Shown here in pieces: positions 1 to 64,000 of a stretch of DNA of 64,000 nt. The notes below the pieces were generated by a model. That model was not told where the DNA came from. It did no database searches and saw only the letters and a list, made by a program, of their open reading frames with translations. Within the stretch, counting starts at the first letter, position 1, and each line of letters begins with the position of its first letter. The DNA lies in the NCBI RefSeq assembly GCF_031454135.1, contig NZ_JAVDQF010000001.1, positions 2,728,001 to 2,792,000 of the forward strand, read 5' to 3'. Origin of the DNA: Arthrobacter russicus (GTDB taxonomy: Bacteria; Actinomycetota; Actinomycetes; Actinomycetales; Micrococcaceae). Made by a program: the position numbers and the translations under genes.

Positions 1-2703
1 CCAGGAACTGACGTACACGTTGACCTTCAAGAACACCGGTGCTGCCGCCGGAAACGTTGATCGTGTTGATGACTTGGCCAACGTTTTGGACGATGCCACG
101 ATCACCTCGGCTCCGGTGTCTTCGGATTCCGCGCTGACCGTGACGGACGGCGCGGATGCCAAGATCGCGATCAAAGGAACCTTGCAGCCGGGCCAGACGG
201 TCACCGTTACCTACAAGGTGACGGTGAAGCCGGATGGCCAGCGGGGCAATAACGTGTTGGGCAACTTCTTGGTTGATCCGGGCGTCACCCCGCCGACTAC
301 GTGTGAGCCGGGTAATCCGGACTGCACGGTGAACCCGGTACCGCAATTGGAGGATTCCAAGTCGGTGGATCCGGCGTCGAACACGACGGTGGTCGCCGGC
401 CAGGAGCTGACGTACACGTTGACCTTCAAGAACACCGGCGCGGCTGCCGGGGATGTTGACCGGGTCGATGACCTGAGCAACGTGCTCGATGACGCGACGT
501 TGACCACGGCGCCTTCCGCATCTGATTCGGCATTGACGGTTTCCGATGGCAGTGATGGCAAGATCACGGTCAAGGGAACCTTGCAGCCGGGCCAGACCGT
601 GACCGTTACCTACAAGGTGACGGTGAAGCCGGACGGCCAGCGGGGTAACAACGTGCTGGGCAACTTCTTGGTCAACCCAGGCGAGGAGCCGCCGACCACC
701 TGTGAACCGGGCAACCCGGATTGTACCGTGAACCCGGTGCCGCAATTGGAGGACTCCAAGTCGGTTGACCCGGCGTCGAACACGACCGTGGTCGCCGGCC
801 AGGAACTGACGTACACGTTGACCTTCAAGAACACCGGTGCTGCCGCCGGAAACGTTGATCGTGTTGATGACTTGGCCAACGTTTTGGACGATGCCACGAT
901 CACCTCGGCTCCGGTGTCTTCGGATTCCGCGCTGACCGTGACGGACGGCGCGGATGCCAAGATCGCGATCAAAGGAACCTTGCAGCCGGGCCAGACGGTC
1001 ACGGTGACCTACAAGGTGACGGTGAAGCCGGATGGCCAGCGGGGCAATAACGTGTTGGGCAACTTCTTGGTTGATCCGGGCGTCACCCCGCCGACCACGT
1101 GCGAGCCGGGCAATCCGGACTGCACGGTGAACCCGGTACCGCAATTGGAAGATTCCAAGTCGGTGGATCCGGCGTCGAACACGACGGTGGTCGCCGGCCA
1201 GGAGCTGACGTACACGTTGACCTTCAAGAACACCGGCGCGGCTGCCGGGGATGTTGACCGGGTCGATGACCTGAGCAACGTGCTCGATGACGCGACGTTG
1301 ACCACGGCGCCTTCCGCATCTGATTCGGCATTGACGGTTTCCGATGGCAGTGATGGCAAGATCACGGTCAAGGGAACCTTGCAGCCGGGCCAGACCGTGA
1401 CCGTGAGCTACAAGGTGACGGTGAAGCCGGATGGCCAGCGCGGCAATAATGTGTTGGGCAACTTCCTGGTGAATCCGGGTGAGGAGCCGCCGACCACGTG
1501 TGAGCCGGGAAACCCGGACTGTACGGTGAACCCGGTACCGCAACTGGAGGATTCCAAGAGCGTCGACCCGGCCTCCGGCACCACGGTGCGCGCAGGCCAG
1601 GAGCTGAGCTACACCTTGACCTTCGAGAACAAGGGCGCGGCGGCCGGCAATGTTGACCGGGTCGATGACCTGAGCAACGTGCTCGACGATGCCACGATCA
1701 CCTCGGCTCCGGTGTCTTCGGACTCCGCGCTGACCGTGACCAACGGCTCCGACGGCAAGATCTCGGTCAAGGGAACCCTGCAGCCGGGTCAGAAGGTCAC
1801 GGTGACTTACAAGGTGACGGTGAAGCCGGATGGCCAGCGCGGCGACAACGTGCTGGGTAACTTCTTGGTCAACCCAGGCGAGGAGCCGCCGACTACCTGC
1901 GAGCCGGGAAACCCGGACTGCACGGTGAACCCGGTACCGCAGTTGGAAGACTCCAAGTCCGTCGACCCGGCCTCCGGAGCCGCAGTATCGGCCGGCCAGG
2001 AGCTGACGTACACGTTGACCTTCAAGAACACCGGTGCGGCTGCCGGGGATGTTGACCGGGTCGATGACCTGAGCAACGTGCTCGACGACGCGACGATCAG
2101 CTCGGCACCGGTGTCCTCGGACTCCGCGCTGACGGTATCGGACGGCAGCGATGGAAAGATCACGGTCAAGGGTTCCTTGGCTGCCGGCCAAACCGTCACG
2201 GTGAGCTACACCGTGACCGTGAAGCCGAACGGCCAGCGCGGTGACAACGTGTTGGGCAACTTCCTGGTCGATCCGGGCGTCACTCCGCCGACCACCTGCG
2301 AGCCGGGAAACCCGGACTGCACGGTGAACCCGGCCTCGGACCTTTCGGACAAGAAATCGGTCAATCCGGCGTCCGGGACCGCGGTGACCCAGGGGCAGGA
2401 ACTCAGCTACACGCTGACCTTCGAGAACAAGGGTGCTGCCGCCGGAAACGTCGACCGGGTCGATGACCTGAGCAATGTGCTCGACGATGCCACGATCACG
2501 TCGGCTCCGGTGTCCTCGGACCCGGCGTTGACCGCTACCGATGGCAGCAACGGCAAGATCTCGGTCACGGGAACCCTGCAGCCGGGCCAGACAGTGACCG
2601 TGACCTACAAGGTGACGGTGAAGCCGGATGGACAGCGGGGCAATAACGTGTTGGGCAACTTCCTGGTGAACCCTGGTGAAGTCCCGCCGACCACGTGCGA
2701 ACC
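1..2703 (+). repeat. Seven in-frame 399-bp tandem repeats
   Basis: Equivalent positions recur at 1, 400, 799, 1198, 1597, 1996 and 2395, a strict 399-bp (133-codon) period; the last copy runs into the Pro-rich linker near 2703. Copies 1 and 3 encode the same visible protein, and copies 2 and 4 differ by a Thr/Ser change. This indicates a recent 798-bp A-B-A-B duplication on top of older divergent copies 5-7. Such arrays change copy number by recombination and are easily collapsed in short-read assemblies. Confidence 0.95.
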
Positions 2704-2881
2704 GGGCGTCGAGACCTGCACCAGCAACCCGGTGACACCGACCCCAGTCGACCCGCCGGCTCCGAATCTGCCGGAAACCGGCGCGCAGGGTTTGCTGCCG
2801 CTGTTGATCGGTGCCGGTGGCGCCTTCCTGATCGGCGTCATGCTGTTGCTCGGTGCCGCAGTGCGCCGTCGGAATAGCTAA
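2..2881 (+). CDS. LPXTG-anchored repetitive surface protein, 5' end outside window
   Basis: The frame is open from base 2, so the start and export signal lie upstream of the window. What is visible is about 960 residues: seven 133-residue beta-sandwich-like repeats, each carrying SVDPAS...GQEL.YTLTF, VDRVDDL.NVLDDAT, GQ.VTV.Y.VTVKP.GQRG and a CX6C pair (CEPGNPDC). The repeats resemble the DUF11/DUF7927 family of actinobacterial cell-wall proteins. The C-terminus is a textbook sortase signal: a Pro-rich linker, NLPETG, a hydrophobic helix and RRRNS. Inference: a cell-wall-anchored stalk or adhesin, with repeat number setting its reach from the wall. The ligand-binding end would be N-terminal and is not in view. 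A strong terminator follows directly. Confidence 0.9.
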   Translation, partial: QELTYTLTFKNTGAAAGNVDRVDDLANVLDDATITSAPVSSDSALTVTDGADAKIAIKGTLQPGQTVTVTYKVTVKPDGQRGNNVLGNFLVDPGVTPPTTCEPGNPDCTVNPVPQLEDSKSVDPASNTTVVAGQELTYTLTFKNTGAAAGDVDRVDDLSNVLDDATLTTAPSASDSALTVSDGSDGKITVKGTLQPGQTVTVTYKVTVKPDGQRGNNVLGNFLVNPGEEPPTTCEPGNPDCTVNPVPQLEDSKSVDPASNTTVVAGQELTYTLTFKNTGAAAGNVDRVDDLANVLDDATITSAPVSSDSALTVTDGADAKIAIKGTLQPGQTVTVTYKVTVKPDGQRGNNVLGNFLVDPGVTPPTTCEPGNPDCTVNPVPQLEDSKSVDPASNTTVVAGQELTYTLTFKNTGAAAGDVDRVDDLSNVLDDATLTTAPSASDSALTVSDGSDGKITVKGTLQPGQTVTVSYKVTVKPDGQRGNNVLGNFLVNPGEEPPTTCEPGNPDCTVNPVPQLEDSKSVDPASGTTVRAGQELSYTLTFENKGAAAGNVDRVDDLSNVLDDATITSAPVSSDSALTVTNGSDGKISVKGTLQPGQKVTVTYKVTVKPDGQRGDNVLGNFLVNPGEEPPTTCEPGNPDCTVNPVPQLEDSKSVDPASGAAVSAGQELTYTLTFKNTGAAAGDVDRVDDLSNVLDDATISSAPVSSDSALTVSDGSDGKITVKGSLAAGQTVTVSYTVTVKPNGQRGDNVLGNFLVDPGVTPPTTCEPGNPDCTVNPASDLSDKKSVNPASGTAVTQGQELSYTLTFENKGAAAGNVDRVDDLSNVLDDATITSAPVSSDPALTATDGSNGKISVTGTLQPGQTVTVTYKVTVKPDGQRGNNVLGNFLVNPGEVPPTTCEPGVETCTSNPVTPTPVDPPAPNLPETGAQGLLPLLIGAGGAFLIGVMLLLGAAVRRRNS

Positions 2882-2892
2882 GCGATAGGCTG

Positions 2893-2930
2893 AAGGAAAG
2901 GGCGGGCAGCATGCTGCCCGCCCTTTCCTT
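2893..2930 (+). terminator. Strong hairpin terminator after surface protein gene
   Basis: A perfect self-complementary stem centred on GCATGC, with arms AAGGAAAGGGCGGGCAGCA and its complement, starts 12 bases after the stop codon. The right arm ends in CCCTTTCCTT, giving a short U-containing tail. Confidence 0.85.
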
Positions 2931-2950
2931 GTCCGAAATCACCCGGAGAT

Positions 2951-2969
2951 TGTCTCAGAATATGAGACA
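2951..2969. promoter_or_regulatory. Palindrome TGTCTCA-N5-TGAGACA upstream of permease
   Basis: Perfect 7-bp arms with a 5-base spacer lie about 100 bp upstream of the permease start at 3068. The size fits a dimeric repressor site. No regulator gene sits next to it, so the binding protein is unknown. Confidence 0.5.
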
Positions 2970-3007
2970 GATCTGCTGATCGGGCGATCGAGTAACCGCT
3001 TTGGTTA

Positions 3008-3024
3008 GGGTAATTTGGTTACCC
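3008..3024. promoter_or_regulatory. Palindrome GGGTAA-N5-TTACCC upstream of permease
   Basis: Perfect 6-bp arms separated by five bases, 44 bp before the permease start. It may be a second operator controlling the permease-esterase pair. Core promoter elements could not be assigned with confidence. Confidence 0.45.
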
Positions 3025-3067
3025 TGGCCGGGCAACGACGCACGGTATGAAGGCGAAGGCAAAATCA

Positions 3068-4567
3068 ATGAATCTAATGCGCACGAAATCCATCGAGCAA
3101 TCGATGGCGGATGCTTCCGAGCCCGGACGGACCTTGAAGCGCTCACTGAGCACCTGGGATCTGATGATCATGGGCGTCGCGGTAGCAGTCGGCGCTGGGA
3201 TCTTCTCGGTAGGCGCCAAGGCCGCTGCGCACAACGCCGGGCCGGCCGTCACGGTCTCCTTCATCCTGGCCGCGATCACCTGCGCGGCCGCGATCATGTG
3301 CTACGCCGAATTCGCTACGGCGATTCCGGTCACTGGTAGCGCCTATGTGTTCACCTACGCGACGATGGGTGAATTGCTGGCATGGATCATCGGCTGGAAC
3401 TTGATTCTGGAACTGCTCATGGCGGCATCGGTAATTGCCAAGTACTGGGGCGTCTACCTCTCTGATTTCCTCTATGCGATCAATCTGCCGTTGCCTGCAG
3501 AAGTCTCGGTTTTCGGGCTGACCCTGTATTGGGGTCCGCTGATCGTAGTGGCGGCGTTCACCGTGGTGCTGGTCCTGGGCACCAAGCTCTCCGCCCGGGT
3601 CAACAATGTGGTCACCGTGATCAAGATCGCGATCGTGCTGTTCGTGATCGTGGTCGGCTTCTTCTTCGTGAAGGCGCAGAACTACACGCCGTTCGTGCCG
3701 CCGAGCCAGCCCGCTCCGGCTGCCGCCACCTGGGCCGAGCAGCCTTTCCTTTCCTTCCTCTCCGGCTCGATGCCGGCGATGTACGGCTTCGGCGGCATCA
3801 TCACCGGAGCCGCCCTGGTGTTCTTCGCCTTCATCGGCTTCGACGTCGTGGCGACCAGTGCCGAAGAGGTCAAGAACCCGAAAAAGACCTTGCCGCGCGG
3901 CATCTTCGCCGGCCTTGCCGTGGTGACCGTGCTGTACGTGTTGGTGACTTTGACCGTGACCGGGATGGTTTCCTACACCGACCTGGCGCAGGCGAAAGAC
4001 CCGTCGCTGGCGACCGCGTTCCAGCTGGTCGGCGCCGATTGGGCGGTGGTGGTCATAGCCCTGGGCTCGCTCATCGGATTGACCACGGTGATCATGGTGC
4101 TGCTGATGGGCTTGGCTCGGGTATCCATGGCGATGAGCCGGGACGGGCTGCTGCCGAGGACGCTGTCGCGCACCTCGGAGAAGCGCTCGACGCCGGCCCG
4201 GACCCAAATCATCTGCGGCGCGGTGGTGGCCCTGCTGGCCGGGTTCACGCCGATCGAGTTGCTGAGCGAAATGATCAACATCGGCACGTTGTCCGCCTTC
4301 GTCATGGTCAGCATCGGAATTCTGGTGCTGCGTCGCAAGCAGCCTGATCTCAAGCCGGCCTTCCGGGTGCCGTTCGGCCCGGTCATCCCGATCGTTTCCG
4401 CCCTGCTGTGCATTTACTTGATGTTCAATCTGGCGACCTTGACCTGGATCTTCTTTGCGATCTGGCTGGTCGCGGGCTTGATCATCTACTTCTGCTACGG
4501 GCAGTGGAATTCCCGCTTGGGCCGGGAGCAGAAGGCGGATCGTGAAAAAGTAGCCGATCGCACATAG
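3068..4567 (+). CDS. APC-superfamily amino acid permease
   Basis: A roughly 500-residue integral membrane protein with about twelve hydrophobic segments. The N-terminal signature STWDLMIMGVAVAVGAGIF is the unwound first helix of APC amino acid transporters, and GFDVVATSAEEVKNPKKTLP near the middle is the conserved helix-6/loop motif. It most resembles the YfnA/CAT branch of cationic or broad amino acid permeases; the substrate cannot be read from sequence. An ATG at 3047 is also in frame, but 3068 has GAAGG eight bases upstream and the start MNLMRTKSIEQS matches my recollection of relatives. The esterase gene begins nine bases after its stop, suggesting cotranscription. Confidence 0.85.
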   Translation: MNLMRTKSIEQSMADASEPGRTLKRSLSTWDLMIMGVAVAVGAGIFSVGAKAAAHNAGPAVTVSFILAAITCAAAIMCYAEFATAIPVTGSAYVFTYATMGELLAWIIGWNLILELLMAASVIAKYWGVYLSDFLYAINLPLPAEVSVFGLTLYWGPLIVVAAFTVVLVLGTKLSARVNNVVTVIKIAIVLFVIVVGFFFVKAQNYTPFVPPSQPAPAAATWAEQPFLSFLSGSMPAMYGFGGIITGAALVFFAFIGFDVVATSAEEVKNPKKTLPRGIFAGLAVVTVLYVLVTLTVTGMVSYTDLAQAKDPSLATAFQLVGADWAVVVIALGSLIGLTTVIMVLLMGLARVSMAMSRDGLLPRTLSRTSEKRSTPARTQIICGAVVALLAGFTPIELLSEMINIGTLSAFVMVSIGILVLRRKQPDLKPAFRVPFGPVIPIVSALLCIYLMFNLATLTWIFFAIWLVAGLIIYFCYGQWNSRLGREQKADREKVADRT

Positions 4568-4576
4568 GCTTCGGAT

Positions 4577-5749
4577 ATGACTCAGGGATTTGTCGCGGAT
4601 AGCTACCAACCAGTTGCTGATGCCTTCGATTCGCTCTTCACCGACGGCCTCGAGGACGGCGGATCGCTGGCCCTCTACCGGCACGGCCAAGCGGTCCTGG
4701 ACCTCTGGGGCGGGGTCGATCCGGATGACGGGACGCCGTGGGAGAAGCACAGCGTCGGGTTGGGATTTTCCACCACCAAAGGTGCCGCGACCATTTGCCT
4801 GCTCCGTTTGGCTGAGCGTGGCTTGATCGATCTGCAGGCCCCGGTGGCCCGCTACTGGCCGGATTTCGCCGCCGAAGGCAAAGCCGACATCACCGTGTAC
4901 ATGGTGCTGCGGCACCTTTCCGCACTGCCCTATTTGCCCGGGCCGTTGGAACAGTTCTACGAACCGGGACGCGCCGAGTCCTCGCTTGCCGCGCGGCCCA
5001 CTTACTACCCGGCCGATTCCACGTTCATCTACCACGCAATCACCTTCGGCACCCTGGTCGGCGAGATCGTGCGCCGGGTCAGTGGAAAACCCATCGGCGA
5101 GTTTTTCGCCGATGAAGTGGCGGGGCCGCTCGGTTTGGAATTCTGGATCGGATTGCCGGAAGCCGAGGAGGGCCGGTTCCGCCGCAGCACTTACCGGAGC
5201 TTTGACGCGCCGCCGTCGATACCCGACGAAGCGCTCAAGCAACTCCCGGCCGATGTCGCGGCTTCGGTCCGCACCTTCCAACAACTCGCCGAATCGTCGA
5301 TGCCGCCGAGCATCGATTCGGAGTTCAACAGCAGAGGCTTCCGGGCTGCGGCTCTGGCCGGTGCAAGCGGCGCGAACAACGGTCGTGCCCTGGCCCGGAT
5401 GTACGCCGCACTGATCGGCGAAGTGGACGGCATCCGGCTGCTTTCCGCCGAAACCGTGGCTGCTGCCGGAGTGCTCACCACGGGCGGGGTGCATCGGCCG
5501 CCGCTGCCGGACGGGACTCCGCAGCCGGACCCGCGCTGGGGGATCGGGTTCCATCTCGACGACCAGTTCCAGCCGATGCTCGGCGAAGGCTCGTTCGGCC
5601 ATACCGGGATGGGCGGGCGGCTGGGCTTCGCGCATCCGGCCAGCGGGATCGGCTTCGGCTATGTGAGCCAGCGGATGGAGCTCTCCATGGTGCCGCAAAT
5701 CGACGAACGGATGCGCCGGCTGATCGCAGCCCTGCACGAGTCGCTTTGA
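4577..5749 (+). CDS. Serine hydrolase of the beta-lactamase/EstB family
   Basis: A 390-residue cytoplasmic protein (no signal peptide). The nucleophile motif S-T-T-K is at residues 65-68 in GFSTTKGAA, the second-motif tyrosine is in FIYHAITFG (Tyr152), and GHTGMGG near residue 340 is the third motif. YHA in place of YxN, and the absence of a signal, point to class-C-beta-lactamase-like esterases (EstB type) rather than a secreted antibiotic-degrading enzyme. The substrate is unknown, perhaps a small ester or amide imported by the neighbouring permease (inference from the nine-base spacing). Confidence 0.8.
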   Translation: MTQGFVADSYQPVADAFDSLFTDGLEDGGSLALYRHGQAVLDLWGGVDPDDGTPWEKHSVGLGFSTTKGAATICLLRLAERGLIDLQAPVARYWPDFAAEGKADITVYMVLRHLSALPYLPGPLEQFYEPGRAESSLAARPTYYPADSTFIYHAITFGTLVGEIVRRVSGKPIGEFFADEVAGPLGLEFWIGLPEAEEGRFRRSTYRSFDAPPSIPDEALKQLPADVAASVRTFQQLAESSMPPSIDSEFNSRGFRAAALAGASGANNGRALARMYAALIGEVDGIRLLSAETVAAAGVLTTGGVHRPPLPDGTPQPDPRWGIGFHLDDQFQPMLGEGSFGHTGMGGRLGFAHPASGIGFGYVSQRMELSMVPQIDERMRRLIAALHESL

Positions 5750-5776
5750 CGATCCGGGATAGTCCTTTGCACTTTG

Positions 5777-5805
5777 GTTAGCCGTTTGTCGTGCAAACGC
5801 CTAAC
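5777..5805. other. Imperfect inverted repeat downstream of esterase
   Basis: Arms GTTAGCCGTTTG and CAAACGCCTAAC pair with one mismatch around a five-base loop. It sits 27 bases after the esterase stop and may be a weak terminator. Confidence 0.4.
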
Positions 5806-5841
5806 TACAAGACAATCGACTAACTGAAACCGGAAGGACGC

Positions 5842-5896
5842 AAAGCGGCGGCGTCTGCGGTTCGTGAATTCTCACTACCGCAGACGCCGCCGCTTT
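5842..5896. terminator. Bidirectional terminator between esterase and katA
   Basis: A perfect 19-bp stem (left arm AAAGCGGCGGCGTCTGCGG, 17-base loop) lies between the convergent esterase and catalase genes. AAA and TTT flank the stem, so it can serve both strands. Confidence 0.85.
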
Positions 5897-5910
5897 CAGG
5901 TCAAACGAGC

Positions 5911-7422
5911 TTACTGGGCGCCGTCGTGCTCGCCGGTCAGGCCGCCCTGCTGGACCGCGCCGTCGGCTGAGCCTTTGTCACCCGCACCCAAGTTGGCGCG
6001 CAGCTTGGCACCGAGGTCGGAATCCACATTGGTCCAGTACTGGATTGCTCGTTCCTTGATGTCGGCATCCTGCACGCCGCCCACCGCACCGGTGATGGTC
6101 TCCAGGAAACGGGCCTTGGCGCCGTCGTCGAAGACCTCGCGGTACAGCGTGCCGGCCTGGCCGAAGTCGCTGTCTTCGGAGTGCAGGCGGGCCGCCGCGA
6201 TGGTCAGCTCGCCGTCGTTCTCCCAGCCGCCGGCCTGGAACTTCGACTCGTCAGCAGCCGGGCCGCCCTTGGAGTTCGGTGCGTAGTTCGGAGTGGCCGC
6301 CGAGTTGAAGGTGTAGCGGGCTGCACCGTTCTGCGAGTAGTTGTGCACCTCGTTCTTCGGGGCGTTCACCGGGATCTGCGCGTGGTTGGTGCCCACCCGG
6401 TAACGGTGTGCGTCCGCGTAGGAGAAGATCCGGGCCTGCAGCATCTTGTCCGGCGAGGCAGCGATGCCCGGCACGAAGTTCGACGGCGCGAAGGTCGCCT
6501 GCTCGATCTGCGCGAAGTAGTTCTCCGGGTTCTTGTTCAGCGTCATGGTGCCGACGTGGATCAGCGGGTAATCAGCCTTGGGCCAGACCTTGGTCAGGTC
6601 GAAGGGGTTGAACCGGTAATCCTTGGCGTCTTCGTACGGCATGACCTGGACGTGCAGTTCCCAGGAGGGGAAGTCGCCCTTGTCGATGGCCTCGTAGAGG
6701 TCACGGATGTGGTGATCGCCGTCCGAGCCGGCCAATTCGGCAGCCTGCTCGTTGGACATGCCTTCAACGCCCTGGTTGCTGTGGAAGTGGTACTTGACCC
6801 AGAAGCGCTCGCCCGCGGCATTGATCCATTGGTAAGTGTGCGAGCCATAGCCCTGCATCTTGCGCCAGGACAGCGGCAGGCCGCGGTCGCCCATCAACCA
6901 GGTCACCTGGTGTGCGGATTCGGGAGAGAGGGTCCAGAAGTCCCACTGCATATCCGCATCGCGCAGGTTGGAACCCGGCAGACGCTTCTGCGAGTGGATG
7001 AAGTCGGGGAACTTGATGCCGTCGCGGATGAAGAACACCGGGGTGTTGTTGCCGACCAGGTCGTAATTGCCTTCACTGGTGTAGAACTTGATCGCGAAGC
7101 CGCGCGGATCGCGCCAGGTGTCCGGGGAGCCCTGCTCGCCGGCCACGGAGGAGAAGCGGATCAGCATCTCGGTTTCCGCGCCGGGCTGGAACAGTGCGGC
7201 CTTGGTGTACTTGGAGACATCTTCTTTGGTGACGAAGGTGCCGAATGCGCCGCCGCCTTTGGCGTGCACTACGCGCTCCGGGACCCGCTCGCGGTTGAAC
7301 TGGGCCAGCTTCTCGACCAAGTAGTGGTCGGTCAGCGCAATGGCGCCATCCTGGCCGACGCTTGCGGAATGCGCGTCGGACGTGACGGGGGCGCCGGACT
7401 GGGTCGTAGAATTGACGGTCAT
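5911..7422 (-). CDS. katA: Monofunctional heme catalase
   Basis: This 503-residue cytoplasmic enzyme converts hydrogen peroxide to water and oxygen. The distal heme histidine is His53 in [12 protein letters not shown], the distal Asn is Asn126 in [12 protein letters not shown], and the proximal heme ligand is Tyr335 in [12 protein letters not shown]. Length and lack of an extra C-terminal domain fit the small-subunit (clade 3) catalases. Its ATG overlaps the TGA of the upstream fur-family gene as ATGA, so the two are translationally coupled and almost certainly one peroxide-responsive operon. Confidence 0.95.
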
Positions 7423-7937
7423 GACTCTCCTTCAGTTGTGTTTCGTGCGGTGGAATGGAAACTTTGGGTCGCCGCATCCGATGCGGCGCAATCAGCGCAG
7501 ATGCCATGAAAGGTGACTTCTGCCCGGTAAATGGCCATGGTCGAATCCGCCGGTTGCAGGCAAGGCGCGTGGCCTACCGCGCAATCCACGTCTTCGATCC
7601 GGCCGCAGACCGTGCACACCGCGTGGTGGTGGTTGTCGCCCACTCGGGTTTCGTAGCGGGCCGGGCCGGACGTCGGCTCGATCTTGCGTAGCAATCCCAG
7701 GCCGGTGAGGTCCGCCAAAACGGTGTAGACGCTTTGCAGGGTCAGTTCCGGCAATCCGCCGCGGGCTTCGCGCCAGATGTGCTCGGCATCTTGGTGCGGG
7801 GCGATGTGCGAGGCGGCAAGGACGGCCAGCCGCTGCTTGGTGACCCGGCGCCCGTGTGCGCGCAGGCTGGTTTCCCAGTCCTGCTGAGTCTGCTCCGGAG
7901 CCGGTAGGCCGGTAGCAGTGTCGCGCGTCACGGTCAT
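7419..7937 (-). CDS. furA: Fur-family peroxide/metal-responsive repressor
   Basis: A 172-residue Fur-superfamily regulator. An N-terminal winged helix ([13 protein letters not shown]...[10 protein letters not shown]) is followed by the dimerisation domain with the regulatory metal region NHHHAVC (His103-105), and two CxxC pairs (Cys108/111, Cys147/150) that form the structural zinc site. Position directly before katA with a 4-base overlap identifies it as a catalase regulator of the FurA/CatR/PerR kind. No SD is visible before the ATG at 7937. A longer upstream frame exists, but it runs antisense through the MFS gene and is not credible. Confidence 0.9.
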
Positions 7938-7952
7938 GGAACAAGTCAAACA

Positions 7953-7975
7953 TTTATTCTGAGTAATTCGTAATA
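7953..7975 (-). promoter_or_regulatory. AT-rich palindromic element before furA-katA
   Basis: An AT-rich 23-bp segment with TTATT and AATAA ends lies 16-38 bp upstream of the furA start in otherwise GC-rich DNA. Fur/PerR proteins bind AT-rich palindromes, so this is the likely autoregulatory box. Assignment is by position and composition only. Confidence 0.5.
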
Positions 7976-8060
7976 AGGTGAACCTAAGTTTGTGCCGCGC
8001 CTGGAGTCCGGCTTTGCCGAAGCTGTGCGCGGGCGGTCTGGAACGCATTAGTCTGATCCG

Positions 8061-9332
8061 GTGCGAAAACTTTTGGTGGACCTCTCGCCCCTGCGGGAAA
8101 GTCCGGCCTACCGCAGACTCTGGATCGGCATGGCGCTCTCCGCGATCGGTGCGCCGCTGACCCTGGTGGCGATGTCGTTGCAGGTCTATGCCTTGACCCA
8201 ATCGACCTTCGCGGTGGGCATGATCGGCGTGTTCTCGCTGATCCCATTGGTCGCGGCCGGCCTGTACGGTGGCTCGATCGTGGATGCGCACGATCGCCGT
8301 AAAATCGCGATCCTCGCCTCGATCGTGCTGTGGGCGGTGACTCTCGGCGTGGCGTTCCAGGCCTGGTTGAACCTGGAGCAAGTCTGGTTGCTCTATCTGT
8401 TCGCTGCGATCCAGAGCGCGGCAATGGGCATCAACCAGGCGGCGCGTAGCGCGATCATTCCGCGCTTGGTGCGGCCCGAATTGCTGCCGGCTTCCAATGC
8501 CTTGAGCATGATCGTGTTCGGTGCCGGGATGAGCGTCGGGCCGCTGCTCGCCGGGTTCCTGGTGGCCACCGTGGGCTATGGCTGGACCTATTCGATCGAT
8601 GCGCTCACCTTCACCGCAGTGCTCTGGGCGGTATTCCGGCTGCCCCCGGTGCCGCCGGAAGGCGAAGTGCACAAAGCCGGCCTGCGTTCGGTGCTCGAAG
8701 GGCTGCGGTTCGTTGCGGTGCGACCGAATATCCGGATGACCTTCCTGGTCGATTTGTGCGCCATGGTTTTCGCGATGCCCCGGGCATTGTTCCCGGCGAT
8801 CGGCGCGGTATGGCTCGGCGGAGGCGAGGCGACGTCCGGTTTGCTGTTGGCCGCGATCGCGATCGGCTCGTTGCTGGCCGCGCTGTTCTCCGGTCCGCTC
8901 GGCAAGGTTCGCCGGCAGGGCTTGGCGGTAGGCGTCTGCATCACGCTCTGGGGCGGCTCGATCGCCGGGGTCGGCATGGCGCTGCTGGCCGCCGGAAAGC
9001 ACGACGGCGCTGGAGTTTCGGCCTGGCTCGCCGTGGTGTTCGCACTCTTGGTGCTGTCCGGGATCGCCGATTCGATCAGCGGGGTGTTCCGCTCCACGAT
9101 CTTGCAATCGGCCACTCCGGACCATTTGCGCGGACGGCTGCAGGGGATCTTCATCGTGGTGGTGGCCGGCGGACCCCGACTGGGCGACTTGTTCGCCGGC
9201 AGCGCTGGGCAGCTGCTGGGCGAGGCGATGGCTGCGGTGGCCGGCGGCCTGCTCTGCATCGGCGCGCTCTGGGTGCTGCTGAAAATGCAGCCGAAATTCC
9301 TGCGCTACGACGCCCGGATTCCGGAGCCGTAG
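8061..9332 (+). CDS. MFS exporter, EntS/DHA3-like
   Basis: A 423-residue transporter with about twelve membrane segments. The MFS loop motif appears as GGSIVDAHDRRKIAI after the second helix, and NQAARSAIIPRLV lies in the central region typical of the EntS/DHA3 branch that exports siderophores or drugs. The substrate is unknown. The start is GTG at 8061 with no recognisable SD. A TAGTCT hexamer ends six bases before it, so the mRNA may be leaderless. It is divergent from furA across about 120 bp and could share its peroxide/iron control, though nothing proves this. Confidence 0.8.
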   Translation: MRKLLVDLSPLRESPAYRRLWIGMALSAIGAPLTLVAMSLQVYALTQSTFAVGMIGVFSLIPLVAAGLYGGSIVDAHDRRKIAILASIVLWAVTLGVAFQAWLNLEQVWLLYLFAAIQSAAMGINQAARSAIIPRLVRPELLPASNALSMIVFGAGMSVGPLLAGFLVATVGYGWTYSIDALTFTAVLWAVFRLPPVPPEGEVHKAGLRSVLEGLRFVAVRPNIRMTFLVDLCAMVFAMPRALFPAIGAVWLGGGEATSGLLLAAIAIGSLLAALFSGPLGKVRRQGLAVGVCITLWGGSIAGVGMALLAAGKHDGAGVSAWLAVVFALLVLSGIADSISGVFRSTILQSATPDHLRGRLQGIFIVVVAGGPRLGDLFAGSAGQLLGEAMAAVAGGLLCIGALWVLLKMQPKFLRYDARIPEP

Positions 9333-9401
9333 TCCCACCGGGTGAGCCGAAACAGCTCCTCAGGGGGATGACAGCCTGATCTGCGATGACAGAATGGAAC
9401 C

Positions 9402-10079
9402 ATGCGTCTCATTCTCATCCGACATGGCCAGACTGAATCCAATGTGCACCGACTGCTGGACACCGCGATGCCGGGACCGGAGCTGACCGAGTTGGGCCGG
9501 GCCCAGGCGACGAGCCTGGTTCCGGCGCTCGCCGACGAACCCCTGGATGCGATTTACACCTCGGTGGCCACCCGGGCGCAGCAGACCGCGCAGCCGCTTG
9601 CCGAAGCCCGGTCCTTGCCGCCGGTCGTGCGCGCCGGAGCGCGGGAGATCGCGGCCGGCGATCTCGAGATGGCAGCCGACCTGGATTCAGTGATGGCGTA
9701 CCTCAAAGTGGTTTCCGAATGGTTGCGCGGGAACCCGGAACATCGGATGCCCGGCGCGGACACCGGGAGCGAGGTCCTCGGCCGGTTCGACGACGTCGTC
9801 GCAGAAGCGCGCGACGCCGGCCATGCCAGCGTCGCGGTGGTCAGCCATGGTGCGATGATCCGGACCTGGACGGCGGCCCGCGCAGTCAACCTGGATCCGC
9901 GGACCCCGGAGAAATACGACCTGAGCAATACCGGAGTCGTCGTTTTGGAAGACGGCACGGGAGATCCGGAACGGCCATGGAGGGTGATCAGCTGGCAAGG
10001 GGAAGCTGCCGGCGGCCCTGCGGTGGCCGATCCCTCGCATGATGGGCCGAATGTAGATGCCTGGAATTCCGAAGCCTGA
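9402..10079 (+). CDS. Histidine phosphatase (phosphoglycerate mutase-like)
   Basis: A 225-residue cytoplasmic protein. The catalytic RHG motif is at residues 7-9 in LILIRHGQTESN, and the second histidine is in VAVVSHGAMIRTW. Family members dephosphorylate sugar phosphates, nucleotides or proteins through a phosphohistidine intermediate. This one is closer to broad-specificity phosphatases than to glycolytic mutase because it lacks the long mutase C-terminal segment. The physiological substrate is unknown. Its last codons overlap the longest reading of the following kinase gene. Confidence 0.8.
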   Translation: MRLILIRHGQTESNVHRLLDTAMPGPELTELGRAQATSLVPALADEPLDAIYTSVATRAQQTAQPLAEARSLPPVVRAGAREIAAGDLEMAADLDSVMAYLKVVSEWLRGNPEHRMPGADTGSEVLGRFDDVVAEARDAGHASVAVVSHGAMIRTWTAARAVNLDPRTPEKYDLSNTGVVVLEDGTGDPERPWRVISWQGEAAGGPAVADPSHDGPNVDAWNSEA

Positions 10080-11391
10080 TTGGCGGTCTTGGACGGTTCG
10101 CCGGCGGACCGTCGGAGGCTCTGCCGGGACCGAGACCCGGGATAGCCGGCAGCGTGCGGAGTGGCTGAAGCAAGGTTCGTCCGAGCGGCTGCGCAGCATG
10201 TTGCGCACGCGTTGGGAACTGGTCCTGCTGCCGTTCGTGACCCTGGTCATGCTGGTGCTCGGGGCGGCGTTGAACACCGCGCTCTACGAGATGAACGTGG
10301 TGGTCGGGTTCGCCCTCGCCGTGGCCCACGCGGGCAGCATCCTGCTCACCTACAACCGCCCACTGCCCGGGATCCTGCTGTCCGTGGTGTGCGTCACCCT
10401 GATCGCCTGGGTGATTGCCCCCGAATCGACGTTGCCGCGCCCGTTCACCGTGGTGGCCCTGCTCACCCAGCTTGCGGTCACCGTGATCAGCGGATTCCGC
10501 GCGCCCTGGTATCTGGCCGCCGCCGGTTGGCTGGCCAGCGTGGTCTTGGTCTCGATCGGCGCTTCGCACCTCGGCAGCCAAGACGTGCCGCAGGCCGAAA
10601 TCACCAATATGGTGGTCTTCGCTTCGATTTCCTTCGGAGCGCTGCTCGCCTCGATCATCGCCCGGCAGTGGCAGTTGATCCGGCAACAACTGACCGTGGA
10701 ACGCACAGTCAGCGCGGCCGAGGCCGCCCGGCGCGAATTGGTCGAAGAACGTGCCGGAATCGCCCGGGAACTACATGATGTGGTGGCCCACGGAATGTCC
10801 CTGGTCACCGTGCAGGCGACCACAGCACGCTACCGGTACCCCGGCATGGACGAACGGATCGTGGCCGAGTTCGACGAAATCGCCGGGCACTCCCGCCGCG
10901 CGATGGCGGAAATGCGGCAGATGCTCGGCGTACTGCGTTCGGAATCCGCCGGCCGGGAGACCCTGCCGCAGCCGGGCTTGGATGATCTGGAAGCGTTGGT
11001 GGGTTCGATCCGGCGAGCCGGCATCGAGGTGGATTTCGAGGCGCCCGCTGGCTTGAGCCCCGGGCCGGTGCTGGGCTTGGCGGTGTACCGGATCGTCCAG
11101 GAGGCGCTGAGCAACGTGGTCCGGCACGCGCCGCAATCGCATGCCTCGGTGGACTTGGAGTCCCATGGCGAGCAGCTGACCGTGGTGGTCGAAAACGGCG
11201 CGGCCAAGGCCGCGGCGACGGTGAGCAGCGGCGGGCACGGCTTGGTCGGCATGCAGGAGCGCGCGCAGGCGGTTGGCGGTAGGCTCGATTACGGCCCCCT
11301 GCCCGGAGGAGGGTTCCGGGTGGTGGCCACGCTGCCGCTGGAAGGTGAAACGACGACGCCGGGACGGCCGAAGACAGGGAAGAACAGATGA
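10057..11391 (+). CDS. Sensor histidine kinase, HisKA_3 (NarL-partner) type
   Basis: Four to five hydrophobic segments (roughly residues 50-195) precede a cytoplasmic kinase core. The phosphoacceptor is His in [17 protein letters not shown], the HATPase N box is [13 protein letters not shown], and the G box is [12 protein letters not shown]. This is the architecture of DesK/LiaS-like membrane-embedded sensors without a large external domain. The stop overlaps the response regulator start as ATGA. The start is uncertain: ATG 10057 would overlap the phosphatase gene by 23 bases, whereas ATG 10198 begins just before the first helix. Neither has a good SD. Confidence 0.85.
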
Positions 11392-12047
11392 CCATCTCGG
11401 TAGTGCTCGCGGACGATCAGGCCATGGTGCGGGCCGGATTCGCTGCACTGCTCAATGCCCAAACCGATATCGAGGTGCTGGGCCAAGCGGTGAACGGGGT
11501 GGAAGCCGTTTCGCTATGCGCCCAGATGCACCCGGACGTGGCGTTGCTCGATGTGCGGATGCCCGAGCTCAACGGTTTGGAAGCCGCGCAGCGGATCCTG
11601 GCGGCGGGCTACGGCACCAAAGTTTTGATGCTCACCACCTTCGACATCGACGACTACGTCTACGACGCCTTGGCGATGGGTGCCAGCGGCTTCCTGCTCA
11701 AAGACGCGCTCGCGGACGAACTGGTCTCGGCGGTGCGGATCGTCGCCTCGGGGGAGGCGTTGCTGGCGCCGAGTGTCACCAAACGGCTGATCGAGAATTT
11801 CGCCAAGAGCCGGCCGCGCAGCCCGGTCCAGACGAGCCGGTTGAATGGGCTGACCGAACGGGAACGCGAAGTGCTGACCCTGGTGGGCCGGGGCTTGTCC
11901 AACCAGGAAATCGCGGCCGAGCTGTTCATCGCGGAGCAGACCGTGAAAACGCACGTCTCGAAAGTGCTGAACAAACTGGACCTGCGCGATCGCGTGCAGG
12001 CCGTGGTGCTCGCCTATGACACCGGTTTGGTGGAACCGGCCGGCTGA
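11388..12047 (+). CDS. NarL/LuxR-family response regulator
   Basis: A 219-residue two-domain regulator. The receiver domain has the acidic pair Asp9/Asp10 and phosphoacceptor Asp55 in [10 protein letters not shown]. The C-terminal LuxR helix-turn-helix reads [20 protein letters not shown], then [17 protein letters not shown] overlap with the kinase gene fixes the partner. Cell-envelope stress or small-molecule sensing is typical of such pairs in actinobacteria, but no target is evident here: neither neighbour has a recognisable direct-repeat site. Confidence 0.9.
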
Positions 12048-12089
12048 ACCGGCAGCCCGGCCCAGCCGACCGGTCCCACCGGTCCGGAA

Positions 12090-12863
12090 TCAGCCGAGGC
12101 TTTGGATGATCTTGAACAACGCTCCGGTCGGATCGGTCATCGACCCCATCCGGCCGAACGGCGTGTCCTCAATCGGCTGGACGATCTGCGCGCCCAGTTC
12201 CAGGGCGTCCGCGACTGTCTGGTCCGCATTCTCGACCGCGAAGTAGACCTCCCAATTGGACGGCGTGCCTTCGGGCAGGAAGGACGAGGAATCCATCAAT
12301 CCGGCGATCGCCGCATCGCCTTCGCCCACCGTGCTGTAGCGGAACTCATCGCTGTCGCCCATGGTGGTGTATTCCCAGCCGAAGACTTCGTTGTAGAAAG
12401 GCAGCGCCGCCGCGTAGTTCCGGCTGTGCAGTTCGTGCCAAGCTGCCGCGCCGGTCTCATCGTGGGCTTGGAAGCCGGTGTGGCCGCCGAACTCCCAGAC
12501 GCCGACCGCCGCTCCGTCGGGAGCGCCGATCATCATCATCTTGCCCTGCTCTGGGACCTCCATCGGCGGGAAGAAAACCTGGCCCCCGTTCGCCGTCGTC
12601 AGTTCTGCGGTCCGGTCGATGTCTTCGCTGCGCAGATAGGTGGACCAGACGTCGGGCTGCCCGGTCTCGGGCTCGTTCTTCATCAGCCCGGCGACGCTTT
12701 TGCCGTCTTTGAAGGCCAGCATGTAGCCGCCGTACTTTTCCTCGTCGCCGGTTTCATAGGTCCAGCCGAAGAGCTTGGTGTAGAAGGCCTTGGCCTTCTC
12801 CGGCTCCGAGGTCATCAGGTCGATCCAACAGGGTGCGCCCGCCGGGATATTCGGTGTCGGCAT
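12090..12863 (-). CDS. Two-domain VOC (glyoxalase/bleomycin-resistance fold) protein
   Basis: A 257-residue protein made of two consecutive VOC modules: residues about 1-125 (CWIDLMTSEPEKAKAFYTKLFGW) and 135-257 (AAWHELHSRNYAAALPFYNEVFGW). Each has the DP.GA or APDGA turn near its end. Similar actinobacterial proteins are called hydroxylase- or glyoxalase-like, without a proven substrate. The fold binds a divalent metal or hydrophobic ligand. It is transcribed alone on the minus strand, convergent with the response regulator. Confidence 0.75.
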   Translation of the reverse strand: MPTPNIPAGAPCWIDLMTSEPEKAKAFYTKLFGWTYETGDEEKYGGYMLAFKDGKSVAGLMKNEPETGQPDVWSTYLRSEDIDRTAELTTANGGQVFFPPMEVPEQGKMMMIGAPDGAAVGVWEFGGHTGFQAHDETGAAAWHELHSRNYAAALPFYNEVFGWEYTTMGDSDEFRYSTVGEGDAAIAGLMDSSSFLPEGTPSNWEVYFAVENADQTVADALELGAQIVQPIEDTPFGRMGSMTDPTGALFKIIQSLG

Positions 12864-13082
12864 TTTTTCTCCTCAGTCGGTGAAGGTCGGTTCCCTTGAC
12901 CCTATGCCGGGGCTCCAGCGGTTTCAATGCCCCCGCCTGGGAGCCAGCTTTGAGCGCGCCCTGCTACCGGGGTACCGGTGGCAAACAACCCGGATGGGGG
13001 ATGTTTCGGCCGGAAGCTGCTTTCTAGCCTGCTGGTAAGCGAATTTCAGGGTGAAAAGGTGCAGGGTGAAAAGGAGTCTGAG

Positions 13083-14450
13083 ATGACCAATCATGTGACG
13101 ATCGGGCGCAGTGGCGGGCTTGTCCCGAAACCACGGCAAGCCGGCATCGGCGTGCCGCGGGACGGGGTGGTCGATCTCGCCCGGGCAGCCTGCCTGGCCG
13201 TTGTGGTGCTGTTCCACGGCATCATGATGGGCGTGACGCCGGCAGCTGCCGGCTGGTCGGTGACCAATGCTTTCGACGGCCAATGGTTCTTCCCGGTGCT
13301 GTCCTTGTTCCTGCAAGTGATGCCGCTGTTCTTCATCCTTGGCGGGTTCTCCAGCTTCGGCGCATGGCAGCGCCGGCAAGCCGCCGGAGTCGGGGCCGGG
13401 GTGTTCGTCAGGGAACGCCTGCTGCGTCTGGCCAAGCCCGCGATCGTGGTTTTCGGCACGGTCGGGTTGGGCCTGGCCGCGCTCGCAGTGGCCGGATTGC
13501 CGGCAGACCTGCTGGGCCAGATCGGTTTCCGGATTTCCCAACCGATGTGGTTCTTGGCGGTCTACATCGGCTGTTCCGCGATGGTCCCGTTAATGTCCGG
13601 ATGGCACCGCCGCAATCCGTGGGCCACCGTGTCGGTCCTCGCCTTGGCGATCCTGGGCGTCGATGCCTTGCGCCAGGGGACCGGAGTCGAGGCGATCGGG
13701 CTCGCGAACCTGGCTTTCGTCTGGTTGCTGATGCAGCAGATCGGATTCTTCGTCGCCGACGGCAAACGCCCGGAACGCGGCATCCTGTGGCTGGTGTTCC
13801 TGGTCCCGTTGGCGGTATTGCTGATCGGCGCCGGCAATGGTTGGTGGCCCCTGGACATGCTGCTCAGCCTCAACCCGCCGCGTTTTTCGCTGATTCTGCT
13901 GGGCCTCGCCCAGCTGGGCCTGATGGAACTGCTGCGTCCGCAGTTGGCCGCGCTGCTGTTGCACCGGAAGGTGAAAGCGGTGAGCGGCTTCGCCAATGCG
14001 AAATCGCTCACCGTCTATTTGTGGCATGCCTCGGTGATGTCCGTCCTGCTGGGCATCCTGCTGGTGCTCGGGGTGCCGATGCCGGAGCCGTTGAGCCCGC
14101 TCTGGTGGGCGACCCGCCCACTCTGGCTCCTGGTCCTGCTGGCCGCGGTGGTGCCGGTCGCCGCGGTGCTCCACCGGTTCGAGAAGCCGTCGGCAGCGCG
14201 GCCGGCGGCCGGCCCGAACTCGCCGGCGCAGCTGGCCGGGGTGCTGAGCACCCGGAACTCGGTGGCCGCGACCGGGCTGGCGATAGCCGCCGTCGTCCTG
14301 GTCCTGGCGCTCGGTGCCAGTCCGCTGAGCTGGCTGGCCGCGACCCTGCTGCTTGCGGTGGGCCTGACCGTTGTGGGAGCCTGGCAACCCCCGGGGAACA
14401 CGGCTCTGCGACTGCGCGTTCCTCTTTTCGGGAAAGCAATTTTGCGATGA
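13083..14450 (+). CDS. Acyltransferase-3 (OafA/YrhL-like) membrane protein
   Basis: A 455-residue protein with about ten to eleven membrane helices, starting with the family motif RDGVVDLARAACLAVVVLFH in the first helix (conserved Arg and His). Members transfer acetyl or other acyl groups onto extracytoplasmic sugars, peptidoglycan or lipids. In-frame codons extend back to a GTG at 12978, but ATG 13083 has AAGGAG about seven bases upstream and puts the first helix at the expected distance. The 3' neighbour htpX starts 12 bases later, so the two are probably cotranscribed. Confidence 0.75.
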   Translation: MTNHVTIGRSGGLVPKPRQAGIGVPRDGVVDLARAACLAVVVLFHGIMMGVTPAAAGWSVTNAFDGQWFFPVLSLFLQVMPLFFILGGFSSFGAWQRRQAAGVGAGVFVRERLLRLAKPAIVVFGTVGLGLAALAVAGLPADLLGQIGFRISQPMWFLAVYIGCSAMVPLMSGWHRRNPWATVSVLALAILGVDALRQGTGVEAIGLANLAFVWLLMQQIGFFVADGKRPERGILWLVFLVPLAVLLIGAGNGWWPLDMLLSLNPPRFSLILLGLAQLGLMELLRPQLAALLLHRKVKAVSGFANAKSLTVYLWHASVMSVLLGILLVLGVPMPEPLSPLWWATRPLWLLVLLAAVVPVAAVLHRFEKPSAARPAAGPNSPAQLAGVLSTRNSVAATGLAIAAVVLVLALGASPLSWLAATLLLAVGLTVVGAWQPPGNTALRLRVPLFGKAILR

Positions 14451-14462
14451 AAGGCGAAGATT

Positions 14463-15332
14463 TTGCACCGGCATTACAACGGATTGAAAACCGCCGCGCT
14501 CTTCGGGGTGCTCTGGGCGGTGCTGCTGGGCATCGGCGCCTTGATCGCCAGCAGCACCCGCAGTCCTGCGCCGCTGGTGATTTTCGCCTTGATCGGTGTG
14601 GGCACCACGGCCTATGGCTATTGGAACAGCGACAAGATCGCGATCCGGTCGATGCAGGCCTACCCGGTCACGGAACAGCAGGCACCGCAGATCTACCAGA
14701 TCGTCCGCGAGCTTTCGGCCAAGGCGAATCAACCGATGCCGAAGATCTACCTTTCGCCGACGCAGTCGCCCAATGCCTTCGCCACCGGCCGGAATCCGCA
14801 GAACGCAGCAGTCTGCTGCACTGAAGGAATCCTGCGGATCCTGGATCTGCGGGAATTGCGCGGGGTGCTCGGGCACGAGTTGATGCATGTCTACAACCGC
14901 GACATCCTGACCTCCTCGATGGCAGCGGCAATCGCCGGAGTGATCACTTCGGTAGCCCAGATGATGCTCTTCTTCGGTGGTGGCGACCGGCGTAACGCGA
15001 ATCCGATCGCGATGATCGCGATGGCCTTGTTGGCACCCTTGGCGGCCTCCTTGATCCAGTTGGCGATCAGCCGGACCAGGGAGTACGACGCCGACGAAGA
15101 CGGCTCGAAGCTCACCGACGACCCGCTGGCCCTGGCCTCCGCGCTGCGCAAATTGCAGTCCGGGATCCAGCAAGCGCCCCTGCCGCAGGACCAGAATCTG
15201 GTCAATACCTCGCACCTGATGATTGCCAACCCGTTCCGCGGCGGCGGATTGAAGAGCCTGTTCGCCACGCATCCGCCGATGGACCAGCGGATTGCCCGGC
15301 TCGAAAAAATGGCCGGACGCCCGCTCAACTGA
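14463..15332 (+). CDS. htpX: M48 membrane metalloprotease HtpX
   Basis: A 289-residue zinc protease that degrades damaged membrane proteins. Two N-terminal helices (residues 10-52), zinc site H138-E-L-M-H142 with catalytic Glu139, two further hydrophobic segments (155-172 and 182-203), and the third zinc ligand Glu207 in SRTREYDADEDG match HtpX in order and length. The start is TTG at 14463, preceded by AAAGGCGAAG; no ATG is available at a sensible position. A long terminator stem follows. Confidence 0.9.
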   Translation: MHRHYNGLKTAALFGVLWAVLLGIGALIASSTRSPAPLVIFALIGVGTTAYGYWNSDKIAIRSMQAYPVTEQQAPQIYQIVRELSAKANQPMPKIYLSPTQSPNAFATGRNPQNAAVCCTEGILRILDLRELRGVLGHELMHVYNRDILTSSMAAAIAGVITSVAQMMLFFGGGDRRNANPIAMIAMALLAPLAASLIQLAISRTREYDADEDGSKLTDDPLALASALRKLQSGIQQAPLPQDQNLVNTSHLMIANPFRGGGLKSLFATHPPMDQRIARLEKMAGRPLN

Positions 15333-15338
15333 CGAACC

Positions 15339-15384
15339 CCATAACGGAGGCGCCTGTCCAGTTGGACAGGCGCCTCCGTTATGG
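15339..15384. terminator. 22-bp stem terminator between htpX and yajQ-like gene
   Basis: Arms starting CCATAACGGAGGCGCCTGTC are perfectly complementary around a two-base centre. The stem sits between two convergent genes and lacks a long U tract, as is common in GC-rich actinobacteria. Confidence 0.85.
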
Positions 15385-15400
15385 TTGCTGTGCCGGGGTT

Positions 15401-15889
15401 CTAGCGCAGGTTGACGAACTGCAGGTCGGCCTCTTCGAAGCCTTTGAGCAAGGTCATGGTGGCTTGCAGATCGTCACGAGACTTGGAGCTGACCCGCAGC
15501 TCATCGCCTTGGATCTGCGCCTTGACGCTCTTGGGGCCTTCGTCGCGGATCAACTTGGTGATCTTCTTGGCGATGTCCTGCGCGATGCCTTCTTTGATCG
15601 ACGCTTCCAAGCGGTACTCCTTGCCCGAGGCGAAAGGCTCACCGGCGTCCAGTGATTTGAGCGAAATTCCGCGCTTGATCAGTTTGGACTCGAAAACGTC
15701 CAGAACCGCCATCACGCGTTCTTCCGAGTTCGCCTTGAGCAGGATGTTTTCACCGCTGAAGTCGATTTCCGCGCCCACACCCTTGAAGTCGTAACGCTGC
15801 GCGATTTCCTTCTGCGCCTGATTCAGCGCATTGGCAACTTCCTGTTTGTCGACTTTGCTGACTACGTCGAATGTCGAATCGCCGGCCAT
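15401..15889 (-). CDS. YajQ-family nucleotide/c-di-GMP-binding protein
   Basis: A 162-residue small cytoplasmic protein matching UPF0234/YajQ throughout: N-terminal [20 protein letters not shown], central RYDFKG, and C-terminal [11 protein letters not shown] and DLQFVNLR. Known members bind nucleic acid or cyclic di-GMP and act as accessory transcription factors. Which ligand this protein uses cannot be seen. It is monocistronic, with its 3' end on the shared terminator. Confidence 0.93.
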
Positions 15890-16029
15890 GATTCCTCCTG
15901 CACGGGCTGGGGTTACTACTTTTGACTGGCCTCTAGCCTAGTCCAGTTCAGCCCCAAGGTGGATGCGTTCTTAGTACTCCCCAAGCTTAACTGGAGGCAG
16001 AACCTAAACAGGTTTGGAAGAGTGAGGCC

Positions 16030-16281
16030 ATGAAGACGCAGAAGGCACGAAGATATGTGGTGCGGAGCGCGAAGGCGGCGGCGGGCACGATGCTCGCCGC
16101 GGCCACAGTGGCAGCGATGACGGCGTTCGCGCCGATCCCGCAGTCCGCACCGAGCACGGGGACCCGGGTGGCCGGCGTGCAGTCCGATTTGGCCCGCGCG
16201 GTCGCGTTGGGACAGGTGACCCCGGAGCAGGCCAAACGGTTCCAGGACCGGATCACCAAGCAGATCGCCGGCGGGGCTTAG
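16030..16281 (+). CDS. Small secreted or membrane-tethered protein, unknown
   Basis: An 83-residue protein with a basic N-terminus (KTQKARRYVVR), a hydrophobic stretch at about residues 17-36 resembling a signal peptide or anchor, and a short polar tail (TPEQAKRFQDRITKQIAGGA). GAG/GAGG-like bases lie 5-12 nt before the ATG. Codon use is like the neighbours. No family is recognised. It could be a real exported microprotein or a chance frame; the SD-plus-signal layout favours the former. Confidence 0.5.
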   Translation: MKTQKARRYVVRSAKAAAGTMLAAATVAAMTAFAPIPQSAPSTGTRVAGVQSDLARAVALGQVTPEQAKRFQDRITKQIAGGA

Positions 16282-16477
16282 GCCCAAGGGCGGTACAACA
16301 CGCCTGCACAATTGCGGCATCCAACTGGTTCCGGGAGCGCCAGATCAGCAACGTGAACACGTTCAGCAGCATTATCCGTGCAGAAGTGTCCGCAGAACTC
16401 CGGAGCGCAGGGCCCGATTCGATTCTTGGCGATGAGTTCTGTAAAGTTGTCTTGCTTCCACTTTGGAAGCCGCTCAC

Positions 16478-16559
16478 GGCAGATTACCCGAGCGGCCAAA
16501 GGGGGCTGACTGTAAATCAGCTGGCAACGCCTACGGGGGTTCGAATCCCTCATCTGCCA
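16478..16559 (+). tRNA. tRNA-Tyr (GUA)
   Basis: The acceptor stem GGCAGAT (16478-16484) pairs with ATCTGCC (16552-16558). The anticodon stem GCTGA/TCAGC encloses loop CTGTAAA, with anticodon GTA at 16512-16514. A long class II variable arm is followed by the T-loop TTCGAAT. CCA is not encoded (the next bases are CCG). At 82 nt with a long variable arm, it is a bacterial tyrosine tRNA. Confidence 0.96.
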
Positions 16560-16566
16560 CCGAGAA

Positions 16567-16595
16567 AGGCCCGGAATCATTGCGATTCCGGGCCT
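16567..16595 (+). terminator. Hairpin terminator after tRNA-Tyr
   Basis: A 12-bp stem, AGGCCCGGAATC with its complement around a five-base loop, starts eight bases after the tRNA. Confidence 0.75.
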
Positions 16596-16758
16596 CTGCC
16601 GTTGCCGGAGTGGGCGACTGATCCGGAGCAGTTTTCGATGCGGCAGTGAGGCAGAGTCCGCGGATCGACCGAAAGCGGGCAGTTTCACCGGAAATCCGCC
16701 CCGCCTGTGCCGACCCGCGGGCCCCGCTTCCGGGCGCAGCCGCCGAACCGCTGGGCGG

Positions 16759-16945
16759 CTAGCTGCCCAGCGTGTAATACCCCACCAGATCCGAGTGCGA
16801 GCTGACCGGGTCAGTGCGCGCATTCGCCCCGGTGTACGGGGCATTGGCCATCTTGTCGTTGCCCAAGTAGATGCCCACGTGGTGGGTGTTGCGCGCGGTG
16901 CCGAAGAACCCCAAATACCCGGGCTTGGCGATGAGGTCTTGTGCA
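16759..16945 (-). pseudogene. NlpC/P60 endopeptidase C-terminal remnant
   Basis: Only about 60 residues of the C-terminal NlpC/P60 (peptidoglycan endopeptidase) domain remain, including KPGYLGFFGTARNTHHVGIYLG (fragment shown in part), where HVGIYLG holds the catalytic histidine strand, and ending DLVGYYTLGS. The cysteine-bearing half of the domain is gone. Upstream it runs, in another frame, into MFS transporter sequence. The boundary near 16945 is approximate. It is read as the 3' end left by a deletion that fused two genes. Confidence 0.65.
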
Positions 16946-16949
16946 TTTT

Positions 16950-17708
16950 GGCGAGCTGGTTGTCCGAGTTGCCGGCACCCAACAGGTCGGAGCTGTCGGC
17001 CAGGATGAAGACAACCAACGGAATCGACCGGCCGAGTTTGTCGCCGACCAGCAGAATGAAGAAGGAAGCCAGGATCCCGCCCCCCGGTGGAGCCGCTCAG
17101 CACCAGGCTGAGCTGCGCGTTGTCCAAGCCGGCCTGGCCGGTGCCGTGGGCAGCCAATAGGCGAACAGCGCGCCGCTGAAACTGAGCAGGCTCAGGAAGC
17201 CGAACACGGTGAGCATCTGGATGCCCAGCAACGGGATCACTGCCAGCACAATGGTCACCAGGACCCGGTTGGACAAGGAGCTGAGCCCGGACATGCGCTC
17301 CGGATCCTTCAGGGCCGCCAAGGCGGCACCACTGGCTGCGCTGGTCGCACCGATGCCGATGCCGCCGCCGACCATGCCCAGGAAAACCAGCAGATCCGAA
17401 GGGGCGAGGGCCGCCAGCAGGAAGCCGGAGCCGCCGACCAAGGCGCCGATCCGGGCCACCGGCTTGCGGCAGGTGCTGGTGCAGTACCGGGAGCTGAGAA
17501 TGCAGGCGGCTGCGGTGCTGAGCAAGGATACTGTGGTGAACAGGCCCGCGGTGCTGACTTCGATGCCCAGGGCTTCCAGGGCCAGAATCATCACCGGGAC
17601 CAGATTGGCGGTGAGCAGCCCCAAGACCGAGATGCCGAAGGTGGACACCGCGTACTTCGGCGTCAGCGCGCGGGCGTTCTGGCCCGGTGAAGCGAGGGTG
17701 ACGGACAA
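16950..17708 (-). pseudogene. Truncated, frameshifted MFS transporter
   Basis: From a TTG start at 17708 (MSVTLASPGQNARALTPKYA) the frame encodes six to seven helices of an MFS drug-type transporter (GLLTANLVPVMILALEALGI, then LVGGSGFLLAALAPSDLLVF). A one-base deletion around 17140 shifts the frame. A one-base excess in a run of six C (plus strand, about 17080-17085) restores it, after which ILASFFILLVGDKLGRSIPL reads again in the original frame. A stop lies between the two indels. The last helices are missing; the sequence passes into the NlpC/P60 remnant. Truncation makes it non-functional whether or not the indels are real. Confidence 0.7.
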
Positions 17709-17763
17709 GCGGCAGCCTTTCCAGGACGCCTGCGAGGTGCATTCTGAATGAGATGCAGATCAC

Positions 17764-17784
17764 AAAACGAATGAATTTCGTTTA
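17764..17784. promoter_or_regulatory. Operator AAACGAA-N5-TTCGTTT before MFS pseudogene
   Basis: Perfect 7-bp arms (8-bp on the right side with the flanking A) and a five-base spacer, lying between the tetR gene ending at 17848 and the MFS start at 17708. The same arms and spacing recur at 20321-20339 before aguB. Size and symmetry fit a TetR-family dimer site. Confidence 0.65.
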
Positions 17785-17847
17785 ATGATTGGATATCGTC
17801 GGCGCAATTGCAAGAGGTTTCGGAAATCTCCCTCCGGGAGTGCCTGT

Positions 17848-18468
17848 TCAACCCAGAACTTCGGCTTCGCGGGCCAAGCCCTCCAACAGCAGTCCGAGGC
17901 CGAACTCGAAAGACTTCTGTGCCCGGTCCGGTGCGCCCAAGCCGGCATCGAGGGCGGCGCGCAGCTCTGGACTGGCGGCTTCGCCGGGTGCCCAGACGTT
18001 GTCCGGCGCGCCGGCGTCGAGCGCCGAGCCGAGCACGAAGTTGTCGATCACCGTGATGATCTCGAGTTGCCGGGTGCTGTCGAACCCTGCGGTGCGCAGT
18101 GTCTGGGCCATCAAGTTGTACATGCCGATGGTGGTTGCGTCCCGGACCGAATAGGCGGTGACCAGTGGCAGCAGCCGGGGGTTGAGTGCATAGGCGTTGC
18201 GGTAATGCAGCGCGATGATGCGCAGCGATCCGGCCCAGTCCGCCGATTCCGAGTCCACGCCGCTCAGGTCCATCCGCCCCATCACCTGGCCGCGCATGAG
18301 CTCGATCACGTCGGCCTTGGAGTCGATGTGGTTGTACAACGAAGAGGGGCTCACCTTGAGTTTTTTGGCAATGCCTTGGATGGTGAATTCGCCATCGTGG
18401 TCAACCGCGTCGAGCGCTGCTTGGGCGATGATCGACGGGGAAAGTTTGGGGCTGAGCGGCCGCGCCAT
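17848..18468 (-). CDS. TetR/AcrR-family regulator next to the MFS pseudogene
   Basis: A 206-residue regulator. The N-terminal HTH runs FTIQGIAKKLKVSPSSLYNH (residues about 30-50), followed by an all-helical ligand domain with no recognised specificity. The start is set at ATG 18468 because AGGAGG lies five bases upstream; a GTG two codons earlier would overlap that SD. It reads in the same direction as the decayed MFS gene, with a palindromic operator between them, so it most likely controlled that exporter. The identical operator before aguBA suggests it also governs putrescine formation from agmatine, reminiscent of AguR (TetR family) in Pseudomonas. Confidence 0.85.
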   Translation of the reverse strand: MARPLSPKLSPSIIAQAALDAVDHDGEFTIQGIAKKLKVSPSSLYNHIDSKADVIELMRGQVMGRMDLSGVDSESADWAGSLRIIALHYRNAYALNPRLLPLVTAYSVRDATTIGMYNLMAQTLRTAGFDSTRQLEIITVIDNFVLGSALDAGAPDNVWAPGEAASPELRAALDAGLGAPDRAQKSFEFGLGLLLEGLAREAEVLG

Positions 18469-18612
18469 CTGCACCTCCTGTTGGATTCCTCCAGCTTAGT
18501 GTTTTCTGCTGATTGGCAGGACATCCGGTAAGCTGCTTTCCCCCGACTGGACTGGGCGAGGTTCGGCGGGCGGTGGTTGGCGAGGGCATCATTGGAAATC
18601 CACGCTATGTAT

Positions 18613-18638
18613 AAATAAAATTATCGTAACGTTTATTT
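18613..18638. promoter_or_regulatory. AT-rich inverted repeat before second tetR
   Basis: Arms AAATAAA (18613-18619) and TTTATTT (18632-18638) with a 12-base centre lie 27 bp upstream of the TetR start at 18665. They probably overlap the promoter, as expected for autorepression. Confidence 0.5.
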
Positions 18639-18664
18639 TCCCCGGCATCGGATATGGTTTGACT

Positions 18665-19285
18665 ATGCCTCCTTACGCGTACGATGAAAACGGTCGACGG
18701 GTGATGGCGCCGTCGAAGGGCGAGCTCCGCGAAAAGGCGATCCTTGACGAAGCCGAGAAGCAACTCATCGATATCGGCCCGGACGCTATGACCGTCAATT
18801 CGATCGCGATCGCGGCAGGGATCACCCGTGGGGCGTTGTACTTCTACTTCCGTTCGAAGAACGATGTTCTCGCAGCTCTCGTGCAGCGCGTCGTCGAGGA
18901 GCTCAGCAGTGCCGTCGCGACCCGGCAAAAAGCGATACCCGATTCTCCGCTCGACGCTCTCAAAAGTGCGATAGAACTGACCGGTGACCTGTGGAGCAGG
19001 CATGGTGCTGTGATGCGTGCCGCCGTTGATCTGTCGCCTTCGGTTCCTGTCGTCGCGAATCTTTGGGACAGCGCGCGGCGTGAGATCCACCAGAGTGCAC
19101 GCGCCATGGCGGTTGCCGGCGGGGTCGCCGCCGACGACGGGCCGGACGGTGCGGGAGCGCTCGTGCATGCCCTCGTCGCAATGACGGAGCGGACGTTCTA
19201 CGACGCCGCCGTGCAAGGAGCGTCGCTCGATGACGCTGCCCGAACAATCCAGGTCGTTTGGGGCAGGGCGCTTCGGATGAGCTGA
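18665..19285 (+). CDS. TetR-family regulator, EthR-like
   Basis: A 206-residue regulator with HTH MTVNSIAIAAGITRGALYFY (residues about 40-60), whose RGALYFYFRSKNDVLAAL run is typical of EthR-like proteins that control monooxygenases or efflux. ATG 18665 is preferred over the TTG two codons earlier. No structural gene follows in the same direction; the nearest gene is convergent and ends on a shared terminator. Its targets may be lost or lie elsewhere. It differs clearly in sequence from the other TetR 200 bp away, so the two are not a recent duplication. Confidence 0.85.
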   Translation: MPPYAYDENGRRVMAPSKGELREKAILDEAEKQLIDIGPDAMTVNSIAIAAGITRGALYFYFRSKNDVLAALVQRVVEELSSAVATRQKAIPDSPLDALKSAIELTGDLWSRHGAVMRAAVDLSPSVPVVANLWDSARREIHQSARAMAVAGGVAADDGPDGAGALVHALVAMTERTFYDAAVQGASLDDAARTIQVVWGRALRMS

Positions 19286-19396
19286 ACTGGTGTGCGCGCC
19301 GCGCTCGCGGACTCGGCGAGTTCGACGAGCTTGCTGAGGCCAGGCGGCCTTTCCGTCCGGACTGAACGCAATGGTGGATGGCCGGCCAAGCAGTCC

Positions 19397-19445
19397 GGTG
19401 TTCGCTTTTTCGAGCAGCCCCCGCCTGGTCGAGAAAGCGAACACC
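19397..19445. terminator. Bidirectional terminator between tetR and NTF2-like gene
   Basis: Sixteen-base arms (GGTGTTCGCTTTTTCG on the left) pair with one G-T mismatch around a 17-base loop in the gap between convergent genes. The rest of 19286-19476 shows no credible gene. Confidence 0.7.
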
Positions 19446-19476
19446 CCCAATAGCTATTCAGTTGATCTGGTGGGGC

Positions 19477-19893
19477 TCAAAGTCTGATTCGTTCGACGAT
19501 TCCGTAGTAGGCATGCCGATCGAGCCAGGCGGTGCAAGTGACAGCTTTCTGGTCCTTCATCGTGAAAATGTACAGGTATTCGTTGTTGTAAGGCTCGCCA
19601 TCGACGGCCTCTCCAGCGGAGGTCATATGCACAAAAACCTTGTTGCCATCTGCCCAGGTGCCCTTCTGGGCAACTCTCAGTGTGCCGGAAATCCGGTCGA
19701 AGAGATCCTGCTCGGCATCGTCGATCAGGCTGGCGATGCCGTGAAAGGTGCGCGCGACCGGGCCGTGGCCGGTGATGGTCCATTCGATATCTTCGGCGAA
19801 GACCTCGGAGAGCTTGCCGAAATCGGTCGCAGCGCCGTCGAGCGCTTTCCGGACTGCGTCGAGGTTTTCTTGTTCCTGAGTGCTGTAGCTCAT
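19477..19893 (-). CDS. SnoaL/NTF2-like protein
   Basis: A 138-residue protein with the cone-shaped NTF2/SnoaL fold signature: helix DAVRKALDGAATDFGKLSEV, then FAEDIEWTITGHGPVARTFHG, and late strands NNEYLYIFTMKD. The fold serves as isomerase, dehydratase or simple binding protein; none of these is assignable. ATG 19893 is preferred over a TTG seven codons earlier, although both lack a strong SD. A half-site AAACGAA occurs just upstream (minus strand, 19905-19911), without a second arm. Confidence 0.65.
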   Translation of the reverse strand: MSYSTQEQENLDAVRKALDGAATDFGKLSEVFAEDIEWTITGHGPVARTFHGIASLIDDAEQDLFDRISGTLRVAQKGTWADGNKVFVHMTSAGEAVDGEPYNNEYLYIFTMKDQKAVTCTAWLDRHAYYGIVERIRL

Positions 19894-19914
19894 CGTTTTC
19901 TCATTTCGTTTCAA

Positions 19915-20304
19915 GGCTAAGGCGGGCGCTCTGGCCGGGTCGTCCTGGAAAATTCCGGCGTGGGAGGCAGCTGCCGGGGTGGCGGACTTTGGCCTAGTGG
20001 CCGTCGGTTGGCACGCTTCGTCTGCCTAAGTGGTTGTTGACGTGAACGATCTTTGCACAAAAAAGACATAGCGTCAATTATATTTATCACTACGTTGAAT
20101 CGACGCTCGGCGTGAGTGGGCGGAGCGTGGTTGGGTCGACGCGGTTGGGCGAAGTCGCGCCGGGTGGTGCCACGCGCGCCCATTTGAGTCGGGCGGCAGA
20201 GCCGGAAATGGATTTCCTTAGCAGTCTCGCAGCTCCGAACCCCGGCGGCGGAGAGTAAGATTCAGCGCTCCGGGCCGTCACGGATCGACTCTTGCGCCCC
20301 GGGT
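19915..20304. other. Intergenic region without a supported gene
   Basis: About 390 bases between the NTF2-like gene and the aguB operator. It contains an AT-rich patch (20058-20096, with ATTATATTTATCA) likely to hold a promoter. Short frames here have neither SD nor family resemblance. No repeats shared with the rest of the window were noticed. Confidence 0.4.
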
Positions 20305-20355
20305 GGAGTCAGGTCATAATAAACGAACAAGATTCGTTTATTATGACCTGACTCC
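20305..20355. promoter_or_regulatory. Perfect 23-bp inverted repeat before aguB
   Basis: Arms 20305-20327 and 20333-20355 are exact complements with spacer CAAGA. The inner core AAACGAA-N5-TTCGTTT is the site also found at 17764-17784. The outer part (GGAGTCAGGTCATAAT) extends the symmetry to the edge of the ribosome-binding site GGAGG at 20356-20360. It can act as DNA operator and, if transcribed, as a stable hairpin abutting the SD. Confidence 0.8.
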
Positions 20356-20367
20356 GGAGGAGTGGCC

Positions 20368-21333
20368 ATGCTTGAAATCACCCGACTCACCCCTTTGCCA
20401 TCGCTGAGCCCTGTTGCGCACGAGCAGGCCAGGTCGCTGCGGATCGGGCTCGTGCAGCACCGCTGGCAAGAGGATCCGGCGATGCTCAGAGCCGAGCTGG
20501 CCGAGGGGATCGCCCGTGCTGCCGGCCTCGGTGCTTCAGTGGTTTTCCTGCCCGAGCTGACGCTGTCCCGTTATCCGGCCGACAGCTATCCGGACACCGC
20601 GACGCCGGTGGACCAGGCCGAAGACCTGCGCACCGGACCGACCTTCGAATTCGCCGCGGAGCAGGCCCGCAAGCACGGAATCTCGGTACATGCTTCGCTG
20701 TACCAAAAGGTCGACGACGGCGATGGGCTGGGGCTGAACACCGCGATCCTGCTCGGTGCCGACGGTGAATTGCGCGGCGCCACGAACAAGCTGCACATCC
20801 CGGTTTCGGCGGGCTATTACGAGGATCACTACTTCCGGGCCGGACCGGCCGACGGGGACCCCTACCCGTTGTACCAATTGCCCGGCGCGGCAACCGCCCA
20901 GTTGGGCATGCCGACCTGCTGGGACGAGTGGTTCCCGGAGTTGGCCCGGGTGTATTCGCTCGCCGGCGCAGAACTTCTGGTGTACCCCACGGCAATCGGT
21001 TCGGAACCGACGTATCCTGATTTCGACACGCAGCCATTGTGGCAGCAGGTCATCGTCGGCAATGGGATCGCCAATGGACTGTTCATGGCGGTGCCGAACC
21101 GTTGGGGGGATGAGGGAAGCGTGAGTTTCTATGGTTCGTCGTTTATTTCCGATCCGTATGGCCGGATCCTGGTGCAGGCGCCGCGTGCCGAATCAGCGGT
21201 GCTGGTCGCCGAACTCGATCTGAACCAGCGCAAAGATTGGCTGACCTTGTTCCCGTTCCACGAGACCCGGCGTCCGGATACTTACGCCAGTCTGTTGGAC
21301 CCGGCACCGCAGCGGAACGGGGTGCAGCCGTGA
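20368..21333 (+). CDS. aguB: N-carbamoylputrescine amidohydrolase
   Basis: A 321-residue nitrilase-superfamily enzyme that hydrolyses N-carbamoylputrescine to putrescine, CO2 and ammonia. The catalytic triad is visible: Glu63 (VVFLPELTLSRYP), Lys141 (GATNKLHIP) and Cys184 (MPTCWDEWFPE); EDHYFRAG and the WDEWFPE motif favour the carbamoylputrescine branch. ATG 20368 has GGAGG seven bases upstream, and an in-frame GTG two codons earlier is less likely. It overlaps aguA by GTGA. The unusual inverted repeat upstream suggests dedicated repression. Confidence 0.88.
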   Translation: MLEITRLTPLPSLSPVAHEQARSLRIGLVQHRWQEDPAMLRAELAEGIARAAGLGASVVFLPELTLSRYPADSYPDTATPVDQAEDLRTGPTFEFAAEQARKHGISVHASLYQKVDDGDGLGLNTAILLGADGELRGATNKLHIPVSAGYYEDHYFRAGPADGDPYPLYQLPGAATAQLGMPTCWDEWFPELARVYSLAGAELLVYPTAIGSEPTYPDFDTQPLWQQVIVGNGIANGLFMAVPNRWGDEGSVSFYGSSFISDPYGRILVQAPRAESAVLVAELDLNQRKDWLTLFPFHETRRPDTYASLLDPAPQRNGVQP

Positions 21334-22361
21334 ACTGGACCATGCCGGCCGAGACTGCGGAGCAGGAGCGGATCTGGATGGCGTTCCCGCCGTCCGGCCC
21401 GAATACCGGGGAGACCCCGGAGCAAGAGCATGCGGCACGGACCGCCTGGGCCGCCGTCGCGCACGCGATCCTGCCATTCCAGCCGGTCAGCATGATCGTG
21501 GACCCGGCCGACGTCGGACTGGCCGCGGATTACCTCGACGCTTCGGTGGAGCTGCACCAGGCTCCGCTGGACGATGCCTGGATGCGGGATATCGGGCCCA
21601 GTTTCGTCACCGGGCCGTCCGGCGAGCTGGGTGCGGTGCTTTGGCACTTCAACGGTTGGGGGCAGCAGGACTGGGCCGAATGGGGCAAAGACTCGTTGAT
21701 CAATGCCGAAGTGGCGATGTTGTCCGGAGCACAGCCGTTGCGTTCGGCGATCGTCAATGAGGGCGGTGGATTCCATCTCGACGGCGAGGGCACGGTGCTG
21801 CTGACTGAAACCGTCCAGCTGGACCCGTTGCGCAATCCGAACGCCAGCAAGGCCGAGATCGAAATGGAGATCCACTCATTGCTGGGTACCCGGCACGCCG
21901 TGTGGTTGCCGCGCGGTCTGGTCCGCGATGCGCAGGCTTTGGGCACGAAAGGCCATGTGGACATCGTGGCCACGATTCCGTCACCCGGAACCGTGCTGCT
22001 GCACGATCAGCAGGACCCGGCGCACCCGGACTTCGAGGTCTGCGCCCAGATCCGGACGGTTTTCGAGAACAGCACCGATGCGGCCGGCCGGCCGTGGCGC
22101 ATCGTGCCGGTGCCGGCGCCGAAGGTGCTCGAGGACGAGATCGATTTCGTCGACTACAGCTACATCAACCACTTGGTGATCAACGGCGCAGTGATCGCTT
22201 GCACCTTCGACGATCCGAATGACGCGGCGGCCTTGGCGATTCTGGCCGAGGCCTACCCGGGCCGGCAGGTCATCGGTGTGGACGCCCGGGAGATTTTCGC
22301 CCGGGGCGGCGGCATCCACTGCATCACGCAGCAGCAGCCGGCGCGCGGACCACACCGATGA
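21330..22361 (+). CDS. aguA: Agmatine deiminase
   Basis: A 343-residue enzyme of the peptidyl-arginine-deiminase/guanidino-group family, converting agmatine to N-carbamoylputrescine and ammonia. Landmarks are WMRDIGP near residue 90, NEGGGFHLDGEG, GHVD with the catalytic His, and the nucleophile Cys331 in GGGIHCITQQQP. The start is GTG at 21330, overlapping the aguB stop. An in-frame codon at 21237 would bury the gene in aguB and is rejected. Together with aguB it lets the cell use agmatine as a nitrogen source or make putrescine. Confidence 0.92.
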   Translation: MNWTMPAETAEQERIWMAFPPSGPNTGETPEQEHAARTAWAAVAHAILPFQPVSMIVDPADVGLAADYLDASVELHQAPLDDAWMRDIGPSFVTGPSGELGAVLWHFNGWGQQDWAEWGKDSLINAEVAMLSGAQPLRSAIVNEGGGFHLDGEGTVLLTETVQLDPLRNPNASKAEIEMEIHSLLGTRHAVWLPRGLVRDAQALGTKGHVDIVATIPSPGTVLLHDQQDPAHPDFEVCAQIRTVFENSTDAAGRPWRIVPVPAPKVLEDEIDFVDYSYINHLVINGAVIACTFDDPNDAAALAILAEAYPGRQVIGVDAREIFARGGGIHCITQQQPARGPHR

Positions 22362-22368
22362 CCGGGGC

Positions 22369-23517
22369 CTAGAGGCTGCGCGAAATCAATTCCTTCATGA
22401 TTTCGTTGGTGCCGCCGTAGATCCGCTGGACCCGGGCGTCCACGAAGATCTTGGCGATCGGGTATTCCTCCATGTACCCGTAGCCGCCGAACACCTGCAG
22501 GCAGCGGTCGGCGACGATGTTCTGCTGATCGGTGAGCCACCACTTGGCCTTCGACGCGGTGGGCACGTCGAGTCCGCCGGCAATGTGCTTGACCACGCAG
22601 TCGTCGTGGAAGGCCCAGGCAACCGAAGCCAGCGTGTCGCATTCGGCCAGGACGAATTTGGTGTTCTGGAAGCTGAAGATCGGTTTGCCGAAGGCTTGGC
22701 GTTCCTTGGCGTATTGCACGGTCAGGTCAACGGTCTTCTCAATCGCTGCCGCCGCCATGGTGGCGATCAGCAAGCGCTCCTGGCCGAGTTGCTGCATGAG
22801 CTGGATGAAGCCGACGTTGGGTTCGGTGCCGAGCAGATTGCTGGCCGGCACCCGGACCTCGTCGAAGAACAACTCGCAGGTGTCTTGGCCGTGCTGGCCG
22901 ATTTTGCGCAAGTTCTTGCCGCGTCGGAAACCTTCCACTTTGTCGGTTTCCACCGCGATCAGCGACAGTCCGCCGGCGCCGCCGGCTTCCGAGGTCTTGG
23001 CCACGACCAGGATGAAGTTGCTCAGGAACCCGTTGGTGATGAAGATTTTCGAGCCGCTGATGACGTATTCGTCGCCCTCCAGCTTGGCCGTGGTGCGTAC
23101 CGATTGCAGGTCGGAGCCAGTGCCGGGTTCGGTCATCGCGATGGCGCCGATGTACTCCGCGCTGGCCATTTTCGGCAGCCAGTTCCGCTTCTGCTCTTCG
23201 GTGCCGTAGGCCAGGATATAGTGCGCCACGATGACGTTGTGCAAGGGTGCGCCGTGGCTGGGTGCCAGGGCCCGGGTTTGTTCGATCACCACAACGGCCT
23301 CGTGCCGGTAGTCGCCGCCACCGCCGCCGTATTCTTCCGGGATGCTGAGGCAGTGCAAGCCCAATTCACCCATCTTCGTCCAGAGCTCGCGGTCCACGTG
23401 CTGCTGTTCGCTCCAGCGTTCTTCGTTCGGCGTGGCTTCTTTGGTGTAGAACTCCCGGGCCAGATCAGCCAAAGCGTCGAGCTCTTCGTTCATCCAAGTG
23501 GGGCGGTGCAAGGCCAT
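22369..23517 (-). CDS. Acyl-CoA dehydrogenase
   Basis: A 382-residue flavoenzyme of fatty-acyl or branched-acyl-CoA oxidation. It has the FAD-binding segments AIAMTEPGTGSDLQSVRTTA and FITNGFLSNFILVVAKT, and the C-terminal helix QIFGG-type region VFGGYGYMEEYPIAKIFVDA. The catalytic-base position of the medium-chain enzymes (Glu in YEGT) is Gly here (IYGGTNEI). The base must therefore come from the earlier helix, as in the isovaleryl-CoA and long-chain dehydrogenase branch. Its stop is eight bases from that of the convergent aguA gene. No thiolase or hydratase is adjacent. Confidence 0.88.
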   Translation of the reverse strand: MALHRPTWMNEELDALADLAREFYTKEATPNEERWSEQQHVDRELWTKMGELGLHCLSIPEEYGGGGGDYRHEAVVVIEQTRALAPSHGAPLHNVIVAHYILAYGTEEQKRNWLPKMASAEYIGAIAMTEPGTGSDLQSVRTTAKLEGDEYVISGSKIFITNGFLSNFILVVAKTSEAGGAGGLSLIAVETDKVEGFRRGKNLRKIGQHGQDTCELFFDEVRVPASNLLGTEPNVGFIQLMQQLGQERLLIATMAAAAIEKTVDLTVQYAKERQAFGKPIFSFQNTKFVLAECDTLASVAWAFHDDCVVKHIAGGLDVPTASKAKWWLTDQQNIVADRCLQVFGGYGYMEEYPIAKIFVDARVQRIYGGTNEIMKELISRSL

Positions 23518-23644
23518 AGTGGCTCCTCGTTGAGACGTTGTGACAAGTCGATTGTTGCGAACTAATGGACAAATGGCTAGGAGTGATCGAATTTCGATGC
23601 CGCTGGGGCCGGAGTTTTCACCGATTCAGTGAAAAGTATTGTCC

Positions 23645-23676
23645 TTAGGCAACCTAACTGTTAGGCTACCTAACTG
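23645..23676. promoter_or_regulatory. Tandem MarR operator overlapping the marR start
   Basis: Two adjacent 16-bp copies, TTAGGCAACCTAACTG and TTAGGCTACCTAACTG, each internally palindromic (TTAGG-N3-CCTAA). The second ends on the first base of the GTG start at 23676. Binding here would block both promoter and initiation codon. Confidence 0.8.
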
Positions 23677-24143
23677 TGACTGACTATGACCCCACGGACC
23701 TGGAGCTCGCTTCGGCATTCCGCACGGCTTTGCGCCAAACGGTATTCCTGACCCGCCGGCTGGACCTCGACGCGGAGCTTTCCGCGGCACAGCTGAGCGT
23801 GCTGAACATGCTCTCCGATGACGGCTTGCGAGTCAGCAAGATCGCGGCGAACCTCGGCGTCCGGGTGCCCAGCGCAACCGAACAGATCAGCCGGCTGGAA
23901 TCGGCCGGGTTGCTCGAACGTCGGGCGGATCCCAGCGACTCGCGCGCCGTCGTGGTCTCGTTGACCGAATCGGGCCGGATCGCCACTGAGCAGGCCAATC
24001 GCCGGCGCAACGCGTTGATGGCCGGAATCCTCGCCCGGCTGGAGCCCGGGGAACGCGCCCAGCTCACTGCGGTCATGCCGGTCTTCGACAAAATCAACAG
24101 CTATTTCGAATCCCCGGGGACGCCGGGACACTCAGGAAACTAG
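23676..24143 (+). CDS. MarR-family repressor
   Basis: A 155-residue winged-helix regulator: LSVLNMLSDDGLRVSKIAAN, recognition helix VPSATEQISRLESAGLLERR, and wing DPSDSRAVVVSLTESG. Start GTG 23676 (TDYDPTDLELAS) overlaps its own operator, and there is no SD upstream, so the message may be leaderless. It is followed nine bases later by an MFS exporter; this is the classic MarR-efflux arrangement in which a toxic ligand relieves repression of its own exporter. Confidence 0.88.
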   Translation: MTDYDPTDLELASAFRTALRQTVFLTRRLDLDAELSAAQLSVLNMLSDDGLRVSKIAANLGVRVPSATEQISRLESAGLLERRADPSDSRAVVVSLTESGRIATEQANRRRNALMAGILARLEPGERAQLTAVMPVFDKINSYFESPGTPGHSGN

Positions 24144-24152
24144 GAACCAACC

Positions 24153-25406
24153 GTGTCAGCATTGCGACCAGCCAAATCCGAAAATCTGGACGGCCCGGAA
24201 ATCCCGGACCCTACAGAATCAGCCGAAGAAATCCTGCACGAAGAGAAAATCTCGATGCTGCGCCAGCCGGTGGCCGTCTGGGCCACTGCGGTGGCGGCAG
24301 TCTTCGCATTCATGGGCATCGGATTGGTCGATCCGATCCTGCCGGCGATCGCGAAGAACCTGGAAGCGAGCCCGTCCGAGGTTTCCTTGCTGTTCACCAG
24401 CTACTTCCTGGTCACCGCGATCGCGATGCTGCTCACCGGTTGGGTTTCCTCGCGGATCGGCGGCAAGAAGACCCTGCTGATCGGCTTGGCGCTGATCGTG
24501 GTCTTCGCCTCCTTGGCGGGGTTCTCCGGCAGCGTTTCGCAGTTGGTCGGCTTCCGGGCCGGTTGGGGACTGGGCAACGCCCTGTTCGTGGCCACCGCGC
24601 TCGCCGTCATCGTCGGCGTGGCGAGTGGCGGCACGGCCACCGCGATCATCCTCTACGAAGCCGCGCTGGGCCTGGGCATTTCGCTCGGTCCGTTATTGGG
24701 TGCCTTGCTGGGCGGTTGGCAATGGCGTGCGCCGTTCTTCGGCACCGCGACCGCAATGGCGATCGCCTTCATCGCGTGCGCCGCGCTGCTGCCCAAAATG
24801 GCACCCCCGACGGCCAAGACCCGGCTCCGCGACCCGTTGCTGGCGCTGGGCCACAAAGGGCTGCGATTCACCGCCGGCAGTGCCCTTTTCTACAACTTCG
24901 GCTTCTTCACGATTCTGGCTTTCACACCGTTCATCCTCGGCATGGACGCCTATGGAATCGGGGCGGTGTTCTTCGGCTGGGGCGCCTGCCTGGCGGTGAC
25001 TTCGGTCTTCGTGGCCCCGGTGTTGCAACGTTGGCTCGGCACCGTCAAGGTGGTGATCGCCACCTTGGCCGGCCTGGCCGTGGTGCTGCTCGTCATGGGC
25101 CTGGCAGCCGGCCACTCAGTGCCGCTGGTGGTCGCCATGGTGGTGCTTTCCGGAGCGCTCCTGGGCATCAACAACACCTTGTACACCGAGCTCGCCATGG
25201 GCGTTTCCGATGCGCCGCGTCCGGTGGCCAGCGCGGGCTACAACTTCGTGCGTTGGATGGGCGGTGCCTTGGCCCCGTTCGTCGCGGCGCAGCTGGGGGA
25301 ACACTTCGGAGCGCAGGTGCCGTTCTTCGCGGCCGCGGTCGCGATCCTGATCGGCATCGCGGTGGTGCTCCTGGGCCGCAAGCACCTGGCGGTCGCCGGG
25401 CACTGA
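24153..25406 (+). CDS. MFS efflux transporter downstream of MarR
   Basis: A 417-residue transporter with a 40-residue acidic cytoplasmic N-tail and about twelve helices. VDPILPAIAKNLEASPSEVS is the DHA1 first-loop signature, and GWVSSRIGGKKTLLIG is the motif A loop. A drug- or metabolite-proton antiporter is likely. The start is GTG at 24153, preceded by AGGAA-like bases. Cotranscription with marR is inferred from the nine-base gap, and a hairpin follows the stop. Confidence 0.85.
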   Translation: MSALRPAKSENLDGPEIPDPTESAEEILHEEKISMLRQPVAVWATAVAAVFAFMGIGLVDPILPAIAKNLEASPSEVSLLFTSYFLVTAIAMLLTGWVSSRIGGKKTLLIGLALIVVFASLAGFSGSVSQLVGFRAGWGLGNALFVATALAVIVGVASGGTATAIILYEAALGLGISLGPLLGALLGGWQWRAPFFGTATAMAIAFIACAALLPKMAPPTAKTRLRDPLLALGHKGLRFTAGSALFYNFGFFTILAFTPFILGMDAYGIGAVFFGWGACLAVTSVFVAPVLQRWLGTVKVVIATLAGLAVVLLVMGLAAGHSVPLVVAMVVLSGALLGINNTLYTELAMGVSDAPRPVASAGYNFVRWMGGALAPFVAAQLGEHFGAQVPFFAAAVAILIGIAVVLLGRKHLAVAGH

Positions 25407-25407
25407 A

Positions 25408-25435
25408 GGCTGCCCGCGCGATGGCACGGGCAGCC
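25408..25435. terminator. Hairpin between MFS and ABC permease genes
   Basis: GGCTGCCCG and CGGGCAGCC pair perfectly around a ten-base loop in the 33-bp gap between convergent genes. Confidence 0.7.
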
Positions 25436-25439
25436 GGAC

Positions 25440-26279
25440 TCAGACGCCGACGTCGCGCTTCCGGAGCGCCAGGGCGGTCAGCCCGCCGAGCGCCAGGATC
25501 GCGAGGTAGAACCCGATCGCGGTTCCCCAGTTGGCCCCGTTGGTCAGCGGCGTATTGCCGAAGACCCAGGAATAGGGCGAGAACGAGTGCAACCATGCCA
25601 AATCGCTGCTCTGGTTGCCGATCGCGTTGAAAATGTACCCGACGACGGCCACGAAGGCACCGGCCCCGATGCCCCAGACGCGACGGCCGAACAGCGTCCC
25701 GAAGAGCAAGGCGACGGTGCCGCTGAGCAGGGTCAGCCCGCCGAACAGCAGGCTGGTGCCCAGTAGCTTCAGCGGGTCCAGTTCCAGCTTGGACGGGCCG
25801 TTCAAGGCCAGCACCAGGACGAAGACCAAGGCGGTCAGTGCCAGGACCTTCACGGCCAGTGCGGCAAAACGTTCCAATGCGACCTGCACCCGGGTCACGC
25901 CATGGGCCAGGGTCAGTTCCAATTGCCCGGACTCTTCGTCACCGCCCAGTGCGGAGGCGCCCCAGCTGACTGCCGCGATGGTCATCAGCAGAAAGCCGAG
26001 CAGGCCGAACATGGTCGACTCGGTGTAGCCGGATCCGGTGCTGATCTGGTCGTAGCCGATGCTTTTGGTCAGTTGCTTGGGCAGCGAGTTGATCAAGTCC
26101 TGCATTTGCGAGCTGCCGCCGATCGACGGGTAGATCGGCAGGTAGAGGAAAATCACGGCAGCGAGCCCGACGCCCCAGCCGATCAGCGACCGCCAACTGT
26201 CCGTGAACGCCTTTCCGAAGATCGGAAACGGCGCCCGACGGATGTCGGCACGGGAACTTGGCAGCGTTGCGTTAGTCAT
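25440..26279 (-). CDS. ABC-2 type transporter permease
   Basis: A 279-residue membrane protein with six predicted helices; the first two are separated by an extracytoplasmic loop (QMQDLINSLPKQLTKSIGYD). The EESGQLELTLAHGVTR stretch is the amphipathic coupling region that recurs in bacterial drug or lipid-export permeases. The gene overlaps its ATPase gene by eight bases, so stoichiometric production is expected. The cargo is unknown; antibiotic or antimicrobial export is the usual guess for TetR-controlled pairs. Confidence 0.85.
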   Translation of the reverse strand: MTNATLPSSRADIRRAPFPIFGKAFTDSWRSLIGWGVGLAAVIFLYLPIYPSIGGSSQMQDLINSLPKQLTKSIGYDQISTGSGYTESTMFGLLGFLLMTIAAVSWGASALGGDEESGQLELTLAHGVTRVQVALERFAALAVKVLALTALVFVLVLALNGPSKLELDPLKLLGTSLLFGGLTLLSGTVALLFGTLFGRRVWGIGAGAFVAVVGYIFNAIGNQSSDLAWLHSFSPYSWVFGNTPLTNGANWGTAIGFYLAILALGGLTALALRKRDVGV

Positions 26280-27285
26280 GGTGCTTCTCCTGACGTGGTG
26301 CCGGCTCGCCTGGCGCCGGTTGGTCTGGTGCGGTGTAGAGCTTGAGCACCGACTCTTCCAAATCGGGCTCTTCGATCACGAGGTCTTTGAGCTCGAGCGT
26401 CGATGCGGCCTGCACGAAGGGTTGGATTTCGCCTTCCAAGGTCGCCGTAGCCTCGACGGCGGCCGGATCATCGGAGGTTTTGAATTCCAAAGAACCGAGT
26501 CCGGAGACTGCGGCCAAGCGTTCCTGGAGCTCCGACGCCGTCACGCCGGTGCAGACGATGCGCAGATGCCGGATCGCCGAGTTGCGCAGCTCCTCCACAC
26601 CCGCGATGCGGACGATTTTGCCATCGCGCAGAATCGCGACCTCATCGGCTGCCTGCTGGATTTCGCTGATCACGTGCGAGGAGAGGAAAACGCTCTGGCC
26701 GCCGTCGCGCGCTTCCTTGACCAAGTTCAGGAATTCCTGCTGCATCAGCGGGTCGAGGCCGCTGGTCGGCTCGTCCAGGACCAGCAGATCGGGCTGGTGC
26801 ATGAAGGCCTGGATGATGCCGAGCTTCTGCTTGTTGCCTTTGGAGAGTTTGCGGACCGGGCGCTTGAGGTCCAGGTTCAGGCGCTCGGCCAGTTCTTCGA
26901 TCCGGCCCTTCGCGACCGGGCCGGAGATGTCCGCATAGTGTTGCAGCAGCCTCCGGCCGCTGATCCGGCCCTCAAGGATGAGTTCACCCGGCAGGAAGCC
27001 GATTCTGCGGCGCAGTTCCGGGCCGGCGTTGCGCGAATCGACACCCAGTACCATGGCGTGGCCCGAGGTCGGCCGGATGATGTCCAGCAGGGTGCGCATG
27101 GTGGTGGTCTTGCCGGCGCCATTCGGCCCGATCACGCCGAAGACGGTTCCGCGTTGCACCGCGAAACTGACGCCTTGCAAGGCCAGGTTGCCGCCGTACT
27201 TTTTGGTCAGCCCGTGGGCTTCGACGGCGTATTCCGGCTGTCTCGAATTGCCCGAGGACTCGGTCATGGTCGCAGTATGGCTCAT
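26272..27285 (-). CDS. ABC transporter ATP-binding protein (exporter type)
   Basis: A 337-residue ATPase. Walker A is GPNGAGKTTT, the signature sits in VRKLSKGNKQKLGIIQAFMH, Walker B is LLVLDEPTSGLDP, and the H-loop is FLSSHVISE. After residue about 235 comes a C-terminal extension of the DrrA/CcmA-like type. The ATG overlaps the TGA of the upstream tetR as ATGA, and a second Met six codons in (MTESSGN) is an alternative. It works with the permease encoded immediately downstream. Confidence 0.92.
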   Translation of the reverse strand: MSHTATMTESSGNSRQPEYAVEAHGLTKKYGGNLALQGVSFAVQRGTVFGVIGPNGAGKTTTMRTLLDIIRPTSGHAMVLGVDSRNAGPELRRRIGFLPGELILEGRISGRRLLQHYADISGPVAKGRIEELAERLNLDLKRPVRKLSKGNKQKLGIIQAFMHQPDLLVLDEPTSGLDPLMQQEFLNLVKEARDGGQSVFLSSHVISEIQQAADEVAILRDGKIVRIAGVEELRNSAIRHLRIVCTGVTASELQERLAAVSGLGSLEFKTSDDPAAVEATATLEGEIQPFVQAASTLELKDLVIEEPDLEESVLKLYTAPDQPAPGEPAPRQEKHHD

Positions 27286-27968
27286 GATCGGGACTCCTTT
27301 CGTGGATTGCTCGTCGCGGCCAGGGTTTCCCGGGCCGCCTTGAGGAAGGTGTCGTCTGCGTAGAGGCCGTGCGTGTAGAGCTCCAGGCTGGGCAGTGCCA
27401 TCCGCCGCATGAGTTCCGGACCGATCGCATCGAAGCCTAGGGTCCGGCTCAAATAGCCCGGCATGGTCAGGATGGAAAGGCTGGCCATCACGATCATCGC
27501 GGCCACCACTCGGATGTCCGAGGTCGGATTCATGCTGCCGTCGGCGATTCCGGCTTTGATGATCGCCTCGGTCTCATCGGTCATGATGTCCGCGAATTTC
27601 CGGCCGGCCGGCGAGTCTTCGGCAAGGGCTTTGCCCAAGTACGCGACGTCGACGTTGTATTCTTCCGGATTCGCGAGGTACTCCCGCATGATCGCTTGCA
27701 GGCCGATCGGATTGGCTTTGTGGTTCGCGCGTTCCACCATGGCCTGGAGTACGTAGTCGTCACACGCTTCGCGCAGTTTTTCCTTGCTGCCGAAATGATG
27801 GATCACCAGTCCCGGGCTGACCTCGGAAGCCGCGGCGATGGTCCGGATGCTGGTCTTGCGGAAGCCGTCCGCGGCAAAGCAGCGAATCGCGGCGTCCCGG
27901 ATTCTCGCCGGAGTATTGAGATCCTCGTCCGGAGTCCGGGGCAGTGGAGTTGAACGCATGTTTAACAT
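27282..27968 (-). CDS. TetR-family regulator of the ABC exporter
   Basis: A 228-residue regulator with HTH SIRTIAAASEVSPGLVIHHF and a C-terminal domain resembling TetR proteins of drug-exporter operons. Two ATGs (27968 and 27959) are possible. Both lie inside the palindromic operator, and neither has an SD, which suggests a leaderless transcript. Translational overlap with the ATPase gene makes regulator, ATPase and permease a single autoregulated operon. Confidence 0.87.
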   Translation of the reverse strand: MLNMRSTPLPRTPDEDLNTPARIRDAAIRCFAADGFRKTSIRTIAAASEVSPGLVIHHFGSKEKLREACDDYVLQAMVERANHKANPIGLQAIMREYLANPEEYNVDVAYLGKALAEDSPAGRKFADIMTDETEAIIKAGIADGSMNPTSDIRVVAAMIVMASLSILTMPGYLSRTLGFDAIGPELMRRMALPSLELYTHGLYADDTFLKAARETLAATSNPRKESRS

Positions 27969-27985
27969 GCTAAACACGTGTTCAA
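27950..27985. promoter_or_regulatory. 36-bp palindrome over the tetR start codon
   Basis: Fifteen-base arms TTGAACGCATGTTTA and TAAACACGTGTTCAA match at 12 of 15 positions around a six-base centre. The inner GTTTA/TAAAC pair is perfect. Because it covers both candidate start codons, it is a strong autorepression site. Confidence 0.75.
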
Positions 27986-28163
27986 TTCTTGGCAAGAGGC
28001 CGGCTCCCGTGCCGGGCTGGCGGGCTCGATGGTACCAAGCGGCGGCACCAGGCGGCGGAAACGCATGATCCGGCCGGATGAGTCCGCCGCGCAGGCTCGG
28101 TGCCGGCTCGGGGTCTTTGCAATTCCTTGACGGAGGAATAGTTGACGCAGCATAGATTTCTCT

Positions 28164-28346
28164 GTCACCCTGGAAGAGCAGCACCTCGTTAGGCGAGGCT
28201 CCTGCGCGAACACAGGCCACTGATCTGACGACATCGAGAGATGCCCAAGATCAGGACAGGCCGCCTCGGCTTAAGGGGCGGTCCCAAGTGGCTTCCGGGT
28301 AGCTCCAGATACGTCGCGTAGTGCCGAAGCTCTACGTGGGGGTGAC
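28164..28346 (+). ncRNA. M-box (ykoK) magnesium riboswitch
   Basis: The conserved M-box blocks appear in order: CTCGTTAGGCGAGGCTCCT, CACAGGCCACTG, GACATCGAGAGATGCCC, GGCTTAAGG, CCAAGTGGCTT and GCCGAAGCTCTACG. The closing helix is present: GTCACCC (28164-28170) pairs with GGGTGAC (28340-28346), and inside it AGAGC pairs with GCTCT. Known M-boxes compact on binding Mg2+ and shut off Mg2+-transport genes. It leads directly into an MgtC-family gene, a natural partner. Confidence 0.93.
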
Positions 28347-28360
28347 TTCTTCACTTTTCA

Positions 28361-28383
28361 TGGGCGCATCCGGCATGCGCCCA
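28361..28383 (+). promoter_or_regulatory. Hairpin downstream of M-box (expression platform candidate)
   Basis: TGGGCGCAT and ATGCGCCCA pair around a five-base loop 14 bases after the aptamer and 49 bases before the mgtC start. There is no U tract, so Rho-dependent or U-less termination, or simple spacing, are all possible. The SD GGAGG near 28419 is not obviously sequestered. Confidence 0.5.
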
Positions 28384-28431
28384 GGTCTCCCACGCTGTCG
28401 TTCCCGAACGATCGATACGGAGGTGGACGCC

Positions 28432-29142
28432 ATGGAATTCTTCGACGTGGTTCTGCGGATTTTGGCCGGCCTGGGCTTCGGCGCCCTGGTCGGATTCGAG
28501 CGGCAATGGCGGGCCCGGCTGGCCGGGCTGCGGACGAATGCCCTGGTGAGCCTGGGTGCCGCCCTGTTCGTGATCTTCGGCGGTTACACCTTTACCGGCC
28601 CTGGCGCCGATCCCACCCGGGTGGCCGCCCAAATCGTCTCCGGCATCGGCTTCCTGGGTGCCGGGGTGATTATGAAACAAGGTGCCAACGTCACCGGACT
28701 CAATACTGCCGCGACGCTCTGGGCGACTGCCGCCGTCGGCGCCTTGGCCGGTGCCGGGGAGTACGCGATTGCCGCAGCCGGCACGGTGGCGATCATGATT
28801 GCCAATATGCTGCTGCGGCCCTTGGGCCGGTTCATGGACAAAGCGCCCGAGGGCGGTCGGGAACCGCAGTCGGTCGACTATCTTTTCGAAGTGCGTTGCG
28901 CCGAGGAGGCCGAAGCCCATCTGCGGACCTTGATCGTGCACGCGGTGACGCTGCCGGAATTCAAGCTGCGCTCGGTGCAGTCCTCGGACACTGCCAACCC
29001 CGGCGAGGTGCGGATTTCGGCCGAATTGACCGCACACGAACGCGATGACCGGCAGCTCGAGGCGGCGGTGAGCCGGCTCAGTCTGGAGCCCCGGGTCACG
29101 TCGGTGCGCTGGACCATCGCGGAACCGGCGATCCTGGACTGA
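28432..29142 (+). CDS. MgtC/SapB-family membrane protein
   Basis: A 236-residue protein with four to five helices in the first 135 residues, carrying the family core RILAGLGFGALVGFERQWR, LRTNALVSLGAALFV and GIGFLGAGVIMKQG. It is followed by a soluble ACT-like C-terminal domain. MgtC proteins help growth in low Mg2+ and inside macrophages, in part by modulating ATP synthase; direct Mg2+ transport is disputed. ATG 28432 is chosen because GGAGG lies 9 to 13 bases upstream, and upstream in-frame codons fall inside the leader. Control by the M-box makes a Mg2+ role likely. Confidence 0.9.
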   Translation: MEFFDVVLRILAGLGFGALVGFERQWRARLAGLRTNALVSLGAALFVIFGGYTFTGPGADPTRVAAQIVSGIGFLGAGVIMKQGANVTGLNTAATLWATAAVGALAGAGEYAIAAAGTVAIMIANMLLRPLGRFMDKAPEGGREPQSVDYLFEVRCAEEAEAHLRTLIVHAVTLPEFKLRSVQSSDTANPGEVRISAELTAHERDDRQLEAAVSRLSLEPRVTSVRWTIAEPAILD

Positions 29143-29152
29143 TCCCTTCCGC

Positions 29153-29209
29153 CGAGCGTTGATTTGTGGCGGCTTTGAGCGCGTTGAACCAGCCACAAGT
29201 CAACGCTCG
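29153..29209 (+). terminator. Hairpin after mgtC-like gene
   Basis: Eighteen-base arms (CGAGCGTTGATTTGTGGC on the left) with one G-T mismatch enclose a 21-base loop, starting ten bases after the stop. Confidence 0.7.
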
Positions 29210-29280
29210 AGAGAGGTTTGCGGGAATACCCGGGCAGCGTGGGCTGTTGCCCGAAGCAGAAGAAAGGATACGGTTGAAAT

Positions 29281-29664
29281 ATGGCGACTATTGACATCAC
29301 AGGTGAAACCTTCGGCCCCACCGTGGAGGGCAATGACATTGTCCTGGTGGATTTCTGGGCTGACTGGTGCCAGCCCTGCAAGCGCTTCGCGCCCACTTAC
29401 GACGCGGCTTCGCAGAAGCACGAGGACGTCGTCTTCGCCAAAGTCGACACCGAGGCGGAGCAGCAGCTGGCTGCCGAGGCGAATATCAGCTCGATCCCGA
29501 CTCTGATGGCGTTCCGCGAAAAGGTCCTGGTCTTCGCGCAGCCGGGTGCCCTCAACCCGAGCCAGCTCGAAGAGGTGATCACCGCAGTCAAAGGCCTGGA
29601 CATGAAAGAGGTCCATGCCCACGTGGCGGCCCAGGCGGCTGAAGCGAAAAACGAAGAGGGTTAG
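29281..29664 (+). CDS. Thioredoxin
   Basis: A 127-residue cytoplasmic disulfide reductase with redox site W-C30-Q-P-C33 in VDFWADWCQPCKRF and the cis-proline region ISSIPTLMAFR. The active-site dipeptide QP differs from the usual GP and is seen in several actinobacterial thioredoxins; it would shift the redox potential somewhat. A C-terminal tail of about 20 residues rich in Ala/Glu/Lys extends past the domain. No reductase gene is adjacent. Its stop overlaps that of the convergent monooxygenase gene by three bases. Confidence 0.92.
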   Translation: MATIDITGETFGPTVEGNDIVLVDFWADWCQPCKRFAPTYDAASQKHEDVVFAKVDTEAEQQLAAEANISSIPTLMAFREKVLVFAQPGALNPSQLEEVITAVKGLDMKEVHAHVAAQAAEAKNEEG

Positions 29665-29939
29665 ACCCGCTCGAGTTTGACCGGCTCGGCCAGCAGGGCG
29701 GAGAGCGATTCGTTCAAGTCCTGCACGGCCGAGCCTTTTCCATGCGCGGCGAGTGCTTCTTCGCTGGCCCACTGCTCGGTCAGCACGATCCGTTCCGGGG
29801 TGTCCTCGGTGATTTCGTACTGCAGGCAGCCGGGTTCTTTGACGACCTCTTCGATGGCGATGTCCAGCGCCAAGCGGACCCGGAACTGCTCGCCTTCATT
29901 CGGCACGAAGGTGGCACGCAGGTTGATGATTTCGCTCAT
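29661..29939 (-). CDS. ABM-domain (YgiN-like) putative quinol monooxygenase
   Basis: A 92-residue dimeric alpha-beta barrel protein with the pattern ...EEVVKEPGCLQYEITED, RIVLTEQWASEEALAAHGKG. Relatives act as quinol monooxygenases, heme-degrading enzymes or simple dimeric barrels with unknown substrates. No heme-ligand His/Asn pair of IsdG type is apparent, so a quinone or small aromatic substrate is more likely. Confidence 0.8.
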   Translation of the reverse strand: MSEIINLRATFVPNEGEQFRVRLALDIAIEEVVKEPGCLQYEITEDTPERIVLTEQWASEEALAAHGKGSAVQDLNESLSALLAEPVKLERV

Positions 29940-30003
29940 GGATTCAGCCTAGCTGCTGCGGCGGGTCGACGAGCACTCCACGGCCGGCCAGATCAGGTTC
30001 GGC

Positions 30004-30939
30004 TCAGATGTCCCGGTAGTCGCGCACGCTCATCCGAGGCCCGTGGCGTTCCTTGCTGATACCGGAGAGGTAGAGCATCCGCACTACACGTTGCCGGTGT
30101 CCACGCCACGGTTCCAAAAGCTCCATCATGGTGTTGTCATCCACCGGTTGTCCGGTCAACGCCAGGCCCACAAACCCGGCCAAATGGTAATCGCCGACCG
30201 CCACCGAGTCTGGATCGCCGTGGCTGCACTGGGTGACTTCCGCCGCAGTCCAGGGGCCGATGCCAGGAATGCTCATCAGTCCAGTGGCAGCCGTTGAGGC
30301 ATCGGCTGAACCTAGGCGTTCCAGCCCGGCGGCTCGCTTCAGCGCGCGCATCACGGTGTCCGATCGCTGCGGCCCCACCCCGGCTCGGTGCCACTCCCAG
30401 GATGGAATCGAAGCCCATTCGGCGGGACTAGGCGCCAATCGCAGCCTGGCTGGAAAACCCGCACTTCCTGCGCCCGGCGGTACTGAACCATAGCGAAAAA
30501 TCAGTCGGCGGTACCCGGCGAAAGCTTCCTTGCCGGTGACTTTTTGCTCCAGAATGGCCGGAACCAGGCTGTCGATCACCCGGCCGGTGCGCGGCAGACG
30601 CAAGCCGGGATGACGACGTCGGGCGGTTTGCACGTGCTCGGGAAGCGATGCTTGGAACGAGCGCGAATCGAACTCCGTCCAATCGTCGTCGGCGCCGAGG
30701 AGCGCTGGCGCCGAAGCAAATGCCCGCTCAGCGCCCGGTCCGAAGCCAAGGAGGTTCACCCCATCGGGGAGCTGCTGCAATCGCAAGCTCGCTGCGCCGT
30801 CCGGGGTATGGAACGCAAACCACCAGGCACCATCGTGGAAGATCGAGCACGGATCTGCCGGTCCGCGCCGCAGGATGCCGACCGTAGCGTTCAGGTCGTA
30901 ACTGCCAGTAGGCACCCAGCGCATTTCGAGCGGCGTCAT
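30004..30939 (-). CDS. AlkA-like DNA-3-methyladenine glycosylase (HhH-GPD)
   Basis: A 311-residue base-excision repair enzyme. An N-terminal AlkA-type domain of about 120 residues precedes the helix-hairpin-helix: GLMSIPGIGPWTAAEV, then the catalytic Asp in DSVAVGDYHLAG. It removes alkylated purines, leaving an abasic site. Start ATG 30939 overlaps the TGA of the upstream permease gene (ATGA); longer readings run into that gene and are rejected. The AlkA class usually sits near ada or ogt, and none is seen here. Confidence 0.85.
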   Translation of the reverse strand: MTPLEMRWVPTGSYDLNATVGILRRGPADPCSIFHDGAWWFAFHTPDGAASLRLQQLPDGVNLLGFGPGAERAFASAPALLGADDDWTEFDSRSFQASLPEHVQTARRRHPGLRLPRTGRVIDSLVPAILEQKVTGKEAFAGYRRLIFRYGSVPPGAGSAGFPARLRLAPSPAEWASIPSWEWHRAGVGPQRSDTVMRALKRAAGLERLGSADASTAATGLMSIPGIGPWTAAEVTQCSHGDPDSVAVGDYHLAGFVGLALTGQPVDDNTMMELLEPWRGHRQRVVRMLYLSGISKERHGPRMSVRDYRDI

Positions 30940-32135
30940 TGTGGCGCTCCGGCGCCAAGCCACAGCGCCGCGACGGAAAGCGGCAACAGCAGCACCACCA
31001 GCAGCAGGCCGAGGACTGCGAAACGAGCCCAGGAGATTCGAACTCCCATGCTTTTGAGTCTTTCGTGCCACAACAGGGTGGCCAGCGATGCCCACGGAGT
31101 GATGAGCGGGCCGAGGTTGACGCCGATCAGCACCGCGGCCAATCGCAGCGGCGAACCGGAAACCGGTTCCAGGGCCAGGTATGCCGGAAGGTTGTTCACC
31201 GCATTGGCCGAGCCTGCGGCCAAGCCGGCTAGCTGGAGCAGGGCCAAGAAGACATTACCTTCTCCCGCGGCGCCGGACAACAATTCAGGCAAACCGTGGG
31301 CGTGCAGGGTTGCGATCACCAGGAAAAGGCCAATCGTCAAGATCACCGGACGCCAGGGCAGCATCCGCCAGGACAGGGCGGATCGACGTCGAAAGACAAA
31401 CACCAACAACAGCACGACGGCGGCCGCCAAGGCCGGGTACTCCACCGGAATTCCGCTGACTAGCGCGGGCAATAGCAGCAGCACGACAGCTGCGCAGATG
31501 ATCAGAAGCGCGCGGTCCGCCGGTTGACGCACGGCATCCGGCCGATAGCTGCCAGCAAAGTCTTTCCGGAAAAGCAGCCACAGCGCCGCGGCCGGAATCA
31601 CGACGCCGACCACAGCGGGCGCCCAGAGCAAGCCCGCGAATTGCCAAGGCGTCATGGCTAATTGATGCTGCGCCAGCAGGTTTGTCAGATTGGACACCGG
31701 CAGCAACAAGGAAGCGGTATTGGCCAGCCAGACTGTGGTCAAGGCAAACGGCAAGGGCCGGATTCCGGCATGTACCGCAAGCAGCACCACGACTGGCGTG
31801 ATCAGCACCGCAGTGGTGTCCAAGGATAAGAAAATCGTGCTCAGAGTGGACAAGGCGACCACTAGCAACCAGAGCAAAATGATCCGGCCACGGCCGGTCT
31901 GACCGGCTGTTTTGGCCGCCAGCCAGCCGGTCAGCGTGCGGAACACCCCGGCGTCGTCGGCCATTTCGGTGACCAGCGTCATCGCTATGACAAAAAGCAG
32001 GATCGGTACGGTGCGCTGGGCCAAAGTCCAGGCATCTGCGCTTGGCAAGAGCCCGGTCAGCAGGAAGGCGAGGCCCAACAGCAATGCCGTACCCGGCACT
32101 GCCCACGACCGCACTGCAACCTTCACCAGCCACAT
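30936..32135 (-). CDS. ArsB/NhaD-like ion transporter
   Basis: A 399-residue protein with eleven to twelve helices. TLSTIFLSLDTTAVLITPVV and ANTASLLLPVSNLTNLLAQH are the paired re-entrant motifs of the ion-transporter superfamily holding ArsB and NhaD. LAAGSANAVNNLPAYLALEP is the corresponding C-terminal half. Arsenite export is possible but no arsR, arsC or arsenic locus is nearby; Na+/H+ or dicarboxylate transport cannot be excluded. ATG 32135 is taken over earlier codons because it begins directly before the first helix (MWLVKVAVRSW). The DNA-glycosylase gene is translationally coupled behind it. Confidence 0.78.
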   Translation of the reverse strand: MWLVKVAVRSWAVPGTALLLGLAFLLTGLLPSADAWTLAQRTVPILLFVIAMTLVTEMADDAGVFRTLTGWLAAKTAGQTGRGRIILLWLLVVALSTLSTIFLSLDTTAVLITPVVVLLAVHAGIRPLPFALTTVWLANTASLLLPVSNLTNLLAQHQLAMTPWQFAGLLWAPAVVGVVIPAAALWLLFRKDFAGSYRPDAVRQPADRALLIICAAVVLLLLPALVSGIPVEYPALAAAVVLLLVFVFRRRSALSWRMLPWRPVILTIGLFLVIATLHAHGLPELLSGAAGEGNVFLALLQLAGLAAGSANAVNNLPAYLALEPVSGSPLRLAAVLIGVNLGPLITPWASLATLLWHERLKSMGVRISWARFAVLGLLLVVLLLPLSVAALWLGAGAPQ

Positions 32136-32211
32136 CTTGCCATGCAGCTGTGACAATTGGCTCAGGGACAATCAGAGCTTCACAGCACTCGCGGTTGCTG
32201 GTACGGTGATA

Positions 32212-32231
32212 GCTCCGCCACCAGGCGGAGC
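32212..32231 (+). other. Short perfect hairpin upstream of 43-residue ORF
   Basis: GCTCCGCC-ACCA-GGCGGAGC lies 28 bases before the start of the small ORF. It probably forms in its 5' leader. Confidence 0.5.
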
Positions 32232-32259
32232 CCGGATACTGATGCGAAAGGACCGTCCG

Positions 32260-32391
32260 ATGACTTTTACGAACAAGCCCACCGGATCGCTCCTGGGCGC
32301 CTCGGAACAGTTGTCTGAGCAGTTGTTCAACTCAGAGCAATCGTTCAACGGCGTTCGCTTTGACGCATCCGGGTTACCGGCAACGGTCTAG
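32260..32391 (+). CDS. 43-residue leader-type ORF upstream of rtcB
   Basis: The ATG is preceded by AAAGGA seven bases upstream, a good SD. The product (MTFTNKPTGSLLGASEQ...) is polar, with no signal or membrane segment and a repeated SEQ motif (SEQLSEQ, NSEQSFN). A terminator hairpin starts 15 bases after its stop, and rtcB lies beyond it. This is the geometry of a leader peptide for transcription attenuation, or of an independent small protein. No family is recognised. Confidence 0.55.
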   Translation: MTFTNKPTGSLLGASEQLSEQLFNSEQSFNGVRFDASGLPATV

Positions 32392-32406
32392 ATTCACCAG
32401 ACTTGC

Positions 32407-32440
32407 AGCCCCGTAACCACAAAGGTACGGGGCTTTTCTT
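32407..32440 (+). terminator. Intrinsic terminator between small ORF and rtcB
   Basis: AGCCCCGTA and TACGGGGCT pair around a ten-base loop and are followed by TTTTCTTT. This is the most canonical U-tract terminator in the window. It sits in front of rtcB, so readthrough or a second promoter must feed that gene. Confidence 0.85.
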
Positions 32441-32491
32441 TGCCCGATTCCCCAGAATCGAGCAATAGCTGGCCAGCGGCCCCGTACCTTT
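32421..32491 (+). promoter_or_regulatory. Alternative pairing across the rtcB leader
   Basis: The right arm of the terminator with flank, AAAGGTACGGGGC (32421-32433), is an exact complement of GCCCCGTACCTTT at 32479-32491. The same strand can therefore pair with the terminator left arm or with the downstream segment. The downstream copy lies 31 bases before the rtcB ATG, separate from its SD (AAAAGGA). Confidence 0.6.
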
Positions 32492-32522
32492 TCACTCAGC
32501 AAAATCTAGAGAGAAAAGGATC

Positions 32523-33689
32523 ATGAAGAAGATCAATTCGAAGCTCTACAGTTGGGCGTCCATCATTGACGATGCGACGCTGGAGCAGGCCGAAACGGCC
32601 TCAACAATGCCATTCATTTACCCGCACCTGGCGCTTATGCCGGATGCGCACTTGGGCAAGGGCGCGACCGTCGGCTCGGTCATTCCTACCCTCGGTGCGA
32701 TTATCCCGGCCGCGGTGGGTGTGGATATTGGCTGCGGCATGATCGCGGTCAAAACGCAGTTCCAGGCCAGCGAACTGCCCGAAGACCGGAAGAGTCTCCG
32801 GGAGCAGATTGAACGGGCAATTCCACTTTCCGCCGGAAGCTACAACCGCAAGGTAGTGGCTACCGCGGTGCCGCGAATTGAAGCGCTCAAGGATTTGGCG
32901 GCTAAGGCCGAATTTGATCCGGCGAGTTATGCCGGGAATTGGGAATTGCAGCTGGGGACGCTGGGCAGCGGCAATCACTTCATCGAAGTCTCGTTGGACG
33001 AGGACGACGGCGTGTGGCTGTTTTTGCACTCGGGGTCCAGGGGAGTGGGTAATCGGATTGCGCAGAAGCACATTAAGGAAGCGCAGCGGATTGCCAAGCA
33101 GTACTGGATTCAGCTGCCAGACCCTGACCTGGCCTACCTGGTTGAAGGAACCGAGGAGTTTACGGCTTACATCCGGCAGCTCAAGTGGGCGCAGCAGTTT
33201 GCGCTGTTGAACCGTGAAGAAATGATGGACCGGGTGATCCGACAGTTCTCCGACTGGGTGGGAGCGGCAGTTGTCGAGCAGGACCGGATCAACTGCCACC
33301 ACAACTTCACCGAGAAGGAAACCCACTTCGGTAAATCGGTGTGGCTGTCCCGGAAGGGTGCGATCAAGGCCAGCCCCGGTGTTCCTGGGCTGATCCCGGG
33401 GTCGATGGGGACGGCGTCGTACGTAGTTGTTGGTAAGGGTAACGCGATGGGGATGGACTCCTCGCCGCACGGAGCCGGCCGGGAATACTCCCGGTCCCGG
33501 GCTCGGAAGAGTTTTACCCACGACCAGCTGCGCGAAGCGATGGCCGGCATCGAGTACCGGGATACCGATGCCTTTATTGATGAAATTCCGCAGGCGTACA
33601 AGCCGATTGACACCGTAATGGCCGATGCAATGGATTTGGTGGAAATCAAGCACACGCTGCGGCAGATCATCAACGTGAAGGGCGACTGA
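32523..33689 (+). CDS. rtcB: RtcB-family RNA ligase
   Basis: A 388-residue GTP- and Mn2+-dependent ligase joining 2',3'-cyclic phosphate or 3'-phosphate ends to 5'-OH RNA ends. VGVDIGCGM carries the metal-binding cysteine, LGTLGSGNHFIEV and FLHSGSRGVGNRI supply conserved Asn/His, and His316 in PHGAGREYSRSRARK is the guanylylated residue. It is shorter than the E. coli protein (about 408 residues) but complete. No archease or rtcA/rtcR neighbour is seen. The SD AAAAGGA is three to four bases upstream of ATG. Its likely role is repair of tRNA or rRNA cut by toxins. Confidence 0.93.
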   Translation: MKKINSKLYSWASIIDDATLEQAETASTMPFIYPHLALMPDAHLGKGATVGSVIPTLGAIIPAAVGVDIGCGMIAVKTQFQASELPEDRKSLREQIERAIPLSAGSYNRKVVATAVPRIEALKDLAAKAEFDPASYAGNWELQLGTLGSGNHFIEVSLDEDDGVWLFLHSGSRGVGNRIAQKHIKEAQRIAKQYWIQLPDPDLAYLVEGTEEFTAYIRQLKWAQQFALLNREEMMDRVIRQFSDWVGAAVVEQDRINCHHNFTEKETHFGKSVWLSRKGAIKASPGVPGLIPGSMGTASYVVVGKGNAMGMDSSPHGAGREYSRSRARKSFTHDQLREAMAGIEYRDTDAFIDEIPQAYKPIDTVMADAMDLVEIKHTLRQIINVKGD

Positions 33690-33717
33690 GCCTGCTGGCC
33701 GGAAGCTGAGCAGACCG

Positions 33718-33774
33718 GGCGGACCCAGGCAACCGATTCTGCCCGAAAGGGCCGAAAACGGGCTTGGGTCCGCC
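33718..33774 (+). terminator. Hairpin after rtcB
   Basis: GGCGGACCCA and TGGGTCCGCC pair over a 37-base loop that can itself fold (CCCGAAAGGG-like core). Placement 28 bases past the stop supports termination. Confidence 0.55.
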
Positions 33775-33859
33775 TGCGCTGTTCGCCTTGGCCAAGCTGG
33801 CATAGGCTGAATTCCGGTGCCGCTGCCGGTGCCGCCGCCGACCTCGAAGGAGCCTCCGA

Positions 33860-35065
33860 ATGACCACCCGCACCCAGGAACTCGCTGCCGGATTCGCCGG
33901 GGACATCGTGGCGCTGCGTCGCGATTTGCACCAGAATCCGGAAATCGGTCTGGACTTGCCGCAAACCCAGCAGCGGATCCTCGATGCTCTGGCACCGCTG
34001 GACCTGGAGATCACCCTGGGCAAAGGGCTCAGTTCGGTGACTGCCGTCCTGCGCGGCGGAAAGCCGAGCGAAGGGGATCGTCCGGTGGTTTTGCTCCGGG
34101 GCGATATGGACGGTCTGCCGGTGGATGAACTGGTGGACGTCCCGTTCGCTTCGACCAACGGCGCGATGCACGCCTGCGGGCATGATCTGCACGTCGCCGG
34201 TTTGGTGGGGGCGGCGAAGATCCTGCATGCGATGCGCGACGACCTGGCCGGCGACGTGGTCTTCATGTTCCAGCCCGGCGAAGAGGGGCCCGGCGGCGCC
34301 AAGCCGATGATCGACGAGGGCCTGTTGGACGTGGCGGGCAAGCGCGTCGATGCTGCTTACGGCCTGCATGTGATGTCGGACCAGGCGCCGCGTGGGGTCT
34401 GGACCGCGCGCCCGAAGACTTTGATGGCTTCGCCGGACACCCTGCGGGTGAGCTACCTCGGCCAGGGCGGGCACGGGTCGACGCCGTTCCGGGCCAATGA
34501 TCCGATTCCGGCGTTGTGCGAAGCGGTGACCGCGTTGCAGACCATGGTGACCCGGCATTTCGACATCTTCGATCCGGTCGTGGTGACCGTGGGCCACATC
34601 TTCGGCGGCAGCAAAGAGAACATCATCCCGGACAGCGCCGGTTTCGAGGCCACGGTGCGTTCGTTCAGCCCGGAGACCCGGGCCAAGGCCGAAGAGCTGA
34701 GCGTCCGGCTGCTGGAAGGGATCGCGGCCGCGCACGGACTCACCTCCGAAGTGCACTTCGAACACGTCTACCCGGTCACGGTCAATGACGAAGCCGAATT
34801 CGCCTTCACCCGGAGCACCATCGAAGAACTCTTCGGTGAGCCGCGTTTCCACCTCATGGAGAACCCGATTCCCGGTGGCGAAGACTTCTCCTACGTGTTG
34901 GAAGAAGTCCCCGGGGCGTATGTCTTCCTCAGCGCCTGCGTCTTCGAGGACCCGGCCGATGCCGACGCCAACCACTCGCCGCGCGCCGCGTTCGACGACG
35001 TCGTGCTGGCCGATGGGGCGGCGCTGCTCGCCGAACTGGCGGTGCGCCGGATCAACCGGGGCTGA
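33860..35065 (+). CDS. M20-family metallo-amidohydrolase/peptidase
   Basis: A 401-residue zinc enzyme. HACGHDLHVAG supplies the first metal-binding His/Asp set, MFQPGEEGPGGAKPMI the catalytic and metal-binding Glu pair, and the C-terminal PGGEDFSYVLEEVPG the last ligands; GQGGHGSTPFRANDPI marks the lid/dimerisation domain. It is closest to the hippurate hydrolase/IAA-amino acid hydrolase branch that cleaves N-acyl amino acids. The SD GAAGGAG lies 7 to 13 bases before the ATG. Convergent with the DUF2254 gene 16 bases later. Confidence 0.9.
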   Translation: MTTRTQELAAGFAGDIVALRRDLHQNPEIGLDLPQTQQRILDALAPLDLEITLGKGLSSVTAVLRGGKPSEGDRPVVLLRGDMDGLPVDELVDVPFASTNGAMHACGHDLHVAGLVGAAKILHAMRDDLAGDVVFMFQPGEEGPGGAKPMIDEGLLDVAGKRVDAAYGLHVMSDQAPRGVWTARPKTLMASPDTLRVSYLGQGGHGSTPFRANDPIPALCEAVTALQTMVTRHFDIFDPVVVTVGHIFGGSKENIIPDSAGFEATVRSFSPETRAKAEELSVRLLEGIAAAHGLTSEVHFEHVYPVTVNDEAEFAFTRSTIEELFGEPRFHLMENPIPGGEDFSYVLEEVPGAYVFLSACVFEDPADADANHSPRAAFDDVVLADGAALLAELAVRRINRG

Positions 35066-35081
35066 GCTGGCCGTGGGGAAC

Positions 35082-36380
35082 CTAGGCGCCCTCAGGCAAC
35101 TTCGCTTCGAAACCCGCCAAATCGTCAGCATCAGGGTTGTGGTCTCGGTAGTTCTGGCGAAGTAGCCGGAGTTGCCGCTGCACTCGGGATGCCAGTTCCG
35201 GTCCGACCGGCGATCGATTCGCCGCTGCCGCGGTGATCAGGCGGTTGCCCAGCTTCACCAGCTCCAGCAGAACCGGCGGGTGGTCGATGCCATTGCGTCG
35301 AATGGCGCTGAAAACCGAGTCGATCACATCACCCAGATCGGCTCGGCTGACGATGAGTCGCAAGTTGCCGTTCGAATCTTCCCGGCCAAGAGCGGAGTCC
35401 GCCCGGGCTGCCAACAAAGTCAAGCCGGGTCCCAGTTCAGCTAGTGCATTGCAGGCCGTATAGGGATCGTTCGTGCTCGGGGAGAGGGCCCGAACCGCCA
35501 TCTCTTCCAACTGTTGCACCGCGAACCGGAGGTCCTGGAACGGCGTGCGGGCATCGTCGACGGTGAAAAATCGACGGATCTGTTCGGCGTCCCCGCCTTC
35601 TCCGTAACTGACCGCCAAAGGTTCCGATTCGATGAGGTGGTCGCCCACTTGGGCGCGGACTTCGATCACCAGATCGTGCTCCTGAGCCCATCGGAGAAGA
35701 CCGGACTCGTCGACCTCCTGCACATAGCCGGAACGCAGCGGATGGGCGGTGCGCTGCAGCCCGGTTCGCGGGCCGGAAGCCTCTGTCACGCAGTCCGCCG
35801 GCTCTGCGGGGTAGAGCCGCTCGACGGTGGCGATCAAATCTTTTTTGACCCGTTCGGAGAGAGTGGAGACTTGGACGGAGTCGGCGATGTGGTTGATGAA
35901 GTAGACCAGGATGGCGACATCGGCGATGGCGATGAGCACCGCGAGCATGATCGCCAGGGCCGGAACGAAAGCGCCACCGTCCTGCGAGGGATCCCTGATC
36001 GTTCGGAGCACCAGCAGCGCGTAAACGAAGGTCGCCCCGAAGCTGCCCAGGACCAGCTGGTTTCCCCGATCTGACATGAAATTGCGCACCAAGCGCGGCC
36101 CGTAGGTGGAACTTGCCGTGGCCAACACCGAGATCGTGATCGAAAAACTAGTCGCAGCCACGGCGAGGATTGAACCGGCTACGGCGCCGAGGATGTCGCG
36201 ACCGCCGCTCGCGCTGACTACATCGAGCCAGTCCAACTGGTCCCGTAGCCCGGCAGCCACCACCGCGCGGTCGATCCCCACCACGACTTCCGCCAGGATT
36301 ATCGCGAGCAGAACCACCAGCGCGGGCACGAACCAGAAACTATCGACGGCTCGACGCAGCCGGAGCAGGAGACTAGACAT
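35082..36380 (-). CDS. DUF2254 membrane protein
   Basis: A 432-residue protein. Helices at roughly residues 13-35, 60-85, 115-135 and 145-170 precede a large soluble part; SITISVLATASSTYGPRLVRNFMSD (partial) and YFINHIADSVQVS are hallmarks of DUF2254. Function is not established for the family. Longer in-frame extension upstream would overlap the LysR gene; ATG 36380 starts right before the first helix. It lies 40 bp downstream of the lysR gene on the same strand and may be cotranscribed. Confidence 0.85.
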   Translation of the reverse strand: MSSLLLRLRRAVDSFWFVPALVVLLAIILAEVVVGIDRAVVAAGLRDQLDWLDVVSASGGRDILGAVAGSILAVAATSFSITISVLATASSTYGPRLVRNFMSDRGNQLVLGSFGATFVYALLVLRTIRDPSQDGGAFVPALAIMLAVLIAIADVAILVYFINHIADSVQVSTLSERVKKDLIATVERLYPAEPADCVTEASGPRTGLQRTAHPLRSGYVQEVDESGLLRWAQEHDLVIEVRAQVGDHLIESEPLAVSYGEGGDAEQIRRFFTVDDARTPFQDLRFAVQQLEEMAVRALSPSTNDPYTACNALAELGPGLTLLAARADSALGREDSNGNLRLIVSRADLGDVIDSVFSAIRRNGIDHPPVLLELVKLGNRLITAAAANRSPVGPELASRVQRQLRLLRQNYRDHNPDADDLAGFEAKLPEGA

Positions 36381-36420
36381 TGTCCAAGCGTAGCCGCGCG
36401 CCGGCCAATCATCTCGCGGT

Positions 36421-37326
36421 TCAAGCCAGAAGCAGCTCGCCCGCCCGCCGGGTGGTCTCCGGCGACGGCCCGTCGAGCGAATCAACCAGAGCTTCGGCCA
36501 AGGGATGCCAAGGACGGGAAGCCGGCCCGCAAATCACCAGTTCGCGTTGCAGCCGTGGCGTGAGCGGGACCAGCACCAGTTCCGCGGGCAGCATGGCTTC
36601 GCCCAAGCTGGGCATCACGCCGACGCCGAGGCCTTGCCGGACCAGGCTCAGCAAGGTGCCCAATTCACGGACCCGCTGGGTTGCCGCGTACCGGATGCCG
36701 GCTAGCTCATGGATCCGGCGGACTTGCTCTTCGCAACCGCCGGTAGAGGAGATCAATCCGTCTTCGATCAGTTCGGCCAGCGGGATCTCGGCCTGTGCCG
36801 CGAGCGGGTGGTCACGCCGGACCAGCGCGCGGAAGACATCGCTGGCCACCAGCCGTGAGCGCTTGTCCCGGTCCTTCGGGTCGACCAGGATCGCGGCATC
36901 GACCAGGCCGCTGTCCAGCCACTCTGGCAGTTCTTCGTCGTCGCCTTCGAACACTTGCACGTCGACGCGCGGCAGCCGGGCGGACCACAGCTGGAGCAGC
37001 CCTGGCAGCAAACCCTGGCAGACCGTGGGCACTGCGGCCAGCCGGACGGTTCCGGAGTGCTCGCCGGAATGCTCCCGGACGCTGGCTTCGAGGGCGTCGA
37101 CGGCGGCCAGCACGGTCCGTGCGCGGGGGATCAACTGGGCACCCAGCGCAGTAGGCGTCACGCCGGAGCTGCGGACCAGCAGCGGCCCGGAGATTTCCCG
37201 TTCCAAGGTGGAGATCGCATGCGAGACCGCGGACTGGCTGACCCCCAGGGCCACGGCGGCCACGGAGAAACTGCGGTGATCGACGACGGCGGCGAAAGCC
37301 CGCAGTTGCGGAATGGTCACTGACAT
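36421..37326 (-). CDS. LysR-family transcriptional regulator
   Basis: A 301-residue regulator. The N-terminal winged helix is LRAFAAVVDHRSFSVAAVALGVSQSAVSHAIS (given as a region, residues about 8-40), followed by the periplasmic-binding-like effector domain from residue 90. It is divergent from an EamA-family exporter across an 87-bp gap, the standard LysR arrangement, so it probably activates that exporter in response to its substrate. No unambiguous T-N11-A site could be picked out by eye. Confidence 0.92.
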   Translation of the reverse strand: MSVTIPQLRAFAAVVDHRSFSVAAVALGVSQSAVSHAISTLEREISGPLLVRSSGVTPTALGAQLIPRARTVLAAVDALEASVREHSGEHSGTVRLAAVPTVCQGLLPGLLQLWSARLPRVDVQVFEGDDEELPEWLDSGLVDAAILVDPKDRDKRSRLVASDVFRALVRRDHPLAAQAEIPLAELIEDGLISSTGGCEEQVRRIHELAGIRYAATQRVRELGTLLSLVRQGLGVGVMPSLGEAMLPAELVLVPLTPRLQRELVICGPASRPWHPLAEALVDSLDGPSPETTRRAGELLLA

Positions 37327-37413
37327 GAACCCTCCTCATGTTTGCATTAGGTTTACCTGTTTGATTCATGGGGCTGCGGCTCTGATACTAGTCCTGGAAC
37401 AAAGGAGCGCACA

Positions 37414-38364
37414 ATGCCGGAATCATCGCGGAAACCCACCACCCTGCTGGTCTTCTTGGGGCTGGCCGTGGTCTGGGGCTCGAGTTTCCTGTTCATCAAG
37501 GTCGGTCTGCAGGGGCTCTCCGCACCCCAGGTGGTTTTCGGCAGAGTCGGCTTCGGCGCTTTGACGCTGGTCGCGGTGATGCTCCTTTCGCGGCGCCGTT
37601 GGCCGCGCGAGCGTTGGATTTGGGGGCACATGCTCGTCGTCGGGCTGTTCTTCTGCGTATTCCCGTTCTTGCTCTTCGCCTGGGCCGGCGAAACGCTGCC
37701 TTCCGGGCTCTCCAGCATCCTCAATGCGACCACCCCGATCATGACTTTGGCGATCGCGGCGATCATGCTGCCCGCGGAACGGTTGAACGCCCTGCAGATT
37801 GCCGGTCTGGTCCTGGGCATCGCGGGTGTGCTGGTGATCGTCGGTCCCTGGGAGCTGTTCACCAGTCCGGCCTTCTACCAATCGGTGCCGGCCCAGATCG
37901 CCTGCCTGGGGGCCACCGCCTGCTACGGGTTCGCACTCAGCTATCTGCGCCGGTTCATCTCCGGAAAACATTCCTACGATGCGCCGACGATCGCTGCAGT
38001 GCAGCTGGTGCTGGCCTTCGGAGTGATCCTGCTGATCACCCCGTTCACGATGTTCACCCCGATGCAGTTGAGCTGGCCGGTGGTGTTGTCGGTTGCCGCA
38101 CTGGGCATCCTGGGTACTGGCGTGGCTTACATCGGGAACACCGTGGTGGTCTCGAATTGGGGAGCCAATGCCGCCGCGGGGGTCACCTATCTGGTGCCGG
38201 TGGTGGGCGTGCTGCTGGGAGTCCTGGTGCTGCAGGAGACCCTGCATTGGAACGAGCCGGTGGGCGGGTTGATCGTGATCCTCGCGATTCTGATCAGCCA
38301 AGGCAGACTGCGATTCCCGGTCCGAAAACCGGCGCCCGAATTGCCGCTCCGAGAAACCATCTGA
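37414..38364 (+). CDS. EamA/DMT-superfamily exporter
   Basis: A 316-residue transporter with ten helices arranged as two EamA repeats, first around LAVVWGSSFLFIKVGLQGLS and second around AALGILGTGVAYIGNTVVVS. Such proteins export amino acids, amines or metabolites. AAAGGAG five bases upstream supports ATG 37414. The substrate is presumably the effector of the divergent LysR regulator (inference). A short gap of about 70 bp separates it from the desaturase gene. Confidence 0.88.
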   Translation: MPESSRKPTTLLVFLGLAVVWGSSFLFIKVGLQGLSAPQVVFGRVGFGALTLVAVMLLSRRRWPRERWIWGHMLVVGLFFCVFPFLLFAWAGETLPSGLSSILNATTPIMTLAIAAIMLPAERLNALQIAGLVLGIAGVLVIVGPWELFTSPAFYQSVPAQIACLGATACYGFALSYLRRFISGKHSYDAPTIAAVQLVLAFGVILLITPFTMFTPMQLSWPVVLSVAALGILGTGVAYIGNTVVVSNWGANAAAGVTYLVPVVGVLLGVLVLQETLHWNEPVGGLIVILAILISQGRLRFPVRKPAPELPLRETI

Positions 38365-38433
38365 TCGGCCGTCGGTTCCGAATGGCTTCAGGGGAGAGAT
38401 TGACCAACCTGCCCAGAAGCCGTGGAGGAACAG

Positions 38434-39459
38434 ATGAGCCATCGAAGTGGGATGCCAAAACCTGGCGCCAAGCCAGGATTCAGCCCGTCCAAAACCGATT
38501 CGACGGTGGATTTGACCACCTACGCCGTCGAGCATCCGGAACTCACCGGGCCGCGTCCCGTGGTGCACGGGCCGCGAACCCTGATGTCCCAGATCAGTGT
38601 CTATGCCGGAGTGCTGCTTCCCCTGTCGGCGCTGATCGCTGCGGTTCCGCTGCTGTGGGGGAAAGCCCTGGGCTGGGCCGACGTCGGGCTTTTCCTGGTT
38701 TTCTACCTGATCACCGGGCTCGGTGTGACGGTCGGCTTCCACCGTTACTTCACGCACGGCTCCTTCCGGGCGGTGAAGCCGCTGCGTGCAGCTTTGGCTA
38801 TTGCCGGCTCGATGGCGGTGCAGGGATCAGTCATCACCTGGGTCGCCGATCACCGCAGGCACCATGCCTTTTCGGACACTGACGGGGATCCGCACTCGCC
38901 GTGGGCTTTCGGGACGTCGCCCTGGGCCTTGACCAAAGGCTTCTGGCACGCGCATATGGGTTGGCTTTTCGAACGGGATGTGACCAACCGGGTCCGGTTC
39001 GCCCCGGACCTGCTCAAAGACCGGATGATTTTCCGGATCCACAACCTGTTCCCGCTCTGGGCGTTGGCGACTTTGCTGCTGCCCGGCATCATCGGCGGTC
39101 TGATCGGCCAAAGCTGGTGGAGTTTTTGGACTGCATTGTTCTGGGCCGGATTGGTACGGGTCGCAGTGCTGCACCATGTGACCTGGTCGGTGAATTCGAT
39201 TTGCCACATGATCGGCGAGCGGCCCTACGCCTCCCGGGACAAAGCGGCGAATTTCTGGCCCTTGGCGATCGTCTCCTTCGGTGAATCCTGGCACAACTCG
39301 CACCATGCCGACCCGAGTTGCGCCCGGCATGGCGTCCGGCGCGGGCAAATCGACATCTCCGCCCGAACCATCTGGATCTTTGAGAAATTCGGCTGGGCCA
39401 GCAAGATCAAATGGCCGAACGCTGAAAGATTCGCAAAATTGGCCATTGTGAAGGATTAG
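38434..39459 (+). CDS. Acyl-CoA/fatty-acid delta-9-type desaturase
   Basis: A 341-residue membrane di-iron enzyme introducing a double bond into acyl chains. Histidine boxes are HRYFTH, HRRHH and HNSHH(ADP), with hydrophobic pairs between them. The first 45 residues are a soluble tail. ATG 38434 has GGAGG seven bases upstream, whereas a GTG four codons before would overlap that SD. It is plausibly cold- or membrane-fluidity regulated. It sits alone, with no ferredoxin partner adjacent. Confidence 0.9.
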   Translation: MSHRSGMPKPGAKPGFSPSKTDSTVDLTTYAVEHPELTGPRPVVHGPRTLMSQISVYAGVLLPLSALIAAVPLLWGKALGWADVGLFLVFYLITGLGVTVGFHRYFTHGSFRAVKPLRAALAIAGSMAVQGSVITWVADHRRHHAFSDTDGDPHSPWAFGTSPWALTKGFWHAHMGWLFERDVTNRVRFAPDLLKDRMIFRIHNLFPLWALATLLLPGIIGGLIGQSWWSFWTALFWAGLVRVAVLHHVTWSVNSICHMIGERPYASRDKAANFWPLAIVSFGESWHNSHHADPSCARHGVRRGQIDISARTIWIFEKFGWASKIKWPNAERFAKLAIVKD

Positions 39460-39549
39460 ATTCGATTTCGGCTGAAAAAGAGGTTCGACCGGTGTTTCCC
39501 TTGATGACTCGGTGTCGCAAAGTTTTTGCCGCCCGCCGACGCAGACGGC

Positions 39550-39562
39550 TAGCGTTGGCAGT
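39550..39562 (+). promoter_or_regulatory. Candidate leaderless promoter of cbs
   Basis: TAGCGT (39550-39555) fits TANNNT and ends seven bases before the ATG at 39563. There is no SD in the intervening bases. This layout is typical of leaderless actinobacterial transcripts. Confidence 0.4.
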
Positions 39563-40927
39563 ATGAAATATGCCAACTCGGTGCTTGACCTGATCGGAAA
39601 CACGCCACTGGTCAAATTGAACAGCGTCACCGAGGGGATCGCGGCCACGGTTCTGGCCAAAGTCGAGTACCTCAATCCCGGGGGATCCGCGAAGGACCGG
39701 ATCGCGGTCAAAATGCTCGACGAGGCGGCGAAGGCCGGGCTGATCGAACCCGGTGGAACTGTGGTCGAGCCGACCTCCGGCAACACCGGCGTCGCTATGG
39801 CGCTGGTGGCGCAGCAGCGCGGCTACAACTGCGTCTTCGTGGTGCCGGACAAAGTCTCCGAGGACAAAAGGGCGACGATCCGGGCCTACGGCGCCGAAGT
39901 GGTGGTCACCCCCACTGCGGTCGCCGCCGATTCGCCGCAGTCCTATTACGGGGTGTCGGATCGGATCGCGCGGGAGACTCCGGGTGCCTACAAGCCCGAC
40001 CAGTTCTCGAATCTGAATGGGCCGCTGAGCCATTACGAGAGCACGGGTCCGGAAATCTGGCGGGATACCGAAGGCAAAGTCACGCATTTCGTGGCCGGCA
40101 TCGGCACCGGGGGCACGATCACCGGTACCGGGCGGTACTTGCGTGAAATTTCCGGCGACACGGTGCGGGTCATCGGCGCTGATCCGGAAGGCTCCGTCTA
40201 TTCCGGCGGCACCGGGCGGCCATACCTGGTGGAGGGCGTCGGCGAAGACATCTGGCCGCCGGCCTATGATCCGGACGTGCCGCACGAGGTGATCGCGGTC
40301 AGCGATGCGGACAGCTTCGAGATGACCCGGCGGTTGGCCAAAGAAGAAGGCCTGTTGGTCGGCGGATCCAGCGGCATGGCCGTGGTCGCCGCGCTCCGCG
40401 CAGCCGAGGGCCTGGGGCCCGACGACGTCGTGGTCGTGCTGCTGCCGGATTCCGGACGCGGCTACCTGGCCAAGATCTTCAGCGATGAATGGATGCAGTC
40501 CTACGGCTTCCTCAAGCTCGGCGACGAACCTGCGGTCGGTGAAGTGCTCCGGGCCAAGACCGGCCAGCTGCCCGATCTGGTGCACATCCATCCGAACGAG
40601 ACGGTGCGCGACGTGATCCGGTTGATGGACGAGTACGGGGTTTCGCAGATCCCGGTGCTCAGCGCGGAACCGCCCGTCGTGATGGGCGAAGTGGTCGGCT
40701 CGGTGGACGAGCGGTTGCTGACCGCGAAGCTCTTCCGCGGCGAGGCCAAGATGACCGATAAGATCACCGAACACATGAGCGCGGTTCTGCCGATGGTCGG
40801 CTCCCTGGAGCCGATTTCCGCTGCCCGGGAAAAGCTGCAGGACGTCGACGCGCTGTTGGTGACCTTCGTCGGAGCTCCGGTGGGAATTCTTACCCGGCAC
40901 GATTTGCTGTTCTACCTGCAGGACTGA
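39563..40927 (+). CDS. cbs: Cystathionine beta-synthase
   Basis: A 454-residue PLP enzyme condensing homocysteine and serine to cystathionine. The cofactor lysine is Lys44 in NPGGSAKDRIAV, the substrate loop is PTSGNTGVAMALV, and the phosphate-binding glycine loop is GIGTGGTITGTGRYL. Two CBS domains follow from about residue 335, the regulatory module. There is no N-terminal heme domain. Upstream codons to 39512 are open but start inside the promoter region. Followed 59 bases later by the gamma-synthase gene, together forming a transsulfuration unit as in mycobacteria. Confidence 0.93.
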   Translation: MKYANSVLDLIGNTPLVKLNSVTEGIAATVLAKVEYLNPGGSAKDRIAVKMLDEAAKAGLIEPGGTVVEPTSGNTGVAMALVAQQRGYNCVFVVPDKVSEDKRATIRAYGAEVVVTPTAVAADSPQSYYGVSDRIARETPGAYKPDQFSNLNGPLSHYESTGPEIWRDTEGKVTHFVAGIGTGGTITGTGRYLREISGDTVRVIGADPEGSVYSGGTGRPYLVEGVGEDIWPPAYDPDVPHEVIAVSDADSFEMTRRLAKEEGLLVGGSSGMAVVAALRAAEGLGPDDVVVVLLPDSGRGYLAKIFSDEWMQSYGFLKLGDEPAVGEVLRAKTGQLPDLVHIHPNETVRDVIRLMDEYGVSQIPVLSAEPPVVMGEVVGSVDERLLTAKLFRGEAKMTDKITEHMSAVLPMVGSLEPISAAREKLQDVDALLVTFVGAPVGILTRHDLLFYLQD

Positions 40928-40986
40928 CTCCGGCGCCGATAGCAGGCTTCCTTTTGTACCGCATCTGATTTTTGGAGGATTCACCC

Positions 40987-42150
40987 GTGGCTGATCTCAA
41001 CGAGCTCGGTTTCAATACCCGCGCGGTCCACGCCGGGCAAGAGCCGGACCCAGTGACCGGGGCGGTGGTGGGCGGAATAGTGCAGTCCTCGACGTTCGCC
41101 CAGGACGGCATCGGCCAGTTGCGCAACGGCTACGAATACGGCCGTGGCACGAACCCGACCCGGGACTCGCTGCAGACCCAACTGGCCGCCGTCGAGCAGG
41201 CTCGGCACGCTTTTTCCTTCAGCTCCGGCTTGGCCGCGGAGGATTCGCTGATCCGGGCGCTGTTGCGGCCCGGCGACCACATCGTGCTCGGCAACGACGT
41301 TTACGGCGGCAGCTACCGGTTGATCGACCGGGTGCTCGGGCCGTGGGGGATCTCGCATTCCACTGCGGACATGGCCTCGGCGCCGAGCGTGGCCGCGGCG
41401 GCGACCGGAGCGACCAAGATGTTCTGGGTGGAAACGCCGTCGAACCCGATGATGAAGATCACCGATATCGCGGCGCTCGCCGAGATCGCACATGCGCAGG
41501 GCGCGCTGTTGCTCGTGGACAACACTTTCGCCTCGCCATACCTGCAGACTCCGATTGCCCTGGGTGCGGACATCGTGGTGCATTCGACCACCAAGTACAT
41601 CGGCGGGCACTCCGATGTGATCGGCGGTGCGGTGATGGTGAACGACGACGGGTTGGCTGAGAAGATCGGTTTCGTGCAGTTCGCGGTGGGCGCGGTTTCC
41701 GGACCGATGGACGCCTTTCTGACCACCCGCGGACTCAAGACGCTGGGCATCAGGATGGACCGGCATTCGGCGAACGCGCTGCAGATCGCGCAGTGGTTGA
41801 CCGGGCGCCCCGGGGTGGAGCGGGTGCTTTACCCCGGTTTGGCGGAGCACCCGGGGCACGAACTCGCGGCCCGGCAGATGCGCGCGTTCGGCGGCATGAT
41901 CTCGGTGCAGTTCTCCGGCGGGGCGCAGGTTGCCAGGGCGGTGGCCGAGTCCACCAAGCTGTTCACTCTGGCCGAATCGCTGGGTGGGATCGAATCTTTG
42001 ATGAATTACCCCGCGGAGATGACGCATGCCTCGGTGAAGGGTACCGAGTTGGAGGTCCCGGAGAACCTGATCCGGCTTTCCGTCGGCATCGAAGAGGTCG
42101 AAGACCTGATCGCGGACCTGGACCAGGCTTTGAAAATCGCAGTCAGCTGA
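40987..42150 (+). CDS. metB: Cystathionine gamma-synthase/lyase family enzyme
   Basis: A 387-residue Cys/Met-metabolism PLP enzyme. FSSGLAAEDSLIRALL binds the cofactor phosphate, the Schiff-base lysine is Lys203 in HSTTKYIGGHSDVIGG, and GGIESLMNYPAEMTH lies near the C-terminus. Sequence alone does not separate gamma-synthase from gamma-lyase; proximity to cbs is compatible with either, and mycobacterial order favours metB. GTG 40987 has GGAGG eight to nine bases upstream. Confidence 0.88.
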   Translation: MADLNELGFNTRAVHAGQEPDPVTGAVVGGIVQSSTFAQDGIGQLRNGYEYGRGTNPTRDSLQTQLAAVEQARHAFSFSSGLAAEDSLIRALLRPGDHIVLGNDVYGGSYRLIDRVLGPWGISHSTADMASAPSVAAAATGATKMFWVETPSNPMMKITDIAALAEIAHAQGALLLVDNTFASPYLQTPIALGADIVVHSTTKYIGGHSDVIGGAVMVNDDGLAEKIGFVQFAVGAVSGPMDAFLTTRGLKTLGIRMDRHSANALQIAQWLTGRPGVERVLYPGLAEHPGHELAARQMRAFGGMISVQFSGGAQVARAVAESTKLFTLAESLGGIESLMNYPAEMTHASVKGTELEVPENLIRLSVGIEEVEDLIADLDQALKIAVS

Positions 42151-42165
42151 GCCAAAGCCGAGCGC

Positions 42166-42210
42166 CCGGTGCGCTGCCGGATTCCCGGTTACCGGTTGGC
42201 TGCGCACCGG
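42166..42210. terminator. Hairpin between metB and Tat-protein gene
   Basis: CCGGTGCGC and GCGCACCGG pair around a 27-base loop in the short gap between the two convergent genes. Confidence 0.5.
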
Positions 42211-42228
42211 ACGCCGGGCTTCGCGGAA

Positions 42229-44730
42229 TCAGGCCGGCCAGGGTCGATTGCGGACTCGGCTGATAATATCTTGCGGCACCCCGACCAAGCTGTCCAAGGA
42301 GTCCTTGAATTTGGCATAGTCACCGTTTGCCGAGGAACTGGTGAAGCGTGCGAACGCCGTGCCCTGCACTCCGAAGAGGGATTGGCCGAGATCGTCAATC
42401 CAGCGTTTTTGGGTCTTCAGGACCTGGTTTCCGGTCAAGGTTTCGGTTTGCAGCGTGTCGAAGTAGACCGAGGCAAAGGCGATCTTCCGGCCCCAGTCAG
42501 TGACATATCCGGCATTCTGCAGCCGTTGGAACGTGGTGGTGGTGGCTTCGCGTTCCGGCGAGGTGGCATTGATGAATGCCAGGATCACGGCTACCAGGCC
42601 AAAGACGGCGGCGGCAAATCCCAGCGTCATCGCAACCACCCCTGCGGCAGCTGACGCGATGATTTCGAAAGTGATCGCGAGGCCGAGCCCTGACGATACC
42701 AGGGCCAGCGCGTCGGAGGTGAGGAAAAGCCAGCCACTGGCTCCCTGGGATTCCCCGCTGGACAATGAGACGACGTCGTAGCTGAACGCGAGCAGATCCC
42801 CGATGACGCCGGCCAGGGCCAGACTCGCAGTGAATACCCTGGCGCCGAGCCGGGCCGAGCTTGCGGCCAGTCCGGTGCCCGCGACAACCGATTCCATGAC
42901 TGCGGCCGAGGCTGAAGCTTCAACCTGATCCATGATCGCTGCTCGGGCCGCGCTTCTTCTCCCCGAGGGGAGTTTTGCCAAGGCTTCGTCGAGCGTTGAG
43001 TTCAAGGCTTGTTCAACCGATGATCCCGAAACGTCGATTCTCGGCTGGATTGCCACAGCGCCCTCTTCGGACAGCGAACGCAGCGCGGTGGCTGTGGTGT
43101 TCGAGACATTGTCGGCGGCAATGATTCCCCTCCAGGCGACGCCGGAAGACAGCTCGTAAACTTCTGGAGCAGCAAGATTGAACCCGGCAAGACTGGCTGC
43201 GGCTTTTGACGTGGTCTGGGCCTTGCTGAGGAAGGTCACCAGGAGCGTGCGCAACGACCCGAGGGCCGAATAGGTGCTGAAAACGCTTCCGGCGAAGCCT
43301 AGGGCGGTCGCTGGGGTGACCTTCTGCTTGGCGATTTTGTCGTTCAACGCCAACGACTTGTAAACCAACCGGGTGATCGAAAGCACTGCCGAAACCGAAC
43401 CTAGGACGCCGTGGGAATTCAAGGTATTGAGCCCGTCGACCAACTTCGCCTTAGCGCCGACGTTATTGGTGAAAACCGTGTCGGTTTCGGCAACAGCTTG
43501 GGAAATTTGGGCATTGGTGAATTCGCCGTTGGACTCTCCGACGAATTCAAAGGCGGTCAGCCGCATGAAGGTATTGCGGATCGCTACGCTTCGATCCAAC
43601 CCGGGGAGATCGTCGGCCGAGTTGGGCAGGAGTTCGAGGATGCCCGCAATCGCACTGGTGGCCTTCCGCAGTGTGGAGAGGGAAGATGCCCCGATTCCGA
43701 CCTCGAGATTCTCGAGGGTGTAGCGCTGCATGGTCACGTCGTAGGCTGAGTCCGCAGCGGGGAACTCGCCCTTGACGAACTGCTCGAAGGGCTGGGCCAA
43801 GTAGCTGCTGGCGGCTCCGGCGGAGATCTTCTGCAAGCTGGTGCCTGCTGGATCGAGGATGGTGATCGTAGCCATCTCGCGTGCATGCCAATACTTCTCA
43901 GCTTTGCTTAGAGCGGGGTCTTTGACGACTTCAACCAAGTACTTCTGATACCCGCTGGACGTCTGGCCGGTGATGAGTTTGGTTCGCCATTCGAGCGGAG
44001 TCAGAGGCTCTTGGTTGAGGCTGAAGCCGGACAGGATCCGGTTGATCAAGGCATTGCTGTAGTCGGCCTGGATTGCTTTGTTCCGCAGGCATTCCGCGAT
44101 ATCCAGGGAGGCTTTTTCGCGTCCGGCGTCCGGCTCCCCCGATGAGCCATTGAGCAGATAGGAGAGATCGGAAGGGTAGAGCGGAAAGTTCTTATCGCCG
44201 CCGTACGTTGCGGATCCTCCGTTGTTGTACAAGGCATTGGCCCACATGCCCGTGCTGGCGAGCGAGATGCAACTCATCGCGTCACTGAGCTTTTTCCGCA
44301 GTTCGGGAAGCCTCTGGGCGCTCGGATCGTTCGGTGCCGGGTCTACCTTCGAACTGGCGAAGAAGTGGGCCGATTCTGTGTCCACAGTGCGTTTCGACCA
44401 GGACTGACTGGTGTCTGCGGCATACGCTTCGCCGAGCGTGGTCAACGCCGTGTATCCAAAGCTCTTCGGGTCCTCGCCTTGGACGACAGTGGTGATGTCG
44501 GAAAAAGCCGTGACCGGGAGGCCGAATTGGTTGCGCAGCTGGTTGAGCTTGGCGGTGTCTGCTTCACTGGGCCGGTCCTCTCGGGCAATGGCTCCGGAGG
44601 ACTGGGGCTTCAGTGAGGTGGGCTTTGCGCTGGCTGGCGAAGCGGACAGGACCGGGATTGCGGCGCCGGTGAGAACCGCCAGGCTCAGGAACCCTCTACG
44701 GCCGAAGGCCTTGCTCATGGTGTTATTCAC
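42229..44730 (-). CDS. Tat-exported 833-residue protein with hydrophobic C-terminal tail, unknown function
   Basis: The start is GTG 44730 with GGGGAG six bases upstream (an ATG four codons later is the alternative). GRRGFLSLAVLTG at residues 10-22 is a twin-arginine signal, with likely cleavage after ASPASA at residue 35. The long middle is Ala/Ser/Leu-rich and helical. A first hydrophobic stretch falls at about 632-655, and a second bipartite one at about 670-718 (ALALVSSGLGLAITFEIIAS, then VAMTLGFAAAVFGLVAVILA). A soluble 115-residue tail follows. No known domain is recognised. The exported helical protein ending in a hydrophobic hairpin resembles the plan of pore-forming toxins, but also of an ordinary envelope protein. 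No lipobox, LPXTG or adjacent immunity-type gene is seen. Confidence 0.85.
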   Translation of the reverse strand: MNNTMSKAFGRRGFLSLAVLTGAAIPVLSASPASAKPTSLKPQSSGAIAREDRPSEADTAKLNQLRNQFGLPVTAFSDITTVVQGEDPKSFGYTALTTLGEAYAADTSQSWSKRTVDTESAHFFASSKVDPAPNDPSAQRLPELRKKLSDAMSCISLASTGMWANALYNNGGSATYGGDKNFPLYPSDLSYLLNGSSGEPDAGREKASLDIAECLRNKAIQADYSNALINRILSGFSLNQEPLTPLEWRTKLITGQTSSGYQKYLVEVVKDPALSKAEKYWHAREMATITILDPAGTSLQKISAGAASSYLAQPFEQFVKGEFPAADSAYDVTMQRYTLENLEVGIGASSLSTLRKATSAIAGILELLPNSADDLPGLDRSVAIRNTFMRLTAFEFVGESNGEFTNAQISQAVAETDTVFTNNVGAKAKLVDGLNTLNSHGVLGSVSAVLSITRLVYKSLALNDKIAKQKVTPATALGFAGSVFSTYSALGSLRTLLVTFLSKAQTTSKAAASLAGFNLAAPEVYELSSGVAWRGIIAADNVSNTTATALRSLSEEGAVAIQPRIDVSGSSVEQALNSTLDEALAKLPSGRRSAARAAIMDQVEASASAAVMESVVAGTGLAASSARLGARVFTASLALAGVIGDLLAFSYDVVSLSSGESQGASGWLFLTSDALALVSSGLGLAITFEIIASAAAGVVAMTLGFAAAVFGLVAVILAFINATSPEREATTTTFQRLQNAGYVTDWGRKIAFASVYFDTLQTETLTGNQVLKTQKRWIDDLGQSLFGVQGTAFARFTSSSANGDYAKFKDSLDSLVGVPQDIISRVRNRPWPA

Positions 44731-44778
44731 GAAAAACTCCCCAATGTGATGAATATCAGTTGATTGACCAGAATTTGT

Positions 44779-44800
44779 GTTGCACATCATTGGGTGCAAC
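44779..44800. promoter_or_regulatory. Inverted repeat GTTGCAC-N8-GTGCAAC
   Basis: Perfect 7-bp arms (8 bp counting the flanking T/A) lie 49 bp upstream of the Tat-protein start, in its promoter region. Candidate operator, regulator unknown. Confidence 0.45.
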
Positions 44801-45181
44801 AGCGCGCGAACGATTCGCAGTCGAAGCGTAAGTTCCGCAACCTGTCGGAAGTCTGACAGTAGTCTGAGTCCTGACTGTGTCCGGAGAATTCAACGTTTTT
44901 TACATTAATAATTTGCCTTGTTTTCGTAAAGACGCAGTGTCGGATTCAGTGGCATCTGGACCCGCACCGGGACGCTTCCTCTCCGATCTGCCTGGGGCTG
45001 ACGTGGAACAGGCGCTTGGCTGCGGTTCCGGATCCCTTATGCGAAATGAGCGGATGCCGGCACTAGCGTAATACTTCTTCATCGAATTCTGACGGAAATC
45101 CATCGATGAAGTTTTCGGTGCGGACCGTCGGAGATTCGCATTCGGGATAATTCGATATTTACTCGGATTTGAATTCTGGAA

Positions 45182-45218
45182 ATCGAATTTCAACGGTCAT
45201 GCATCGAATTTCAACGGT
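45182..45218. repeat. Direct repeat ATCGAATTTCAACGGT, 21-bp period
   Basis: Two exact 16-base copies at 45182-45197 and 45203-45218, two helical turns apart, about 300 bp upstream of the first protease. Spacing by whole turns suggests protein binding to one DNA face. Confidence 0.6.
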
Positions 45219-45518
45219 TCGTCCGGGCCTGCTGGGTTGGGCTGGTGGCAACCATCGGGGCGATGGAGCCACGGCCCGTCCGGTGAAAAGTAGGCCAATT
45301 CACAGCCCGCGGTCAGTCTGGGCGACGTTGTCTGCACGATGCACGCTGATTGCCTTGGAATAGCCTGGAAAAAGTGTCGTGAGGCAACTTCTGGGAGTAG
45401 CGTTCAAGCCGCGGCGGCAACAGCCAATCGTGGTTGCCGATTCGTTTTGGAACACTGTCCAGCGGGCAAAGACGCGCGCCGGATTCGATCATTCACAAAA
45501 TGACCAAGAAGGATAAGA

Positions 45519-46253
45519 ATGAACAAGATCTTCAAGTCGGTCCTGGTAGGGGCCGCTGCTGCATCGATGGCATTCCTCGGCACCGGCGCTGCGAGCGCTG
45601 CTCCGGTCGCTGGTGGTGGAGCCACTCCGGACATCGTCGGCGGCACCAAAGCCCCGGCCACCGCCTGGGAAGTCCAGTTGATCTTCGTGCAGAACGGCGG
45701 CACCTATGGTTGCACCGGCGAAGCCATTTCGGCCGACTGGATTCTGACCGCCAACCACTGCATCGATGGCGACACGTCAATGAACGTGTACTACTCGAAC
45801 AGCACCACCAACCGCGGTACCGCCATCAAAGCGGACAAATGGGTGACTTCCGGCAAGGGCGACGTGGCCCTGGTCCACCTCTCCCAGTCGAAGAACCTCG
45901 GTTCTTACCCGGCGCTGGCGGACAGCTACACCGCCACTTCCGGCGATGCCGGCAAGATCATGGGCTACGGCCGGCGCGCCAACGCTGCCAACGCCGATGG
46001 CCTCTACCAGGCCAACGTCACGGTGATCGGCAAGAGCACCGATGCCTACCGCGGCACCGCGGTGCACATCAAGGGCGTCGACGGCGCCGCGAACCACGGT
46101 GACTCCGGCGGCCCCTTGATCGTCGGCGGCAAGATCGTCGGCGTGTGCTCGACTGGTGACGACCAAGACCCCGGCGCGAATACCCAGGCCGGCAGCAACT
46201 ACGCCAATCTGACCGCTTCGCGCAGCTGGATCAAGAGCACCTCGGGCGTCTGA
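45519..46253 (+). CDS. Secreted chymotrypsin-fold serine protease, copy 1
   Basis: A 244-residue S1-family protease. A Sec signal peptide ends around GAASAA (residue 28), a short propeptide follows, then IVGG (39-42) as the mature N-terminus freed on activation. Triad: His80 (LTANHC), Asp115 (GDVALVHL), Ser196 (GDSGGP). The Cys65-Cys81 pair matches the first conserved disulfide; Cys210 (GVCST) has no visible partner. Six residues before the serine, where trypsin has Asp, there is Ala, so tryptic cleavage after Arg/Lys is not expected. AAGGAT precedes the ATG. First of four tandem paralogues. Confidence 0.92.
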   Translation: MNKIFKSVLVGAAAASMAFLGTGAASAAPVAGGGATPDIVGGTKAPATAWEVQLIFVQNGGTYGCTGEAISADWILTANHCIDGDTSMNVYYSNSTTNRGTAIKADKWVTSGKGDVALVHLSQSKNLGSYPALADSYTATSGDAGKIMGYGRRANAANADGLYQANVTVIGKSTDAYRGTAVHIKGVDGAANHGDSGGPLIVGGKIVGVCSTGDDQDPGANTQAGSNYANLTASRSWIKSTSGV

Positions 46254-46268
46254 GCCCTTTCCCCGGTC

Positions 46269-46298
46269 GTCGGGTGGCTCCCGTCCGAGCCACCCGAC
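46269..46298 (+). terminator. Hairpin after protease copy 1
   Basis: GTCGGGTGGCTC and GAGCCACCCGAC pair perfectly around a six-base loop, 15 bases after the stop. Copies 1 and 2 thus likely have separate transcripts. Confidence 0.75.
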
Positions 46299-46455
46299 CA
46301 CCTCGAACTGATTCCTGCCGGAGCTGAAGACGCGGGGCGCCTCAGCGTGGCGGTTGAATCTGTTTCACAATCTTTTGCCGAAACCGTAAATATGCCGAAT
46401 ATTTGCGGAGTTTTTTATGCCCATTTTCAGGAATAGAAAGAGACAGGAACCTATT

Positions 46456-47190
46456 GTGAACAAAGTTTTCAAGTCGGTATTGATCGGCGCGGCTGCTGCG
46501 TCGATGGCTTTCCTCGGCACCGGCGCGGCGAGCGCTGCTCCGGTCGCTGGTGGTGGAGCCACTCCGGACATCGTCGGCGGCACCAAAGCCCCGGCCACCG
46601 CCTGGGAAGTCCAGTTGATCTTCGTGCAGAACGGCAGCAGCTATGGTTGCACCGGCGAAGCCATCTCCGCTGAATGGGTCCTGACCGCCCAGCACTGCAT
46701 CGACGGCATCAGCTCGATGAATGTCTACTACAGCAACAGCACCACGAACCGCGGAACGGCCATTGCCGCCGACAACTGGGTTGCTTCGGACAACGGCGAC
46801 GTCGCCCTGGTGCACCTGTCCCAGTCGAAGAACCTCGGTTCCTACCCGGCGCTGGCGGACAGCTACACGGCCAACGCAGGCGACAAGGGTGTCGTGATGG
46901 GCTATGGCCGGCGCGCCAACGCGGTCCAATCCGATGGCCTCTACCAGGCGAATGTCCAGGTGGTCGGCGCCAGCACCGACGCCTACGGTGGCACGGCTGT
47001 GCACATCAAGGGCGTCAACGGCGCTTCCAACCACGGTGACTCCGGCGGGCCTTTGTTGGTCGGCGGCAAGATCGTGGGCGTCTGCTCCACGGGCGATAGC
47101 TCGGATCCCGGTGCGGACATCCATGCCGGCAGCAACTACGCCAACCTGACTGATTCCCGTCAGTGGATCTCGGACACCGCAGGGGTCTGA
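46456..47190 (+). CDS. Secreted chymotrypsin-fold serine protease, copy 2
   Basis: At 244 residues it is the closest relative of copy 1: the same signal and propeptide (APVAGGGATPD before IVGG), with His80, Asp115 and Ser196 conserved. It likewise has an unpaired third cysteine, Cys210 (GVCST). Start GTG 46456 is chosen because MNKVFKSVLIGAAAAS aligns with all paralogues; an upstream ATG at 46417 would add a charged 13-residue extension before the signal. Changes relative to copy 1 cluster in surface loops (for example NGSSYG for NGGTYG). Confidence 0.9.
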   Translation: MNKVFKSVLIGAAAASMAFLGTGAASAAPVAGGGATPDIVGGTKAPATAWEVQLIFVQNGSSYGCTGEAISAEWVLTAQHCIDGISSMNVYYSNSTTNRGTAIAADNWVASDNGDVALVHLSQSKNLGSYPALADSYTANAGDKGVVMGYGRRANAVQSDGLYQANVQVVGASTDAYGGTAVHIKGVNGASNHGDSGGPLLVGGKIVGVCSTGDSSDPGADIHAGSNYANLTDSRQWISDTAGV

Positions 47191-47205
47191 TTCAGAGCTT
47201 TGAAG

Positions 47206-47244
47206 CAATGGCCGGCCTACTTGAACTGGGTAGGCCGGCCATTG
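47206..47244 (+). terminator. Hairpin after protease copy 2
   Basis: CAATGGCCGGCCTA and TAGGCCGGCCATTG are exact complements around an 11-base loop. Confidence 0.75.
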
Positions 47245-47279
47245 CGCTATATATCCCAGCAAAAACAAAGGAGTTTTCG

Positions 47280-48008
47280 ATGAACAAGGTCTTGAAATCC
47301 GTTTTGGTCGGTGCAGCTGCTGCATCGATGGCATTCGTCGGCGTGGGGGCGGCCAATGCTGCTCCGGTCGGCTCCGGGTCGACTCCGGATATCGTCGGTG
47401 GCACCAAGGCCCCAGCGACGCCGTGGGCGGTCCAGCTCATTTTCCAGCAGGACGGGGCCAGCTACGGTTGCACCGGCGAAGCAATTTCGGCCGAGTGGGT
47501 ATTGACCGCTAATCACTGTGTCGACGGCGATACCGGGATGAAGGTCTACTACTCGAACAGCACCACGAACCGTGGCACCGGCATCGCTGTAGACCAGTTC
47601 TACTCGTCGACCAATGGCGACGTCGCTCTGGTTCACCTTTCGCAGGCAAAGAACTTGGGCTCTTATCCGGCGCTGGCGGACAGCTACACCGCAAAAGCCG
47701 GTGATCAAGCCGTGATCATGGGTTACGGACACCGCGCCAACGGCGCCAACGCGGATGGCCTCTACCAGGCAAACGTCAAGGTCCTCGGCTCAAGCACCGA
47801 TGCGTATGACGGCACCGCGGTGCACATCCAAGGCGTTAACGGTGGCGCAAACCATGGCGACTCCGGCGGCCCGATCATCATCGGCGGCAAGATCGTCGGC
47901 GTCGCGTCAACGGTCGACGCGGAGCCCGGCGCAAGCACTACCGGAAAAGCCAACTACGCCAACCTGACAGATTCGCGCCAGTGGATTTCAGACACTTCGG
48001 GCGTCTGA
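47280..48008 (+). CDS. Secreted chymotrypsin-fold serine protease, copy 3
   Basis: A 242-residue paralogue with signal peptide to about GAANAA, IVGG at 38-41, His79, Asp114 and Ser195. It has only the two disulfide cysteines; the third cysteine of copies 1-2 is Ala (GVASTV). The pocket residue before the serine motif is Gly/Ala (GGANHGDSGG). AAAGGAG six bases before ATG 47280 gives it the best SD of the array. In this feature it groups with copy 4. Confidence 0.92.
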   Translation: MNKVLKSVLVGAAAASMAFVGVGAANAAPVGSGSTPDIVGGTKAPATPWAVQLIFQQDGASYGCTGEAISAEWVLTANHCVDGDTGMKVYYSNSTTNRGTGIAVDQFYSSTNGDVALVHLSQAKNLGSYPALADSYTAKAGDQAVIMGYGHRANGANADGLYQANVKVLGSSTDAYDGTAVHIQGVNGGANHGDSGGPIIIGGKIVGVASTVDAEPGASTTGKANYANLTDSRQWISDTSGV

Positions 48009-48102
48009 ACTAAGTCCGGCATCTGACCGGCTGGCCCGGTCCCGGTAAAGGGCCCGGTCAGCTGTTTTTCCTAACCCCCAACTTCGTCTGAAGGAATTCC
48101 TC

Positions 48103-48840
48103 ATGAACAAGATTTTCAGATCGGTTCTGGTCGGTGCGGCTGCCGCGTCGATCGCTTTCATCGGCGCCGGCGCAGCCGGCGCTGCCCCGGTCGGCAACGG
48201 CGGGGCGACGCCGAACATCGTCGGCGGCAGCAAAGCCCCGGCGACGCCGTGGGCGGTTCAGCTCATTTTCCAGAAGACCGGGCAGTCGGGCAGCTTCGGT
48301 TGCACCGGCGAGGCCATTTCTGCCGATTGGGTCTTGACCGCGGGGCACTGCGTCAAGGGCGTCAGCGGCATGAAGGTCTACTACTCCAACGTGACTCCGG
48401 CCAGCGGCGAGAACATCGCGGTCGACAACTTCTACTCGCAGCCGGGCAACGACGTTGCTTTGGTGCACTTGTCGAAGTCCAAGCAGCTGGACTCCTACCC
48501 GGCGCTCACGGACAGCTACAAGGTCAGCACCTCGGACACCGGGTTGATCATGGGTTACGGGCACCGTGCAAACGACGCGGTCGCTGATGGCCTCTACCAG
48601 GCCAAGCAGAAAGTCATCGGCTCCAGCAGCGACACCGCAGGCGGCCCGGCGATCCACCTGCAAGGTGTGGATGGCAGCGCCAACCGCGGCGATTCCGGCG
48701 GCCCGTTGATCATCGGCGGCAAAATCGTCGGCGTTGCTTCGACGGTTGATTCGCTTCCTGGCGCAAGCACCACGGGCAAGGCCAACTACGCGAGCGTGAC
48801 GAACGCCCGCCAGTGGATCAAGAGCACTTCCGGAGTCTGA
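48103..48840 (+). CDS. Secreted chymotrypsin-fold serine protease, copy 4
   Basis: The most divergent copy, 245 residues: His82, Asp117, Ser198, IVGG at 39-42 in TPNIVGGSKAP, and a two-residue insertion before the first cysteine. The serine motif is SANRGDSGGP, with Arg in place of the His found just before GDSGG in the other copies. The loop after GMKVYYSN lacks the STTNRG shared by copies 1-3. ATG 48103 is preceded by GAAGGAATT. A strong terminator closes the array. Confidence 0.92.
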   Translation: MNKIFRSVLVGAAAASIAFIGAGAAGAAPVGNGGATPNIVGGSKAPATPWAVQLIFQKTGQSGSFGCTGEAISADWVLTAGHCVKGVSGMKVYYSNVTPASGENIAVDNFYSQPGNDVALVHLSKSKQLDSYPALTDSYKVSTSDTGLIMGYGHRANDAVADGLYQAKQKVIGSSSDTAGGPAIHLQGVDGSANRGDSGGPLIIGGKIVGVASTVDSLPGASTTGKANYASVTNARQWIKSTSGV

Positions 48841-48863
48841 TTTTCCGGCCAAAGCCAGGTAGC

Positions 48864-48902
48864 AAAAAGGTGCGCTAAACACTGTGTTTAGCGCACCTTT
48901 TT
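48864..48902. terminator. Terminator at end of protease array
   Basis: An A/T-flanked stem AAAAAGGTGCGCTAAACA with its exact complement, ending TTTTT; bidirectional between protease copy 4 and the convergent dehydrogenase gene. Confidence 0.9.
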
Positions 48903-48918
48903 GTCGATTAGCCCGGCT

Positions 48919-50118
48919 TTAGGACGGATGAAAAGCGGAATGCCCGGTGAGGTACTGACCCAAAATCAGTGTGTGCACTTCATCTGTGCCCTCGTAGGTC
49001 CGCACCGATTCCAAATTATTGGCATGCCGGAGCGGTGAATAATCCAGCGTGATGCCATTGCCGCCAAGGATGCTCCGAGCTTGGTGGCAAATTTCCAGGG
49101 CCTCGCGAACGTTATTGAGTTTGCCCACCGAGATCTGTTCCGGCCGCAGTGTGCCAGCGTCTTTGAGTCGGCCGGTATGCAAAGCGAGCAACTGCCCCTT
49201 TTGCAGTTCCAGCATCATATCCACCAGCTTGGCCTGGGTCAGCTGATAAGAAGCCAACGCCGATCCGAAGGGTCTACGTTCCGCGGCGTAGCCCAATGCG
49301 GCTTCAAAGGCATCCCGGGCAGCACCCATCGAGCCCCACATGATCCCGTAGCGGGCTTCATTCAAACAAGAGAATGGTCCGCGCAATCCTTGCGCAAGCG
49401 GCAAGATTGCCTCCGCTGGCAGCTCGACGTCGTCGAACCGAACATCGCACTGGATCGAGGCGCGCATCGACAGCTTGCCGGTGATCGGTTCAGCAGTGAA
49501 GCCCGAGGAAGACGTCGGCACCAAGAACCCGCGCACGCCTTCGTCGGGTACTGAAGCCCAGACGACGGCGACGTCGGCCACCGAGGCCAGGCCGATCCAA
49601 CGCTTGGCGCCGTTGAGCCGCCAACCGTCGGCGGTGCGCACCGCCGTCGTACGCATTGCACTCGGATCACTGCCGGCTTCTGGCTCAGTCAAGGCGAAGC
49701 ATCCGATGAGTTCGCCACGCGCCATCAAAGGCAGGTAGCGCTGTTTCTGTGCTTCGCTGCCCCAACGGTGGATTGCGGTCATCGCCAATGATCCCTGCAC
49801 CGAGACGAAAGTGCGGATCCCGGAGTCACCCGCTTCGATCTCCATCGCGGTCAAACCGTACTCGACGGCGGACGCCCCGGCGCAGCCGTAGCCGTCCAGG
49901 TGCATGCCGAGCACGCCGAGGGCGCCCAATTCGGGGACCAGTTCCAGCGGGAAATAGGCGTCCTCGAACCAGCGGGCGATCTGCGGTTTGATCCGGCGCT
50001 CGGTGAATTCTCGGATCTTGTCCCGTTGCGCCAGCTCCGCCTCGCTCAGCAGCGAACCCAAATCGAGCACGTCATGCCGGCCCAGCAGGTCGTGCTCGCC
50101 GGACGTCTGGCCGTTCAC
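48919..50118 (-). CDS. Glutaryl-CoA dehydrogenase-like acyl-CoA dehydrogenase
   Basis: A 399-residue flavoenzyme. The catalytic Glu is in VRTYEGTDEVHTLILGQYLT, matching glutaryl-CoA dehydrogenase, and SGIRTFVSVQGSL carries the arginine position that binds the substrate carboxylate in that subfamily. FAD and acyl-CoA segments CFALTEPEAGSDPSAMRTTA and RWIGLASVADVAVVWA are present. It would feed crotonyl-CoA from lysine or tryptophan breakdown, though no dedicated pathway genes are nearby. The start is GTG 50118, overlapping the amidohydrolase stop as GTGA. Confidence 0.85.
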   Translation of the reverse strand: MNGQTSGEHDLLGRHDVLDLGSLLSEAELAQRDKIREFTERRIKPQIARWFEDAYFPLELVPELGALGVLGMHLDGYGCAGASAVEYGLTAMEIEAGDSGIRTFVSVQGSLAMTAIHRWGSEAQKQRYLPLMARGELIGCFALTEPEAGSDPSAMRTTAVRTADGWRLNGAKRWIGLASVADVAVVWASVPDEGVRGFLVPTSSSGFTAEPITGKLSMRASIQCDVRFDDVELPAEAILPLAQGLRGPFSCLNEARYGIMWGSMGAARDAFEAALGYAAERRPFGSALASYQLTQAKLVDMMLELQKGQLLALHTGRLKDAGTLRPEQISVGKLNNVREALEICHQARSILGGNGITLDYSPLRHANNLESVRTYEGTDEVHTLILGQYLTGHSAFHPS

Positions 50119-51332
50119 AGCCCGGTCATTTCCCGGGAGGCGACCACGCCCTGCCGGGTCTCGGGGTCGTAATGATAGACCGGCTTGCCGCCGATGAACA
50201 CTTGGTTCGCCCGTTGCATGACGTCCAAGGGATCGCCGCTCCAGAGCACGAAGTCGGCGTCTTTCCCGGTTTCCAAGGAGCCGATCCGGTCTGCCAGGCC
50301 CAGCACCTTGGCGGGATTGATCGTGATCGAACGCAGGGCGGTATCCCGGTCCAGGCCTTCTTTGACGGCCAAAGTGGCTTGGTGCACCAGGAAATGGATC
50401 GGCACCACCGGATGGTCCGTGATGATGGAAATCTCGACGCCGGCCGCAGCCAGTTTCCCGGGATTGGCCAATGAGCGGTTGCGCAATTCCATTTTGGACC
50501 GGGAAGTGAACAACGGCCCGATCAGCACCGGAATTTTCTTCTCCGCGAGCAGCGGCGCCAGCAGATGCGCTTCGGTGCCGTGATCGATCACCAGCTGGTA
50601 GCCGAACTCTTCGGCGATCCGCACTGCCGTGGCGATGTCGTCGGCGCGGTGCGCGTGCTGCCGCCAAGGGATTTCCCGGTTCAGCACCAGGCCCAAGGCT
50701 TCGAGCTTGAGGTCCTTGGCCTTGCGTTCTTTGGCCGGCGTGGCCAGATAGTCCCGGGCTTCCTGGAAGGCTTTGCGGATCACCAAGGCGGTGCCGAGCC
50801 GAGTGGAGGGCGTTTGCTTCTTCTCGCCATAGACCCGCTTCGGATTCTCGCCCAGCGCCGCTTTCAAACCGCTCGGGCTGCGCAGCACCATTTCGTCCAC
50901 GTAGCCGCCATGGGTGTGCAGCGCGACCGCCAATCCGCCCACCGGATTGCCGGAACCGGGATTGACATTGACCGCGGTGATGCCGCCGGCGAGCGCATCG
51001 TCGAAGCCCATTTCCCGTGGATTGATCGCGTCCAGAGCCCGGACGGCAGCCATGATCGGGTCGGTCATCTCGTTGGTGTCGTTGCCCATCGGGCCTTCGG
51101 CCTCTTCGTGCACGCCCAGATGGGTATGCGCATCGATGAGCCCGGGCACCAGCCACTGCCCGGCGGCATCGACGACGTCGGCGCCGCGGGGCGCCTTGAC
51201 CGCAGGCCCGAGCTCGGTGATCTTGCCGTTCTTGACGATCACGCCGCCGTCGAACGCTTCGCCGGTCACGGGGACCACGTGGGCATTCAGGATCGCCAGG
51301 GTCGGGGTGGACTTATGGGGCTTCGTGGGCAC
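50115..51332 (-). CDS. Amidohydrolase-superfamily protein (imidazolonepropionase-like)
   Basis: A 405-residue TIM-barrel hydrolase. The small beta-sandwich domain (ILNAHVVPVTGEAFDGGVIV) precedes GLIDAHTHLGV, the first metal-binding His pair. Later landmarks are the His in RQHAHRADDI and VIDHGTEAHL, and Asp in SIITDHPVVP; SITINPAKVLGLADRIGSLE (ending TGKDAD) is typical of cytosolic members. Substrate not assignable. GTG 51332 with GAGAGG six bases upstream is preferred to GTG 51353. Coupled by GTGA to the dehydrogenase, hinting at a shared degradative route. Confidence 0.82.
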   Translation of the reverse strand: MPTKPHKSTPTLAILNAHVVPVTGEAFDGGVIVKNGKITELGPAVKAPRGADVVDAAGQWLVPGLIDAHTHLGVHEEAEGPMGNDTNEMTDPIMAAVRALDAINPREMGFDDALAGGITAVNVNPGSGNPVGGLAVALHTHGGYVDEMVLRSPSGLKAALGENPKRVYGEKKQTPSTRLGTALVIRKAFQEARDYLATPAKERKAKDLKLEALGLVLNREIPWRQHAHRADDIATAVRIAEEFGYQLVIDHGTEAHLLAPLLAEKKIPVLIGPLFTSRSKMELRNRSLANPGKLAAAGVEISIITDHPVVPIHFLVHQATLAVKEGLDRDTALRSITINPAKVLGLADRIGSLETGKDADFVLWSGDPLDVMQRANQVFIGGKPVYHYDPETRQGVVASREMTGL

Positions 51333-51414
51333 GGTAGGCCTCTCTGTGGGCACTTTGCAGATGTCCTCCCAACCTACTCCGTCCGCAACTCCACGGCGAG
51401 GACTCCGGCGCCCG

Positions 51415-51463
51415 GTAAGGATTCCGTAAAGGCCCGGCGGCGGAGTGTAAGAGTGTCGTAAAG
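51415..51463 (+). promoter_or_regulatory. Phased GTAAR half-sites, candidate KdpE operator
   Basis: GTAAG-N6-GTAAAG occurs twice, at 51415-51431 and 51447-51463. Half-site starts are at 51415, 51426, 51447 and 51458, so each pair is spaced 11 bp and the pairs are 32 bp apart. Head-to-tail half-sites one helical turn apart are how OmpR/KdpE-type regulators bind. The array lies 85-133 bp before the first kdp ORF. Confidence 0.65.
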
Positions 51464-51547
51464 ACCGGCCTCGGACGCGGAAAACAGGCGTTGCATGGAA
51501 CTGCCGCCCACTTCGGGCGGCATCAGTTTTCCGTGAAAGGACAGGAC

Positions 51548-51631
51548 ATGTCAGACCTCGTTGTCGTCGTGATTTTCCTTGCTTCTGCCGCCGCCGTGAT
51601 GTGGCTGGCGAAAGGGGTGGCCAAGCTCTAA
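51548..51631 (+). CDS. 27-residue membrane microprotein preceding kdpF
   Basis: A single predicted helix: MSDLVVVVIFLASAAAVMWL, then a basic tail AKGVAKL. AAAGGACAGGAC precedes the ATG, and its TAA overlaps the ATG of kdpF as TAATG, so it is translated with the kdp genes. It is distinct from KdpF, which follows. Similar short hydrophobic ORFs may precede kdpF in related actinobacteria (from memory, unverified). Possible roles: an extra Kdp subunit or translational priming. Confidence 0.65.
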   Translation: MSDLVVVVIFLASAAAVMWLAKGVAKL

Positions 51632-51735
51632 TGCCCGCCGTATCCGCACTCTTTGTTTGGCTGCCGCTGGCGATCCTCGGATTGGCACTTTGCGGCTACC
51701 TGATTGCTGCCCTGATCCGACCGGAGAAGTGGTAG
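51631..51735 (+). CDS. kdpF: Potassium-transporting ATPase small subunit KdpF
   Basis: A 34-residue single-helix peptide ending YLIAALIRPEKW, the characteristic KdpF C-terminus. It stabilises the KdpABC complex in the membrane. It lies between the microprotein (TAATG overlap) and kdpA, which starts four bases after its stop. Confidence 0.85.
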   Translation: MPAVSALFVWLPLAILGLALCGYLIAALIRPEKW

Positions 51736-51739
51736 CCCG

Positions 51740-53386
51740 ATGACCTTTTCACTCGCATCCTTTCTGACTCAAGCCGCAATCCTGCTGGTTCTGCTCGCGG
51801 CGGCGCACAAACCCCTGGGCCTCTACATGGCCCGGGTCTTCGAAAGCACCAAGAACTACCTGCCGGAACGCGTCTTCTACCGGATCGCCGGGGTCGATGC
51901 CGCAGCGGACCAGAAATGGTCCACCTACCTGCGCAGCGTTTTGGCTTTTTCCGTGGTGGGGATCCTGTTCGTTTTCCTGTTGCAACGGCTGCAAGGCCTG
52001 GTCGCCGGCCAAGGCGAGGCGGTGGACCCGTGGATCGCGATGAACACTGCGATCTCCTTCGTCACCAACACCAACTGGCAGACCTACGCCCCGGAAGCCA
52101 CGGTCGGCATCCTGGTGCAGATGCTGCTGCTCGCGGTGCAGAACTTCCTCTCCGCAGCGGTCGGCATCGCGGTCGCGATTGCGCTTGTTCGGGGGATCAA
52201 GCGCAGCAAGACCGACGAGATCGGCAATTTCTGGGTTGACCTGTCCCGGGCCGCGTTCCGGATCCTGTTGCCGATCGCGATCGTCGGGGCCGTAGTCTTC
52301 CTGGCCACCGGGATCGTGCAGAACTTCACCGGCAGCCCGGTGACGAATGCCGCTTTGGGCGTGCAGCAGCAGATCCCCGGCGGCCCGGTCGCCTCGCAGG
52401 AAGCAATCAAGCTCCTGGGCACCAATGGCGGCGGCTACTTCAACGCCAATTCGGCGCACCCCTTCGAGAACCCCAATGCATACTCCAATTTGTTCTCGAT
52501 TTTCCTGATCCTGGTGATCCCGTTCTCGCTGACCTACACCTATGGCCGGATGGTCGGCCAACAACGCCAGGGCTACACGGTGTTGACCGTGATGGCCGGG
52601 CTGTGGGCGATCAGCACTGGTCTGATGGCCTGGGCGATGGCCGCGGCCGGCCCTTTGGGCGAAGGCTTCGAACAGCGCTTCGGCCCGGCGGCGAGTTCGC
52701 TTTTCGCCTCCGCGACCACGCTGACCTCCACCGGTGCCGTGGACGTGGCGCATGATTCGCTGCCGCCGTTGGCCGGTGGCATGGCACTGCTGAACATGAT
52801 GCTCGGGGAGATCGCCCCCGGCGGTGTGGGTTCGGGACTGTACGGCATGTTGGTGCTGGCTATCATCTCGGTGTTCATCGCCGGGCTGATGGTCGGCCGG
52901 ACGCCGGAGTTCATGGGCAAGAAGATCACTGCGAAGCAGATGAAATTGGCCGCGATGTACATCCTGGTCACCCCGACCCTGGTGCTGGTCTTCACCGGTA
53001 TCACCATGCTGATCCCGGATCAGCTGGCGAATGCGGCAGCCTCCCCGCAAAACAGTCCGCACCAATTCTCCGAGGTGCTCTACGCCTTCACCTCGGCGGC
53101 CAACAACAATGGCTCCGCGTTCGGCGGAATCACCAGTTCCGGACCGTATTTCGCCACGCTGCTGGGCTTGGCGATGTTCTTCGGCCGGTTCATCCCGATC
53201 ATCCTGGTGCTTGCGCTGGCCGGCTCGCTGGCCCAGCAGAAAGTCGTTCCGGCCTCCTCCGGAACCGTGCCGACCCACGGACCGCTCTTCGCCACGCTGC
53301 TTCTGGGCATCTCCGTGGTGTTGACCGCTCTGACTTATTTCCCGGCCCTGGCTCTGGGCCCGCTCGCAGAAGGTCTCGCGAAATGA
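51740..53386 (+). CDS. kdpA: K+-translocating subunit KdpA
   Basis: A 548-residue channel-like subunit with ten helices. The four selectivity-filter loops are visible in order: [48 protein letters not shown] and [14 protein letters not shown]. The strand [17 protein letters not shown] and the C-terminal helix are complete. ATGA overlap with kdpB ensures coupled synthesis. High-affinity K+ uptake under K+ limitation. Confidence 0.97.
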
Positions 53387-55530
53387 ATACCACTACCGTC
53401 TTGCCTCCCCGTACCGAATCCGAACCCGCCCCGAAGCGGGTCAAAGCTCCGGCGAAGCTTTCCATCAGCGCCGTGTCCGCGGCGCTTCCAGTTGCGCTGA
53501 AGAAACTTTCGCCACGGCAGATGGCTCATTCGCCGGTGATGTTCACGGTGCTCCTGGGCGCCGCGGTCTGCACCGTGGTCGCGGTGCTCGCGCCGAGCGT
53601 GTTCAGCATCGCGGTGACCCTCTGGCTCTGGCTCACCGTGCTCTTCGGCACGCTCTCCGAAGCGATCGCCGAGGGACGCGGCAAAGCCCAGGCCGCGAGC
53701 CTGCGGGCCGGCCGGACCTCGGTGCTGGCCCGGAAAGTCCTGCTCGACGGCGGACGTGCACCGGCGGTGATGGCCGATCTGGCCGGCGCGGAGTTCGTAC
53801 AGCTGGCCGCGACCGACCTGGCCGTGGGCGACGTCGTCGTTTGTTCGGCGGGGGACACGATTCCCTCGGACGGGGAGATCATCGCCGGGCTGGCGAGCGT
53901 GGACGAATCCACGATCACCGGCGAATCCGCACCGGTGATCCGGGAGTCCGGCGGCGACCGCAGCTCGGTCACCGGTGGCACCAAAGTGCTCTCCGACCAG
54001 ATCCTGGTGCGGATCACCGCAGCACCCGGGCAGACCTTCATCGATCGGATGATCCGCTTGGTGGAAGGCGCTACCCGGCAGAAGACGCCGAACGAAATCG
54101 CGCTCAACGTGCTGCTGGTTTCGCTCACCATCGTGTTCGTGATCGTCGTCATGGCGTTGGCGCCGATGGCCTCGCTGGCGGACGCGGTTCCGTCGCCGAT
54201 CGTCTTGGTGGCGCTGCTGGTCTGTTTGATCCCGACCACCATCGGGGCCCTGGTCCCGGCGATCGGCATCGCCGGGATGGACCGCTTGGTCCAGCACAAT
54301 GTCCTGGCCACCTCGGGCCGGGCGGTGGAGACCGCCGGCGACGTCGACACCTTGCTCCTGGACAAGACCGGAACCATCACCTTCGGCAATCGGCGGGCCG
54401 TGGGCTTCTTTCCGGTGCCGGGAGTAAGCGGCAGCGATCTGGTCGAGGCGGCGAGGCTCTCTTCGCTCGCCGACGAGACTCCGGAAGGCCGATCCATCGT
54501 GGAACTCGCGGAACACCGCGGGGTCTATGAACCCAGCCTGGAATTCCTGGAATCCCGCGCCCGGGTGGGCGAGGTCGAGCTGCAGGCCATCGAGTTCACC
54601 GCAAGCACCCGGATGAGTGGTCTGGATCTGGTGCAGAACGGAATCCGCCGGGAAATCCGCAAAGGCGCCGCGAGCGCCGTCGAACGGCATGTCGCCGAGG
54701 CCGGATTCGAGCTGCCTGAGGCGGCCCGGGCCGAGGTGCAGCGGATCGCCGAATCCGGTGGTACCCCGTTGCTCGTCGCGGAAAACGGCCGGCCGTTGGG
54801 CGTGGTGGAACTCGCCGATGTGGTCAAACCCGGCATGCGCGAGCGCTTCGAGCAGCTGCGCACCATGGGCATCCGGACCATCATGATCACCGGCGACAAC
54901 AAAGTCACTGCTGCCGCGATCGCTGCTGAAGCCGGAGTCGACGACTTCGTCGCCGAGGCGACGCCGGAAGACAAGCTCGCGGTGATCAAACGCGAGCAGG
55001 ACGCCGGACACCTGGTCGCGATGACCGGCGACGGCACCAACGACGCTCCGGCACTCGCCGCCGCCGACGTCGGGGTGGCGATGAACTCCGGCACGCCCGC
55101 CGCCAAAGAGGCCGCGAACATGGTCGACTTGGATTCGGACCCGACCAAGCTGATCGACGTGGTCGGCATCGGCAAACAACTGCTGATCACCCGCGGCTCG
55201 TTGACCACTTTCTCGGTGGCCAACGACGTCGCGAAGTATTTCGCGATCGTGCCGGCGCTGTTCGCTGCCGCGTTCCCCGGTCTGGGGCTGCTGAACATCA
55301 TGGGCTTGTCCTCGCCCAACACGGCGATCCTCTCCGCAGTGATCTTCAATGCGTTGATCATCATCGTCCTGGTGCCCTTGGCCTTGAAAGGCGTGAAATA
55401 CCGCGCAGTGACCGCAGGGCAGGCATTGGCCCGCAATTTGCTGATTTACGGAGTCGGCGGTTTGATCGCGCCGTTCATCGGCATCAAAATCATCGATCTG
55501 CTCATCTCTCTGATTCCAGGACTGAATTGA
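53383..55530 (+). CDS. kdpB: K+-transporting P-type ATPase subunit KdpB
   Basis: A 715-residue P1A ATPase. An N-terminal tail of about 45 residues is rich in Pro/Lys; the actuator motif is [16 protein letters not shown], the phosphorylated aspartate is Asp327 in [12 protein letters not shown], the nucleotide domain motif [13 protein letters not shown] follows, and [20 protein letters not shown] is the hinge. Seven helices are predicted. All catalytic residues are intact. Starts within the kdpA stop and ends one base before kdpC. Confidence 0.97.
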
Positions 55531-55531
55531 T

Positions 55532-56128
55532 ATGAATACTTTTACTTCCTATCTGCGCCAATTCGGCACCGCCTTCCGACTGTTGCTGGCGGCGACGCTG
55601 GTGCTCGGCCTGGGCTACCCGGCGGTGGTCTGGGGCGTGGGGCAGCTGGCCTTCCCGAGTCAGGCGAATGGTTCGATTGTCTTGGTCGACGGGCAGCCGG
55701 CAGCGAGTTCGCTGATCGTGCAGTCGCCCGCCGACGGCCTGGGCCCGGAGTGGTTCCGCCCCCGGCCGTCTGCGGTGAATTGGGACCCGACTTCCTCGAG
55801 CCCGAGCAACTTGGGCCCGAACGATCCGAAGCTGGCCGAATCCATCGCCCAGTTGCGGGCCCAGGTTGCCAAGGACGAGGGCGTCGTCGAAGACCAGGTG
55901 CCGCTCGATGCGGTGACCGCCTCCGGATCCGGGTTGGATCCGCAGATCTCTTCCGGCTATGCCAAGCTGCAGATTCCGCGGATTGCCGCGGCGACCGGGT
56001 TGCCGGAGTCGGCGCTCGCGGACCTGGTGGCGAAAAACACCACGTCGGCACTGGAATCGCTGCTGGGCCAGGAAGCTGTCAACGTGACCAGGCTGAATCT
56101 GGACCTGGCTGCTGCGGTCCGGAAATAG
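55532..56128 (+). CDS. kdpC: K+-transporting ATPase subunit KdpC
   Basis: A 198-residue subunit with one N-terminal helix (LLLAATLVLGLGYPAVVWGV) and a periplasm-facing soluble domain. WFRPRPSAVNWDPTSSSPSN and VTASGSGLDPQIS are family hallmarks. It stabilises KdpA-KdpB and raises ATP affinity. Follows kdpB with one base between. Confidence 0.96.
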   Translation: MNTFTSYLRQFGTAFRLLLAATLVLGLGYPAVVWGVGQLAFPSQANGSIVLVDGQPAASSLIVQSPADGLGPEWFRPRPSAVNWDPTSSSPSNLGPNDPKLAESIAQLRAQVAKDEGVVEDQVPLDAVTASGSGLDPQISSGYAKLQIPRIAAATGLPESALADLVAKNTTSALESLLGQEAVNVTRLNLDLAAAVRK

Positions 56129-56201
56129 CCCGGGGCCTCGGCCCGGACCGGATGCCTGGATGCCGGAGGTCGGAGTACTGGAACGTGGGAAGGAAGTGCA
56201 G

Positions 56202-56792
56202 ATGTGCGGTTGGCTGGACGCGATCGCGTTGGACGAGTCGGACGCGCTTGCCGGGGACGCCGAGCAGGTGCTGTTCATCGGTGGGCGGCCCGGCGTCGGA
56301 AAGCGTTCGTTGGTTTCCGAGTTGCACGGCCAATTGGCGCGGCAACGGGTCAAGCACGCGGTGATCGAAGGGGCCGGCTTGGATCTGGCTTATCCGCCGG
56401 GGTGGGAGCACTTGCTGGCGGAGCGGAACTTGGCTGCGATCTGGAACACGTACCGGGAGCTGGGCTACCGGAGGCTGATCTACAGCAATACCGGGAGTGT
56501 CTGCCAAGTCGCCGGGTTGGTCGAGGCGATCGGCGGGCGGCCCAAGGTCGCCGCGGTGCTGCTGACCGCGGGGGATCGCACCGCGGCGCAACGCCTGGCC
56601 GGGCGGGTGCCGGAGCACGAGCTCGCCGGGCAGGTCGAGCATGGCAATCGTACGGCCCGCCGGCTCACGGAGAACACGCCGGGATGGGTGAACCGGATCG
56701 ATACCGAGAACCGATCGGTAGCCGGGTTGGCGGTCGAAGTGCTGCAGTTGACCGGCTGGAGCCAGGCTGCCGGCACAGCCAGATCGGGCTAG
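56202..56792 (+). CDS. P-loop NTPase-like protein inserted between kdpC and kdpD
   Basis: A 196-residue soluble protein. GGRPGVGKRSLVSEL at residues 27-41 resembles Walker A but has Arg where Ser/Thr should follow GK (GKRS), and KVAAVLLTAGDRTAAQRLAG is a plausible later nucleotide-kinase-like segment. ATG 56202 has AAGGAAG upstream and is preferred to ATG 56160. I do not recognise the family. It lies on the kdp strand, 73 bp after kdpC and 84 bp before kdpD, and presumably belongs to the same transcript. Its role in K+ homeostasis is a guess from position. Confidence 0.7.
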   Translation: MCGWLDAIALDESDALAGDAEQVLFIGGRPGVGKRSLVSELHGQLARQRVKHAVIEGAGLDLAYPPGWEHLLAERNLAAIWNTYRELGYRRLIYSNTGSVCQVAGLVEAIGGRPKVAAVLLTAGDRTAAQRLAGRVPEHELAGQVEHGNRTARRLTENTPGWVNRIDTENRSVAGLAVEVLQLTGWSQAAGTARSG

Positions 56793-56876
56793 CCCGGAGC
56801 CGGGCCGGGTGCGCCGGAAGCGCAGCTGCGGAAGGGACCAGGAAAGGAATGGCTGGGGATAGGCGAAGATAGGACC

Positions 56877-59465
56877 ATGGCTAGAGGCACCTTGAGGATC
56901 TTGCTCGGCGCAGCACCGGGCGTCGGCAAGACCTACACCATGCTCGAGGAAGCCCATCAGAAGGTCGCCCAAGGGGTGGACACCGTGGTGGCGCTGGCGC
57001 TGCACCACGGCCGCAAAGAGACCGCGAGCCTGCTCGACGGTTTGGAAATCATCCCGCCCAAACGGGTCGAGTACCGGGGCTCGAGCTTCGACGAGATGGA
57101 TGTCGAGGCGGTCTTGCGGCGGGCGCCGCAGCTCGCCCTGGTGGACGAGTACGCGCACACCGTGGTCGGCGAAGGCGTCGCCCGGAAACGCTGGCAGGAC
57201 GTGGAGCTCCTGCTGGCCGCGGGCATCGATGTGATTTCCACACTGAACATCCAGCATTTGGCGTCCTTGGGCGATGTGGTCAGCCAGATCACCAACACCA
57301 AACAAGGCGAAACGGTGCCGGACGATGTGGTTCGCCGGGCCAACCAGATCGAACTCGTGGACATTTCGCCGGAGCTTCTGCGCCAGCGGCTCAGTGCCGG
57401 CCACGTGTACGCGGCGGACAAAGTCGATGCGGCGCTGGCGAATTATTTCCGGATGGGCAACCTTTCCGCTTTGCGCGAGCTGGCGCTGCTCTGGCTGGCC
57501 GACCAGGTCGAAGACGGCTTGTCCGCCTACCGGGCGGACAACCGGATCGAGGCCAGCTGGCCGACCCGGGAACGGGTGGTGGTCGGCCTGACCGGCGGAG
57601 CCGAGGGCGAGGTACTGATCCGCCGGGCGGCGCGGATCCTCGCCCGGGTCTCCGGCGGCGAATTGCTGGGCGTGCACGTCCGCGCCGCGGACGGGGTGCT
57701 GGGCGAATCGCCGCGTGAAATCGAGGCGCAGCGGCAATTGCTCAAGGACCTGGGCGGCAGCTACCACAGCGTGACCGGCGACGATCCGGCGCAGGCCTTG
57801 CTGCAATTCGCCCGCAGCGCGAACGCCACCCAACTGGTGGTCGGGACGTCCCGGCGCAAATGGCTGGCCCGGCTGCTCAAGGGCCCCGGGGTGGGCAGCA
57901 AGGTGGTGCGCGGTTCCGGGGACATCGACGTGCACATGGTTTCGCACCCGCTGGGCGCCAAAGGCATCCGGTTCCGGAGGGTGGGCGCCCCCGGCCGGCG
58001 CCGGCTGATCCTCGGCTTCGCACTGGCGATTTTCCTGCCCTCCCTGATCGAAGCGGTGCTGGCCACCTGGGTGCCGGACAACTTCGTCACGGACACCTTG
58101 CTGCAACTCGTCGGCTGCGTCATCGTCGCGGTCGTGGGCGGACTCTGGCCGGCGCTGTTCGCTGCCGTTTTCAGTTCCCTGCTGCTCAATTTCTTCTCCG
58201 CGGAACCGACCCTGACCTTCAGCATCGCAGACCCGGAGAACCTGTTGTCCCTGGTGGTGTTCGTGCTGGTCTCCGTGGTGGTCGCGGTGGTCGTGGATGT
58301 GGCCACCAGAAGGACCCGGGAGGCGCTCCGGGCGGGTGCGGAAGCCGCCACGCTGAGTGAATTGGCGAGGGGAGCGGTGGCCGGGGAGGATTCTCTGCAG
58401 ACCTTCCTGGACCAGGTACGCGAAGCCTTCCGGGTGGATTCGGTGGCTTTGCTGGTCGACGATTCGGCGGATTCAGGCGGTGCGGAGCAAACCAGATGGC
58501 GGCTTGAGGCCGCTTCCGGCGAAAACCCGCCGTTGGCACCGGAAACCGCGGACAACTCGGAAGAAGTAGAGCCGGGGTTGGTGCTGGCCTTGGACGGTCG
58601 GGTGCTGGATGCTTCCGACCGCCGGCTGCTGGCCGCGTTCGGGGCGCATCTGGTCGCCTTGCGGCAACGGATCCAGCTCAATGCCAGCCGGCGGGAGAAC
58701 ATGCGGTTGGCGGAAGGGAACACGATGCGCACTTCGATCCTGCGTGCCGTCTCGCATGACCTGCGCACTCCTTTGGCCGCGATCAAACTGTCGGTGAGCA
58801 GCCTGCGCCAGGAAGAAGTCCATTTCGCGCCGGATGACGAAGCCGAGCTGCTCGCCTCGATCGAAAGCTCGGCGGACCGCTTGGACGCCTTGGTGGGCAA
58901 CCTCCTGGACATGTCCCGGATTTCCTCGGACGCGGTCAACCCCTTGCTCGGACCGGTGCGTTGGAGCGATGCGATCGATGCCGCGCTGCTGGGCCAGCCG
59001 GAGGGCGCGGTGCGGCTGGAATTGCCGCCGAACATGCCGGCGGTCGAGGCCGATCCCGGGATGCTGGAACGGGTGATCGCGAACGTGGTGGAGAACGCGC
59101 TGAAATATGCCCCGGATTCCGATCTGGTTTTGGTGGGCACGGTTTCCGGGATCCCGATGATCGATGGGCATCCGGCCAGCGAATTGCGGATCGTGGACCA
59201 TGGCCGCGGGGTGGCGGCCGAAGATGTGGTGGCGATGTTCCGGCCGTTCCAACGGCTCGACGACGTCCCGGCCGGTTCCGGAGTGGGGCTGGGCCTCGCC
59301 GTGGCCAAGGGTTTCACCGAAGCCATGGGCGGTGTGCTCAGCGCCGAAGCCACTCCCGGAGGCGGCCTGACCATGGTGGTCCGGCTGCCGCTCAGTGCCG
59401 GCCGGCGGGCAGCGCCGACCGGTGATATCGACCCTGCACACTCCCAGGAAAGGGGAGCGTTGTGA
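56877..59465 (+). CDS. kdpD: K+-responsive sensor kinase KdpD
   Basis: An 862-residue membrane kinase. Residues 1-210 form the KdpD domain with Walker A GAAPGVGKTYTM; a universal-stress-like domain follows to about 360 (LTGGAEGEVLIRRAARILAR); four helices of DUF4118 span about 375-475; then a GAF-like region, the HisKA box with His627 in AVSHDLRTPLAAIKLS, and HATPase motifs NVVENALKYAP and GSGVGLGLAVAKGF. It senses K+ and ionic strength and phosphorylates KdpE. The GTGA overlap couples it to kdpE. Confidence 0.96.
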   Translation: MARGTLRILLGAAPGVGKTYTMLEEAHQKVAQGVDTVVALALHHGRKETASLLDGLEIIPPKRVEYRGSSFDEMDVEAVLRRAPQLALVDEYAHTVVGEGVARKRWQDVELLLAAGIDVISTLNIQHLASLGDVVSQITNTKQGETVPDDVVRRANQIELVDISPELLRQRLSAGHVYAADKVDAALANYFRMGNLSALRELALLWLADQVEDGLSAYRADNRIEASWPTRERVVVGLTGGAEGEVLIRRAARILARVSGGELLGVHVRAADGVLGESPREIEAQRQLLKDLGGSYHSVTGDDPAQALLQFARSANATQLVVGTSRRKWLARLLKGPGVGSKVVRGSGDIDVHMVSHPLGAKGIRFRRVGAPGRRRLILGFALAIFLPSLIEAVLATWVPDNFVTDTLLQLVGCVIVAVVGGLWPALFAAVFSSLLLNFFSAEPTLTFSIADPENLLSLVVFVLVSVVVAVVVDVATRRTREALRAGAEAATLSELARGAVAGEDSLQTFLDQVREAFRVDSVALLVDDSADSGGAEQTRWRLEAASGENPPLAPETADNSEEVEPGLVLALDGRVLDASDRRLLAAFGAHLVALRQRIQLNASRRENMRLAEGNTMRTSILRAVSHDLRTPLAAIKLSVSSLRQEEVHFAPDDEAELLASIESSADRLDALVGNLLDMSRISSDAVNPLLGPVRWSDAIDAALLGQPEGAVRLELPPNMPAVEADPGMLERVIANVVENALKYAPDSDLVLVGTVSGIPMIDGHPASELRIVDHGRGVAAEDVVAMFRPFQRLDDVPAGSGVGLGLAVAKGFTEAMGGVLSAEATPGGGLTMVVRLPLSAGRRAAPTGDIDPAHSQERGAL

Positions 59466-60145
59466 CTACCGTGCTCGTCGTAGACGACGAACCGCAAATT
59501 CTCCGTGCTTTGCAGATCAACCTGCACGCGCACGGATACACCGTGCACACCGCGGCGAACGGCGCCGATGCTTTGGCGAGCGCGGCCGCGCACCGGCCGG
59601 ACGTCGTCGTCCTCGACCTGGGCTTGCCGGACATGGACGGCTTGGAGGTGATCGCCGGGCTGCGGGGTTGGACGGCGGTGCCGATCATCGTGCTGTCGGC
59701 CAGACACGCCTCGGAAGAGAAAGTGGCGGCGCTCGACGCCGGTGCCGATGATTACGTGACCAAGCCTTTCGGCTTGGACGAGTTCTTGGCCCGGTTGCGG
59801 GCCGCGCAACGCCGCTCCGAAACCGATTCCGACGGTGCCGCTTCCGCGACCGTGGCAACCGACGACTTCGTGGTGGATTTGCAGGCCAAAAAAGTCATGC
59901 GCGGCGGCCAGCGGGTGCGTTTGACCCCCACCGAATGGTCGATTTTGGAGTACCTGGCCCGGAACTCGGGGCGGTTGGTCTCGCAGCAGCAACTGCTGAC
60001 CCAGGTCTGGGGCCCCGCCTACGCCAAGGAGACGCAATATCTGCGGGTCTACATCGGGCAACTGCGCCGGAAGCTGGAACCCGATCCGGCGAATCCGCGG
60101 CATCTGCTCACCGAAGCCGGCATGGGGTATCGGTTCGAGCCGTGA
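59462..60145 (+). CDS. kdpE: OmpR-family response regulator KdpE
   Basis: A 227-residue regulator. The receiver has acidic Asp8/Asp9, phosphoacceptor Asp52 (VVVLDLGLPDMDG) and Lys in YVTKPFGLDEFLARL. The winged helix-turn-helix includes RLTPTEWSILEYLARNSGRL and YLRVYIGQLRRKLE. It activates the kdp structural genes when phosphorylated; the phased GTAAR sites at 51415-51463 are its likely target. GTG 59462 overlaps the kdpD stop. Confidence 0.96.
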   Translation: MTTVLVVDDEPQILRALQINLHAHGYTVHTAANGADALASAAAHRPDVVVLDLGLPDMDGLEVIAGLRGWTAVPIIVLSARHASEEKVAALDAGADDYVTKPFGLDEFLARLRAAQRRSETDSDGAASATVATDDFVVDLQAKKVMRGGQRVRLTPTEWSILEYLARNSGRLVSQQQLLTQVWGPAYAKETQYLRVYIGQLRRKLEPDPANPRHLLTEAGMGYRFEP

Positions 60146-60318
60146 CCGCTGGGCGCCCGGCAGTGCGGCTCGCCGAGTAGGTCCCACGAAACCGGACGCG
60201 ACGTGATTCCGGGCCGGGTCGGTTGGGCCGCCGGGTCGGTTGTCCTGGCGAAAGCGCCGTGCGAGGTCTACGCTCAACTCCGTTCAGGCTTTTGCTCCGT
60301 TCGGGAAGTGGGCGTGTG

Positions 60319-61473
60319 ATGTCGGGATTCGAAGCGGTTTGGGAATCGATCGACCGGAAAGTGGCAGCCGGTTACCTGCCCGGCGCGGTGGCCGGAGTGC
60401 GGCGCGGCGGGATCACCGAATTCCATGCCAGCGGAGTGAAGGCGCTCGGCTCGCCGGAACCGATGACGGAGCGGACCCAGTTCCGGATCGCCTCGTTGAG
60501 CAAGCTGGTCGCGGGGGTTCTGGGTGCCATGGCCTTGGCCGACGGGTGGTTCGGGCTCGACGATCCGGTCGCGGCTTGGCTCCCCGAGTTCGCCGAACCC
60601 CGGGTCCTGCTGGATCCAGCTGGCCCGTTGGCGCAGACGGTTCCGGCGCAGACGCCGATCACGGTCCGGCATTTGTTCAGCTTCACGATGGGCACCGGGG
60701 TCATTTTCGAGCCCACACCGTTGCACGAGGCAGTGCAGAGTGCCGGCATCGGTGCGGGACTTTTTCCGCCCGAAATGAGCGCCGACGAGTATCTCGCCAG
60801 GCTCGCCGGCTTGCCCCTGGCCGATCAGCCGGGCAGCCGGTGGATGTACAACACCAGCAGCGACGTGTTCTCGGTGCTGATCGCCCGGGCCGCTGGGACG
60901 CCGTTGCGGGAAGTGCTCGCGGAGAAGATCACCGGACCGCTGGGGCTGGAGTCCACCGGGTTCTTCGGACGTGCAATGGATCTGGCCACGCAATACACTC
61001 CGACGCCGGGCGGCCTCCAAGCCATAGACCTGCCGGACGGCGGGTTCAGCAAACCGCCGAAGTTCGAGACCCTGGCCGGCGGACTGGTGTCCACGGTGCC
61101 GGACTACTTCAGGTTCCTCACCGCGCTGGCCGACGGCGAGCTCCTGCCGGAGGCGCTGAAAACCCAGATGGTCTCGGACCAGTTGCGGCCGGAACAGCGC
61201 GCCGGGGCTTACCCGATTCTCGGCCGGGCCGAGGGCTGGGGCTGGCAGACCGGCGTGACGATTGCCCTGGGCGATAATGCCCGGTCGGTCGGCAGTTATG
61301 GCTGGACCGGCGGCAGCGGCTGCAGCGCCGGCGTGGATCCGGCGCGCGACCTGGTCGGCGTCGTGATGAGCCAGCGGGCAATGACGGAGCCGGATGAGAG
61401 CTTCGATTATTTCTGGGCACCATTGGCCGGAATCGGTCCGGATCCCGGAACGGCCAGTTCCAACCCGGCTTAA
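60319..61473 (+). CDS. Serine hydrolase of the beta-lactamase-related family
   Basis: A 384-residue protein with nucleophile motif S59-L-S-K62 in FRIASLSKLVAGVL and the second-motif tyrosine in RWMYNTSSDVFSVLIARA; the third motif is likely in GWTGGSGCSAGVDP. There is no signal peptide, so it acts inside the cell. It is unrelated in detail to the esterase at 4.6 kb. Start ATG 60319 begins just upstream of FEAVWESIDRKV, the usual N-terminal helix. Substrate unknown. No operon partner: 150+ bp after kdpE and 70 bp before the ABC genes. Confidence 0.82.
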   Translation: MSGFEAVWESIDRKVAAGYLPGAVAGVRRGGITEFHASGVKALGSPEPMTERTQFRIASLSKLVAGVLGAMALADGWFGLDDPVAAWLPEFAEPRVLLDPAGPLAQTVPAQTPITVRHLFSFTMGTGVIFEPTPLHEAVQSAGIGAGLFPPEMSADEYLARLAGLPLADQPGSRWMYNTSSDVFSVLIARAAGTPLREVLAEKITGPLGLESTGFFGRAMDLATQYTPTPGGLQAIDLPDGGFSKPPKFETLAGGLVSTVPDYFRFLTALADGELLPEALKTQMVSDQLRPEQRAGAYPILGRAEGWGWQTGVTIALGDNARSVGSYGWTGGSGCSAGVDPARDLVGVVMSQRAMTEPDESFDYFWAPLAGIGPDPGTASSNPA

Positions 61474-61542
61474 TTCCCCGGTCACAAGCGTCTGCTAAGG
61501 TGCCCTCAAGAGCCTAGATCCGCTGGCAGCTGGGGGGTGCGT

Positions 61543-63279
61543 ATGTCGTCTCAACGGTCTTTTCCAGGCACCGGCACACTGCGGCGTCCGGTTTTGCGCT
61601 GGATCGATCTGGTGGTCGGCGGCGGGCTGGTGGTTTTGCTCTTCGGGGTGATCCGGCTGGCACCGGATCTGAATGTGCCTTTCGACGTCGGAAGCGCCCC
61701 GGCCGAGGTGTCCACCGATCCGGAGATGCTGCCGTATTACGCCTTGCGCTCGCTGCTGCGGATGTTCATCGCCTTGGCCTGCAGCCTGCTGTTCACCTTC
61801 GTCTTCGCCACCGCGGCCGCCCGGTTGCCCCGGGCCCGGAAGGTGTTGCTGCCGATCCTGGACATCTTGCAATCGGTGCCTATTCTGGGCTTCCTCTCGG
61901 TGACCGTGACCGCCTTCATCGCGCTGTTCCCGAACTCGCTCCTGGGACTCGAAATGGCGTCGATCTTCGCGATCTTCACCTCGCAGGCCTGGAACATGGC
62001 CTTCTCCTTCTATTACGCACTGGTATCCCAGCCCAAGGAACTGGACGAGGCTGCCCGGTTGATGCGGTTGACCAAGTGGCAGCGCTTCTGGAAACTGGAC
62101 GTCCCGGCCGGCATGATCCCTTTGGTCTGGAACGGGATGATGAGCTTCGGCGGAGGCTGGTTCTTCCTGGCCGCTTCCGAAGCGATCACGGTGAACAACC
62201 AGAGCTACGCGTTGCCCGGGGTGGGCGCCTACGTCGCCAGTGCCGTGGAAAAAGGCGAATTGGGCAACGTCGGCTGGGCGATCCTGGCCATGGCGATCAT
62301 GGTGATCGGAGTCAACTTCCTCTTCTGGCGCCCCTTGGTGGCCTGGGCGGAGAAGTTCCGGCAAGAGGAGACCCCGGCCGCGGACAAGCCGCGCAGCGTG
62401 GTCTTGGACCTGCTCCGCCGCTCTTCGATCCCCTACGGGTTCGGCCGGGCGCTCAAACCCGTGGCCCGTGGTCTGGAAGTCGCGGCGCGGCCGTTCGGCA
62501 TCGCGGAACACCCGTTGCGGGTGCCGGTACTGCGACGCCGGGTGGGCGATGTGCTGCTCTGGGTGCTGGTCGGCGCTGCGATCGGTTACGGCGCATGGCA
62601 GGCCGCGCTCTTCATCCAAGCCGGCCCGGGATTCGGGACCTTCGCCGAAGCGGCCGGACTCGGTGCGGTCACCATGATCCGAGTCGCCGTGGTGATGGTG
62701 CTGGCCACCCTGATCTGGGTTCCGATCGGGGTTTGGATCGGGATGAACCCGAAGGTCAGCAGACTGGCCCAGCCGGTGGTGCAGCTGCTGGCGAGTTTTC
62801 CGGCGAACTTCCTCTTCCCCTTCGTGATCGCCTTCTTCGTGGCCTCTGGAATTTCCCTGGACTATGGCGGGGTGCTGCTGATGGCGCTCGGCGCACAGTG
62901 GTACATCCTGTTCAACGTGATTGCCGGGGCATCGGCGATCCCCACCGACTTGAACCAGGCGATGCAGAGTTTCGGCGTCTCCGGCTGGCAACGTTGGCGG
63001 CGGCTGATCCTGCCTGCCGTGTTCCCCGCTTACGTCACCGGAGCGATCACCGCTGCCGGCGGGGCCTGGAACGCTTCGATCGTTTCCGAGATCGTCACCT
63101 ACAACCAGCAGACCCTGACCGCGACCGGTCTGGGCAGCTACATCGCCCAGGCCACCGCCAGCGGAGACATGGCACGGGTGCTGGTCGGAGTGATTCTGAT
63201 GTCGGTGTTCGTGGTCGGCCTCAACCGACTGGTTTGGCGGAGGCTGTACGCGCTCGCCGAATCCCGTTACGCCCTCTGA
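61543..63279 (+). CDS. Double-domain ABC importer permease, NitT/TauT-like
   Basis: A 578-residue protein fusing two BPD_transp permease units, roughly residues 75-275 and 360-570. Each carries an EAA loop for contacting the ATPase: ELDEAARLMRLTKWQRFWKL in the first half and DLNQAMQSFGVSGWQRWRRL in the second. Such fused permeases pair with an ATPase of the nitrate/sulfonate class. ATG 61543 follows the G-rich sequence TGGGGGGTG. No substrate-binding protein gene is visible within the window. It may lie downstream, past 64000. Confidence 0.85.
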   Translation: MSSQRSFPGTGTLRRPVLRWIDLVVGGGLVVLLFGVIRLAPDLNVPFDVGSAPAEVSTDPEMLPYYALRSLLRMFIALACSLLFTFVFATAAARLPRARKVLLPILDILQSVPILGFLSVTVTAFIALFPNSLLGLEMASIFAIFTSQAWNMAFSFYYALVSQPKELDEAARLMRLTKWQRFWKLDVPAGMIPLVWNGMMSFGGGWFFLAASEAITVNNQSYALPGVGAYVASAVEKGELGNVGWAILAMAIMVIGVNFLFWRPLVAWAEKFRQEETPAADKPRSVVLDLLRRSSIPYGFGRALKPVARGLEVAARPFGIAEHPLRVPVLRRRVGDVLLWVLVGAAIGYGAWQAALFIQAGPGFGTFAEAAGLGAVTMIRVAVVMVLATLIWVPIGVWIGMNPKVSRLAQPVVQLLASFPANFLFPFVIAFFVASGISLDYGGVLLMALGAQWYILFNVIAGASAIPTDLNQAMQSFGVSGWQRWRRLILPAVFPAYVTGAITAAGGAWNASIVSEIVTYNQQTLTATGLGSYIAQATASGDMARVLVGVILMSVFVVGLNRLVWRRLYALAESRYAL

Positions 63280-63317
63280 AACGCTTCGCCCGCCCTTTTC
63301 GAGAATCAGGAGTCCGA

Positions 63318-64000
63318 ATGAGCAATCCGACCTCTCTCATCAGCGTTGCCGGAGTTTCGATGAAATTCGCCACCCCGGGTGGTGAATTGACCGTGTTGGA
63401 AGACATCGATGTGGAACTCGTCGAGGGCGAGATCGTCGCGCTGCTCGGCCGGAGCGGATCCGGCAAGAGCACCCTGCTGCGCTGCATCGCGGGGCTGACC
63501 GCGCCCAGCTCGGGAACCGTGGCCTACCGCGGCAACCGGCTCAACGGCGCCAATGAAGGAACCTCCATGGTCTTCCAGTCTTTCGCGCTGCTGCCCTGGC
63601 TGACCGTTCAGGAGAACGTCGAGCTGGGCCTGGAAGCCCGGTCGGTTCCGCTGGCCGAACGGCATGAACGGGCGCTCAAAGCGATCGACTTGATCGGCCT
63701 GGACGGCTTCGAAACCGCGTACCCGAAGGAGCTCTCCGGCGGCATGCGGCAACGGGTCGGCTTCGCCCGGGCCCTGGTGGTGGAACCTGACGTGCTGCTC
63801 ATGGATGAGCCGTTTTCCGCGCTCGACGTGCTGACCAGCGAAAACCTCCGCGGTGAATTGCTGCGGATGTGGGCCGATGGGACTTTTCCGACGAAGACCG
63901 CGTTGATCGTGACGCACAATATCGAAGAAGCGATCCAACTGGCCGATCGGGTGCTGATTCTGGAATCCAACCCCGGCCGGCTCAAGGCCGAGTTGCTGAT
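63318..64000 (+). CDS. ABC importer ATPase, NitT/TauT-like, 3' end outside window
   Basis: The first 227 residues are visible: Walker A GRSGSGKSTLLRC, Q-loop SMVFQSFALLPWLTV, signature ELSGGMRQRVGFARAL, Walker B VLLMDEPFSALDVLT and H-loop ALIVTHNIEEAIQLADR. AGGAG lies 5-9 bases before ATG 63318. It clearly partners the fused permease upstream. Related ATPases sometimes carry an extra C-terminal AAA-associated domain; this cannot be judged because the gene runs off the end. Confidence 0.93.
   Translation, partial: MSNPTSLISVAGVSMKFATPGGELTVLEDIDVELVEGEIVALLGRSGSGKSTLLRCIAGLTAPSSGTVAYRGNRLNGANEGTSMVFQSFALLPWLTVQENVELGLEARSVPLAERHERALKAIDLIGLDGFETAYPKELSGGMRQRVGFARALVVEPDVLLMDEPFSALDVLTSENLRGELLRMWADGTFPTKTALIVTHNIEEAIQLADRVLILESNPGRLKAELL

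Follow-up and report, generated by a model that had tools for sequence, protein, structure and literature searches.

A species-restricted orphan gene of Arthrobacter russicus encodes a probably exported protein with a long hydrophobic stretch

Within the 64,000-nucleotide stretch of Arthrobacter russicus DNA analysed here (the window), a PALP and CBS gene (39512-40927, plus strand) and a Cys/Met PLP gene (40972-42150, plus strand) are followed by an open frame of 833 codons on the minus strand (42229..44730), here called the ORFan, and then, after a 788-bp gap, by four tandem secreted trypsin-family genes recognised by Pfam (45519-48840, plus strand). The coordinates and the length of 833 residues given in the original prediction are correct, and the strand is minus. 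The frame opens with a GTG at 44730, six bases downstream of the ribosome binding site GGGGAG (44737..44742, minus strand), and an ATG four codons inside the frame is an alternative start candidate. GC content at the three codon positions (0.57/0.50/0.73) is that of coding sequence, its third-position value being somewhat low beside those of the two PLP genes (0.85 and 0.82) and kdpA (0.84); the listed ORF of the third trypsin gene, in which the start is overlong, has a third-position value of 0.71. The encoded protein is rich in alanine (14.4%) and serine (11.4%), contains two cysteines (C154 and C214) and has a mature mass of about 84 kDa.

The N-terminus of the protein (...KAFGRRGFLSLAVLTGAAIPVLSASPASA-KP, or in a fuller reading MNNTMSKAFGRRGFLSLAVLTGAAIPVLSASPASA-KP) carries a predicted Tat-type signal peptide at residues 1-35 (44626..44730, minus strand), in which arginines 11-12 are followed by GFL, residues 13-35 are uncharged and a candidate cleavage site is formed by ASA before K36. 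Judged by eye against the twin-arginine motif, we take this to be a Tat-type signal. A TatC gene is present in this genome (PF00902, E 1.6e-58, above the cut-off), and the combination of motif, uncharged h-region, cleavage site and TatC agrees with the earlier proposal that the protein is a Tat substrate. The protein is probably exported, and we infer that this would occur by the Tat rather than the Sec route, the signal being compatible with Sec too.

The most distinctive part of the protein lies at residues 666-722 (42565..42735, minus strand), a hydrophobic stretch of 57 residues with no lysine or arginine, in which D673 and E689 are the only charges. It is followed by a further 111 residues (723-833; 42229..42564 with the stop codon, minus strand) that contain 13 K/R and 11 D/E, with no cluster of basic residues after the stretch and only R727 nearby. 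Hydropathy was compared with shuffles of the protein minus its first 40 residues, its own composition being kept. The best 19-residue window (702-720, KD 2.57) was matched by 42 of 5000 shuffles, while the best 31-residue window (690-720, KD 2.45) and the best 49-residue window (674-722, KD 2.04) were each matched by none of 5000; 176 of 2000 shuffles contained a charge-free run of 36 residues. In a protein with so few charges one greasy helix is less remarkable, and the unusual feature of the stretch is its length. The bipartite hydrophobic segment first noticed at about residues 670-718 is borne out by long-scale hydropathy above that of the shuffles. Six membrane proteins of the window have KD19 values of 2.18-3.01 and KD49 values of 1.40-2.32, compared with 0.71-1.54 and 0.22-0.85 in eight other proteins of the window, and the hydropathy of the ORFan protein beyond its first 40 residues is within the membrane-protein range. 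The hydrophobic moment is low (0.04-0.22 for windows starting at 669-705). Judged from these features, contact of the protein with a membrane is likely.

Structure prediction from the single sequence with AlphaFold gave helices only, both at full length (mean pLDDT 36.6) and for residues 563-833 (mean pLDDT 44.9). The alanine content and these low-confidence models are consistent with the alanine-rich, helical body that had been proposed. A Foldseek search with the low-confidence model of residues 563-833 returned one uninformative match (E 9.2), and both models are too low in confidence to count as evidence for or against any fold. No internal duplication was found, scores between three parts of the protein being matched by 168, 43 and 74 of 200 shuffles.

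No family was found for the protein in Pfam (E up to 10, whole protein and three parts), NCBIfam (E up to 1) or PADLOC (E up to 5), and the whole protein had no match in PHROGs (E up to 5) or among PDB sequences (E up to 10), with nothing firm from the latter two collections; the original description of a protein with no recognised domain holds. Part matches to PHROGs at E 0.31 (a holin, over the hydrophobic stretch) and E 0.39 (residues 1-25), and matches of residues 563-833 to PDB sequences at E 0.019 and 2.2, were taken as chance. Within the genus, the ORFan occurs in two of seven genomes, both of one species (its own and G097). The broader samples, which overlap and cover part of their groups, gave matches in 3 of 395 genomes of the family (its own, the same-species G097 and G115) and in a single genome each for the order (1/396), phylum (1/396) and class (1/296), while both of the genomes matched at E up to 0.01 among 147 from the order of genome G777 were rejected. 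Partial queries (residues 563-833 and 33-562) matched 5 of 120 genomes (its own, the same species and three weak) and 2 of 226, adding nothing firm. The sensitivity of the large searches is limited and distant relatives may be missed, because few candidates (two, three or six) were scored per genome in the matches listed. A pattern scan of genome contigs, which reaches close relatives only and by which other phyla were solely covered, matched 46 stretches, one of which encoded a relative: contig JAFOLH010000011.1 of a same-species MAG, Renibacterium sp. RGIG571 from dairy cattle duodenum, which G097 is taken to be. Plasmids and phages gave no match to the protein, and none of four stretches of viral contigs that fitted the pattern encoded a relative.

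Four weak matches were rejected on inspection of their loci. By Pfam, one falls inside a glycoside hydrolase family 3 gene but in a different frame (L035), one is a gene of the FtsW/RodA family (L040) and one covers acyl-CoA dehydrogenase and CoA-transferase genes (L041); at the last (L036) the match is broken by three stops, tblastn found nothing at E up to 1, and Pfam assigned no family to either of two long ORFs at the locus. The best weak match among the 395 genomes, in G115 (L004/L039; E 3.4e-4 per genome, 6.7e-5 with residues 563-833 as query), crosses a stop, beyond which it follows the frame of a 171-aa ORF whose alignment covers residues 626-725 (30% over 101 residues, single-comparison E 1e-5). 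This ORF is one fifth of the ORFan length, with no Pfam family and no signal-like start, and the match is most likely chance. On sequence comparison, the ORFan is without a firm relative outside its own species in the samples searched. Literature searches found no article joining a Tat signal, pore formation, Arthrobacter and secretion, and none for the combination of alpha-PFT terms used; neither 'twin-arginine' nor 'pore-forming toxin' occurs in titles among the matches listed for that pair, and RGIG571 is named by none among the Renibacterium matches listed. In a term search of PMC9558359, 'twin-arginine', 'Tat pathway' and 'signal peptide' were absent and the hairpin gave a single hit, among the references.

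The two same-species copies differ at 6 of 833 residues, with no gaps and the frame open in both genomes. The 30 base differences between them, 22 at third positions, comprise 24 synonymous and 6 non-synonymous changes (dN 0.0032, dS 0.039, dN/dS 0.083), compared with dN/dS values for the same genome pair of 0.073 in the Cys/Met PLP gene, 0.034-0.13 in the four trypsins and 0.10 in an acyl-CoA dehydrogenase. The dS of 0.039 is the lowest among the seven genes compared, the next being 0.063. The ORFan is under purifying selection, and with 2.5 kb of coding sequence it clearly qualifies as a large orphan that is selected and probably exported.

Comparison with congeners placed the gene at a site of changing content. 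The segment that bears it (42125..45393) is without a counterpart in two congeners, which have both the trypsins and the Cys/Met PLP gene and lack more than 3.2 kb: approximately 225 bp of unmatched sequence stands in place of 42134-45393 in G129, and approximately 40 bp in place of 42125-45349 in G077. An MFS transporter occupies the same interval in both G026 and G114, accompanied in G026 by an HxlR regulator and in G114 by a gene that matches an endonuclease-like family below the cut-off; in G054 a transglycosylase-LysM gene follows the Cys/Met PLP gene and no trypsin match was found at E up to 1e-5. The interval is therefore a variable site. The original prediction had set the protein against a battery of secreted proteases; the four trypsin genes are real, but since the array exists without the ORFan in congeners and the site is variable, adjacency is no evidence of a functional link and the arrangement is probably coincidence. 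No obvious candidate for an immunity gene was found among six-frame ORFs of at least 40 aa in 42151-45518, which are short and mostly overlapping; the longest ORF of the 788-bp gap that does not run into the first trypsin gene has 97 aa and a TTG start.

The best explanation, a tentative one, is that the ORFan encodes an exported, species-restricted and mostly helical protein with a hairpin that embeds in the producer's own membrane and anchors the protein in the envelope. The Tat-type signal, as its motif suggests, would carry the protein across the membrane; residues 666-722 would then fold as a hydrophobic helical hairpin and enter a membrane, most likely the producer's own and from its outer face, and the embedded hairpin would hold the remaining protein in the cell envelope. 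We infer both the hairpin topology and the membrane concerned, the producer's membrane being somewhat more likely than a target's, and the ranking among envelope, target membrane and soluble core is a matter of judgement. The lack of an obvious immunity gene candidate nearby mildly favours a role in the cell's own envelope. The original prediction had regarded the combination of Tat export and a hydrophobic segment as unusual, an argument weakened by the description, in passages of PMC10924467, of Tat substrates with C-terminal transmembrane helices, new ones particularly in actinobacteria. Many of the candidates in these passages are actinobacterial and without cofactors, and like the ORFan they combine a Tat-type signal with a hydrophobic segment towards the C-terminus. 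However, such proteins are described there as usually having a single terminal helix rather than a hairpin, the search specified a transmembrane helix at most 50 residues from the C-terminus, and most of the 16 candidate C-tails in the passages carry a basic cluster (PMC10924467). The ORFan stretch is longer, at 57 residues, lacks such a cluster and ends at residue 722 of 833, so that with 111 residues beyond it the protein is not a tail anchor in the sense of that search. The missing basic cluster and the residues beyond the stretch count against an anchor, as does the fact that the buried hairpin of a soluble secreted protein would look identical. If the envelope reading is true, the ORFan would be another orphan in the actinobacterial Tat membrane set.

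A possible, rather doubtful alternative is a secreted alpha-helical pore-former, which would be soluble, with its hairpin sheathed by flanking helices, and would insert into the membrane of a competitor or host. The long, bipartite and nearly uncharged stretch, with acidic charges only and no stop-transfer cluster, would suit such a protein, as would the helices-only, low-confidence models and, presumably, the restriction of the gene to one species at a variable site, as in many competition genes; against it stand the absence of a sequence relation to any toxin family found and of an obvious immunity gene in the interval given above. Passages of PMC7914777 describe for pore-forming colicins a long hydrophobic stretch forming a hairpin that moves from a soluble to an inserted state; the ORFan protein resembles them in its predicted helices and in a stretch that could form a hairpin. 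The Pfam model of the colicin pore domain gave no match at E up to 10 to the whole protein or its three parts. Unlike colicins, the ORFan combines probable export by a signal peptide with a long tail after the putative hairpin. Alpha-PFTs of the cytolysin A type (ClyA/Hbl/Nhe) are also helical proteins in which helices flank a hydrophobic segment, an arrangement that the ORFan protein, with helices predicted at low confidence, may share, but it has no match to that family in Pfam or PDB sequences. The fuller proposal of a new Tat-exported helical membrane-permeabilising family, whose protein would fold with the hairpin sheathed ahead of export and which one Renibacterium-like species would have gained and turned against competitors or host cells, is unlikely; membrane insertion after Tat export, if true, would offer a test of whether Tat can carry a sheathed insertion hairpin.

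It is similarly improbable that the protein is a soluble secreted enzyme or binding protein in which the hydrophobic stretch is only a buried core. Composition alone does give the 19-residue peak and the charge-free run in some shuffles, and C154 and C214 could pair outside the cell; however, the windows of 31 and 49 residues were equalled by no shuffle, and KD49 in the eight non-membrane neighbours does not exceed 0.85. That the ORFan is not a gene, or is decaying, would fit the missing firm homologue outside the species and the third-position GC below that of the PLP genes and kdpA, but is very improbable given the excess of synonymous differences, the open, gap-free frame in both genomes and the intact ribosome site and signal peptide.

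Several minor features were observed around the gene and the trypsin array. Approximately 110 bases upstream of the ORFan start, an 18-bp near-palindrome, CTGTCGGAAGTCTGACAG (44842..44859), is a candidate operator; its one exact match in the genome is itself, and since two one-mismatch sites both lie inside listed ORFs no regulon is claimed. Consensus promoter-like and terminator-like sites were no commoner than in shuffles (1 compared with 1.0, and 2 compared with 3.2). In the gap before the trypsins, ATCGAATTTCAACGGT occurs twice, exactly, 21 bp apart (45182-45218), with a 75% copy at 45081-45096. The second to fourth trypsin genes are 66-84% identical to the first, four congeners carry one to three copies next to the corresponding Cys/Met PLP gene, and the synonymous divergence separating the two same-species genomes climbs from 0.078 to 0.158 along the array. 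The 41 bases after the last trypsin (48863-48903) match the same-species locus L002 at 100% in the opposite orientation too, so that they probably form a hairpin, which may act as a terminator where two genes converge.
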